Of a stretch of DNA of 64,000 nt, positions 1 through 64,000 are shown in pieces. The notes below the pieces were generated by a model. The model had not been told where the DNA came from. It did not search any database and worked only from the letters and a program-made list of their open reading frames with translations. The stretch's first letter is position 1. Each line of letters begins with the position of its first letter. Position numbers and translations under genes: made by a program. The DNA comes from Taiwanofungus camphoratus (Eukaryota; Basidiomycota; Agaricomycetes; Polyporales; Taiwanofungaceae): NCBI GenBank assembly GCA_003999685.1, contig CP021223.1, positions 1,178,001 through 1,242,000 of the forward strand, in the 5' to 3' direction.

Positions 1-91
1 GGTACATTGCTTTCCTTCACCTTGCCGTGCGGAGTATAATAGGCATCGCAAACATCCCACAAGTTCTTGACTTTCGATCCTATTCTTCAGA

Positions 92-1100
92 ATGCCGCCT
101 CGTCACCCACATTCGTCTGATACATCTCGACGAGGCGAGCAGCGCCCGACCCTTCCTCCGATTCGACAGTTGTTCGGACGTGAGTACCTGATAGCTGCCA
201 AACTGTCCTAACAGTCAATTAACATTCTTCTAGAGGAGCTGTCACAGGCTGTTCCCCCTCAGCAGTCACGCCAACCTTCCAATTCTCCAGAGCTTCCCTT
301 CCATCGTCTTGCTTTGACAGACGATGATCGCCGATATATGTCACGTTCTCCTGCTCCTGGTTCACAATCCGGCAATTCTGCGATCGCGCGTCCATTACCC
401 TCTTCCTTGCATAGTGCCCCAAGACAGCCGGTCACGTTGAGCCATCCTAGCAATGTGGTGGATCCTCGGTATAACACACGTGCTTATGAATCTTCTCAGC
501 CTCCTCAGTACCCTGCACAATCACATGGCCGTAATTCTCCGTATGCACCCCGTATTCCAGACGGGGCTATTGTTGCTAGTGGAAGCTACCCTTATCCCTC
601 GTACTCCTCGCCGATGCCGCCTGGTCCTTCGGCTGCGTTCAGGTCCGGCACTGAGATGGCATCTACTGAGAGGTCGTCGTCTTCTAGATATGAATGTAGC
701 TACTGTGGCAAAGGTTTCACTCGACCCAGTAGTTTGAAGGTGAGACATTTCTACATCTTCTACGCCCGCGCGCTCATATTTGCAGATACATCTCAACACT
801 CACACAGGAGAGAAACGTAGGCATTTGGCGTGTTTTCTAGTTTCCCACATTACTCAGCAGATATTATTTGCGTTCTCAGCGTTCACATGTCCATATGAAG
901 GCTGTGGCCGCAGCTTCAGCGTCCAAAGTAACATGCGCAGGCATGCTCGTGTCCATGAACGCACAGGCGTTACGCAGCCCGAGCTGGACGAAGAAGACCC
1001 AGAGGAGGGTGAACTCTATCTCTCGGCATCTTCAGATGGTTCCAAAGCTGGAGAGAGCAGTACATCCCGCGCTGAGCCCGGTAAGAGTACACGCAAGTGA
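92..1100 (+). CDS. C2H2 zinc-finger transcription factor, two fingers
   Basis: Probable nuclear DNA-binding protein of 281 residues from four exons (92-179, 234-739, 786-816, 880-1100); the exon lengths sum to a whole number of codons and all introns are GT..AG. The first ~180 residues are rich in Ser, Pro, Tyr and Gln and look disordered. Two tandem C2H2 fingers follow at roughly residues 184-204 and 212-236. Finger 1 reads YECSYCGKGFTRPSSLK and is joined by the canonical TGEKPF linker to finger 2 (CPYEGCGRSFSVQSNMRRH). The linker forms only after the two introns inside the finger region are removed, which strongly supports the model. An acidic and Ser-rich tail ends at the TGA at 1100. The start is the first ATG in frame after a short 5' region. 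Target genes cannot be named; similar two-finger proteins are common in Agaricomycetes. Confidence 0.88.
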
Positions 1101-1797
1101 ACTTTATGACTTCTATGAAATGATGAAAGCAACCTCTGCTTTTCCCTCGTCCTTGTTAATTATTTGTTATCTATTTATATCCCTGTATTTATTGATTCCA
1201 CTCACCTGTATAGCACAATGCTCGCTACACGTGCCCATTTCATCCAGCAAACCCATGATCCCATCCCTGCATAGTATATATATTCTCGCATACTTAACGT
1301 TTACACGATCTCTATTTATTTCTTGCATCTATTTATACGCTTGGCGTTGTGTTTATCCAATGTAGTCTTCACAGTTTTGTATCACAGGTATCCTGCAACT
1401 TTAAACCAAATTGCCCGTAGAACTATATATATATTCACTCCGACCTCTCATGTCTGCGTTCTGGTCTTGTTCTGCAGCGTGTAATGACGACGAAGCCAGG
1501 TCGAGTATAATTTACATATCTCTTCATTGTCCAATTTACATACGAATCGAAGTCACCTGTTTGTAATAATATCCACAATAATATTCACGAGATCTGCTGC
1601 AGTACATCTAAGAACTTCGGAGTCAGTGATCTAGAACAGCTGATATGATCCTCTTGCGGTCCGGACAATGATCGACATGCACAGGAACACTGACTCACAC
1701 ATCCCATCAATTCGACCGAAGTAGCTAGACCATGGGAGTACTATAATGACAACTTAAATGAAGGCAACGATGTATGAGATGTAAATCATCAGCACAG
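1101..1797. other. Convergent intergenic spacer
   Basis: AT-rich sequence between the 3' ends of the zinc-finger gene and the ABC ATPase gene. A same-frame open stretch runs to about 1365 but has no recognisable domain and low-complexity hydrophobic content. It should hold the two 3' UTRs; I see nothing else. Confidence 0.6.
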
Positions 1798-4700
1798 CTA
1801 TGCATCGCTATCCGTATCCTCGGGTTTGGGACCCCCAAACGCTAACCAGTTGAGTTTCCTGACTCTCCTACGTTCTTCCTGAGCCTTCAATTGGTTCCTA
1901 GTTAACTTCTTTTTCTTCTTCACTAAGGGTACCCCTGATGCACCCTTGTCTTCGGACCCACTTGCAGCTGGTGTACCGTTTGTCGAGGGGATGGGCGATT
2001 GGATACGTGATCGCGCTGGAGTATTAGCGCCGCTTCCCTTTGATGATTTGTCGGCGAAAGCATCCTCCACAACTGCAGCTTTGCCTTTATGTGTCATACG
2101 ACCGGCTTCAACATTCCAAATTTCGGGACCTAGATATCCGAGTCAATCATATGGCTTTGATTGCCTCTCAAGGAAGCTGGCTTACAGAGCGCGGTAACGA
2201 ACTCCTCGTTGTGAGAAATGATGACCTTGAATGAGGTAGGTCAGACGTAAGCATGTTCCTTCAAGTGGACAGACCTACAACGGCGCCAGCCCAGTCCCGG
2301 ATCGCTACGGCCAAACCACCCAATGCCTCACGATCCAAGAAATTACTCGGTTCATCGAGCACACATATCTATGCATCGCGAACCTGAGAATGGTGTACTA
2401 ACACTTGAAGCTGCATAAATTATACCTGAGGATTGTTCCAAAGACAAGCGGCAATGACGAGCTTGATCTTTTGACCTAAGTGAATCAAAAATCCTGTGTC
2501 ACGGGCAATCTACGGATGTCGTAGGGGGCTCTCACCTCCTGACAAGCCTGAGATCTCGTTATACTGCGCGATATCGCCGTCTAGACCGATGTCCTCAAGA
2601 TGTTTACGGACGATATGGGCAGATGTGTCGCGTTGACCGGCACCTTCCCTGGACGACTCCAGATCATCGAACTGTTGCACCATTTTGTTGAAACCTTTCT
2701 CAATCAGCTCCTCCCTCGGGATCCACGTGTTGAATCTGTGGTCCAGGCCTAGCATAAAGTTCAGTGGGGGAACATAAAGCTGTGATATTGCACTTACCAC
2801 GCCACTTAATCTCATATTGTAGAGACTTCTTCAGTTTCTGGCGACCCATAATCAACTGCAGAAACCTATCAGTAACAGTCACGTTGATCCGATATCGCGG
2901 AACTGCTTACCTCAAGCTTGCGTCTTTGGCCATTCTTGCCGACGAAGTCGGTCTCCAACTGTGCCTTCTCTTCCTCGGTCAGCACACGAGTTGCCTTCTC
3001 AAGGATTTCCCCTGTCATTCATTTAAGTAAATAGGCAAGGCACACGAATCAAAGCGCTTACGGTCATGACCATCTTGGAATCTCCACTGAATATACTGAA
3101 CAGGCGTTTTTTCCAGGTGGCGTTCTGAACGAGCCGGTCAGTCTGTATGGCGACTTAGTAGTTAGGGTGTTCAAATACCAATGTGATGCGTGGCATGCTG
3201 CGACACATATCCGATGCGAAGAGCGGGATGTTTGTAGACCGTGCCTTCCTGTGGTTCTGTTTCACCCTTCATTGGGCATTAGCTCATTGGTTCCCACGTA
3301 GAAAAAGTTCACACACCGTCAAAAGCTTGACAAGGGTTGATTTCCCAGCACCGTTTGGACCAATGATGCCGACCCGACTACCAATATAGCATTAGTACGA
3401 GCCCCTTGAATAATGGTCGATGGCAAGTTGTACCTGGATAACGATAGTGCACAACTGGCATTGTACAAGCTGGGAGTGCTCCTTCCAGGATAAGTGAACG
3501 TGCAATTGGTCATCTTCAAAATGGCTCGAGTGTTGCTCCGGACACCCATGAGGGACCCAGGTGGAGGGAACGAGAATTTGACTGACGTAGCGGCGAGTGT
3601 GTAGTATGACTTGGCCTCGGGATGCTTCTCTACAAATGATGATAGGTTTCCGGGATAATACACAAGCTAAGGATATCATATCAGAACCTGTGGCAAGCAT
3701 TGAACAGCATGAACCACCTTCTTTGACTCATAATGAATTATATCTGTCGTGATGGTGTCTAGAAACCTGTACAACAGTTGGCCAGGCTCATAGTGTCATA
3801 AAAATTAGGACTGACCCAGAATCATGACTAATGATTAGACAAGTGATACTTTTCTGGGCAATGAGGTATTGCTCAAGCCATCGGACAGATGCTCGATCCA
3901 GCTGAAGAGACATGGTCAGACACGGCCAGTCATACTAGTTGGAGAAGCCCTACGTGATTGGTAGGCTACAAGACTGAGTCAGTGGGTATGAACGTCAGCG
4001 TGAACATCATCTTGCTCACCTCGTCTAGTAAAAGAAGGTCGGCATTATATAACATAGCTCTCGCTAATTCTAATTTCATCTTCCAGCCACCCGATAATCC
4101 GCCGACGACCTCTGATTGTCTGCTCTCATCAAAACCGACCTCTAGCAGTTGATCTTTGATTTTAGAGCGGGGAATCTCACACAGAGCCTTGTCTTCAGTC
4201 TTGATGTATCAGTATTGTCACAAGTCAGTATCGCCAAACAAACGTATTCACCTGAAGCTACGAAATCTATCACAGACAAGGAGGTATCTTCACCCTGCAG
4301 TGAATGCTCTACCATGACACATCTCAACTGGTCCTGGGGCGGAAAGTTTTCCACCTTTCCATCGCGCAACTGTCGCATCAAAGTCGACTTCCCGGATCCA
4401 TTCGTACCCAGAATTCCATATCGACGGCCGCGAATGAGTCGCAAACGGGTATGTGACAGCAGAAGAAGGGCACCGTATGCAAGTGAGAAGAGTGTATCAC
4501 ACAGTACTTCACCTTCTTCGGTAGCACCATTCTGGGGAGAGGCATATTTCGCCTACAATACTTAAGCTTGATTGAGGCTAACTACAATCAACTCGTGATC
4601 TCACCTTATCTACGGCATCAAAATGGGAGCGAACAGTCTCCGCAAACCGCTGTGCAGCTTCGGCGCCGCCTGAAAACCAGGTCGAAAGATACAGAGCAAT

Positions 4701-6129
4701 GCAGCGATTCCACACAGCAGGGTCTGAGAAATTGCGGTCGTGTACGAGGTCTGCAACTAACGAAGCCTCAAAGTCAAGAGTACAGGCGAGCGAGGAATGG
4801 CGGGGGGCGTGTGGGCCATTCGGTTTGTCCGCCGACGTGATAGTGAGTTCCGCGGGAAGATACATCAAGAGCACAGAGAGTGTCGAGGCATTTTCACCTT
4901 CAACATCACGATGAGTTGGCGGCGGTCCATCTTTGGAAGCGCCAGATTGCAGAAGGGTTTTAAGTGCAGTGTCGGCGAATGCACGGACCTTACATTCGAC
5001 CGAGATGAGTATCTGATGGGCTGAATATGAATAAAGCTCACCTCAGGAAACGCTGCACCCTTAGCAATCTTATCTACACCATCTACGAGGGGGCTCAGGT
5101 AGATGGCGGCCACGTTTTGGTCTCTGACCAACTTAACAAGGTTGTCGATGACAACCACCGTTCTGCGCTGGACCTCCATCGAACGATCGTTGAGGGCGCG
5201 AATCAGAAGCGGGACAAGGACTGCTAAGGCCGGTGCAGTCACTTCAGCTACGAACGTAGTCGATGATAGAGACTTGATGCAAGCCGGCACCGAGTCGGGA
5301 TTGGACATGCACTTCACCAGAGAGGGAATGTGCGGACTAAGGTCTGGATTGGCCAAAGTTGCACACAGCGCAGTAGCGCATTTGACGGCAGCAGAAGAAA
5401 CCTGATCAAATCATTTATAACCGACGAACGCAACAAGTTGGAAGCCTCATACCTCTTGTTTTGTATCATGCATGGCCACCTCCACCTTGGGCAAAGTGGT
5501 AACCAACTCGTTGGCTACTTCATCTCGTGCAGAAGTTGCAAATCCCCTGATAGCATCGAGAACGCCAACTTTGGTCCTCCATTTGCCATTTTCGAGTATG
5601 TCTTCCAGTGCACGGAAGACAATCCGTGTAGATTCAGGTGTGAATAGCTTCAACAAGGACTTTGTTGCACCCGCTGCCGCCGAACGGACCACGTCGCCCT
5701 TATCCATGTAGAGGTCATATAGAATGGGAAGCGAGGGAAGCAGTAGAGGCGCTGAAGGCGCTCCGAGAACTGTGCTCAGAGACTTGAAGGCGATGGCAGC
5801 AGATTCGCGTTCGTAACCTGACTTCTTGTTTGTTGCAAAAGCATGAAGATTTGATATAATGTTGGCATCGCTGTGATATCCTCAACACCGACCTCCCTGA
5901 ATGATGCGATATATTTCACATACCTCAAGGCTTCAACACCATATTTTAGAACCTCACGGGCCAGGCGATCAGCGGCGGCCTTGGCATCTAGCAGAAAAAA
6001 CATACTCGTGGAAGTCCGAATGACAAACGATCCTGATCACATACCTGGGGCTGTGGGGGCTGTACGAAGAGAATCTAGGAGAGGAGAAAAGTGTGAATCC
6101 GGAGCTACAGGCATTGCAACAGGTGACAT
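1798..6129 (-). CDS. NEW1: EF3-family ABC-F ATPase, New1/Elf1-like
   Basis: Ribosome-associated ATPase of the fungal eEF3 family, probably about 1,050 residues over many exons. The start at 6129 gives a first exon MSPVAMPVAPDSHFSPLL. Order along the protein: HEAT repeats (about 4.9-6.0 kb); first ABC domain with Walker A GTNGSGKST (near 4400) and signature GGLSGGWKMKLELARAML (near 4090); second ABC domain with Walker A GPNGAGKST (near 3350), a chromodomain-like insert (YEIKWRG near 2800) and Walker B region VLDEPSNFLDREALGG (near 2320); a disordered Ser/Pro segment; and a basic end KKKKKLTRNQLKAQEERRR followed by LAFGGPKPEDTDSD. The signature sequence, insert and tail resemble New1 of budding yeast and Elf1 of fission yeast more than eEF3 itself, where the signature region reads ISALSGGWKMKLALARA. 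New1 helps translation termination and ribosome recycling; Elf1 has been linked to mRNA export. Family certain, New1 versus eEF3 likely but not proven. Confidence 0.88.
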
Positions 6130-9100
6130 TGTGAGATTTCAAAAATACAGAGCAGGATCAGAAGTCTATGGAGCTGTTGGATTAGGTATCTCGTAAGGTG
6201 CAGTGTAAATGCAGAGGTAATAGGACAGTTAAGGTGTACGATTCCGAGGGATGGGATGCAGCGGTTGAGTCTAAACCTGCAGGAGATTGCGACCTGCTGG
6301 TCGCTGCAAGGGATTGAGCACAGTATATGGTGTCGAAAATTTGTACAGCTAACTTATTTAGATCGATTGTCATCTATGTCCGTATATGGTCAAGCAACTG
6401 TATCTATTTATTTATATAAATATTCGTCTCCTATCGCGAAAACAGTGTCAATATGAATTTGTTTATCCTGTGCTGATCAATTGCTAAAGGATATTGCTAC
6501 TAGTACAACCATGACCGTTGACGTCTAACAACCACTATTCTTACATTCTTGTGTTGTTCCGGACAGCATGCTCTGGGTGCCAACTTTGATTACTCGTCTA
6601 TGTGCGCGGTGCAGAGATTCCATCCATATGGCGCTGGGCATCACACTTTATGAAGACACAGCGGCATGATCCTCTTGCATTTGTGAAGCAAGGCTCAAGT
6701 CATCGATTCACCTCCGGGTACCACGTGCAAGCTATCCAAGGCTACCGCCTGGCGCGGTCTTACTGATCTGGTTATTCTGCCTATATGAGATATTGCACAC
6801 TGTCTGTAGTCGTTTGTCCCATCGAATTCCCAGGTTCCTGTCGTATAGGATCCGTCCTTCTCATCTAGAACAACACTGGTGCCAACTGTGACGTGTTTCC
6901 GCACGTTCCTTCCAGTAAGTCGCAATCTTTCACACAACGTCTTAATCCCACAGCTTCTCGGAAAGTCTACCTCCAAACGGAGCACGATTACGCTGGGCTC
7001 GGCGGTTGTAGAGATCAGCGTCGTGGTTGTCGTCCTGGATGCCATCCTCCCTGCAGCATGATGTTTGTCCGACAAGTACCTCAAGACTTATAGAAGCGGA
7101 GCGTTCGAGCCACCACGCAATCTCTGGAGAATTTGCAGCCTGTCCGAATATGGCTATCACAGAATCATCTCATTATGAGATGACCCGTTCACTTAAATGC
7201 GGTCTGTGAATGACACGATAGCTTGTTCCTCTGCCAAGACTGTCCTTAGTGGATCTTGGATTTCCCATTACGTTTTATATTCACAAAATGTTCAGGTACA
7301 TGGAACCACCCACGGAACGGAGACAAATTTTGATGCGGGATTGTCAGGCGCATGGGGTTCAGGAGCATTGTTACTTCGCCTCAAGCCTCTCAATGCGGAA
7401 CCCGCTAGTATCTGCTCCTCTGCTTCAAATCCTTTGGAGTTCTATGAATACCTGCTCTTCACGCAGCCTTCTGCCTTGGATCCGAATATATCGATTCATT
7501 CACCTGCATGGGTCACGCCAATGCGCAAGCACCTTGTCCTTGCAGTCAATATGGCATATGGACAGCACAAGGCGTATCCATTTCCTGGGTAGTCTTCCAA
7601 CTCCGTCAGGAATGATGATCTTCGGAAGTCTAGACAAATTGCGGCCTAATCCATCTCAACCTACCCCTTTTGTCGTCAGTTATCCTCCTACTTCGTGTCA
7701 TGTATTGCATGCTCCTTGGCCCGTTTGTACATGCTACCGCTGCAGTGCTTCTGTTCCGCCTGCTCCATTCGTGCACTTAATTGCCCGTGCCGTAGTCCCT
7801 GGCGGTAGACCATTTCCCTCTCCGTTGCAATCTATCTCGACTTCTGTGTGTATCATATGATTATATAACAGACTTTTACTTCTATTACCTCCGTCGCACA
7901 TAGGAACATGCGCTCATGCTTAAACAGTGACGCGGAACAGGGTCACACGTTGTCAACTCCTACAGGCGCAAATCTACATGATATCGAAGCCATTCTTTGT
8001 AGTCTATCGCTGGATTCGTCTCGACAGGCATATCAACACCAGTTTGGGAACCTCGTAGACAGTCTTAGGACCACTGTGTAAGAACAACATCAAGGGGGTA
8101 ATTTTGCTCGATTCAGATCCTACACACTTCAAAGGTAAGTACATCGATATCTATTATTCAGGTTTGGCCAGACAGTTCTATGTGAATGTCAGAATTATAT
8201 TAGTAGATGCAGTCGTAATGTAGCAGCGCAGCACCAACTCGATTTTATCTTGCCGGTGGAGGGAAGCATGTGTCAGAACCCGAGTACCTTTGAAGTGGTT
8301 GGCGACCAATGTTCTCTCAGGTCGGGACACGAAAATATATAGCTTGCGGCTTGAGGCCGGTCATCCGAACGTTGTACTTACTTCGCGGAGTTCATGAACG
8401 TCAAAAATAGCATCCGCGGCGCGGGATCGTGTTTACTTCCTCCACAATTTTTTCCAAGTTGAACTCGGACTTCTCAGTACTTATCTTACAGTACAATCAC
8501 ATTCCCAACACTATCCGCTCTCTAAGTGCGTCTAATACTCTTTTTCCGTGGTCTGTCCATCTTCTTGGAGTGATTTTGTCTCGCGGGGTCCACGAGGATT
8601 GTTCACTGCAGCATAGTGAGCCCCATAGTTGCGCGCAGAGCTCTGCAGTCGTCATTAAAGTATGTCTGTGATAGAAAAAGTCAGCAAGGATGCTATAAAC
8701 GCATCAGGCAACTCTGGATTTCTAGCAGACTGGTCCTCCATAAACAACAACGTGTATCATCGATGTGATGCAGGAGATATGTGAGTTATGATAGTTGGCT
8801 GATTAACCTTGCTAGGTAGTAGCGTACACATTATGCAGGCGTATGAGCCCACGTGTTTCTCTTTTTGGCAGCATTTTTGCAAACCTTTGAGTGTACAAGA
8901 TTAGGAATCGAATTGTTATCGCCGCCGATATCGACGATAGTCAATGGATGTGCGTAGTTACTCCTTACAAGTGAGCTTCCCATTATTTCACAGTCAGAAG
9001 ACCTTTGTACTCATTGTGTTATGATTGGTCGCGCCTTGACAAGTACACGAGGTGCTTCTCTGACAAGTTCAACACGACCTGGAACACAATAAAAGAAGTT

Positions 9101-10242
9101 TATGTTACCAGAAATCAACTTGAAGAGTAGATATCAAACCAACATCGGCGGCTATTTCATTTATTGAGTCATTAACGTCTAAGTTCTGGCAGGAGCATCT
9201 GTAGCAAGCTTCGATCCTACTGGTTTCTGATGTTTTCTATGTTCGGTTTGAGATAATGATCTTACATCTGAGTAGAAAATGTGATCCACCTCAGCGGATA
9301 CGGGTTATCGCTTCCTCGGCCCTATTCGTGGTATCGGTGGACCCTGGTTTTTTGCCACGCAGGTGCAGCGACGGCCACCCTCATCGCCGTGCCGTTTCAC
9401 AACTGATTACAGTCGAAAGCAACATGAGGTATAGTGAGCATTTGATCCGAAGCACGTACCTTGGCCTTCTAAAACCTCACGTCGTAGGTTCACGGCATTG
9501 CGAGAGTTCGCTGCCGCGTGCCACCACGAGTCCTTATCGATAATACATCTTCTTGATGACTCTCGCGGGTTCAACCTACCGGATCGTTATTCTGTCCAAA
9601 GTCTCTTGATGTTTATGGAAGCCTAACCAATATTGACGTAACAGTAAGTCTATAGGGAGATAGTATGACAGCTGCCCCTAGAATTCCAGTGTTGAAGGGC
9701 ATCGTCAGAGTCTACGACGATCTCGAGGACGATCATCAAGGATAAGCTTGAAGCAGTCGATCAAACCGTCTCTGCAATCGGATAAGCCACACGTTGATTA
9801 AACTTATATTTTGGGATTGTCTCAATTCCAAGTATCACACATCGCATAATCGATCGTGAAACGCTTGATTTCGTTTCGATATTTTGCGCTCAACGAGCCG
9901 AAGGGAATTAGAACATGGAGCGCAGGCCAACAAATATTAGGTGTAAGTACTGATTGTACCGACATTAGGTAACGTATAAATGACGTGACAACAGCTGCGA
10001 TATAACATAACAACATAACAATCTAACTGAGAAGGGTAAATGTGATACAGTGCATTGAGTGTGTGATCCCATGATGTCAGTCCGTATAATGTAAATAAGG
10101 AATGATAAACAGCCTTCCGAGCACCAGTATGTAAAAAAAGTCAATGCGTTACGTGAATAATAACGTATTCAAATAAGGAGACAGACAAAGAGCGGACAGG
10201 TGTGAGGCTGTCTCGACAGCACCTGGGTAAAGTAGTCCAAAT
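6130..10242. other. 4.1 kb gene-poor interval with weak open stretches
   Basis: Upstream of the NEW1-like gene the sequence is AT-rich (a TATA-like run TTTATATAAATAT near 6412). Three open stretches were weighed and not called: a minus-strand one from about 7048 to 6695 (118 codons; it includes LDEKDGSYTTGTWEFDGTND, which reads fairly protein-like), and plus-strand ones at 7197-7592 and 7249-7860 in different frames. None matches a family I know, and they overlap one another. From about 7870 to 10140 no open frame exceeds about 100 codons and I see no repeat, tRNA or transposon remnant. Confidence 0.5.
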
Positions 10243-11698
10243 TCAGTACGGCCGGCCTTGATATCTGCGAGGGTCCCTTTCGTCATCGTCATGACTTCGA
10301 CCACGATGATACGTAGAGGGGGTAGGTGATGGGATGAGACGGCCAGCGACATGGTGCTGTGTCTCTCCCACAGGACGCTGAAGTCCATAAGCCTGACTGA
10401 CGCTCGCTGACCCCATCGGAACATATCCTCCTGCAGCAGGGAGGCTAGCAGGGCCTGCTGTATGTGATGAGGCTGGGAAAGGTTCACTAGTAGTTGGGGG
10501 CGCGGAGGACGATGCCTGGCGAGTACTCTGACGCATGGCTTGTCTTTTATTTTGAAACCTACCGAACAAAGCATCACGTAGCGATCAATGGCCACAAATC
10601 CCGATGAAGAGTATCAACAAGCCACTCACCAGATCTGCACACTCCTGGCTGACATGCCTAGTTTCTTTGCGAGTTCGGCTCGCTCTTCAGTAGAAGGAAA
10701 GGCCGTACGATTGTATGTTTCATTGAGAACTTTCAATTGCTCGGCGTCGGCGCGTTTTCGCTTCTTCTTGATAGCAGGTTCCGCGACTGGGGGTTCGGGC
10801 ACGTACGCCGAAGGTGACACCATTGGGGGATTGCGCGGATATGGTGATGGACCATGCATGGACAATCGAGATGGAACGGTCCGGTCAACGGACATGGAGG
10901 CGCGTCTAGGCATCATGCCAGAAGATTCAAATCCTGTGGATGGTACCGGGGGAGGAAGGTTCCTTGGATCGGGTGCAGGTGGATAATAAGATGCAGTAGG
11001 TTGCTGAGAATGTTCTGGGTAAGGAGTGTACGCGGCTGGGAAGCCTGCAGAAGGAGAACGAATGTGAGTTCCAGGGACTATAGTTGGATTAGAAAGGATG
11101 GAATGACCCTGCATTGGGTCGCTGAGCGGTGGCATGGAACGAGAATCATGCGTATCTGCAATCATCGCAGAAGATGTCCGAGACGGATATGTACCATACG
11201 AGGTCTGTGCTGCTTGAAACCTAGGATCCGTAGGAAATGAAGTTGGCTGATGATGTCCAGGTACTGTACGTAAGCAAGGTTGTTTGGTTTGTCACAGCCA
11301 GGAGCGATATGAAAGTGATAAAACTCACTAGGATTAACAGGCCATCCTGATTGGCCGTAGGCTGATATATTGTAATCGGACCGGCTTTGCGTAGGTTCTT
11401 GCTGAAGATATTGATTCGAAGAAAATGAAGGGTCAGGAGCTACATTGGAGACTAGGTTTTGAGTTCTCATTCATACAATGTAAGGCACTTTGAACGAAAA
11501 CGGACCTGGAGAACGTGAGGTTCGAAAAGGTAGATGAAGAGGAGGGAGCACAGTTCGCCCACCCTGTCCTATGTGAAATAGTCCGCGACGCGCGTTGTTG
11601 TTGTTATTGTTGTTGCCTCCACTGGCGGGACTCCTGCGCGGTGTTCGTGGACGAGGAAAGCAACCATAAGAAAAGTGATCGTCCGGCGGGTTCGACAT
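10243..11698 (-). CDS. Homeodomain transcription factor
   Basis: Predicted nuclear factor of 421 residues in four exons (11698-11506, 11451-11329, 11263-10630, 10558-10243), a total that is exactly divisible by three. The homeodomain lies at about residues 265-325. It begins in a basic stretch KKKRKRADAEQLKVLNETY and its recognition helix reads SVQIWFQNKRQAMRQ; an intron splits the invariant Trp codon. The spacing is that of a typical 60-residue homeodomain, not of the atypical HD1/HD2 mating-type proteins. Flanks are disordered: an Asn run near the N-terminus and long Pro/Ser/Tyr-rich stretches, ending in DDDERDPRRYQGRPY. It resembles the Yox1/Hoy1-type homeodomain proteins of fungi; several homeodomain genes regulate fruiting in mushrooms, but I cannot tell whether this is one. 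The start chosen is MSNPPDDHFSYG; an in-frame ATG lies further upstream. Confidence 0.88.
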
Positions 11699-13120
11699 CG
11701 CTACTCTAAGCGAGAAAAGGAAATTGTCGTCGGAAATTTTTGCACAATTCTCCGCGATTAAGTACTCGGATGCCAATGCACGCGGCAAGCTACACATGAC
11801 CTCTCCTGTACAGCCAGAAAGTGGTTGGTGCTCAGGGTGAGGCAAAGGAACGCTCCCTGATGAGTCAGAGCAGTCGGCCTAGCGATTGTGGCACGTCAAC
11901 GCTGTTACATGTACGTTGAAGGCAACAGCACTGTGAGTCGGAGTCGTGCGCAGGGAGCGGAGACACGCGGTGGTAAGCTAGAGGGTCCTCTGGGCAATGG
12001 GCACAAAGCAAGTGAGGAGGGCACGAAGCGTGCCTTGCCGCAAGATTTTGCAGATTTCAGAGCAAATTGGAGAATGCCGACAACCTGAGGAGATGGCTGT
12101 GTCAAGAGCTAGGTTCAAATATGGGAGGGTTAAAGGAATCAGAGTTGCAAGGCTTGCTAGGTTCGACTGCAGACAACCGGTTGAGAACATCACAATTAGG
12201 TAGAAAGAGCCGCGCGGTGAAGACTCCGCGCTCTTATGATGCTGGTTGTGGCCTGGTACAAGCAGGCCACGACTCAGGCTCCGAAAGGGTCCACATATCT
12301 TGCCTCGTGCCTTCGTGCCGTCGGGCCATGTTCGTTTTGTTGATTTCTCAGGTCTGCGCACCGCCGAGAGACCTTAGGCTGGGTACTTCCTCCGGAGTCA
12401 TCCGTTTCTTAAGGTGCAGGGTCGTACGGCGACGCGGTGTCCATTCATTTCACGGCCGGAAGTACCGAGATGAGGCCTTTGTTGGAGGTCTTCCGGAATC
12501 TTGGCTGGATCACTGGACATATGATTGTCTAGCAACAGAGCGAGATAGCCTCCCGACGTGTTGTTGTACAGGATTTCAAGATGCAATCCGACTAGAAGCG
12601 ACAAGACAAGAGACGCTTAAACAATGAGATGGATCGGATCGGGATTTTCTTGTCTGGAGGCACCCTACCGTTTGAGTGCCAGTGCTAAACAGCTACGTAG
12701 AGGATTTCGCATCTGAAGCATTGACATAATTCTCTTAGAAGCCTCAACCTTCCTTAGCATACGGATGTAATGCAATGTACAGGTTCAGGGCCTGGCGGGG
12801 AATAATGGCAAAGAGGGAAAAGGAACAACGAGCGCTGATTGATCGGCACCGCTCACATGGTCGCCATGGTCAGATTCTCGACGAGTTCTCCATTAAATCT
12901 ATTCCAAGATGAACACAGGCCATTCAACGTTCAGAACATATACACAATACGACGTCGTCGCAAAGTAACTTACAGGACATTGAAAGCCAAGTCACTTCAT
13001 GCTTCGTTGTGACCACGTGAACGCGAGCTTCGGACGCCTGCCGCATATGGATAGTAGCGGTGTGATAGTACTTCCTCAGTGCGCCTTCGCGGTCAGCGGT
13101 GTACCGTACCATTCAATTCG
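11699..13120. other. Divergent spacer between homeobox and kinase genes
   Basis: This 1.4 kb should hold the promoters of both flanking genes. A 186-codon open stretch at 12067-12627 has no known motif, no Agaricomycete-like intron structure and an unlikely residue mix, so it is not called. No repeats seen. Confidence 0.55.
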
Positions 13121-16884
<3,764 letters not shown>

Positions 16885-18658
16885 TTTCGGCTCAAGCCTC
16901 CCGAGCCTGCATGGAAATGCCTTCTGCACGACATAACTCCATGCATCCTAGGTGCCACTTCTGTCGTGTGTGCATCTTGACTATCTTTGCTCTTCTGAAC
17001 GGACGATCTTACTTTTATGATCTAAGTTGTTGTTTGTATGTAATTTTGCCGAAAGCTACCTTTTGTGTATAATACGGCTCGCTTGATCTAACGAAGGTCT
17101 ATCAACGTGTTCAGGGTGGTCGAAAAGAGAGCAACTCATGGTGACCACGCAGATCATGACTGAAGTTCGTGGGCATTTAGAGTTTCGGCGGCATAGATTG
17201 GTTCTTTCAAGTATTATAATAGTCTAAATTAGTTCTGCTGGTTAACTCTGGCGGATAGACAACTAAATGCAGCGGTGTTGCAGACGTAAAGGTACATAAC
17301 TTGACGACATGACGAGTGGTACTTAGACAGATCTCCCCCAGCTAATATGTCGCCTAATTACAATTTTAAGCTTTCCATCACCTAGCTTTGATGAATCGCA
17401 ACCAGTAGACATTTAGAGTGGTTTCCAAGGTACAGAATGAAATCGAAGTTCATAACCTCCACACAAGATATAGTTATTCTCGAACACGTTCCAGCAACGC
17501 GACAATAGCGTGTTGCTGCGGAGTGACGCGCTTGAACTATGGGTTAAACCGACCACATCGGGTGTCACATAACCAGCGGTTCAATGCGCCTTGAAAGAGA
17601 GCTTGAAGACGCGGATAATCTACCTGCCATGGGAAATGCAGTATGTCTCCTACATCATGGCCTGACTCACAAATGTTACTTTCCGTAGTATCATTGACAG
17701 ATCATCACTAATCATCTCCATGAACAGCGCGCTCAGAAAGGTACGACATACCTATAAGTCCAATCCATGCCGGGATTAACTAGCAACAACCCTTTGTTGT
17801 TAGAGTACACTGGCATGACAAGTTGAGAAGCATATTCCCTTATCTCGCAGTGAACACACCATTTGGCAATCAATGTCGTAAAGCAATGACGATCGAAAAG
17901 TGTCACTATACGGCCACGAGATATCTGATTTTTGCTGAATAACTAGAGTCAAACAAGCGCCTCGTGAAATCTTAGTGTGGGACGTCTCGATCATGTCAAG
18001 CCCTGCGTGAGATAAGACGTGATACGCCCGTTCTGCTCCCACTGCTGTAGACAAACACGTACATTTGGGAGCCGAGCGAGAAGGCATGTTTGGGTCGCCT
18101 TCTAGACAATGGATCAGAACTACAGTGCAGACTGTGCGAATACGCCATGTCGCATCACTTAATAGCGAGGTATTGATAAGCCGTCAGTACTCATCGAAAA
18201 TCCATTGGAGAAGCAGAGATATTGGTATTGGTCGTCGACTTGAAGAGTGGTGTTTTAGATGTACCACTGTCAACCATGGACGGGGCGCCCAGTTCTGTTG
18301 CTATGAAAGGAATGTATAATTCCATTGATTAGTGAAGTAGACTTGTCTTGTAGTTATGTGGTGCAAGTATTGTCCAACTTGGGCATTAGTGTTCAAAGTG
18401 AAAGTTGAATATCACAGAATATCTCGGAGATAACCGATGGCCTCCGAGAAAGGCAACCCTTATGGAATGTGAACTTGATATTCGCGAATAGCTGGTACAT
18501 GGTTAGTTGAATAGCAGGATTCGAGCCACAAACACTGGTACATTTACTTCATGCTATCAATGCGGACACCAAGACAATGACCTGCTCATCATTGTAAGTT
18601 ATGGTGGCGATAAGCAGGGATACATATTCAAAGTTCATCGTGAGATAAAATACTCTCT
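16885..18658. other. Convergent spacer
   Basis: 1.8 kb between the ends of the kinase and chitinase genes. Only short overlapping open stretches (the largest about 95 codons), no motif, no repeat. I see nothing definite in it. Confidence 0.55.
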
Positions 18659-20391
18659 TTACTCCATCCTATTCCTCAAATTGTCGAATTGACTTCCCTC
18701 GTATGTCAGCCAATTAGGGCTGTCGTCCAGCTTGCCCATCGCTTCTTTTACGACCGCGACCAAACTCCTGCCAGGCTGCGCCTCTTTCCCAGGCCCACCC
18801 TCCATTCCCTCCCTTTGACTTCCCTTGTCTCCGCTCAACTCCCAGAACATGCTTCCACCCAGACCTTCTCTCTTGATCCAGTCACCCTTCCACATCCCTA
18901 CCTCTTCTGAATCAAAACTGACCATCTCCTTAGTCTGGTAATTATAAGACCAACTGGCGAGCGCTTGCTCGTCTCGGAACATGTATGATCCTGGGAGAGG
19001 GAGAGCACGGTAATCATACACCCCCTGCTCCCAGCTGCCCGTTCCAATGCCTTGGAAAGGTCGGCCGGGCCCTTCCGTGTTCATAAAGCTTCGACCATAT
19101 AGTGGAATGCCAAGGACAATCTTGCTACGCTGCACGCCTTGGGATACATACCACTGTATAGACTGAGATGAATTGATAGGCCCTCCGAAAATATTGGCTT
19201 GATGATTAGCAATCTGATCCCATGAGCCAGCTGCGATTGTCGTGAGAATCAGTGTCGACTACGACGGCACAGACTATCTATCACTTACAGTAATCATAAG
19301 CCATCATATTCCAGAAGTCGAGATATCGATCCATTTCTGGGACATGTAGTTTCTGATAATTGTCCGGGCCACACGGTGCAGCAATCTGAAGCCTAATGTA
19401 AGCGTGCATAACAGTAACATCGGCCTCTTGGATACATACTGTGAGGACGAACTTATAGTCGATGCCCTTCCTTCTCGCATGTGCATCCAAACCTTCTCTC
19501 AATTCCCTCAGAAGGGCCACGTAACCTCTAGCTTGATCGTCGTTTTGTGGATATTCATAATCGATATCCAATCCATCCAGCCCGTTATCTTCCAATATTC
19601 TAATAGCTGACGCGACGAACTTCGATCTCAAAGCAGGAGAGATCACTACAGGGTGGAACGTCGGGGAATATGTCCAACCCCCGATGGACAGGAGTACTTT
19701 CAGATGACGTTTCTGTTTCTTCAATTTATAAAGAGCTTTAAAATTGCCGTACAAGTTCTTGCCGCTGTCATTCCAGGAATCATCAGCGTAGTGAATTTCC
19801 TGGTCCGCCCACGTATCCGATAAAAAGACTTCTCCTGTGTCTCCCTTGATATTTGCGAATGCGTAAAGAATGTGGCTAACTTCGATGAGCTTGCAGTTGT
19901 GCACTCTGATAGACTGAACTCACGTCAAGTTCTCAGCCGGAATCAACGAGGGAGGGAACTTTCTTCCGTAGATTCCCCTACCAGATACAGTGAGTACAAG
20001 CCACAAAAGGCACAGAGCAACCGTCACCAGTTAACAAAACTGAGAATTCCAAAAGTCAACAGCCTAATTAAGAAAGAGAATACACCAGTGCATACTATCC
20101 AACACTGTATTTCCCACTGCTCATTATTATATCTGGGCTGTCGCCAGGTGCAGCTGAAGTGATCGTTCCTTCCTTCGCCGGAGGAGCCTGCTGCGCTTCT
20201 TTGCCCGTATTCTTCTGTACGGACCACTGACCGGCTTTATACGCTGCTAGTGCGACGAAGCAAAACGTCACGGCAAGTAAAAGTAACCGCCGTACTGAGG
20301 GATAGTGAGGATGTACTTTGGGAGCCGATTCTGAACTGTTCTGGTCTAAGTCAGTTGGCACAGGTTCATATGATGGCGAAGGGCCAGGCAT
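18659..20391 (-). CDS. GH18 chitinase with N-terminal membrane anchor
   Basis: Hydrolyses beta-1,4 bonds in chitin; about 490 residues. The first ~35 residues are polar, followed by one hydrophobic segment (LLLLAVTFCFVALAAYKAG) with no obvious cleavage site. It is therefore probably a type II signal anchor with the enzyme outside the plasma membrane or in the secretory lumen. The GH18 barrel begins at VGYFVNWGIYGRKF, continues THILYAFANI and LLSIGGWTYSP, and carries the catalytic DxxDxDxE as GLDGLDIDYEYP near 19570. It goes on with MMAYDY, GIPLYGRSF and the late Trp motif GGSMFWELSGD. The core motif VGYFVNWGIYGR needs a 12-nt microexon (20028-20039). No chitin-binding module is visible. Start chosen at the first ATG (20391). 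Probably acts in wall remodelling or recycling. Confidence 0.9.
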
Positions 20392-22717
20392 CACGGTTCC
20401 GCGGGCGCTCGACGCTGAACTTTTGTTACGAGGCTACCAGCAGCCCAGTAACGCAACTTTTTCAGTATTTCGTCTCCCGTTGCGTCCCCACGCCCCGATC
20501 CGTCTCGAACTTTTTTTGACGAGAAGCGCTTTTCGTTTAGCACCTCCTCAAATTTTATAGAGCTTGAATTTTGCGAGGAGAGAGATTCCGAGAGAGATGA
20601 AGCGTTGCAACAGTAATGCAACCATTCACCGAGCGCATGTCACGGAGTAAGTCACGGTGCCAAATTTGGTAGCCTGCTATAAGCGCATGCCGCTCGCGGC
20701 GGCTGTCAGAGCCTGTCACACAGGAGAAATGTCTATGGCGATTATTTATATGCTATGTGTCTGTGTAAAATGTGAGAACAGCCGAGCCTTCAATAGCGCT
20801 GCAAACAATTGTTGAAATGATTTTTGCTTACATCTATCTACAAAATTTTTCTGTGATCAGACGACTTGACAGCATATTTAGATACTTAAGTGTGTATCCC
20901 ATGGGATTTATCAGATTTTTAGAGGGAGAGGAAGGGACGCAATCCACGGAATTGCGATAACTGATAGTACATTCTCGTCACGTGACTACAGACGCGTCGA
21001 AGCAGTCATAAATTGTCGAAGCACGCCGATACCTCCCGGATGCAATGTGGAAATGGGATCCCAGACTAGTCAACGGGAAAGAGAATGCAACTCTATATTG
21101 GGATGACATTTCGTGGTTATTCACGCGAAAACGCCGTATACAAGGCGCCTTCGGAAAATCCGCTGTGATCACCCGTCCGGATAATGTTTCGGCGTCGGTA
21201 CAACCGGACGGGACAGCGCCGAACGGGGACATTTAGGCTTTCCCCAGAGTGCGCGGGCATTTAGCACCAGACGGCGTGTCAATTACTTCTTGAAGATAAA
21301 TATACTCAACCATCCGTAGAGCTCGTGTGATCAGCAAGGACTCGACGGCCCGAACAGCATGTAGAGGCGACGCGATGAATCTTCAATGGCATGTCACCCT
21401 CCAGGCCTTTCCTTCGAGAGCAACACGATCGATAGGTAGTGAGCCTGTGCACCGCCCCTAAGCACAACGACGTGAGGCAAGCCATCGTCGTTGAAAGGGG
21501 TGGGACAGTCTCCAATTGCAAATTGCGGCACGTACCGATGTCAGACCTGCGGCTGTCTTGGAGGTCAAAATCGGGGTAATTGCTCCCTGCAGCCCTTGGT
21601 CCCGCATCAAGCACCGCCCGTGAGCGTGTTGTTCCAAGGCTTGCAGCAGAGCATCACGGAGTCACTACGACGTGCTGGTTGCTCGCCAGAGTCGGCATGA
21701 TGATGGAAGCGAGCACGCTTGATGCAGCCGTGGAAAGTACCATAGACGGTCTGCAGGAAATGGGGGCCGTCGGAGAAGCTGCCAGTGAGGACTTGGCACA
21801 TGCCATGATCGTTGAGGTACTGGCATGCGCCCTGTGCAATGAATAGTTTGCATCTGGTAAAACGCTCAGCAAAAACTACGCTGTGCGTGGTGAAGCGTTG
21901 TCAAAAAAAATCCAAAACAAAAAGTAGGAACTGTCAAAGAAAAACTTGGCTGAACTTTCGCCAAACAGGTACACACCGTGTTTAGTAGTCCTGACTGGCG
22001 AGGGAAAGTGTTAGATGCGTTACTGCAACTCCAAGATGTGGATATCTGATTTATGACATCCTTGAACGTCTCACCCCGTGATCAAGAATGTCTGAGACAA
22101 AAGATACCTCGTCGCCAGGTGCATGGTCCTGTCTTGAACATCCATCACCCTTACATCGCCTCTCAAGTCAGGGTTGGCGGTAACAGCATCGTGCAAGGAC
22201 AACATGTATCAAGGAAATAGATAACCAGAAACATGGGCAAACGGCCTCACCGACGTTGCTTTCAGGACTATACGAGACGAATCATCCCGAAAATGCGTTA
22301 AATTCAGACTCAGTATTCGCCGGCAAGGAGGAATGGCTCTGAAGAGTAAATAGCGGAGGTAGGGCATCTGTAAACTTGCGGCGGCTCAAGGAGACCGCAA
22401 GGGCAGCCGGCACAGCTCTAGCATCTTTGTCGTAGTCGTTCATGCCAACTAGCATCGTGAAGCATTGGTGTATGCTGCAAAGAAGAAACGTATAGTTAAT
22501 CAATGCATCTGAGCAAAATGTCGCCTACAGCACTCACTGTCACACACCGACGAGTAAAACTCGGGAAAACGCCAGCGTCCCTAGTATCGATCGTGTGTGA
22601 AAGTCTGCGAAGAAAATTAGGCGCGCACCGGTAAACGGGATATGCCCGAGAAAACATGATACAAGATGTGTAATGTCGTGCTACAATATTTCATGCTTAT
22701 GTCTACACCATGAGTAC
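20392..22717. other. 2.3 kb spacer
   Basis: Holds the chitinase promoter and the 3' side of the NFKBIL1-like gene. Short open stretches at 21045-21236 and 21580-21846 and a minus-strand one at 22282-22503 show no recognisable motif. A and T runs near 21900 are the only compositional feature. Confidence 0.5.
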
Positions 22718-24926
22718 TCAGCCTCCCTTGACCTCTCTCCACAACGGAGTCAAAGCTTGTGCTACAGTATTTGCTGCCACCTCCAGACAGTCTCGTAATT
22801 CAATGTCTTCCACGCTTTTCAAGAGGCCTCTTGCTCTCCACCGATCAGGATGGAATCGCTTGTGACTTTTCTCCACGAAGGTCTTGTAGTCTTGGGCCCG
22901 CAGATGAGGTTTCACAGCGTTGAAGAATGCTTCAACGGCTGTCCAATCAACGTCTTCTACTGTGAGAGTAGCCGGGGTGTGCAAGACAGGCCACGGGACG
23001 ATTTCGAAAGTGACGGGGTCGGAAGGTGTAAACTTTGACGTGTCGAATGTCTCGCAAAGCAACTTGTACCGTTCGAGGGCGCGTTGTGTAGTCCAAGGGC
23101 CAGAAGTCCATCGCTCGTGCTGCTGCTGCCTCCGTCGCCGCTCCTGTTCCTTCTCTCGTTCCGCCCTTTCCCTAGCCGCCCTCGCCCTCAGCTCTGCCTC
23201 AGCCTGTTCTGTCTCCCGTCTTCGTCGTCGGTCCTCCGCCTGAGTCGCTCTCCTTTGCTCTTCTTCCTTCTTCGCCCGCCGTGCCTCTTCTGCCGCCCGC
23301 TCGCGTTCCATCCGTTTCCTCGCTGCTTCTTCCCACAGCGGCTTATCTTTCTCCAATTCAGCAAGCTTTCGTTGGGACTCCTCGATAGCAGCTCGACGCA
23401 TTGCTTCTTCGTCGATCTCACTCGCATTAGCGCCCGACCGAACTTCTGCACGACTATTGATGCCTACGACCATGGGTTCAATATACAGCGTTGATTAGTG
23501 TCAGGATCCTACCGTTACGACGGATTTTCTCCGCAAGGTCCTCCGGTACATCCGCTAGAATGTCGTTTAAGAAAGTTTGGTGTTGTGTCTCGTTCCATAA
23601 ATTGGCTCGCTCCTTGTATTGTTCCCTCATTCTTCTCTCGCGCTCGGCACGCCTCTCTTTCAGTTCACGTCTAGCCGACGTTGGCGAAAACAGTCGTGGG
23701 CGCTTGCTCTTCTGCTGTTCCGTAGTTTCTGGTGCACGTCGATCAACATCATCAGGTCGAGATGAGCCATTACGCGCGGAGAGTTCATCGGTTGGCGAAA
23801 CTAGTGCTCAGTCAGTTACTTAAGCTAAGACATTGCAAGGCAGACGAACACACTTTTCCGTTTTGTCGTAGTCGGACATGGAAAGTTTCCCGAACGTCCG
23901 TTGAGATTGGCTTTTGATACCGTTGGCTCGTCATCTTCCATAGTGAGATCGATCATCTCTTGGTCTTTTTCTGATAATTCGGAGGCCATTTTTGTTCTGG
24001 TTGCTATCTTTTCTCTCCTAAGCCTGCGCTTTTCTTCCGCCACTTTGCGCCGGTGCTGGAGGCGGGACCTGGGACCTATGCACCTTGCTGTCTTCGGTAA
24101 TCTACTGGATCCGGGAGAAATGCTGCCTGTGCGGCGTGCGCGAGTGAAACCGTCAACGATGATCTCTTCCACTTCGTCTATTTCATCGTCAGAGTCGGAG
24201 ATGTACTGCGGTCCTTCATTTCCGTCTTCACTTGAGTCATCAGAAATAGAAACGAACGTGCGGAATCTTTTGCGAAACTCCGGAGATAGTCTTTCATCCG
24301 AGGACGATGAGGGAAACCGACGTTTCGAATGGGGTGGTGGCGAACGATGCATTGTAGCAGCTGCGGCAGAAGGTAAATCGTGGAGACCGCCCCGATCTTT
24401 GCCTTTCTTCTTCGAGATGACAGTGAAGTTGGGTGGTGCTCGTACGAAACAGTCGTATTCCGGGTCAAGTTTGTAAACGTCCCACTGGTCTTGAGAGCAG
24501 TATATCATCTCACTGCAATCACATCAAATTCCCGGAGAAGGGTTCAGACTCACAATGAGACATATAGAACAATCTTTCTGCTCACCCACAGATCTCGACA
24601 GCCCTTGGCCAAGCCCCCTCGTTCTCTACACTCTCCTCCCTACGCGCGCGAGGCACGAAGCGCCAGAAGCTTTCGCCGCGCGGACCAGGAGTGGTCTCAA
24701 TAACGACGCGTTTCGGACGATATAAGTCTTTGTTTATGGATGACTGACGCATGCTTGTGGTGTTCCGACTGGAAGAAGCGGCAAGAGGGTGAAAGGACGC
24801 GAACGATAACGTGGAGCCCGGGACATGCAGCAGGCGCTCTGGCTGAGTCGGGTCAAGCTGACCAGGTACCGTACCAGAAATTGAGCGCGGTCCGGAAGAG
24901 TAGGAGGGCTCTGCGTTGGCAGGCAT
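22718..24926 (-). CDS. NFKBIL1-like protein with C-terminal HPD (J-like) domain
   Basis: About 650 residues in a few long exons, start MPANAEPSYSSG at 24926. The N-terminal third is disordered with acidic clusters (SDDSSEDGNEG) and basic clusters. The middle is a long charged Arg/Glu/Ala-rich coiled-coil region (about 23100-23450). The C-terminal ~100 residues contain VTFEIVPWPVLHTP, a helical stretch, then FVEKSHKRFHPDRWRARG and a helix ending LTPLWREVKGG. The order coiled coil, PWP, HPDR(W/F), then a final helix with QAL resembles the C-terminal half of animal and plant NFKBIL1 (IkappaBL); I see no ankyrin repeats. Human NFKBIL1 is nuclear; its function in fungi is unknown to me. HPD is the key triplet of J-domains, so a co-chaperone role is possible but unproven. 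Family assignment is from memory of the pattern. Confidence 0.75.
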
Positions 24927-25548
24927 GAGTACTTTAGGAATGAAGAGTTTTCTGTCTGAAGGTTCAATAATACTTTGCCATAGTCAACGTCCGGCCTAAG
25001 AAACCTACACGTGACCGGATCGCCACACGTCGCGCCCGCGCATGTTTTAATTTATGCTATTGGGAATTGGAGAACCGGTGGTCCCGTATAGGCACTTCAA
25101 GATGAACTCATCGTTTATTTGACATCAACTCGATGCAGTTATGAGTACGCAGTGCTAGTTTGAAGGACCTAAGGGCCACTTACGGTGATGGCTGAACCGA
25201 CTCGGAAATTGCCGCTTTAGACACTCCAAGCGTGTAGTAAGTACAACTCCGGAGCGACCTAAAGGTTGCGTTCAGCTTTTGTTCATACGAAAGCACTCAT
25301 TTAGTTGTAAGATCAGGTCAGGTAATACTGAAATGGCACGTAGTACTAGTATTTGTTTCGGCTGCATTCGTAATAGCAAGTTGGGACAATCATTCAGGTG
25401 ACGAAGTGACGAGTCAGAGGGTGACTTCCGGTCAGAGAGATTTGACTGCAGGTGACTCGCCGTGTTAGCGCATACAAGAGCATCTGAAGCACCTGCATGA
25501 CAGAAAAAGACAATTCAGAGCTGACTTTCTTGTCGTACTGCGGTCGTC
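24927..25548. other. Divergent promoter region
   Basis: 622 bases between the starts of the NFKBIL1-like gene and the GTPase gene. No long open frame or repeat; presumably both promoters. Confidence 0.55.
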
Positions 25549-28405
25549 ATGACTAGCCTACGGACATTTCAGAACGAGATAGACGAGATACAGCATCGAG
25601 AAGTCACCCGACAGCGAACGCAGGCCGCCCTCGAGCGAGGCAAGGAGAAGGAGAAAAAGCCAGCAGGTAAACTCATCGAAGTACAAGATCGCCCTGAGAC
25701 TAGTGTACCATCCGGGGGCACAAATCCGGAGTCTTCGGATGTCGATGAGGAGATTCAGGTAAATATTCTTACCATGGATCGGCATCGATTGCGACCGACT
25801 GACCGTCATTCATAGGCATTACTTTTGTCGCAGACTCCGTCTAATCACGACCGAGCGCGGGATATAATTGCCTCTCTTTTAACGCGACATAGGGGAGAAT
25901 ACGTCTTTCGAATAGGCGCACATCCTCCACATTCTAGGTTGTTCACGGGAGAACCTGTGATAGCGAGCGATGGGTGGCGTGGAGTAGCACGTACTGAGGC
26001 AGAGCTGGATGCTTTGCAACAAGAAATCGCCCAGGTAGTAGATGAAGTTGGCGGCAAGGTACTTTTGTTACTATGTTTAACATATACAGTGTTGACCGGC
26101 AAGGGAAGACTACTGTGCTGTTTAATACAAGATCAATCCATCCTCGAGCGACACTCTTATTACGGCTGCCCCCTACAGATGTGTCCTTGACCCCCGAAGT
26201 CCGCTGCGCGGTTGTAGGAAATGTGGATAGCGGGAAGTCGACAACTCTGGGAGTCCTTACAAGAGGTATTGCAAGTCGCTTTGTGAAGTGGCCAAATCCT
26301 TGATCATCATGTCTAGGGGCTCTTGACGATGGAAGAGGTCGTGCTCGAGTCAGCCTATTCCGACACAAACACGAGATTGAGAGTGGGCGGACGTCCAGCG
26401 TTGGCATGGAGGTAATCGCTTCCTGAGTTTCTATAAAATTATCACAGTCTGATGTAACAATGCAATGTTGCAGATCTTAGGGTTTGACCCCTCTGGCGCA
26501 CCCATTCTTCCCTCCACTGCGTACTCAAGTGACCTTGAAGTCATCAGGCATGAAAAGATGGGCTGGGAAGAAATCTCCGTGCAAGCAGCCAAGATCATCT
26601 CATTCATTGGTGAGACTCATGTCCTTGCCCGTTGTCTTCAGCTGAGGTGCAGCTTGCATTCAGACTTAGCGGGTCACGAGCGGTATCTAAAGACTACCCT
26701 GTACGGTCTGACCTCCGGCGCACCTTCGTGCGTGATCCTCATCGTAGGAGCAAATGCTGGGCTCATCGGTATGTCGAAGGAGCACCTTGCCATAGCACTT
26801 GCGTTGAGTGTACCCGTGATTGTTTGTATAACCAAGGTAAGTTAAGTAAGTTAAGCCGTCAGTCGCGTGCTTCAACCGATTTATCAATGCATCAGATTGA
26901 CATGACCCCGCCGAATGTTTTGTCAAAAACAATTGAACAGGTGACCAAGATTATGAAGAGTCCTGGCTGCAGGTATGTCGTTGCGGACTAGGTCCAAAAG
27001 AAATACCTACTGAAAGGAGGTGTCACTATACGTCATCACAAGGAAGACACCCATCTTTGTCAATTCTTCTGAGATAGCTGTGGAAGTATCGCAGGTACTC
27101 GCCAAAGAGCGGTAAGTCACGTCTCGCAGTACTGGTCGGTCTGAGCTTCATAAAAATGCAGGATATGCCCTATTTTCCGGCTCTCCAATGTGACGGGTGA
27201 AGGTCTCGATTTTGTAAGCACTTTTCTCCCTAACTCACCATTCAAAATTGGTCAATGATCTTGGCTCCTGCAAGCTTCGTACATTCCTCAATCTGCTACC
27301 TGCGAGTGAAAGCGACAGTGACAAGTATGTGGTCGATCAACCGTTAGAGGTAGCCGAGCTACCCCCTCTTCCTTGGTTTATATTCTCACGACCTTCACGT
27401 GTGATATTGTAGTATTCGGTCACAGAAGTGTGGTAAGCCAATAAAGTGTCTAGTTGGAATGCATGCCATGACCACTTCAATTATCATTTGGTGTATCAAG
27501 GTCTGTACCGTATGTTGGAACCGTTGTCGACGGTATTCTCAACAGCGGGGCCATCAAGACCGGTGATGCAATCCTATTAGGCCCAGACTCCAACGGTAAT
27601 TTCCAGAGCACGGCTGTGAAGAGCATACAGCGAAAACGGTTGGGCGTTGCTTCACATCCTCTCTATTAGCTGATTGATTATCATGAATAAAACTCGACTC
27701 AGGGCGCCGGTAAGCAGTGCTGAAGCTGGGCAGTGTGTATCGCTTGCCCTGAAACGTGTACGGAAATCTGCTGTCCGCAAAGGCATGGTGATAGTACACA
27801 AGACGGATGTACCGCCCAAAGGTAAGGGACGTGCGCCAATCGCCTAAGAACCATACAATTTGACCGGTTGCGTGTATTAGCCGTGCGGAGATTTGAGGGA
27901 CAAGTCCTCATCCTGTAGTAAGGATCCTGTCCTGTGTCGTTATAAATATGACATCTGAAGCTGCGCCCAGTCACAACACAACGTTACAGAAGAACTATCA
28001 GGTGCGTTCCATGGATGGCTCCCTCATCTCCGCCGTTGTCATAACTCGGTTCTTCCCATCAAGGCTATGCTTCACTGCGGCGTACGTTTAATTCTGCTGG
28101 TTGAATTAATTATCATCGGTCTCGCTGACAAGTTGGATTAATTTGTCTCTAGGCTGTACGTCAGACTGTTCGCATAGTTGCCATGGACCATCCCCAAGGT
28201 ATCTTGCGTACGGGCGACCGGGCTACCGTGACATTTGAGTTCATCGCACGTCCAGAGTTCATCAAAGAAGGAATGAAGCTGTTGTTCAGAGAGGGGAAGA
28301 CGAAGGTGAGGACCCCTCACTAATCCCATCTGTGTTATCAGGACGCAAATAGTGGCTCACGGCTTGTTCCAGGGCCTAGGCGTCATAACACGATTATTAT
28401 TATGA
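25549..28405 (+). CDS. GTPBP1/GTPBP2-like translational GTPase
   Basis: Predicted cytosolic GTPase of about 600 residues, cut into a dozen or more exons. After a charged N-terminus and a conserved lead-in ([20 protein letters not shown]), the G domain shows G1 [11 protein letters not shown] (26216), the post-G1 segment [17 protein letters not shown]3 [17 protein letters not shown] (26670), [20 protein letters not shown], and G4 TKID split by an intron at 26836. The DLAGHE form of G3 and the GMSKEHL segment are typical of GTPBP1/2 and not of EF-1alpha or Hbs1. EF-Tu-like domains II and III follow ([36 protein letters not shown]). The last exon encodes [10 protein letters not shown] and the stop at 28403-28405. 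Animal GTPBP1 binds aminoacyl-tRNA and acts in ribosome-associated quality control; a similar role here is inference. Confidence 0.88.
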
Positions 28406-29160
28406 TTCCGCGATATCTCCAGTGTGGTGATGTAGTCTTAGACGCTGTGTATTGTGGGCTTGTTGTGGTCTTGATGTGGCAGAATGCTTGTAGCATATTG
28501 TATGTGGTTCAGTTCCTGTACTGTCGTTCCTCGTCAGCATGACATTTCTGATATGTGGGTGAGAGCGGTCCAGCCCTTGTCTTTTCTGAAGTATCATACT
28601 GGAACTCTCAGTTCGATGAGAATTTGTGCAGTGCAATGCCATGAGCAGACGCGGTCATTATAGGTTATATTCAGCCATATCTAGGAAACTAATAGTTTGG
28701 ACAACTGACACATACTTGTGGCAATTGCGGCGGCTATGAAAGTCCACTAGCAGATAAGGGCCGGAGGTCAGCGAGTACAGTGTTTCGTCGACGATCACAG
28801 GTTGGAATATAAAGTAAAATAAGTAAGAATGCCAAGGTGGTTGAGGCCTGCTGCCCGCGAATATATAGAAAGTTGGCGACCTCCACAGATCCGGAGCGAA
28901 TCGTGGTTCCTACGTGACGACTACTTGGTAGGCGGCGCGCCCGCTTGTATTATCCTCAGGCGTTCTATCTCTGACGGCCATCTCACAATTGTATCGGGAT
29001 CCGGCGTCCACCTAAGGAGCAGCCGCTCGCTGAGGGCGCTGGCCACTTTACTGGGTCTAATCACGAGCTTTGACGAGGCCTGGACTATCGATTGAACTCT
29101 CGAGCATCAAGTACTGGGCAGTTGCTGCTGTTCCTTCTGGCTTGTAGGCATTCAACTCCA
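28406..29160. other. Spacer with an upstream open stretch
   Basis: An 88-codon open stretch (28829-29095) starts with ATG and ends 65 bases before the RING gene start. It has no recognised motif and may be an upstream reading frame in the 5' leader or chance. Otherwise nothing is visible. Confidence 0.45.
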
Positions 29161-31399
29161 ATGGCCTCTGCAGTGTCCGACTTGGACGAACACGTTCTAC
29201 GGCGGGTCCAGTCAACTGGAGACCTGGATATCGAGACTTCCACACGGCCGAGTCGGTTTCGCATATCAGATAGTTATGGTCGCTCAGAGAGCCAGACGCC
29301 GGGGAGCTTGCGTACACCGCATACAGAGGAGCCCTCCATGTCTCTGCATAGTGCCAACATAGCATCCACCCCCATTACTGTGCCAGAGGCTGCCCAACAT
29401 CGTACGAGTAGCCCGCACACGTCCTGGGACATTCCCAATCGCGTGGTTCTAGCAGGTCAGGCTGAACCTAATATGGCCGCAGAGCCTCACGGAATGGCTC
29501 CAACCCCTACCAGTGAACCTCTTACGTTGGCGGATAGACTGATGGCCTTCTTGGGCTACACCGGGGACAATGCAAAGACAAGGAGGGAGCTTTTTTCCCT
29601 ACTCTGGAACCTCGCTTTCGCACTGGCCCAGGTTTGTCGTAACTTCCAGATCGTACACATAATTCTTCTTAAATGTGGTTCGTGTCTAGTTTATTATTAT
29701 CATCACACTATTAGCGTACTCGGCGCACCACGAAAGCCCCACTAAGCCTGGGTTATCAGAATGGGCGGCATGCGAGAGGCCTCTCGGTGTGTGGGATTCG
29801 ATATGGCTTGTCAGAGTTGCCTTGGGTTGCCTGTTGTCAACTTGGGGTTGGCATAGAGAGCGGACCCTGCGACTCATGTAAGCCTGATCATGAGTGTACG
29901 TGGAGTCTCGCTGATTTATTTATACTGTGATTTAGTCAAGCGAGAAGGCAGAATGCAGAGAATGCAGAGGAAGGACGCACTGATCGCCCATCTTCCGGAT
30001 TACCTGTATCTCGGCCCATTACAGTGAACAGGCCTACTCTGCCCCGGAACTCAAGACCCTCCATCGGTCCTATTACCGGTCAGACTGGAGATAGCTCGAA
30101 TGCTGATCCCTCCACAGAGCTGAAACATTCACACCTCTTTTCCCGGTACGTTCGCCTGATCAATGTCATCAGAAGCATGATTTAATAGATTCACACTCCT
30201 CGGCCGCTTGATGCGCTTAACTCATCTGAATGCGAATCCGAGCAGCTTGTCGCTTCTTACATCTTTCATCTCTCTGGCATGGTTTCTAACCGCTCACATC
30301 CTCGAATATACCTCCGTCAATGATTGCCGCTTCTCTTCACCTCATCTTTGGTGGCTTACCTTTGGTATCCTCTGCATCCTGTATGTCACGATTCTTGAGA
30401 TTTTCCTCCTTGGCCTGTTGGTCTTCATTCTCGGTCCTGTTATCTACGTAAGATTTTTCCAATTCTGCATCGTTGTCACTGACTTAACGAGTTCGTCTGA
30501 TCTGCACAGTTGTTTTGGAATATCTTCTTGCTGTGCCTGGGTCGGCACCCGATTCAAAATCCTCATTACATCAAGCCTGAAATCGGGAAACTCCCTAAGT
30601 CTGTTGTGGATCAAATTCCACTTGTGCTCTACATCCCGCCTCCCCCGGACGACGAGCCCAGCGGTAGTAAGACTAAGGATCCTGCTGCGGTCTCGTCGCC
30701 CACGCATTCCTACCCACCAAAACCGCCTGCGCGCGATAAGCGGCCGAAGCGGCGCTTCGCATTCATGCGGGGCATGTCTTCGCTGAAGGACAAGAGCAAA
30801 AGCAGTGGAAGCGCTAGTAGTCTAGGTGCGAAGGGCTCTGCGAAAGAGCGAGCTCAGGCAGGTGTGGCCGCAGTCACGATGACGTGGGAGGATCACTGGG
30901 AGGCAGGCGAGTATCCGTTCGTGCGGCTGGAGGGAAACCGCGCAGTGTGTGCGATATGCTTGCTCGATTTCGAAGAGCCGAAGAAGACCGGGGGAGACTC
31001 TGAGGCTGAGGCGAAAGGAGAAGAGAGACATGGCACAGTTGACGTGACGACAATTCCTGAGCTTCCTATGCAAGGTGACGCGACAGAGACAGCGGGAGCT
31101 CAGGAAGTCGAGGAAGTTCAAGTGGAGGAGGTAACGGACGTAGATAGAGAGCAGCTAAGACTGGACGATGCAGGAGAGGGCCCGCAGCCGTTGCGGCTAT
31201 TAGGCTGTGGACATGTATTCCATGTAGGTGCCGTATGATGTGGTGTGCGGTATGGGGGCTTACAATACTTTTCCAACAGAAAACCTGTGTTGACCCCTGG
31301 CTCACAGACGTGTCTGGCCGGTGTCCAGTTTGCCAGCGTCCAGTTGAGATCTCAGAGGCAACCGCAAAGAAAGATAAGGGAAGTCGACGGACATCCTAG
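29161..31399 (+). CDS. Multi-pass membrane RING-H2 protein (probable E3 ubiquitin ligase)
   Basis: Disordered Ser/Thr/Pro N-terminus (to about 29510), then several membrane segments: LLWNLAFALAQFIIIITLLA (across an intron), IWLVRVALGCLLSTWGW, LLTSFISLAWFLTAHILEY and a long hydrophobic run WLTFGILCILYVTILEIFLL through LFWNIFLLCLG. A cytosolic Pro/Lys/Ser-rich region follows, and a C-terminal RING-H2. The RING ligands are CAIC (30953), then after 82 residues C-x-H-x2-H-x2-C (CGHVFHKTC, formed across an intron) and CPVC. This is a complete C3H2C3 set but with a very long first loop rich in Glu, Asp and Thr. The layout suggests a ligase anchored in ER, Golgi or vacuolar membrane; the substrate is unknown. 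The start at 29161 is the first ATG in frame; an upstream exon is possible. Confidence 0.82.
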
Positions 31400-31738
31400 A
31401 ACTACGTATGTTACCTCATTTCTATGCATTTCTTCTTGGTGAGTTTAAAAATCAGCCGTCTCGTTTGTTACTGTTACGCTCGTCATGCTTTTGATGTATG
31501 CCTAGTTCACTCGTATCTCTTAAATTTTTCTAGCTGTGATATCTCGCTCTGTTTATATACCGAAACTACTTGTACGAGTACCAGATCTCATGTAAGATTT
31601 ACCTCCCACGAACTGCTTTCGATTTTACTATTCGTCTGCTGGCTATCAATGAATGTAACAGCATGTGATTTGATGAAATACTGTATTGGACAAGGTGGAG
31701 GAATATTATAAGCACACGTACAATACATATAAGGTACA
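31400..31738. other. Convergent spacer
   Basis: AT-rich 3' region between the RING gene and RPB3; 3' UTRs only, nothing else seen. Confidence 0.55.
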
Positions 31739-33461
31739 CTACGCGTTCCACCCATTGACCTGCTGTGTTGGACTACCCCACCCAGCCCCAGCCCCAGCGC
31801 CTCCCCACCCTCCAGCGCCCGACGACGGGCTCGTACTCCCAGCTCCCCAACCCGGCCCTGATCCCGCTGCAGGGCTCGTGCCCCCAGCGGCCCCCCATCC
31901 GCCTCCTGTCGGGCTCGCCCACCCGCCGGCGCGGGACGGGCTGCCCCATCCACTAGCTGCTCCATTTGCATTCGGGCTCGTCTGTCCCCACCCGCCTGAT
32001 GGTGCACTCCATGCCCCGCCCGCTGCGCCACCACCTGGGCCGTTAGTCGGGGCGAGCGGCTGCTCGCCGCCTGGGAGCACGTCAAGTTCGGGCTCAGACT
32101 TCAGGCCGAGAATAAGGTTAGCGAGTTTTGTTTGAAGTTCTTGTAGGCCCTGGTCAAGACAGGATCAGCAGGTAAGCGAGGCCGATCGAGGGTATAGATG
32201 CTGGGTGTCATGGCCACGAGACATACCTTCATCACGACCTCTTGTGGGCCTAAGCTTCCATCGGTCTCAATCTCCATGTAAAACTTATTCGGACGCGCAT
32301 TAAAGTCGAACTGCTGGTCATCACGTGGTGGTTCTTCCTCTTTCGCGTTTTCGCTTAGGGGCCACTCTGCTCGCTCATCGGACTCGAACCAATAGGATGT
32401 GTGCCGCAGCTTATTATGTGGATCGTATTCGAAAGCGACGGCCGAGCAGGGTGACCACTTCGCGTGCTCTTTTGCAATGCCCTACTCCCAATAAGTATCA
32501 GCCAGAATCTTTTGGATGAGGGGCGACTGGCAGCAGGATCGTGGAAAAAAGGTCAGACCTTTTTGGCGATACAGCGTACTTTCAGCTCCTGCCCCTTACG
32601 CATTTTGCAAATCAGCACAGGAGGGACGCCCGGCTCGTCTGCAACGTCAGACAGGAGGAAAGTATAAGATCCAGTTCATAATTCCAAAGAAGAGCTTGGT
32701 GAGTAAACGCACTTTTGCCGACAGGATGTCCAAAGTTGTCTCCCCGCTTCGCTAGCTCTTCAGATCCGTCATCGTTGTCGTTCCAGTTGATCGCAGGTTG
32801 GCCGAATGCGGGCTGGCGTGGTCCAGTGACATCTAGATGCGCGCTGGTAACGTCCATTGTGTTGAACTCGTCGTGGGACGCGACATTCAGCGTTAGCTCG
32901 ATCGCGCAGTATTGGCACCATGAAATACATGTACAGTCCTATGTTTGCAATAATTCAAATACATAAAATGCGTGAGTTAACGAAGTGAAATGCCAGCCAG
33001 CGATCATCAAATATGACCGACTCAAGAAAAAAGAAGAAGGACAAAACGTACCCGAGTGTACCGCATGCCCTCATCGCAATTGGTGCTCACGAGGGGTATC
33101 TGCCCAAGTCGGTGTGCAATGAATTCGTCTGGTAATACAGTCGTGTTCGTCTCGATCTCCACCATGTCAATGGCTACTTCATAAGTGCAATCGGTAGAAA
33201 GTGTAAGAATTGGAGTGCTCACCAACTGTAGGAATGTCCGCCATCACGACTCGACGGAAAGAGTTTGCAAGCCTATTGAAGACTGTAGTAAATCATGATG
33301 TTCCAGTGACATGATGAGTCTTGTCGGAGGAAAGAGAAATGGCAAGAGAGATTGGGAACGAATGCGTACGCAAGGTCGACATTCTCGAGGACGAAGTTAA
33401 CACGGTCTTTCTTGAGTTCGCGAATGCGCACAATTGGTTCGAGATCTTGGGAGTTCTGCAT
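31739..33461 (-). CDS. RPB3: RNA polymerase II subunit Rpb3 with GW/WG-rich C-terminal tail
   Basis: Core subunit that pairs with Rpb11 in RNA polymerase II assembly. Start [19 protein letters not shown] at 33461. Diagnostic segments: [20 protein letters not shown] (across an intron), [40 protein letters not shown], then the zinc loop [10 protein letters not shown] with C-x-C-x3-C-x2-C spacing as in yeast Rpb3. Later come [20 protein letters not shown] and [20 protein letters not shown]. The protein then carries an extra tail of about 110 residues (31739-32077) made of Gly, Ala, Ser, Pro and nine regularly spaced Trp residues, eight of them as GW ([28 protein letters not shown] and so on). 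Budding-yeast Rpb3 is 318 residues and has no such tail. Multiple exons. The core assignment is secure; the tail's role is unknown. Confidence 0.95.
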
Positions 33462-34037
33462 GGGAAGATAGCGAGCGGATGGGAATTAAGCGCATAAATT
33501 CGAAGTACTTGCACCACAGAAAGTACTCAGGATGTTTACTTGGTGTGGTCAACCTGAAAGCTAGAGTTAGGATCGAGAGGGGTATTATGGCAGCATTTCC
33601 CTTTCCAGAGAACCAGAGTTCTGTGGTTAGGGTCTAGATCCATCGCGTGGCACTGCCTACACAACTCAACTAGGACGGCGATTGACTTGCCCTGTTCCGT
33701 TCCAAGTCGTTTCTACTACATACCGCTACTACTTACTGGCATAGTCGGGCCTGCGGTTTGTCTTCAAATCGGCTTGAAGGAAACTTGACCCTGGTGCTCT
33801 CACGCAGTGTACCTGCCGCTACATTTGTTCAAGTTTCTCACAGCTGAAGACTCTGGGTTACTTTGCTCTGGCGTGGATACTCAAGATATTGCATACCCCG
33901 GAAATTATCTTGCCCTGCCTGAGAAGCTGTAGCATAGTGTGAACTAGCTCGTATACGTGCTCTGCGTCGCCCTAGCCCCCGCGTTGCTTCCATATATCCC
34001 TGCGTGGTCAATCGCTGAAGCCTCATGATTCTTGGCG
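33462..34037. other. Divergent promoter region, RPB3 and amino-acid transporter
   Basis: 576 bases between two divergent starts. No TATA box stands out and no repeats are seen. Confidence 0.5.
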
Positions 34038-36223
34038 ATGCTGGGTATAAGTAGACAACGCGATTACGAGCAAGAGGGCTATGCGAGGGAACCATTACTG
34101 AACGAAAACGACGAGATTCTTTCCGCACACGATTCCGATGACATCCTCTTTTCTGTAGGCGATGACGAACCAGAAGATTCCTCCCCCCTTAGCAGCCCTG
34201 ACTCGTCTCAACCAAAGACAGGACATAGCGTCCGCTTTCAGGAGGATGTCCAGGTGATTGGTCCTCCGCTCAGGTCGACATTTCAGAGTCGCGAAGCCGG
34301 TGCGTGAGTCGGTTCTATTTACCGTCCTGTGAGGAGGTGTTGAGGCATCGTCCAGAATATGAACTGGACACGGACGACCTGGACGGTGAAACCCTCGTTC
34401 AGCTCGAAACTGCACAACAGCACCGACCACAGCACACAGGACGGCACCGTGAGCAGTCGGTGCCACTTCTCGTCGGGCTCCTGGACTCGGCTTCTGCTCG
34501 CAGAAGTGCGGATGGCAGTCTGCAGTTGGAGCACCGAAATCCAAACGGGGATACACCTGATGAAAACGTCGATTTGGATGCTCTCGCGGCAAAGCAGCTT
34601 GCGGGGGGTGGTATGCTTGACTCCATAGCAAACATGGCCAACTCCATTCTGGGCGCAGGTAATACCCTCACTATAGTCTTGCGTACATGCTGAAGGCGTC
34701 TCTTTTAGGAATCATTGGTAAAATGAGTCATCTCTCTTTGGGATCATAATTGAAGCTGTCTTTGGTTAGGTCTTCCGTATGCCGTGCGTCAGGCGGGCTT
34801 TGTTATGGGTATTTTACTCCTTGTGATTTTGTGCGCGGTGACGGATTGGACAATCCGGCTCATTGTTATCAATGCGAAGCTGAGCGGGCGCAACTCGTAT
34901 ATTGAGATCATGCACTATTGTTTTGGCTCGAGTGGCCGTGCGGCGGTGTCGTTCTTTCAGTTCGCATTCGCTTTCGGAGGTAATTTTCCCCCTAACCTGT
35001 CTAAATTCATATTCACAGTGTCTGCAGGCATGTGCGCGTTCGGCATCATCATCGGTGATTCCCTCCCATCGTTCCTCGCGCAAGTAATCCCTTTTAATCA
35101 TGCCAACCGCCAACAGGGGACACTATACCACATGTCATCCGTTCCGTTTTTCCTAACCTCTACAGCGTCCCTGTCTTGTCCTTGCTCACCAAGCGCCAGT
35201 TCGTCATCGCATTGTGCACCATCGTTGTCTCGTACCCCCTCTCGCTCTATCGTGACATCCACAAGCTCGCGCGTGCATCCGCACTCGCGCTTGTTGGTAT
35301 GATTATCATCGTCATCGCCGTGCTCGTCGATGGCCCGCGCGTTGCGCCAGAGCTCAAGGGGGACCAGAATCAACGCTTTACAGTGCTTGGTCCTGGCGTT
35401 TTCCAGGCCATTGGCGTCATCAGCTTCGCATTTGTGTGCCATCATAATTCATTATTGATATACGGGAGCCTGCGCACACCAACGATGGACCGGTTTGCGA
35501 AGGTGACGCATATATCGACTTTGGTGTCGCTCGTGGCGTGCTGTACCCTGGCGATCTCGGCGTATTTAGTATTCACGAACAAGACGCAGGGAAACATTCT
35601 AAACAACTTTGCCCCGGTCAGTTAGGCTGAATGACCACATTGAGTGAAGCTGTGTTGACGTATTATGTGCGTAGGACGACACATTGATTAATGTTGCGCG
35701 TTTCTGTTTCGGGCTAAACATGTTCACGACTCTTCCACTCGAGCTCTTTGTCTGCCGAGAGGTACATTTTACTATTTCTTGCTTCTCACACAGGATTGAA
35801 ATGCAATTCTGCTCAGGTGGTCGAGCAGTACTTCTTTCCGCACGAAACATTCAACATGCAGCGGCACGTCTTTTTCACGACCGTCATTCTCTGCTCCTCT
35901 ATGCTCAGTATGTATTCGAACCTTGTCTGTATTGGCGTGTATTGGCGTGTCTTACCTGTCGTTTGTCACAAGTTGCGCTTGTTACTTGCGATCTCGGTGT
36001 CATGCTCGAGATCACTGGCGGTGCATCCGCCACTGCGCTTGCGTTCATCTTTCCCGCCGCCTGCTACATGCGGCTCGCTGACCAAGGTGTGCCATGGTAT
36101 GCACGCAGCAAGCTCCCGGCGCTCGCATGTGTCGCATTCGGCGCGATCGTCATGGCGATATCTCTCTTCCTTGCGCTCGGAAAGGTGTGGACACCAGAAG
36201 GCGGTGCACGGATATGCGTATAG
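34038..36223 (+). CDS. AVT-family (AAAP) amino-acid transporter, AVT2/SLC38-like
   Basis: Moves neutral amino acids with protons across a membrane, by analogy with yeast vacuolar AVT proteins. A long hydrophilic N-terminus of about 190 residues (acidic patches, a Ser cluster PEDSSPLSSPDSSQP) precedes the transporter core, which begins GMLDSIANMANSILGAG, the hallmark first helix of the AAAP family, and continues IGLPYAVRQAGFVMGILLL. Other diagnostic pieces are FGIIIGDTIPHVIRSVFPN (after removing a 66-base intron from about 35055), VIALCTIVVSYPLSLYRDI, GVISFAFVCHHNSLLIY and GASATALAFIFPAACY. About 11 membrane segments, several introns, stop TAG at 36221. The GAGIIG and GDTIPH pattern is closest to AVT2-type proteins; substrate and membrane are inferred. 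Confidence 0.9.
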
Positions 36224-36453
36224 CATAATAAAACGTCGTTTTATGCCGTACTTGTCTCGCGGTCTGCGATAGGGCTGACCATGTGGGATTGCATCTAGTT
36301 AGTACATCATAGCCTGTATGGATCGCAGAGACACAGCGAGAGAAGTACGGGAGTGAGGGCACGGACTCTACTATTTACTCGGGTCTGGGACATACACCGC
36401 ATACATGTACACCTGCTCATCTATTCGCATTAGTACCAGCACTCGGATCATGT

Positions 36454-38451
36454 TCACCAGGGGGCGTTGACCAGCGCCTGCAGGCCCGGTACTGCAGCGA
36501 CGTCTTCGAGCCGCACGCCCTTCGCGGCGCTCTCCGATGCGGACAGTGGGGAGACATCGAGTCTTGGCCAATTTGCCCAGACACGCTCGACGCGGCTCGA
36601 GGGCTGCTCCGCGGGTGGGCATTCGAGCGGGTCGAAGACAAGCAGCCAGATCGCATCGTAACCTCCGGCTGTGGGAGCTGAGGTGAGTGGGACTGAGATT
36701 GGCAGGCACAGGGGAGACGGCGCACCTCCGGGAACACCACCCCCAATAACGCCCGCGCCAGACATGCACGCGTCGAGCAGTTCAGTCTGTTCGGGAGGCT
36801 CGATCGGCACGCCGGACAAATTGCCCATTTCGCGCATCTTTGCACGGATGTCCTGCAGGATGATGCGAAGCATGAAGTGTTAGCGACGGCAGTGGACAGT
36901 GGAGAAACAAATGGACCTCAGATAGCCCGTGTGCCTCAGTGAACGCATCGATAATCTCCTGGTCATCTTGCGATATGTTCGGATTTGCAAGCCACTATAG
37001 CGGAAATGCATGAGAATAGACATTTTTGTCTCGACAAGTGTCCGAAAAGCGCCGAGCAGGATCACTGTCCACTTACCTGTACAGACTGCAATGTTGACAA
37101 GTACTTGACAGCTTTCGCGTAAGCTGCAGGATCGCGTGCGTGCAGCTCGGACATTCTGAGCAATGTCTTGCTCAGCGCCTGGTTGACTGTGTCGAGCGCG
37201 TTCCATAGTGCGCTGGCTAGATGGGCAGTACACGATGAGTTTTTCAGCACAGCACCTGAGAGGAGACGCTGACCCATCTCGCTGGATTCCTGGCGCCATT
37301 TTAGGACCTTGCCAACAAGGGAGGGCGTGTCGCTTCCAGCGTCGACGTCTGCGAGCATCAGTCGCGTCAGTGGCGGAAGCTTGAATGGTTCTACGCGATG
37401 ATTCCACGCCGCGTTCGACGGAGAGATGATGGGAAGGAGCGGTTGGCTGACAGCAGCCTATCACCGTGCACACCGCCTGAGAGTGAGCAAGAACCCCTGG
37501 GCCTGACGCCGGAGGGCGAACTTACCGGATCGTCGCTCATGAGCGGCTGCAGCACCGCGGGGTCGAAGCGGGTGTAGAGCTGGCTGCCAAACACCGCCGC
37601 GGACACGTCGAACCCGCTGCCGACCTTGCCCTGCGCGAGGCAGTGCACGTACTGCGCGAGGTTGTGCGCGAGGCGGCGGCCCGCGCTCGCGGACGCTGTG
37701 CCGCCGTGGGCGTCGCTGGCGAAGGCGTCGCGCGGGATGACGTTCAGGTGGAGGAGGAGGCTGGAGACGAGCGAGGTGATGAGCGCCGCGGAGGAGCCGA
37801 GGCCGGTCTTGTGCACCTCGGGCAGGCGGACGCCCGTATGGCTGAATGGCGGGAGCTGCGAGAGCGAGGCAAGTGTGGGAGGAAGGCTGCGGGCTGCAAG
37901 CTGTCGAAGCGGAGGTAAAGCACGGAGCGTGAGCGGTTGCACACTGAGCAGATACGGACCTGTGCGCGCTGCGAGTAGAAGTCATTATCGCCGACGATGG
38001 TGATGTCGAGGCCATACGACAAGCTATTTTGTAGTGCCCCTGCGCTCCTGGCCTCGAGGGCCAGCGACAGGGTGCGCTGTAGAGCGAGGTGCACGAATTT
38101 GTTTTTTGTCGACGAGGTCGAGGAGCTGGGGTGCAAACCCCCTCAGTACACTCCACGACGAGTGAAACGAGCTTACTTGTCTGCGACCTGTTCCACGCGG
38201 ACACCGTCAAAGTCGAAGTGGACGAAATAGACCCATGTCGCATCTACGAACTGGGGCGATCGCACGCGGATCTCAATCGGGCGGCCAGCCTGTGCCCGCG
38301 CGATAGTCGCGGCTTCGTCAAGGTCTTGTACGACGGTAAAGAATCGCGAGCTCGTCGAGACGACGACGCCCGGATAGGCGGGGTCAAGCACCAGGTACCC
38401 CCCTGCGAGGAGGACCTTTCCGGGGGAAGACACGACAGTGGTCATCGCCAT
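36454..38451 (-). CDS. ERG8: Phosphomevalonate kinase (mevalonate pathway)
   Basis: Converts 5-phosphomevalonate to 5-diphosphomevalonate using ATP, feeding sterol and isoprenoid synthesis. GHMP-kinase family, roughly 500 residues, several exons. N-terminus MAMTTVVSSPGKVLLAGGYL, with the SPGKVL..GGYLVL start seen in ERG8 proteins. Then LSYGLDITIVGDNDFYSQR, the GHMP ATP-binding loop EVHKTGLGSSAALITSLVSS, AQGKVGSGFDVSAAVFGS, the region LMLADVDAGSDTPSLVGKVL, and near the end the third GHMP motif region MSGAGVIGGGVPGGGGYDAI followed by WLLVF. Start taken at the first ATG of the exon (38451), with a second ATG two codons on; stop at 36454. It lies 455 bases downstream of HEM15 on the same strand, with no sign of co-transcription. 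Confidence 0.93.
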
Positions 38452-38906
38452 CGAACTGATAGACGAGATGAAGGGTAACAGCAAGCTTAAGATTTAGGAC
38501 TGGCCCGCGGAGAACCTGCGCCGATAGGGAGGGGGGCAACTTCTAAATATGCTGGTTCCTAAAAGGGGGGAGCGCTGTAGGAAGTGTTGCGGAACGAGTA
38601 ACGGAGATTCAGAAAGGTGGGCCATGGCTCTGGCGTGATGTGCTCCCTGTACGTCGAACGATGCACGGGCAATATCACAGATGGACTTGGAATCTCACGA
38701 CGCGGTCGGGTTCGCCTGAGCGCGTGTCTACTGGCACTCACACTACTGCTCACAGGCTCTGATCGCTCCCAGACACACTCGTTCGCATGCGCAACCTAAA
38801 GACCGCAGGACCCGCATCGAAACTCAAAATCCTCGCCTTGTGGCACCAAGAACATCGCAGAACAAGCACGTATAGCACATCGTATAGACACCGTGGCGGG
38901 AATACC
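38452..38906. other. Spacer between ERG8 and HEM15
   Basis: Upstream region of ERG8 and 3' region of HEM15. Nothing distinctive. Confidence 0.5.
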
Positions 38907-40353
38907 CTAGCGCCCCCCACGGGCAAACCAAGCCTTTTGCTGTCCACACGTTCCGTTGGTGCAGCCCGGACACCGCAGCCCCATCTGCACACTGGTGTAC
39001 CCCGCCCTCCCCGTCGAGACGTCCTTCAGATGCGCCGCAGCCAAATCTGCGAGCGCGCGGATGAACACGGGCGAGTCGTTGAGTGACTCGGCGCGGTGCA
39101 CTTCGATGCCATGCTGTGCGCGGCACCGTCAGCACAGATTCAGACGTGAGGCGCGGATCCTCACCTCTTTTGCCTCCTTGGCATATTCCAAGTCGAGCTC
39201 GTATAGAGTTTCGATGTGATCGCTGGTGAACGCGATCGGCACCAGAACCACTTGCTTCTGCCCTAGTCGCGCCAATCCCTTCAACGCCTCGCTTGTCTGC
39301 ATGCCCATCCACGCAGACGGCCCGACCTGTGACTGCCATACAAGGCGATACGGATTGGAGTGCCCGAGGCGATCCATCACTGCAGACACGGATGCCGACA
39401 CCTCGAGCACATATGGGTCGCCGCGGTTCACGACGGACATGGGCAGCGAGTGCGCGGAGAAGAGCAGCACCGTCTCCGAGCGCGTCGATTCGGGGAACTT
39501 GGCAAGTGCGCGCTCGATGTTCTGCGCAACTGCCTGCACACGGAATGAAGCACAGAACCCATGAGATCTTGCGTACTGACCTCAACGAACCCGGGGTGAG
39601 TGCCCCAGCGGTCGATCACGCTCCACTCGACCCCTTCCATCTCGCCTGCCTTGCCCCTTCTGTACAGCTCATTCAAACTGCTCCCTGTCGTACTGCAGCT
39701 GTACTGTGGGTACTGCGTGAACGCGACCGCGCGCTTCACGCCGTCTGCCTTCATCTGCCTCGCCGTCTCATCTGTAAGCGGGCGCGCATACCGGAAAGCG
39801 ACGTAGTGCTTGTGCGGTGCAGTCGCGGGGTGCAGCTCGTCCAGCAGCGCGGCCATGCGCTCGCCCTGCAAGTGCGTGTAACGCAGGATAGGCGAGCCGC
39901 CACCGATGTCGGTGTACTGCTGCTCGATTTTAGGAGTGCGCCTGCGTGCAATCAGGGGTGCGATGATGGACTGGAAGGGCAGCGGGATGAGGTCGCTGTC
40001 CGAGAAGAGGTTTTTGAGGAAGTCGTGTGTCTCTGGTACCTATTGAGAAGACGTCAGCGACCCGTGTGAGGCGCGGAACGCCGGGAGTATGTGGTCTTTA
40101 ATTGAGATAGGACGTACGGTGGAGGGCCCGCCCATGTTGAGCATCACGATGGCTTTCAGGACGCTATCAATAGTCGTTCTTTGAACCTAAGACTATTCTC
40201 ACATACCTGTAGGACTATCTCCATCCGTTAGCAGAATTCTCTCACAATTAGACATCGCACTGACCTCTTTCCAGCCGGCGGTGCGTGGTTCAACGAAGCC
40301 AATGAGCGGGCAAGCGACCGCGTCACTGCGCTTGTCCGCTGAAAATGAGTCAT
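38907..40353 (-). CDS. HEM15: Ferrochelatase, mitochondrial
   Basis: Last enzyme of heme synthesis, inserting Fe2+ into protoporphyrin IX at the mitochondrial inner membrane. Exon 1 (40353-40265) encodes a classic Arg/Ser/Ala-rich import signal, [20 protein letters not shown]. An 8-nt microexon (40214-40207) joins it to [12 protein letters not shown]. Diagnostic segments: [74 protein letters not shown] with the catalytic His, and [16 protein letters not shown]. The C-terminus [12 protein letters not shown], together with the Cys in YSCSTTG, supplies four Cys matching the [2Fe-2S] ligands of animal ferrochelatase; budding-yeast Hem15 lacks the cluster. Stop TAG at 38907. It shares a 397-base divergent promoter region with the PL14 gene. 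Confidence 0.95.
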
Positions 40354-40750
40354 TTTCGTGCCAGGTTAAAGGAGGGAAAGCCGCTGGCAAAGGAGACAGG
40401 ATTCAATATTCAAGGATCGAGGAATGGAGTGGGCTGAAGCATCCTTCGTTTTGCCACGGCGGGAAAGGACGCGTCGTACGGCTCGTTCCTGACATTTGTA
40501 ATCGCTCTTATTGGGGCATACAACAGGATAGGAAGCCATTACATGGTATTTCTTACTCCCCATAACAATTTTACTTATTTTTATTTATCTATTGTCACGT
40601 GCCTGATCGTCAAGACCGCGAGTCTCGACAGTCTCAATTCTAAGTCGTTCTCGTGGTCAATTTCACAATCGCTCGCCGACTCGAAACATGTTCGACAATA
40701 CTTATAAACTGGACTAAGGCGTACTGTACCTTCACCTTCTCTATACTGCC
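40354..40750. other. Divergent promoter region, HEM15 and PL14 gene
   Basis: 397 bases between the two starts. A TATA-like TTATAAA lies near 40703, about 45 bases before the PL14 gene's ATG. Confidence 0.5.
40702..40710 (+). promoter_or_regulatory. TATA-like element upstream of PL14 gene
   Basis: TTATAAACT is placed about 41-49 bases upstream of the ATG at 40751. Position is plausible for a short-leader promoter, but the match is short and could be chance. Confidence 0.35.
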
Positions 40751-42130
40751 ATGCTATCCTCACCCGTCTTCCTATATACTTTTTCGCTCCTAAGTTGCGT
40801 ACATGCCGCGTCTCAAGCCATTTCTCCATCGGCCATCGCATCCCAGTATGCCCTTACGACTAGCACATCTCTACCCGCACCAACAGCGACCCTCTCGTCC
40901 TCGGACACCCAGATGTTCCTAAAGTCCTCCTGGTCGCTCAGCAACGGACGCATCATAGATGGCGGCGCCAACCTCGCCTTTGTGTCCGACCCCTTCCCTA
41001 ATAACTCCTCGTCCTCCGCGAACTCCTCCGTGCCTGTCCTGCAGGTCACCTATCCCGCGGGGAGCTATTCGCACGACACCGGTGGCGCACAGCTGTACGC
41101 GCTGTGGAACGCATCTCACGGCTCCGCCTTCAATTCGATGCTGCTCGCGTACGAGGTCGCGTTCGACGCAGACTGGGACTGGGTCAAAGGCGGGAAGCTC
41201 CCCGGCCTCCGCGGCGGGCCGGACATCGACGGCTGCGACGGCGGCTTGGCGGCGAACGGCTCAAGCTGCTTCAGCTCGCGGGTGATGTGGCGTACGGACG
41301 GGGAGGGTGAAGGTATATTCCTATGGCTGCTGTTTTTAACACACGGCATTGACGAGGAAGCATGATTTGCAGTATATGCGTACTTCCTCACGCCGGAGAG
41401 TCTATGCTCCGACTCGGATTTCATCTGCAAATCGGATGGCTACGGCACGAGCATCGACCGCGGCTCATTTAGCTTCGTCAGCGGGCAGTGCGTATTGCGT
41501 TCACTCATCCTCACTACACCATTTCTGACCTTGCACGGAATTGCCGAGCAGGTGGAATCGAATCACGCTGCTCGTGCGTCTCAATAATCCAGGTCACACG
41601 GCCAATGGGCAGGTCTCGCTGTAGTACGTCTACTTCCCCTATGTTGCAATTTTTTGTTTTTACCGAGAAATGCTCCATATTGTTTACGATGTTGTAGTTA
41701 CAACAACATACAAGCGCTAAACGAGGGCATCTTGCAGTGGCGTAACAGCTCCAACCTAAACATCGGCGGTCTGTTCTTGTCGTAAGCCTCTCTCCCTTTC
41801 GTACTTGCTCCAACTTATCGCGTGTGGTCACAATTTCCATTGCACATTAGAACATTCTTCGGAGGTGTGTTTCTTTCCCTACTCTCGGTGTGACATATTC
41901 ATATGATAACCACAATTCGTGCAGGGAATGATTCTTCTTGGGCGACGCCGCAGACCGTGCATGCCTATTTCCGCAACTTCCAAATGTGGGGCAGCTCCGC
42001 GCCATCGAACCTTTCTAGTACGACCGATGCATCTACCAATGCCGCCTTCGTTCTTGATGCGCGCTTGGCGCAAGTGGTGGTGACCGCAGGCCTTGCGATC
42101 ACATTGGTGATGGTTGCGGGCATATGTTGA
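40751..42130 (+). CDS. Secreted PL14-type polysaccharide lyase, possibly GPI-anchored
   Basis: Probable extracellular lyase acting on uronic-acid polysaccharides such as glucuronan. The N-terminus MLSSPVFLYTFSLLSCVHAA is a clean signal peptide. A Ser/Thr-rich linker follows, then VTYPAGSYSHDTGGAQLYAL, YEVAFDADWDWVKGGKLPGL and RGGPDIDGCDGG (the KGGKLPGL core is typical of PL14 and related lyases), SSRVMWRTDGEGE, AYFLTPESLCSDSDFICKSD, WNRITLLVRLNNPGHTANGQ and HAYFRNFQMWGSS. Many N-glycosylation sites (NSS, NAS, NGS). The last 25 residues are hydrophobic after a small-residue stretch (NAAFVLDARLAQVVVTAGLA), which would suit a GPI signal or a membrane anchor. At least four introns. Could be a wall-remodelling or plant-substrate enzyme. 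Confidence 0.82.
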
Positions 42131-42792
42131 GGATATCACGTATTTTAGTGTGCTGTAAGTTATTGCTAACCTTATTGGTGCGATGCCTGCTGTTGTGACC
42201 AGGATCAGATTGTTGTATTATATGTAGTAGGTCTGCAGTGTTGCGACCGGATAAATTTGGTTCTGTCGTCTTAAGTAGAACAAATATACCTACCTGCCTA
42301 CATGACTATGGTCTGAACGAAACTAGGTAATGCAGTTGTACTTGGGTAAGCTGATCGGTCTTTTTATGATCTTCAAGGTGGAAATGGCCATCAAGCAGTA
42401 CATTGAACTGGGTACAGTGGATGGCAGCAGCTCTCTGGTAAGACATGCCCTACAAGCACTTTGAAAAGAAGTTAAGGTCCGTTTGTCACGTGAAAGGCTT
42501 CAGCGACAGATAGTATGGCATAGAACACAACACGATTGTGGAATGGTATACTGATGCCTAGGGCACTTTGGATACAAAATTTGAAGGTCCAAGCACGACA
42601 GTAGATACTCAAGGAGCTACAACGAGATGTACGGGTGAACATTAGTACAGTCGTTCGGGAGAAGCGCCTACTGTTGGTTGTGAATGTAAAGGTGAACAAC
42701 TGAGAAACAGCAAGAGCTAAGTGCACCCACAGCGCAGTCTACTGGTATGTGGACGGAGGTGTACGTTTCCTATGTTCTGAGACCACCTTCGT
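42131..42792. other. Convergent spacer
   Basis: 662 bases between the 3' ends of the PL14 and MscS-type genes. One minus-strand 84-codon open stretch without motif. Nothing else. Confidence 0.5.
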
Positions 42793-45700
42793 TCAAGCGG
42801 AGGTGCTCCTGCTGGGCGAGGGCTTCATCTCGATCGCCTCGCCGGTTTCACGCTGAGGCGTAGGCATTGTCATGGCGGTCGGCATCGTGACCTCTGCCGG
42901 TCTGTCCTGCATTGTATTTGAAGGGTTTTGCGGCACTTGCGCTCTAGTGTACGCCTGCGGAAGATTGCCAACTTACTTTGGGGACGGGCAGTCAGAGAAG
43001 ACAGTGAATTACCTCGTCAGAATCATCAGCACCAAACACATCCTGCGATTCGTCGCCTGTCGGAAGCGACAAAGGCATCAGCTGCGCCCTGCAGGCCAAA
43101 GGAAACAACGCACGGATGATAGCCTCATTGTCGGTGAGCGTCCATTTACCCACCGGCGCTCGCATCTCCTGCATCTGGGTGGCAGGCTGCTCCTGACGCT
43201 CCTGCTGCTTGAGCTTGGCCAGTTTCTTCTTGTCTGCGTCCTCTATCATCTTCCAGGGCACCTCGGTGTACCTATCGGGGTCGGGGATTGCGTCAGGGTC
43301 ACCCTTCGGCCCGAACACTTTCGCCTTCTGCATCGCCTGCTTCAGCGCGGAAATCCACTTGTTGCGGCGCGTCGCTGTGAAAGCTTATGAGGAAGCGACA
43401 ATATTGTGGTACGGAAAAAAGCCTCACCCATCAAAGCGCCTTGCTGCCAGTTGCTCTTGTACTTGATATCCGCTCTGAGAGTCATCTTCTCTTGCGCGGG
43501 CATGTCTGCGGGAGAACGTCAGTAATCCTCACATAGTGGGCAATTTGCAACGTACCGGCTACGGAAATATCAAACATCGGGAAGTAGTCCCGCCTTTCGG
43601 ATTTAAGAAAGGCGATCATCAATTCGCGCAAGCGTTCCATGTCCTCAAAGGTTGTCCCATAAGCCTGGAGCGGCTTGTGAGCCAAACCAACTCGAACACC
43701 CGGACGATCGTACTCACCACGTCGAACTCGAAGGTTTCCGACATCTAGCCGGCCAGTAAGCAGCCTGTCTACCGTGTCCCTCAACCTGCCACATACCTGA
43801 GGGCTGCGCCTGATATTTTGTATGAACTGGATAGGGCGGCGACCGTCAGCTCCGGCGTCTCAACCATGCCGCGGCACAGGACGGGCTCACCATCGTGTTC
43901 AGGAGCGTGTGCGGGGCCTGCACGTAGCACGAGTTCCCGTCGAGCATGACGGTGGTGAGCAGGCGCATCTCCTTGACGGTGTAGTCGAGGTCGTTGATCC
44001 TGATCCTGTCCCCGACGTCGTACGGGTGCTTCACGAACAGGAAGATGATGCTCAGGAGCACCTCCTGGCAGCTGATGCCGATGAGCCACGACAGCCCTGC
44101 GCGGCGCGTCAGCTCGCTCAAGTAGCCGGGTTGTTGGGCACCCACCGAGTATGAACGTCCCCGCGCCCGTGATCAGAGTCGAGAGTTGCGCGTCCTACAA
44201 AGACGTGAAGTTGAGGACGCGCTGCGAGCTGACTAGCGGAAAAGATGTAATCACCAAAGCGACCGCGAGTATCAGGACGACGACACAGAGGTACACGCTC
44301 AGGAGGATGCTGTCCAGGCGGCCGACCGCACTGTCCAGGTCGTGCATCGAGTGCGTGATGGATTGCTGCTCGTGATGGATTTCCCTGTCCGGTTCCCGTC
44401 AGCCATGCCGAAGCGCCAGCGCGACAGACGCCCCACATACATGCACGCCATCTCGAGCTCGTCCCGCGTCGCGTCCCCGTTCATGTCCTTGTCGAAGATC
44501 GCGAACGCCGCCTCCGCCTCCTCCTGCGAGGAGAAGAACGGCGCGAGGTCGTTCACGGTGAGATAGTCTGCGCCGGGCTTGACAAACGAATAGAAGAGAC
44601 GGCGGGCGAGCTGGCGGCACAGAGTCAACGTAGGCGTAATGAAATGCTCTCTGGGAATGGACCAACCAAGCGCGACTTGTTGGACGACTCCAAAGCGGTC
44701 TTGATCACTGCCTGGGGGGAGTTGGGCTGCAGAACGGAGCTGCGGGCCACGTCAGCATGAGCGACAACCCAACACCTGTTCGGCGAGGAATCACCTTCCA
44801 GCGATCTCGGTCGCCACGTTACCCAGAATCGTGGTCGTGGTTGTAGCGGCGAACCGCATGCCCTGCAGGGCTTTCTTGAACAGCTTTCTGGGCTTCTTCT
44901 CCGCGCCCTTATTGATGTTCCCGTCATGGAGCGTGTCCGAGCGCCAGGGAATGTCGCTGGAGTGCCTATACAGCTTGACGAGCATCCGGATCGTGAACTT
45001 CTGTTCCGCGATGCGATCTGCACGGATGGAAGAAAGGGAGACGAGCACGGTCAGATCAGCCGCCCGCGCGCAGACCGAGGACACGCACCGGCATACGACC
45101 GCTCGTGGAAGTTCGCCGCGATCCACTGGATGGCGAACTTCTCCCCGAAGAGGATCGCCGCGCAGACGAAGAACACGAACAGCAGCCGCGACATGGTGTC
45201 CTCCGCCTGCGCGCTGCTCGCGCTGGTGCCCGGCTGCCGCCGCGTGTTGACGAGCGGCTGGAAGGATATCCATATGACGAGCGTCCAGGCGGTCAGTGCG
45301 ATGTACCTGTGCGAGACGACGCAACGTCATATGAGAGGCAAAAGGAAGTTGTTTGTCGGACGGACCTCTCGAGTGCGAGGAGCCAGTCGATGTATTTCCG
45401 GGCGCCGACAGCGACGACGCCGAGCGTCGCGCGGGCGATGTGCGGGAGCACCATACTATCATCGGGTGGTTGGTGACGTCTCCTGGAAGGACTTTCCGTG
45501 CAGCTGTCACTCACCTACAGGCCAACGCGACCCACCATCCTGAGGTACCGTGACTATCGGTCACGAGAACGGAGCTATAGAGAGGGGGAATACGGCGTAC
45601 CACACCAAACGACGGTGAGCCAGATGCTCCACCAGATCAGTTTTGTGCCCCATATCTGGCAGCGGAAATAAGAACGGGATGTGGTACCAACGACAGACAG

Positions 45701-46326
45701 TCCTACCGTTGTGTCCTTGAACGTAGTCAGTCCGAGAATGCCGGGAATCCAGACGAGGCCTAGGACGGGGAGAATGTAGATGGTCCAGCGGGTGACGATC
45801 GACACATCGATCAGATAGTTGTATAGCCTCGAGAACTAGAAACGCGATGTCAGTCCGCGGTGCTCGAGAAACAGGAGGCAGGACCGACGGTGTTTTTAGG
45901 CACGTCGCCCTCGGCGAAGGCGAGGTGGTCCTGGCTCGCACGCCGCGGATCGAACTCCACGAAGGAGTGCTCGAAGCGCCTGACGCCACCGAGGAGGTCC
46001 CAGCTCGAGGCTCTATGTCTATGGCCGAACTGTGAATTTGCGGGGGTCGGGGTCGGGGGCTGGGTCGGGGGCTGGGACTGGGGCATGCCAGGATAGGCTG
46101 GGGCGGGCTGGTCGGGGTTGTAGGGAGCGTATTCCCGCGGCTTTGGCTCGTGCAGGATGCCGACCTGCCTGCTCTTTTTTGGGCGATGCTCCAGCCATGA
46201 GTGGTTCCGCTGCGAGGGCAGCAGGGGGGAGGACGGAGCGTCGGGGTGCGGGGAGGAGCGCGGGCGCGAGGACATTGAGTCTGCGCGCTCACTTATCGGT
46301 GGTCCTGGAGTGCTCGAGCCAGACAT
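42793..46326 (-). CDS. MscS-type mechanosensitive channel with EF-hand (Msy1/Msy2-like)
   Basis: Large channel protein, many exons, start MSGSSTPGPPISERADS at 46326. Disordered Pro/Ser-rich cytosolic N-terminus; conserved lead-in HRHRASSWDLLGGVRRFEHS; hydrophobic segments around 45.1-45.8 kb (IYILPVLGLVWIPGILGLTT, GTKLIWWSIWLTVVWCG). Then an EF-hand with loop DKDMNGDATRDE (near 44490), the MscS pore and beta region SWLIGISCQEVLLSIIFLFV with VKHPYDVGDRIRINDLDYTV (43.95-44.1 kb), and a long cytosolic C-terminus with a Lys/Glu-rich helix ending SPSRSTSA at 42793. The EF-hand directly before the MscS pore is the layout of fission yeast Msy1 and Msy2, ER channels that respond to hypo-osmotic shock with Ca2+ changes. 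Location and role here are inferred from that family. Confidence 0.9.
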
Positions 46327-47171
46327 CAGGACAATTAGTACTAAAGTAAGCGCCTAGAAGTGAGTGAGATAACTGGATGAAAGTAAACGTTGTGAGAACA
46401 AGAATTTTTAAAAAAATAAACAGAACGGAGGGGGCTCACGACGATTTCTGCGCCCAGGACCAGCAGGGACACAGAAGCTTGCAGCAGAGATGATGATGGT
46501 CTAAAGCACACAAGGGAGAACTGGGGTTCTGCATTGTTTTGCGCTCAACCCGGGCTAAATGATGACCGACAAATATGGAAATCCGCCATGACAGCTAGTC
46601 ATGTGACACGATCACCTCTGACGTCGTCACCCCCGTAACGTTACCAACCGTGACATTGTAACAGCCCGTACCCATACACTGGTCGCACAAGGGCTGACTG
46701 GTGTGCGACTGTTCTACGACACGTATTCAGCACGCCCCCAAGTTGGCACTTAGGGGTCTCGACCAACCAAATTTTCAGCATTTGCGAAAGCCATGCTTTT
46801 GACCAATCAGAAGCGACTGCCGACTTGGGGGAGATATTATTCACCCACCCAAGAAAATTGGCAAGTTATGCAATTTTGGTACCAAAAACGTGACAAAGGC
46901 CGACTTTCATTTTTTTTACAGAGCATGACGTAGCTCCACTGCGGCCGCCGGCCCACGCGCGTTACCAAATTCCCATGCCGCGAGACGCACGCAGACAAAT
47001 TCACTCCAGTCCAATCCAGCCGTGGCGTGGAGAACGACCGACTCAATAGTGTATGCAATTAGCGCGAACGGTATACGTAGGTTTCCAAATAGCCCAAAAC
47101 ACACGGCAAATCAATAAAGAAGGTCGAATAGCGGTGGTCACTGGTCACTGGTCAGGCCCTATCTGTATCCA
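46327..47171. other. Upstream region of the MscS-type gene
   Basis: 845 bases between TLG2's 3' end and the MscS-type gene's start (both minus strand). It holds an imperfect inverted repeat (46735-46748 with 46818-46831, 13 of 14 positions complementary) and a CCAAT-like GACCAATCAG at 46801. No coding potential. Confidence 0.5.
46735..46831. repeat. Imperfect inverted repeat, arms 14 bases, 69-base loop
   Basis: CCCCCAAGTTGGCA pairs with TGCCGACTTGGGGG at one mismatch. It sits about 400-500 bases upstream of the MscS-type gene with a CCAAT-like site inside the loop. Could be a paired regulatory site, a small MITE remnant or chance. Confidence 0.45.
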
Positions 47172-48796
47172 TCATCTGAATGGCCGGCGGCGCAGCAGCA
47201 GCCTTGGCGCCGCACCCAGCACTGGGCTGCCGGCGCGTATCAGCGGAGACGCGATGGCAGCTGAGGGGTCAGCAGGCGCGGATGACGGCGGAGGCGGCGA
47301 CGCGTGGCGCCGTATCTTGATGATGAGCGCGACGATAAGACCAAAGATGATCAGCAGCAGCAGCAGCACACACGTCCTCCTCCCCGTGTTCTTCTGGTAC
47401 CTGAGCAGAAGGACAGACGGTGTCAATAAGATGCAGCGCGCGAGACAAGTCGTCATCTGTGCTTAATAGCAAAAGTGACTCGCCTCGTGGCGACGTCCAG
47501 CTCCTTGACGGCCTCCTGCACCTGCACGGCCGTCTGCTCAATGTTGTACTCGACGCTGTCCAGGAGCGTGCCCTGGTCGATGACCATCGCAGACAGGTCC
47601 TTGAACAGTTCAGCCAGCTGCGCAATCGACTTGGCGATCTCCGTCAGCTCACGATCGCGTCTGCGCAGATCAACGTCGCCCGTCAGCGTGGCCTGTGCCA
47701 CTGCGAAATTCCGCGACTAGAGAAGAACAAAGCGGGCAGATCAGCGGGCTGTCCGTGAGTATCGCCGAAAAGGGCCCGCGCGATGCGGGGGGGGATGACG
47801 CACAGCAGCGGCGGCCTCGACGTCTTCGTCCACGGCAGTGAGGCCCTCCGACCCCCTGGACGAGACGGTGCCCGAAGCGATGAGCAGATCCTGGTTCTTG
47901 ATCGCGTGGCCCTGCAATTCTGCGACACGCGGTGAGTATCCGCGCTGGCGCCCGCGGCGCAATTCAGCGAGAGGGACACGCGCACTGACTTTCCATGTAT
48001 ACCCGCTGTTTCTTGCGGAAGGTGGCGCTGAGCTGCTGCACCTTGGCCGCGAGACCGCGCTGCACGTTCTGCGCGGCGAGGTCTTGATGGTGTGACCGGC
48101 CTGAATGGGCAGGAGGGAACGAGTGGGCCGGCGCGGCGCCTATCCGCTGTATGAGGGCATGGCACTGGCGGAAGTCCTGCCCGGCGAGGGGATGAGCACG
48201 CGTGCACCGGTGCTGCTGCGGACACAGCATTGAGTCCGCCGAGCACATACAGTACGTACCTTTGTGATGTCGGTCGTCGCGGCCTCGATCTCCCTTTCCT
48301 CTGCGGACCGGTCCGAGAAGCCGGGGAGGACGTGCTTCGCGTGCAGTCTGTCGAGGGCGGTGACTGGCAACCATTGAGTCAAGAGTCAATTGAGTCGGAT
48401 GAGATGGATACGGTGGGGCCCACGAGGGGGCGTGCGGGCGGTCGGAAATGAAACATACTTTTAGCCTGTGTGCCGGCGAGTATCTCCTCCACCTGGTCTG
48501 CAAGGTCGACCCTGGGGGCAATCGATGAGCCCGAGATGTCAATTTCTTGCTGGCATGCCATCGGATGCCGGCCGGGAAAGGCAAGCTCACCATTTGGGGG
48601 GCAGCTCTGCGTCTATGGATACGTGTGCGGGGTCGTCGTGGGTGATGAGGTGCTCCTGCTCGTCGGCGTCGTGGGCGGGGTCGTCGTAGCTGGTGAAGGC
48701 GCGGGTGCGGCGGAAGCGCGAGGAGCCTGCACGGGAGTCTCTGTAGGAGATGAAGAGGAGGGTGCGTGAGCGCGTCGACGGGGGACTCGAAGACAT
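47172..48796 (-). CDS. TLG2: Qa-SNARE, Tlg2/syntaxin-16 type
   Basis: t-SNARE for endosome-to-trans-Golgi traffic. Start at 48796 gives MSSSPSTRSRTLLFISYRDS, the TRTxLFxxYRxS lead typical of Tlg2/STX16. Following pieces: VDLADQVEEILAG, an Habc-like helical region (LHAKHVLPGFSD, QLSATFRKKQRVYME), then the SNARE helix RRDRELTEIAKSIAQLAELF continuing KDLSAMVIDQGTLLDSVEYN with the zero-layer Gln in IDQGT. One membrane segment TCVLLLLLIIFGLIVALII follows. After the membrane there is an extra lumenal tail of about 45 residues rich in Pro, Ala, Ser and Arg, ending LLLRRRPFR. Yeast Tlg2 also continues past its membrane segment, so this is not unique. Several introns; upstream GC-rich frames on the same strand are shadows. 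Confidence 0.9.
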
Positions 48797-49359
48797 GTGT
48801 GGGCAGCGAGTCGCAGCGAGTGACCGTGGGCGGGTGCCATGCCGCTGTTTGTGTGGCGTCGGCGCAGGGGAGAATATGCTCAGATTGGGTGTCCGATGAG
48901 GGCGGAGCGCCAATGGGTGGCACAGAGGCGATCGGAGGTGAGGCTGAGCACGTTCTCCGCGCGGTCTCGCCGGGGCTGATGCACGCACACATGAGGCTGA
49001 ACTGGCCACTCGTCTCCTATCGCTATTGATCACCCGCCCTCCTGGCTTTGCAACGACTGATTTCTTATCAATCGCAGCCCGGATCAGCAGCCAGCTCTCC
49101 TGCCCGTCTTGTGACCAGGGCCTTTTTTCTCTCTGCGCGACGCTCGAGCTCGCCTCCCGATCAACTATAAAGGCCTCTTCTGCCCGCGCCTTCATGATCA
49201 ACCGTCGTCCCGTTCCTGTCTCGTGTTCCCGCTATCGCTGACCTTTTTCCCTCGACCGCAATAAACTCTGCTTCCGCTACCGTAAGCCCCTCTTCCGCCC
49301 CCTTCTCGCACGGATCGTGATCTCTGTCGCCCTTTAGGCTCTGCCATCGCCATCTCAAG
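48797..49359. other. Divergent promoter region, TLG2 and Cys-rich microprotein gene
   Basis: 563 bases; includes a TATA-like ACTATAAAGG near 49164, about 195 bases before the microprotein's ATG. Confidence 0.45.
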
Positions 49360-49822
49360 ATGTGCAATCTCATAACGTCCGTCGCCGTCCCTTGCTCTGT
49401 CGCCGCCCGCGCTGACCCCACCTGCACAGCGAGGGCACAAAGTACGGGTGCGGGGTACGCTGAGCGTCTACCGTGTCCGTCCCCCACCATCCTCACTGAC
49501 GTCGTCGTGCCCGCCAGCACTATATCATCGTGAGCGATCCCTCCCTCTGCCCGTCCGCGCACGCACTCACGTCGTCCCCAGGAGCGCAAGACGGGCAAGA
49601 TCGACTGCAACAACCCGTACTGCACCTTTTCCGTCCGACACCGCAATCCGTGCGTCAACTGCACGTGCGAAAGAGTGCGTGGCGCCATGATCCGCGTCCT
49701 GTTGGCGCTGACCCCCTCCGTTTCAGTTCTACGGGCCGGACGCTAAGGAGACCGTCCTCGCCGTCCGTCCCGAGTTCTGTCCCGAGTGCAAACCCTGGTA
49801 CCAAGCCAACAGGACTCGGTAG
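49360..49822 (+). CDS. Cys-rich microprotein, 80 residues, five tiny exons
   Basis: Five exons (49360-49376, 49430-49454, 49518-49529, 49582-49674, 49727-49822) total 243 bases, exactly 81 codons with TAG. All four introns are GT..AG and 50-63 bases. The product begins MCNLITEGTKYGCGHYIIER and contains nine Cys, at residues 2, 13, 27, 32, 42, 45, 47, 67 and 70, with CxHx, C-x2-C-x-C and C-x2-C groupings that suggest zinc binding. There is no signal peptide or membrane segment. The pattern MCxxxxEGxxxGCGH, then DCxxxxC, then RPxxCxxC recurs, in my recollection, in small uncharacterised proteins widespread in Agaricomycetes. Function unknown. Exon 3 is a 12-nt microexon encoding HYII. Confidence 0.72.
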
Positions 49823-50051
49823 CCCCCCCCGCGTCCTCGTCTCCCGTCCTCAGCACACCTATATCCTAATTCTGCCTATTCGCATTGTATGGTCGTCTCG
49901 CCTTCATCCTGATGGGCTGTATCGTTGCCGTTGATCCGTCACCGCTGTCACCACATCGTTGTTCATCGCAATCCACTGTACATTATAATTTACACGCTAT
50001 TAATAACATTATCGGATTACGCCCGGCGCACGCACACCCTAACTGTATGAG

Positions 50052-52072
50052 CTACCACTTGACCGCGAGCCCAACGACCTCGCTTTCTACCGCTCTGTAC
50101 TGTGTGCGGAACAGCTTTCGTCGCCGTGCCTCGGCCTCGTCGTCCATTTCGACCGCCCAGTGCCCCTTGGCGCCGTCCAAGGCCTGCGGCCGACACAGCT
50201 CGAACAAGACCTTGAGCGCGAGACGATCTGCACTGCCAGTCTCCCCAACGTCATTCACGCAACCATCCAGGGCGGGCATCTGAGGCGGGGGCGACGGTGG
50301 GGGCGTGGGCAGCCCGCGCCAGTACGCCTCTTCGACCTTCCTCGTCCACTCCTTGTCGCCCCACTTCGCGCCGGGCCCCGGGAGCGCGCCGTCCTCCTCG
50401 GTCTTCACGCCGCTCTCCGCCCAGTCCCGCTCGTACCCCTCCTCGTCCACCGCCTTCTGCGTCGCCAGGGCGTGCGCCGGCGGCTTGAGCTGGCCGCCGC
50501 CGTTCACGCACCCGCCGGGGCACGCCATTACCTCCACGTAGTCGTAGCCCGTCTCCACGCCCGTGCCAGCGCCAGCGTCGCTCCCCCTCGCCCCCCCGCG
50601 CGCCCGCCCCCGCACGCGCGCCATCCGCCCCGCGGCCCCGCGCCCGACCTGCACGCCCGCGTCGCGCCCGACGCGCCGCACCACGTTCTGCAGGTTGCGG
50701 AACCCGTAGCACTTGGCGCCGCGGAACACGGGCGCGCGCGTGTCGCGCTCCGCGAGGGTGTGCTCCTCGTAGTCCGGCGTGCGCACCGTGCGCACCGAGA
50801 GCGCGAGCGCGGGCGCGGGCGCGGGTGCGCGGAGCGCCGAGATAAGCGAGTGCAGATACGATCCGGAGCTCGTGCCCGCGTGCGCTATCAGCGCGGGCAA
50901 CCCAATCTCGCGCGCATCTCGGGTCCGCGGCGGTGCGTCGTCTTCGCAATCGACGGGCACCGACAGGTCCCAGCGCTTCTCGCGCATCAGCCGCTCGAGC
51001 TCGCCCGTCGTGAGCACGCAGTCGACGTCCCGCGTGGCGTACACGTCGTTGTAAAAGTCCTGCCGCGACGCCTCGAGCTTCTTGTCGTAGCACGGCATGA
51101 CCGTGACGTGGTATATCTGGTCAGGCCTGTCCCGGGCATCAGATAGCCGGACCTGGCGGGATACGCGGACGGCACGTACCTCTTGTGCCACTTGGGGCCC
51201 ATCCACTCTTTGACCAGCGTGCCCATGACCTGCTGCGGGCTCTTGGTGCAGCTGATGAACGGCAGCATCTCCGGGTGCGTCTTCTCGGCATAGCATATCC
51301 AGCCGGGGCAGGCGCTCGCCAGCATCGGCAGCCTGCCCTCGCCGCGCCTGCGCTCGGAGAACTCCTTTGCGTGCTCGAGCAGCGCGATATGGCGCGCGAA
51401 CGTCGTGTCGAACACGTGTGCGAAGCCGAGCGTCCGTGTGCAGAAGACCTCGACCCGCCGGAGGATGCGCGCCAGGCTGACGGGCCGCGCGCTGCTGGAG
51501 GAGACGGACGCCGCGAGGGACGCGAGGCTCTGCGGCGCGATGGACAGCACGGGCGTCTTGTGCGCTGGCGACGGCGGCTGCGGGTTGTTCGCGAGGAAGT
51601 TCAGGACCTCCGTGTGGGATTGCAGCGTGATCAGGACTGACTCGGCCGATGTGATGCAGCCGCTGGGCGCGCATGAGCTTCGCGCGGTGTCTGTTCTTTT
51701 CAGGGTGACGTACCTACATGCCAAACAATCGTTCAGGCTGATTTGTGCCGTCTCGAGCTTCTTTCCTGACTTGGTGGATGCCGTTCCGTTCACCGAGACC
51801 TCGTAGTAGGATCCGCTGGAGTCCACTTGTATTTGCGTCTAATAGCGCGATCAATCAGAAAGCAATAATTGCGAATCAAGGAACTGTACCAACGGAGGCT
51901 GCACCGGGGTCCAAAGGGTCAGTCTTGTTCGTCTGCTCGACAGGCTTGATGCATGCTTGCGAAGGAGTGAGAAAGTCGTTAAGATCGGTCAGAGTCTACC
52001 GCACACGAGTGAGCAGATTATCCCCAGTCACGACAAGCGGGACGCACATACCAAAGCACCAGAGAAAGCCAT
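50052..52072 (-). CDS. NAR1: Cytosolic Fe-S cluster assembly factor Nar1 (hydrogenase-like)
   Basis: Component of the cytosolic iron-sulfur assembly (CIA) machinery that links the early scaffold to the targeting complex. Start MAFSGAL at 52072. N-terminal cluster ligands: a Cys in SQACIKPVE and LNDCLACSGCITSAE (CxxCxxC, completed across an intron near 51700). Hydrogenase-like core motifs: LSIAPQSLASLAAS, LASACPGWICYAEKTHPEML, TKSPQQVMGTLVK, VMPCYDKKLEASR, DVDCVLTTGELERL and EVMACPGGCVNGGGQ, which together supply the second set of Cys ligands. The region after PVFRGAKCYGFRNLQNVVRR holds a Gly/Arg-rich insert of about 45 residues that looks lineage-specific. Most of it is one long, very GC-rich exon, which creates long spurious antisense frames. 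Stop TAG at 50052. Confidence 0.95.
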
Positions 52073-52572
52073 CTTGGCAAAACACGAGAAGAAACAGACC
52101 GAGTCAAATGTCAATTAGCTGCAAGTTTCTGTGAGTATGACAAATGAGAGAATAACAGCCACCTCACATGACTTCTTCCGCATAAGGCAATTCCTCAAGA
52201 CCAATCCTGGACTCGCCATTCCTCCCTCGAGGAATAAGACAGTCGCCTGAAAGCTTTTCCATTCAACGGCAAAAATTTATTCCTATGTCTACATTCCGTC
52301 ATCCATGCATTACAACACGTACAGACAATCCCATAGCTACAGTACAACAAGATGGTGGCAACGAGGTTTCGCAGAAGTACAGTAATGCTACACGGCAGCG
52401 TGCCCACACAGCTGCCCAGAGGGGGGAGGAGAAACGAAGGGGATAAGAATATGCAAAAAAGTACACGACGACCACGCCGCACATCAACCAAGCCAATTGC
52501 ACAACAGCGCACCTGCACACCTGCGCGCCCGGACCCACCCCGCGCAGCGACACACACACCCGGGCTCGCTGC
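52073..52572. other. Spacer between NAR1 and the disordered-protein gene
   Basis: 500 bases containing the NAR1 promoter and the downstream gene's 3' UTR, noticeably less GC-rich than either gene. Nothing distinctive. Confidence 0.45.
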
Positions 52573-54456
52573 TCAGTCCCGCGCCTGCACGAAGCTCCCC
52601 CGCAGCCACCGCAGGCTCTTCTCCCGCCTCAGCCCCGCCCCGAGCCCCGCACACGCGCGGTTGAAGAGCTTGCTCACGCGCGACCCCGGCGGCTCGGGCA
52701 CCATGTGCATGAACGACAGCAGCCCGTCGCCTTCCCTTCCCGCTAGTGTCTGAGCCTGAGCTCGTGGGGGAGGCGGCGCCGGCGTGCGCGGCGGCGGAGG
52801 CAGGCCCTTGGAGCCCGCTTGGGCATGAGCGTGCGCGGGTGCGCCGCGGGGGAGCTTGGGCGCGGGAAGAGGGAGGGGCAGAGGCGGGATCGGCCCAGCG
52901 GGGGCGGGCGGACGCACAGGCCGCAGGAGGAAGGGCGTGCTCCTCGCTCTGCGGAGGGGAGACGTCGGGCGAGAAGACGCGCCGCGGTGCTTCTGCTCCT
53001 CGGTAGAGCGGTCTTTGTCCGCAGCGGGCGGGCGAGGCGCGTCGGCGGCAGCTCGCTTCAACCCTGGCGACGCCGACGGGTCCGGGGCGTGCCTGCCCGC
53101 GTGCCCGAGCGAGGACGACCGCGGGCGGGGCTCCTTCGCCTGTGCGCGCCTGGTCTTCTCAAAGTCAAACTCGGGGAGCAGCTCGATGGACGGCCGCTGG
53201 TCGTGCTCGGCGTTCGCGGTGCTCTCCGTCGCGGCCGTCGTCGCGACGCTCGTGCTCGAGCGGGACGCGTGCGGCGAGAAGCCGACTCGCGCAAAGGTGG
53301 AGGATGACAAGGAGTGGACAAGCCTGTCAATGCGGTCCTCTGGACGCTGGGCGAGGACGGAGATGTGCTCTGCTCTTCCCACCTTGGCCGGCGCCATCGC
53401 CTTCACCTCGTTCCCCCGCACATGTTCGTCTTCCTCATGGGGGTCCTCTCCGATAGCGTCCAGAGGCGCGCCGGGCTCCTCGTACGAGGACTCGACGCAA
53501 GCAGTCGTGTCACTGTCGAGCTCCGCGTCCTCATCTTCCTCAAGGAAGCCGCCGCCGCTCACGTTGTACGCCTGCAGCTTCGCCATACTCTCTTCCAGGC
53601 GCGCCATGCTCTCGTCTGGATCGATGACCGTCAGCCTGTGAGCGCTCTGGCTGCCGTCCCTGTACGCGAGGCAGCCGTAAACGTGTGGGGAGCGGAACCG
53701 CGGCGGCGTCGGGGGCAGGGGCAGGTCCGGCGGCGCGCCGAGCCTGAGCCCCGAGGAAAGAGAGAGCGGGAACTCGGGCGGGGATGCGGGCGGGGAGGGG
53801 AACGCCGCGGCGAGCTGCTCGAGGCACGACTCGGTGCACGCGAGGAGATCGTCGACGCCCAGCTCGGGCGACGGCTCGTCTTCCGCCTCCCACGAGAAGT
53901 CATCGCCGTCCTCGAGATCACCCTCAAAGGACGTTCCCAGGCCGCTGTCTCTATTCCCGTCGCTGCGGTCCGGGGAGACCGCCATGTCCTCGGGGACGGT
54001 CCTGCTGAGGCGGAACGCACGCGAGAACTGGGCGTGTGCGTGGAAGTCGATTCCGCGGCGGCGTTGTGCACGCTCTTGGAGAGTGATCTCGGGCTGGAGT
54101 GAGGGAGCGACGGCCAGTTCTTCCAAGTTCAAGCCGAGACCGAGTCGGGACGAAGGGGTCTTATTCGGACGCTCCGTCTTTCGTGCAGGATGCCTGTTCC
54201 CTATGGGAAGCAGCACAGGGCTCGGAGTGGATTGTGCCAAGGGTGTGGCATGGCCGCGTTTGGGGGTGGAGAACACGACGCTGTCACAAGAGAAGGAGCC
54301 GTAAGAGTAGAGACTGTGTCTGTTGCTGCTCTGGTGCGGAGGGGTGCAGGGAGGCAGAGTGTCGGGAGAGCTGTACGTTGAAGACATGGAGCTATCATGC
54401 TCTGCGGAACGCGGCACAGAACGTTGATGATGGTGGGGAGGAGGTGGGGTGCGCAT
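52573..54456 (-). CDS. Conserved-looking disordered protein, 627 residues, single exon
   Basis: I do not recognise it. One uninterrupted frame of 627 codons from the ATG at 54456 (MRTPPPPHHHQRS) to 52573; an intronless gene this long is unusual here. Most of it is low-complexity: Ser/Pro at the N-terminus, an acidic stretch (FEGDLEDGDDFSWEAEDEPS), a Pro-rich section and a Pro/Ala/Arg-rich C-terminal third. Possible ordered or short-motif parts are GIDFHAHAQFSRAFRLSRTV, VDDLLACTESCLEQLAAAF, a helix MARLEESMAKLQAYN and a basic C-terminal helix RVSKLFNRACAGLGAGLRRE. Strong GC bias makes all six frames long, but this frame alone holds structured acidic and helical patches, so I favour it. It may be a regulatory or scaffolding protein. 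Confidence 0.62.
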   Translation of the reverse strand: MRTPPPPHHHQRSVPRSAEHDSSMSSTYSSPDTLPPCTPPHQSSNRHSLYSYGSFSCDSVVFSTPKRGHATPLAQSTPSPVLLPIGNRHPARKTERPNKTPSSRLGLGLNLEELAVAPSLQPEITLQERAQRRRGIDFHAHAQFSRAFRLSRTVPEDMAVSPDRSDGNRDSGLGTSFEGDLEDGDDFSWEAEDEPSPELGVDDLLACTESCLEQLAAAFPSPPASPPEFPLSLSSGLRLGAPPDLPLPPTPPRFRSPHVYGCLAYRDGSQSAHRLTVIDPDESMARLEESMAKLQAYNVSGGGFLEEDEDAELDSDTTACVESSYEEPGAPLDAIGEDPHEEDEHVRGNEVKAMAPAKVGRAEHISVLAQRPEDRIDRLVHSLSSSTFARVGFSPHASRSSTSVATTAATESTANAEHDQRPSIELLPEFDFEKTRRAQAKEPRPRSSSLGHAGRHAPDPSASPGLKRAAADAPRPPAADKDRSTEEQKHRGASSRPTSPLRRARSTPFLLRPVRPPAPAGPIPPLPLPLPAPKLPRGAPAHAHAQAGSKGLPPPPRTPAPPPPRAQAQTLAGREGDGLLSFMHMVPEPPGSRVSKLFNRACAGLGAGLRREKSLRWLRGSFVQARD

Positions 54457-55079
54457 GGCGTGGCGGTCGCTGCTGCCTACGTGTCTGCCCACCGTGCGGA
54501 CGAGACGGGTGACAGAGGGATGGCCAAATCAAACACTGCACGCACGGATATGGGTCAGAAACATGTCATCGGTGCGTGATCGAAACGGTACCGGATGATG
54601 GCACCGACTGCTTGACAGGTGCTTACTATAAGCACAAACGCCCCACTTACCTGAGCGGTGAGAAGTCAGTGGCGGGGCGTGGGTGCGGGCGCGCAGGAAT
54701 CCTAGTGACCCCTGCGGTAATAGTCGACACCGCCGGTCGTTTATGAGCACTATGCGACGATTCCATTCGGTGGCGCGGAAGCGCTGGGGCATTATGGAAT
54801 GATAGGTTAGAGTCGGTGAATTCCAAGGGCCTCATCGGGAAGACGGATGGTGAGGTCGTCGGGATGGATGGCTGTCGCGACACCGGCTCAGTCCCGTAGC
54901 AACGTCGACCATTGCATTGCAGACCACAACAGAGAATACATTGTAGGCAGGTGACGGTGCGGAGAACAACATCCTCGATCATGACACATGCCTCTTTTGG
55001 TAGTCCGCGCTCCCGCCTCGACCATCCATTTCTAATTCTATTCATCGCCGACTCCCCATTCCCCTGCCTCGTTGCCACC
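54457..55079. other. Upstream region of the disordered-protein gene
   Basis: 623 bases with a small inverted repeat GTGCTTACTATAAGCAC near 54622. No gene called. Confidence 0.45.
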
Positions 55080-56297
55080 TCAGAAATGCAGGATCAGTGT
55101 CCAGAACTTCAACACAACGCACGCGTCGGTGCACACACGGCAGTGATCATCAATACTACACCGGGAGCAGCGTGATGATATTCCGCTCATGGAGTTTTCG
55201 ATGAAAGATGCCAGAACACTACCGTCCGAGTCTCCCCTTCCCTCGAGCACGAACCGCTTCAGGCCAGCGAATCGATCCCCGGCGAGAGCCCGGTCTAAGG
55301 CCCCCCAATCGAGCGCACGCAGGTCGCCAAACTGCACACGCGGCGCCCACGTCATGTCGTTCTTGCGGACGGCAAGCATGATCACCTCGATGCCCGGCGC
55401 AGACAGCTGCGCGACAAGGGTGGCCGCCCACGGGAGGTTCCTGTTCTCCGGCACGCGCATATCGGGCAGATCCAAGCCCAGCGCGAATGTGCGCAGCCTA
55501 GTGCAGGGCGCCAGAGTGAACTGAGTGCGTCCGAGTACGCCTAATGCATCCCGTGAGACAACACTATCGACGATGATGGACGGAGGAATGCGGTACCTTC
55601 AAGGGCCTCTTTTGTATCCACGTGGAGGTCTAGTTTCTTCAGAGTAGACCCGAACGTCTGCAGCATGGTCAGGCAGTAGTTGGCATCGGCCTATGTATAG
55701 ATGCACAACACCAACGACTCGAGCCGGACGTGCGGGTCGCACAACCAGCCCAACAACGGCTCACGCACTCGTCTCACTACCTCGAGACTGCGCAGAGTCC
55801 GCGGCAGCGGCGCGCCCACGCCCACGCTCGCACCCTCGTCCTTCGCCTCGAAACGGACCAGATCGAACGACAGCGCCTCCAGCAGCAGGAACGACGCCAC
55901 GAGCGCGACGAGGTCCGCGCGCGACGCGAAGCGCACCTTGCGCAGCGCGAGGCGCGTCACGCCGGGCAGGTGCGCGACCAGCGCCGCGTGCAGCGCGCCC
56001 GGGACCCTGAGGCCGGTCAAGACGCTGAGGCCGCCCAGCGCGAGCGTGATGACGGCGGGGAGGCGCGCGAGGAACGCGTAGCACGCGGGGTCGGCCTCCC
56101 ATGCGCGCGAGCGAGGCGAGGAGGAGCGGGTGGAAGGTTGTCGCGGAGACGGGGTCGAGCACCGTGTGCGCGAAGCGGTGGTAGCGCGCGGTTTGCAGGA
56201 AGGCGCGGCTGGCGAGGCTGCATGCCGCGAGTGCCGCGCGGTCGTGCAGGTGGTCGATGATTCTGTCGTAGAGCTCGGGCGGGAGATTGGGGACCAT
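55080..56297 (-). pseudogene. F-box protein gene, apparently disrupted
   Basis: The start MVPNLPPELYDRIIDHLHDR at 56297 and the following AALAACSLASRAFLQTARYH form a typical N-terminal F-box, the Skp1-binding part of SCF ubiquitin ligases. The rest is leucine-rich, like the variable LRR-like part of the large Agaricomycete F-box family (ALGGLSVLTGLRVPGALHAA, RSLEVVRRVREPLLGWLCDP, then after an intron near 55600 FTLAPCTRLRTFALGLDLPD). Two problems: a +1 frame change near 56105 between HPLLLASLAR and the ADPACYAFLARLP frame, and an in-frame TAG at 55691. The stop could be removed by a 78-base intron whose donor is GTGCGTGAG near 55768, but that intron looks like coding sequence. No good splice pair repairs the frame change. 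Either a decayed copy, an assembly error or unusual splicing. The last exon's end near 55080 is uncertain. Confidence 0.68.
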
Positions 56298-57162
56298 CGT
56301 GGCGGACGAGGCTTGGCTGTGTAGACGACTAGATCTCGTTCAACAATGCACCTTGTACTCGTACCACCACCTGGTCGTCTTTTTCCCATGCCCACTGAGG
56401 GGCAGGGGGGGGTGTGTTCCCTCGACAGCAATGTTGTTGTACCTCTAGCAGATAATGGTGTAGTGTTGACACTGTTGTCTGCTAGCCCAGCCTAACAGTA
56501 GGTGGTTGCTGGGTGACCTGGTGGTGGAGTCCTCCCTTAGTAAAGGAGGTTCACAAGAGGGTCTCACCAATGCTCTAGGCTCTTCTGCTGCTTGCTGTCT
56601 CTGACAGTGAGTAGTGGGTCTCCCCAATATGGGGCTCTTTGTTCACACCCATTGTTTGGGAGGCTGCTTGCTGCAACTGCAGGAGGAGTTTGTCCTGGTT
56701 CTAGGGCCAAGGGCTTACAACTGCCAGGAACCAAATGGGAAGGTGCTTATGGCCATCCATGAATGTGGAAGAGCTTCCTGCCCAAAAGGGTCTGATAAGA
56801 ATAGGGGACAATAAGATGGGGAATGTTGTGAAAACAAGCTGACCTCATGGACAGACCACTCCTCATCAGCTTTGCTTAGTTGAGGACGTTAGTAGGGATA
56901 ACTCAAACTCCAGGGCAGGCATTCCTTACACTTTTGGAAGTTCCATGATTCACACTCTGGTAGCAGCCTCTGCAAAACAGAGAGCCCTGACAGTTATCAC
57001 AGGAATCTGCATTTTAGGGCATCAGCAAACTGGCTGTGGGGTTACAGGAAAGCAGGCCAGGTTGGTCACCTGAACAACCCACCGGGCCATAGCAGGGATC
57101 TGGGAGAATCCGGTCTCTGGCTCAAGAGGTCAAAATCCTCTGTCAGTGAATCTCTGAAGAAG
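56298..57162. repeat. Unclassified non-coding sequence, probably repeat-derived
   Basis: From about 56430 the composition changes from the very GC-rich gene region to a moderate-GC, TG-rich sequence with no open frame over 66 codons. It has a short inverted pair CTAGCAGA / TCTGCTAG (56446-56453 and 56479-56486) beside TGTTGACACTGTTG, which could be an LTR edge. I could not assign it to a family. Confidence 0.4.
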
Positions 57163-57708
57163 TGTTACGGGGGAGTCTACGCCTGTAGGTGACTACTATG
57201 ATGGTGAGTTGTTGAGTAGTCAGGTGTGAAGTGTAGACAAGGAGTCAGCCTTGACGATAAGTATACACCTAAGTCTTCAACCGTTAGCCCAACGGTCTCA
57301 AGAGAGTTGCGGGCTAAGTCACAGCCTAAGTCCTAGTGTAGTCACAAGGATATAGATGGTCTGAGAAGACCCGTTGAATAGATGAGGGTATGGGGGCCTA
57401 AGCCTGGTCATAAAGTATAAATGGTAACAATGGCACCAAAGTACACGGTGTAACTAAGGAGGACAAGATTGGGGTGCTCCGCAGTGAGCCAAACCCTTAA
57501 GTACTATGGTGGGTTTAGGGCAAGCTAGCCCTCACTCCCATGGGTGCCAGTATCTAAGTGTCCATAAGTCAGAGGTCCGATGATGAGGCCTGTAGCCTCC
57601 TGGGCCCCGAATCGTGATTTTAGGAGCTTTCTAATCCCCTGACAGACCATCCTATAACTCTTCTACAGCCTACGACAGGTGGGATAGGTTCCTATAATGT
57701 TCTTAACA
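57163..57708 (-). repeat. LTR-like copy related to the chromovirus LTR
   Basis: The first ~415 bases (57163 to about 57580) align in the same orientation with 59419-59842 at roughly 90% identity by eye. It opens TGTTACGGGGG and may close TTCTTAACA at 57708, giving TG..CA ends; the last ~125 bases do not align with the other LTR. Fossil: a solo or partnered LTR from an older, related element. Differences from the other copy are mostly transitions. Confidence 0.7.
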
Positions 57709-59418
57709 CCTCCTTTCCTTCCTAAACCCTTCTAACACCCTAAGAAGTCCCCTAGGTCGTATCAGTGTGAGGTGAACTATTCTTGCGCTGATACGACCTA
57801 GGGGACCCTGGTACCTAGGGAGTGCTCCGCAACGTGGCTAGGAGGTAGTGTGAGGATGTGAGGGGAGGAGCTACAACCTGTATGATACCAGGAAACCTGT
57901 ATGTCTTGTTTTTGTAAGTGGGGGAGTAAGGGGTCAAGGGTCCTGCACAACAGGATCTTGTTCCTAAGTGCTATACGATCCCTAAGGCCTTGCGAGGCCC
58001 TCCGAAGTACGCGAAGTCCTTCGAGGTTCTGCGAAGTCCTTCGAAGTTTTAGCTAAATCACACAAGCTGACTTCGTAGGCTGTATGGAGTTAGGGAGCAA
58101 TAAGCCAATAGACTATAGTTTCAACTGAGCGGCAGAGGGTATGAGACTGCTGCGAAGTCTTTTAGCTAGAGTTAGCTAAAGGGCGTAAGGCTTAGAGGTT
58201 TGTTAGAACGAGGTGGGCGAGGTTTGGCTAGCGTAGGAGACCTGTAGGGGAGGTCGGATGGTTCAGAGAGCTAATACTTGGAATAGAAATTGGAGAACAA
58301 GGTTGCTGGAGGCTCCGAAGTGTCTGATGATCTCAGGGTGTAGGTCAGAGAGTTTGAGGGCGTAGGGAGATGTACTATAACCTGAAATAAAGGCTATGAG
58401 AGAGTCGTAGGGCTATTTGTAGGACATAGGGATGGCGCAACGTGAGCCTAAGGGTATAACTAAGGCGGAGGCCTACCGGATAGGTGTTATGAGATGTGCT
58501 GAAGAGTGCGAAGTCACGGTGACCTCATGGATCGTAGTGCATAGTTCAGGAAGCGTAGACGTGGTTCGTAGATATATCGCAAGCGTAGACATAGTTCAAA
58601 GAAACAGAAACAGAGCTGGGGTGGAGACTTAGGGGCTTAGGACCGTTCCTAAGGTTGTACTCGCAGCACTTCTCTGAGATCGGAGCTACAGGGGAACTTT
58701 GTATTCCAAAGAGAGAAGCGTGCACTGAGGGGTCTCTGTCGTACATAGTAAACTACCTCTGACTAAATAGGGGAGCATGAGGTGAACTATTCTTGTGCGA
58801 AGTGATCCTTGCACTTCCGAAATGTGTACTACAGCGCATGGGCTCCGAAGTGAACACGAGGAGGATAGGAACTAAATAGGAACTGAAACAGGGGAACTAT
58901 GTTCGGTAGAAAGGTGACCAAGTTCATTCATGAGGGCGGGATGACTATCCGAGAGCAGCCATGCGCCATGATCAACTATCTTAGTGGGCTAAGAGCGTAC
59001 GAAGTTCTTAGCAGCGGGACTTGGCCTAATTGGAGTAGGAGGTGTCCTAACTGGGTGGAGGATCATATGGATACGCCATAGGAGGACCTTATGGCATAGG
59101 ATCGAGACCCATGGGGTGCGCAAGGCTTTCTAAGTCCAGCTTCCGGAACTTCAGACCGTTTCGGAGCCTATCGGAGGTAGCTGTAATCACAAGAGCTAGG
59201 AGAGACTTAGCTAAGACCTCTTAGCTAAACCCATAATGAGTAATGTAGTAGCTAGGACCTAGATCCAATAGAACAGTATGGGAGGGCCGGCAGTGTCCGA
59301 TAGTGGACTTAGCAGGAGTTAGGGACTTTATGACTAGCATTCGAAACCTCGTAGCACCTCGTGTGACTTCGCAAGACTTCATAGGGTGTTAGAAGGGTTT
59401 AGAAAGGAAAGGAGGCAT
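57709..59418. mobile_element. 1.7 kb non-coding interior between two LTR copies, with inverted ends
   Basis: The left end (about 57709-57742) and right end (about 59383-59416) are inverted copies of one another over about 34 bases with one mismatch, each a pyrimidine or purine tract abutting a TGTTA/TAACA LTR edge. The interior has no open frame over about 66 codons. It is rich in short motifs such as GCGAAGTCCTTCGAAG and TTAGCTAA, with a perfect hairpin near the left end. Two readings: the interior of a short non-autonomous LTR element (TRIM-like), or a separate element with terminal inverted repeats inserted between LTRs. I could not find a clear target-site duplication. Confidence 0.45.
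57747..57806. repeat. Perfect 19-bp hairpin, 22-base loop
   Basis: GTCCCCTAGGTCGTATCAG (57747-57765) is exactly complementary to 57788-57806. The loop contains GAGGTGAACTATTCTTG, which recurs near 58770 outside any hairpin. It lies just inside the left inverted end of the 1.7 kb repeat interior. Confidence 0.85.
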
Positions 59419-59989
59419 TGTTATGGGGGGTCTACGCCCATAGGTGACTACCGTGATGGGGGGTCGTTGAGTAGTCAGACGTGAAGTGTAAACGAGGAGT
59501 CAGCCTGGCTGACGACAAGTACACGTCTAAGTCTTCAACCGCTAGCCCAACGGTCTCGAGAGAGTTGCGGGCTAAGTCACAGCCTAAGTCCTAGTGTAGT
59601 CACAAGGATATAGATGGTCTAAGGCGACCCGTTGAATAGACGAAGGTATAGGGGCCTAAGCCCAGTCGTAAAGTACAAATGGTAACGACAGCACCAAAGT
59701 ACACAGTGTAACTAAGGAGGACAAGATTGGGGTGCTCCGCAGTGAGCCAACCCCTTAAGTACTATGGTGGGTTTAGGGCAAGCCAGCCCTCGCTCCCACG
59801 GGTACCAGCACCTAAGCGTCCATAAGTCAGAGGCCCGAGTGGTCCCTCCTGAGGAACAGTCCATAACTAAGCAGGTGACGGTCAGCCCGTCAGGAATAAT
59901 GGTGATGATTGTAAGTGTATACGACCCGCTAGTCCGGTATAGTGAAGAGAAACGAAAATGTATGTTCGCACCATTACCGCCTTGTAACA
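59419..59989 (-). repeat. 3' LTR of Ty3/gypsy chromovirus
   Basis: 571 bases with TGTTA..TAACA ends on both strands. On the minus strand it directly follows a purine tract, and the element's last open stretch ends just before that tract, so this is the 3' LTR. Related to 57163-57580. Confidence 0.8.
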
Positions 59990-60005
59990 TTACCCCCCTC
60001 TCAAG
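59990..60005 (-). other. Polypurine tract of the chromovirus
   Basis: Read on the minus strand: CTTGAGAGGGGGGTAA, immediately before the LTR's TGTTAC edge. This is the expected priming site for plus-strand DNA synthesis in LTR elements. Confidence 0.75.
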
Positions 60006-63000
60006 GACTTGTCGCCCCGATGATCGAACCCTCAGCGTCTGACCCCTCTTGTTCTGATTTGACCCTGGCTCGTGGCCGGAGGGTGTCGGACTGGTCAGAA
60101 AGGATATCGTTGTTGCTGGTATGCATGCAGTCATGACTCCAATGTCCCATTTGTCGGCATTGTATGCAGAAGGGGGAGTTCCCCCCACTGGTTGAGCTAG
60201 GGGCACCACCAGTGATAGAGTTGGACGGGCCATCACTGGCAGAAGGGGCCTGTGTTCTGGCCTGATGTCGTGGTGGTATCAGGTTGTCTATGACATCCAT
60301 TAGAGGGGAGCGTATGAGGACGGCGAGCAGGTTGCAGGCTGCTCGGCTTGCATCTATGTGGAGAGTGGCCAACTGCCACGTTGTCAGGTTGTTGCCATTT
60401 GGCCCAAGGCCTGTTTGCCTTCGTTCGAGTGTGGCCAAGCTGCCAGCCTCTCACGCGACAATGACCAGTGTCCGGTAAATGTTCGTCAACTCCCACAGGT
60501 CTGGCCAAGCCAACAGCCGGGTGTCTATTTCTGGCCATAGATCAGCATCCACCAGGGCCCAGGCAGTGCAATGCGCAAGCCTCCACTGATTGTACTGATC
60601 GTCGGACACTGCCAATGGGGGCACTGTCTTCTGAATGTTTTGGTATGGGTGTGCGCGTGTGTGCCTTGCTCGTACTCGGGGTGTGAGGTCTCGTACCCTT
60701 GCTGTGCTGTGGTTCAAGTAGACAGATAGCTGTTGGGGATCTGTATGAGTGGACATCGTAGTGCCGTGCCTCTGCTGAATGTCGGCTGTATGCAGCTCTG
60801 CAGATCCGGGTGTAGCAGGCGTTGACCTGGGGCCTTGTAGGCAACCTGTTGACCTTCTTATATTCTTCCAGAAGGTCGGGCAAGTTCATTAAGTCCGCCT
60901 CAGACTGCCATGTATTAGCAGAGTTTGGCCATCCAACCCATTTGATCAGGAACTGCCATTTCCCACACTGGGCACGATGCCCGTGAATGGCTTCGACTTC
61001 GTATTCTTCATCGCCATCGACTAATTCTGGGGGCGGCCTTGTGAAGTTCGGACCATGTTCCTTGGTTTCCCTGTATGGTGTCAACAGCGATGCATGGAAT
61101 ACTGGATGTATCTTCCATGCCCTTGGTAGCTGAAGCTTGTACGTTAGCGGTCCTAGGACTTCGGCTATCTTGAGTGGTCCTACTCACTTTGGGGAAAACT
61201 TCCTCAGGGTCTTTAGGCGGAGGTTAGTTGCTTCTAGCCAAACCTGCGTCCCCTTCTCAAATGGCTGCCATATGGTTCAAGCCCTTTCTGTCATCAACTG
61301 CACAGCTAGATCCTGTGCTGCCAGTGCTTCCTTTCTGAACTCTCTGATGGCTAAGAGTCGGTCCTTGATTGATGGGTACCTTTCCGATGCCTTTGGTGAT
61401 CCGATTGCCTTTGGATCATATCCCATAATCAGCTTAAATGGTGACTCCCTTCTTCCAGCATGCGGCACCTGATTGTGTGCGAATTCAAATTCTGGGATAA
61501 ACTTTGCCCAGTTGTGAGGATTGTTGGCACACAGGATCCTCCATGCAGCTTCGAGTTCCTGATTGACACGCTCAGTGCTTCCATCAGACTGCAGATGGTA
61601 GGCAGTGCTCATGGCCGCTTTGACACCTGTCAGTTTGCACCACTCCCGGAACACTGTTGCTGCGAACTGTGGGCCTCGGTCCGATATGATTCTGTTGGGT
61701 AGCCCATATCGCCGGTAAATGTTCTGATGGAGTGCCTCGGCTGTTCCTACTGCATCGATGGTTTTGTTGCAAGGAACCAGGACTATCCCTTTGGACAGTT
61801 CTCGGTCCACCACTACCATTAGTGCGTCAGATCCACGCGATTCAGGTAGGTCTGTGATGAAGTCGACTGAGATGTGTGAGAATGGCCTGGAGTTCGGTTC
61901 CATTGAGATGGGTTGCATTGGTGGTCGTGTTGGACGCGTGTTGACCTTATTCTCCTGGCATTTGGCGCAGCCTTTCACGTAGTTTTCGATAAACGTGGTC
62001 ATGTCATTCCAGAACCAGTCTCTTCTGGCGATGGCAAATGTTCCCTGTGCTCCTGGATGGGCCATAGCTGGGGTGTCATGGCAAAGTCGAATAACTTCTC
62101 TGCGCAAGTCGTCACTAGGGGGTACGTAGATTCGATTTTTGTACAGAATCAATCCATCCTGCACATCCCAATCGGCCAATGTTGTGTGCGCAAATCCAGT
62201 GCCCTTGAATGGTGGTACTTTCCCCCGTTTTAAAGCGTCAATCGTCTCGATGACCATGCTGTCACGACTTCGGTGTTGCCAGATGCGCTCGATGAGGTCA
62301 ACATTAACTGCCTTTGCAAACAGTGTTTCTGGTAAGAGGACAATGTCCTCATTGTCCCTCTCACCCCCTGGATGTCCTGGTCTACGTGATAGGGCGTCCG
62401 CCACTACGAGTTGTTTACCCTTTCGATTCTCCAGTAGTAAGTCAAACTGCGATAGCAGCAGTTGCCATCGTGCCTGGTGTCGTGTTAGCCGTTGGGCTTC
62501 TCTGAAGTATGTCAGGTTCTTGTGGTCCGTTATAACTGTGACCGGGTGCTTTGCGCCCTCCAGGTGGTGACGCCATTCCTCAAGTGCTCGTACGATTGCC
62601 AGTAGTTCTCTATCATAGATCTGATAGTTCCGTTCTGCTTCCTTCAGCGATTTTGAAAGGAATGCCACCGGGTGAAGTTTCCCATCAGGGCCCTCCTGTT
62701 GCAGTACTGCATCTGTTGCAACCAGTGAGGCATCGGCCTCAATTACAAACGGTTTCTCAGGGTCGGGCATGGTGAGTACTGGGGCCTCACAGAAATGGCG
62801 TTTAAGTGCCTCGAAGGCTGCCTGGCACTTGTTCGACCAGTTTCAAGCTACCCCCTTCTTCTTAAGTGCATTCAGGGGGTGGGCGATGTTCGAGAATCTG
62901 CGTATAAACCGTCAATAGTAATTGGCGAGGCCCAGGAATCGTTCCACGTCCTTGACTTTGGTCGGTATGGGCCATTCATCAATGCCCTGCAGCTTGCCAG

Positions 63001-64000
63001 TGTCCATATGGATGTGGCCCGGTGTGATGGTCATTCCCAGAAACTCAACTTCTTGTACATCGAAGGCACACTTTTCCGGTTTTACAAAGAGGTCCATCTC
63101 CTGCAAGCGTTGCAGTACCCGGCGTGTCCGTTCTCGGTGGATGGTAGCATCATCGGAGTAGATCAGGATGTCGTCCATGTAAATGGCTAACCATCCTTCC
63201 GCGAGCATGTCTTGAAACCCATCATTCATAAGCCGCTGGAAGGTGGCCGGGGCATTGCACATGCCGAAGAACATTACTGTTGGTTCAACTAGCTTCTTGG
63301 TTCCGTGGTGATTCACCATGAACACTCCCTTCCACTGGTCGCCCTCCCTGATGCGTACATTGTTGTAGCCATTTTGGAGGTCCAGCTTCATGAATATGGT
63401 TGCCTTTTGCAGGTTGTCGATGAGCTCTCCAATGAGTGGAAGTGGGTATGCATCCTTTACCGTGCTGTTGTTGAGGTATCGGTAATCCTGACAGGGCCTG
63501 AGTGTACCATCCTTTTTTGCCACAAAGAATGCTGGGGAGGCCATGGGTGACTTCGAGTCCCGTAGATATCCTTTCGCCAGGTTCTTGTCAAGGAACTTAT
63601 CCATCTCCGCTTGTTCAGCCAGGGATAATGCAATTACCCCACACTTTCTAGGTACAAAGTTAGGCTTTGTCTCCACAGCGTGGTCCCATGGTCTTGAATC
63701 AGGGAATCGAGCAGCGGCCGCCTTTTCAAAGCGGTCCCGGTAGTCGAGCAAGTACTCAGGCACCAGGTCTTCAATCTGTGGCCCCTTCTCAGGGGGTGTC
63801 AGTGGTGCACTTGTCTGCCTGGTGGTGGCTATGAACCATCTTGAGCCCTTTACATGGCTGTTCCGATCTAACGATGGTTGAGACTTCTTGGGTGGCTGCG
63901 GCAGGCCCATTTCATCGAATAGGGGTTCCGGTTGATCGTTGAACATGCCTAAGACCCCTTCTCCCCTTGTATAAGCACATAGGATGGTTTCTAGCTCGTC

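Follow-up and report, generated by a model that had tools for sequence, protein, structure and literature searches.

A Trp- and Ser-Pro-containing tail on RNA polymerase II subunit Rpb3 of Taiwanofungus camphoratus looks more like the tails of Spt5 and Spt6 than a docking site for RNA-silencing proteins

Introduction

The closest described system is the C-terminal domain (CTD) of Spt5, which in Schizosaccharomyces pombe forms an array of 18 TPAWNSGSK copies that is phosphorylated by Cdk9 and, in the account of its partners given in PMC10659198, binds Rtf1 in its phosphorylated state and capping as well as 3'-end factors in the unphosphorylated state. A second Trp-binder is Not9/Caf40 of the Ccr4-Not complex: according to a prediction in PMC12819147, its aromatic pockets accommodate a Trp motif that belongs to a disordered protein of S. 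pombe, and the same source describes the peptide groove and Trp pockets of Not9 as invariant in eukaryotes at many residues. Another subunit, Not5, is reported to link transcription and translation (PMC4207488).

Argonaute hooks represent a second described class of Trp-containing repeats. In plants, GW/WG repeats of this kind have been described for NRPE1, SPT5L, and the Pol II elongation factor SPT6L (PMC10991848). The Trp residues of TNRC6 sites are described as lying ten or more residues apart (PMC9262622), and the residues of AGO2 that were altered in pocket mutants are P590, K660, and R688 (PMC11336974). With respect to fungi, an Ago1-Gwo1 P-body complex is described for the basidiomycete Cryptococcus (PMC6643885), and a survey from 2025 reports a distinct conservation of the fungal TRP3 pockets as well as GW sites of fungal Argonautes that are remarkably variable and do not belong to a shared repertoire, which leaves room for sites of an unknown kind (PMC12477606). 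Saccharomyces cerevisiae and Ustilago maydis are described as having lost RNAi (PMC4778953).

Our literature search retrieved no publication that joins Rpb3, a C-terminal tail, and Argonaute and, among the papers listed, none that has an Rpb3 tail as its subject; the main text of PMC13289920 does not mention Rpb3. Here we describe a long tail on Rpb3 of T. camphoratus that looks, from its motifs, more like the tails of Spt5 and Spt6 than a docking site for RNA-silencing proteins.

Results

The Rpb3 gene and its surroundings

The window, i.e., the entire stretch of 64,000 nucleotides that was analysed (C4:1178001-1242000 of a genome of 33.2 Mb in 15 contigs), carries on its minus strand (33461-31739) an Rpb3 gene whose seven exons encode a complete protein of 411 aa (Table 1). 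The exon model is based on splice sites and homology, and all introns are of the GT..AG type with lengths of 49-113 bases. The protein is the Pol II subunit Rpb3: it contains the domains PF01193 (RNA_pol_L, E 4.7e-20) and PF01000 (RNA_pol_A_bac, E 6.1e-15), and its top PDB matches are solved Rpb3 chains that align along the core (E 9.4e-85). The PDB listing shows molecule names only; we take the matched chains to be those of human, S. cerevisiae, S. pombe, and Komagataella, and the best-matching chains for both Rpb3 and PIWI of this genome to be fungal.

Table 1. Positions of the Rpb3 exons, the tail, and related features
Feature	Position	Strand	Basis
Rpb3 exon 1, with start ATG at 33461	33370..33461	-	GT..AG introns; PDB Rpb3 match
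Rpb3 exon 2	33223..33272	-	splice sites and homology
Rpb3 exon 3	33052..33173	-	acceptor picked so as to yield IPTVAIDM
Rpb3 exon 4	32713..32938	-	splice sites and homology
Rpb3 exon 5	32559..32638	-	splice sites and homology
Rpb3 exon 6	32227..32481	-	splice sites and homology
Rpb3 exon 7: conserved C-terminal helix, tail, stop codon	31739..32149	-	splice sites and homology
Rpb3 GW/WG and Ser-Pro tail, 113 aa (9 W, 8 GW, 6 SP)	31742..32080	-	composition count on translation
Rpb3 stretch fitting GW[GA]xP..GW[GA] (Spt5 counterpart GWGSPSRPSGGW)	31917..31951 = C4:1209917-1209951	-	genome-wide DNA pattern
Putative Spt6 C-terminal exon	L038 924-1376, G000:C3 about 1573923-1574375	same strand as Spt6 SH2 pieces	position just downstream

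Three further regions of the minus strand of the window contain recognizable domains, i.e., an ORF with a homeodomain (10629-11291, E 5.7e-12), an ORF with the C-terminal domain of the iron-only hydrogenase large subunit (50055-51713, E 7.4e-27), which we presume may be a Nar1-type Fe-S assembly protein, and two ORFs with reverse transcriptase, RNase H, integrase zinc-binding, and integrase core domains that represent an LTR-type retroelement (61280-64000). The GC content lies mostly at 0.55-0.71 between positions 36000 and 57000, compared with about 0.43-0.54 before and about 0.49-0.55 after this region. An Rfam scan of the window returned no matches.

A tail with more GW motifs and a more even spacing than expected by chance

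The sequence-only reading had placed nine evenly spaced Trp residues, eight of them as GW, behind the conserved Rpb3 core, and both the position of this tail and the counts are borne out by the gene model. Because the tail continues the conserved helix inside a single exon (32149-31739), its reading frame is fixed by homology, and an early stop would therefore require an additional, undetected intron. If the last intron were retained, the frame would shift and both helix and tail would be lost. The stop codon (31741-31739) follows directly on the C-terminus NGWNA. The 113 residues of the tail comprise 37 Gly, 20 Ala, 14 Ser, 12 Pro, and 9 Trp (73% G/A/S/P) with a single acidic and a single basic residue, so that the charge is near nil, and from this composition the tail is probably disordered. 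Besides the eight GW there are six WG and six [ST]P motifs, every one of the latter being SP, and the gaps from one Trp to the next are 7, 14, 9, 8, 16, 14, 9, and 10.

Residue shuffles of the tail rarely reproduced these features: at least eight GW were obtained in 9 of 20,000 shuffles, a Trp spacing as even as that of the tail in 24, and at least six [ST]P in 136. In stop-free order-1 Markov DNAs, eight GW were never reached (0/5,000) and nine Trp in 79 of 5,000 cases. Trp accounts for 9 of the 30 residues other than G/A/S/P, compared with 2.9% expected from one-step codon neighbours, i.e., about ten times its share; one-step changes from the G/A/S/P codons of the tail would favour Arg, Val, Glu, and Asp far above Trp. 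A simple binomial puts this excess at about 1e-7, a rough guide that treats the sites as independent. Direct repeats of 14 bases or more are absent from the underlying DNA, and a single weak tandem run lies at 31786-31819, so that the GW repeats do not represent a recent expansion of the DNA. A sequence search of the own genome, in which three candidates were scored, yielded no paralogue of the tail.

Rpb3 tails elsewhere

Solved Rpb3 chains differ in their extension past the matched core, which is longest in S. cerevisiae (about 54 residues), followed by Komagataella (39), S. pombe (30), and human (3; species as presumed above), and because of this variation in length the Rpb3 tail is regarded as evolutionarily labile. 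The Rpb3 of S. cerevisiae (318 aa; C-terminus GNTGSGGYDNAW) likewise continues beyond the conserved helix and ends in GGYDNAW, comparable to the NGWNA end of the T. camphoratus protein, but its extension of about 54 residues contains one Trp and no GW, in contrast to nine Trp in 113 aa here. The GGYDNAW end is kept although RNAi has been lost in this yeast. Searches for Rpb3 relatives in prokaryote and virus contig collections gave 12 peptide-pattern matches, of which none was confirmed, and a degenerate GIAKEHAKW pattern had no match in either; these collections are uninformative on mushrooms.

Related motifs in Spt5, Spt6, and other ORFs of the genome

Spt5 was located through the single NGN locus of the genome. 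Its C-terminal ORF contains TPAWN..RTPNPY repeats followed by TWGGATPGRSNWGAASPKPNNNNPGWGSPSRPSGGWGDGSSSAW, and a further VSG ahead of the stop was taken as the start of an intron. The nearest match to the Rpb3 tail within these repeats is GWGSPSRPSGGWG, and the two proteins have in common the exact 7-mer GWGSPSR, followed by GGW. Sharing of a 7-mer arose by chance in 0.12% of residue shuffles, in 0.17% if GW blocks were kept, and in 1.0% if GWG/GW/SP blocks were kept. The DNA pattern for GW[GA]xP..GW[GA] has four matches across 33 Mb. Two of these lie in Rpb3, where they are present by construction, because the pattern was derived from this protein; the others are in Spt5 and in the ORF L019. 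The reversed pattern has no match. A double [ST]PAW pattern occurs genome-wide in Spt5 alone (twice), and the Rpb3 tail contains neither TPAW nor RTPNPY units.

An ORF located 3' of the Spt6 SH2 pieces on the same strand contains TP/TPNPY-type units and ends with MQQSSGWGSQSGW (...SSGWGSQSGW) before the stop. It was assigned to the Spt6 C-terminus by position, and the ends of both Spt5 and Spt6 represent single ORFs and not full gene models. The Rpb3 tail also has the 6-mer AGWGSP in common with L019, which is nearly the length of the Spt5 match, and the GW motif is therefore not exclusive to elongation proteins.

Two other patterns were applied to the genome. A triple-GW pattern had ten matches (reversed control, one), namely, four in Rpb3, one in the ORF L025, and five at other places, where the ORFs in the GW frame look like incidental G-rich DNA and were discarded. 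A looser single-motif pattern was too frequent to be useful (86 matches; reversed control, 15), and 44 of its matches trace back to one 17-mer, GGATGGGGCTGGCCCAC, whose 44 copies are spread over the contigs of the genome and probably stem from a dispersed repeat.

Argonaute proteins and further GW-containing ORFs

The genome contains at least seven PIWI loci, and six of its places match RdRP. Pocket residues were read off after aligning the PIWI pieces of this genome to AGO2 and QDE-2. P590 of AGO2 is kept in none of five scorable own proteins (Lys in four, Leu in one), K660 in none of six, one of which was scored through a gapped alignment, and R688 in one of seven (C13); a cognate Argonaute with the hAGO2-type Trp pockets, as judged by these three residues, was not seen among the scorable proteins. 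QDE-2 retains R688 but not P590 and K660. Pocket 3 is partly retained, with P700 present in all six scorable own proteins and C691 in two of six. With respect to the tail itself, repeated GW/WG motifs in a probably disordered region, the hallmark of Argonaute hooks, are present (8 GW and 6 WG in 113 aa), and four of the eight gaps between neighbouring Trp reach ten residues; non-neighbouring pairs could also serve.

Two ORFs elsewhere look more like classical Argonaute hooks than the Rpb3 tail. L019 (G000:C3:2519511-2519569, minus; 649 aa), a candidate Argonaute partner, contains 17 Trp, of which many stand in acidic contexts, and seven GW motifs; L025 (G000:C2:2322758-2322823, plus; 276 aa), a second candidate GW platform, has DDGWGPGGNN-type repeats in acidic contexts with a Trp spacing of 10 residues. 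A Pfam search with both returned no family above the cut-off. Two nearly alike Argonaute-like genes, L013 and L014, are located about 9 kb apart (G000:C14, about 1284 and 1294 kb), and L014 has an in-frame TAG within its PIWI stretch.

Discussion

The reading that we favour, albeit tentatively, is that the Rpb3 tail serves as a Trp/Ser-Pro recruitment platform of the Spt5 C-terminal repeat (CTR) kind on a core subunit of Pol II. Like the TPAWNSGSK array of S. pombe and the repeats of the own Spt5, it combines Trp with Ser/Thr-Pro units on the elongation complex, with nine Trp, six SP, and GWGSPSR in common with the latter. The differences are that the host of the tail is the core subunit Rpb3 and not the NGN/KOW protein Spt5, and that it is Gly-rich, lacks the TPAW consensus, and offers SP instead of TP sites. 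The match to Spt5 is short and both sequences are of low complexity, which counts against this reading.

As a platform of the Spt5 kind, the tail would be a disordered, multivalent array of short linear motifs in which (S/G)GW(G/A)-S-P units place Trp and sites of proline-directed phosphorylation on Rpb3, parallel to the TPAW/GWGSP units of Spt5 and the GW end of the putative Spt6 exon. A shared reader that moves with the elongation complex might then bind the Trp residues, and phosphorylation of Ser-Pro would tune this binding. Such a reader may be one of the capping or 3'-end factors recognizing the Spt5 CTR, or else Ccr4-Not through the Trp pockets of Not9/Caf40; the genome has a CNOT9-like Caf40 gene, whose joined pieces (209 aa) match CNOT9 with E 1.9e-98. 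The stronger claim, i.e., a single GW-(G/A)-S-(P/Q) motif that occurs in copies on Rpb3, Spt5, and Spt6 and is recognized everywhere by the same Trp-binding partner, appears rather unlikely to us. Mutation of the Spt5 CTD in S. pombe is described as altering heterochromatin in both an RNAi-dependent and an RNAi-independent manner, and a CTR-like tail could therefore touch silencing without any binding of Argonaute.

The main rival, which we consider somewhat unlikely, is a weakly constrained, disordered extension rich in Gly, Ala, Ser, and Pro that has no specific partner, acts as a solubility or spacer tail, and tolerates Trp as a by-product of G-rich DNA. The composition fits this explanation, as do the 11 TGG in a second, non-coding frame of the G-rich strand, the 79 of 5,000 Markov DNAs that reach nine Trp, and the variable overhang of Rpb3 past its core in the four presumed species. 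The number of GW, their even spacing, and the excess of Trp over codon neighbours are nevertheless each unlikely by chance, and the GWGSPSR..GGW segment is found again in Spt5. A role of the Trp residues as aromatic stickers, whose multivalent contacts concentrate the polymerase in condensates and need no dedicated reader, would account for their regular placement within a Gly/Ser-rich spacer and for the echo of this arrangement on Spt5 and Spt6, but the shared order of GWGSPSR is not needed for stickers, and we consider this role quite improbable.

Of the two functions named in the sequence-only reading, the Argonaute hook has lost ground, whereas the repeat platform gained from the exact 7-mer and the following GGW in the own Spt5 and from the SSGWGSQSGW end of the putative Spt6 exon. 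As a hook, the GW repeats would bind the Trp pockets of PIWI domains and tether siRNA-loaded Argonaute to Pol II for the purpose of co-transcriptional silencing. The hooks of NRPE1, SPT5L, SPT6L, and GW182/TNRC6 likewise consist of GW/WG repeats in a tail, and those of plants are likewise borne by the transcription machinery (PMC10991848); the genome has PIWI loci and RdRP matches, P700 is kept throughout the scorable proteins and R688 in C13, and the fungal TRP3 pockets are reported to follow a distinct conservation (PMC12477606). Against these points stand the absence of P590 and K660 wherever they could be scored and the retention of R688 in one of seven PIWI proteins, a spacing in which half of the gaps between neighbouring Trp agree with that described for TNRC6 (PMC9262622), the nearly uncharged tail, and the existence of more hook-like ORFs (L019 and L025) in the same genome. 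An Argonaute role for Rpb3 is thus possible, but the motifs point elsewhere, and we judge the hook decidedly improbable.

Should the tail act in the manner of the Spt5 CTR, Pol II of these fungi would have a repeat platform within its core, beyond Rpb1 and the removable factors, and deletion of the tail or exchange of its Trp residues for Ala would provide a simple genetic handle on the role of Trp/Ser-Pro repeats in transcription elongation. With a shared motif and a single reader, Rpb3 would add to the polymerase core a second platform of the CTD kind that is permanent on every Pol II.
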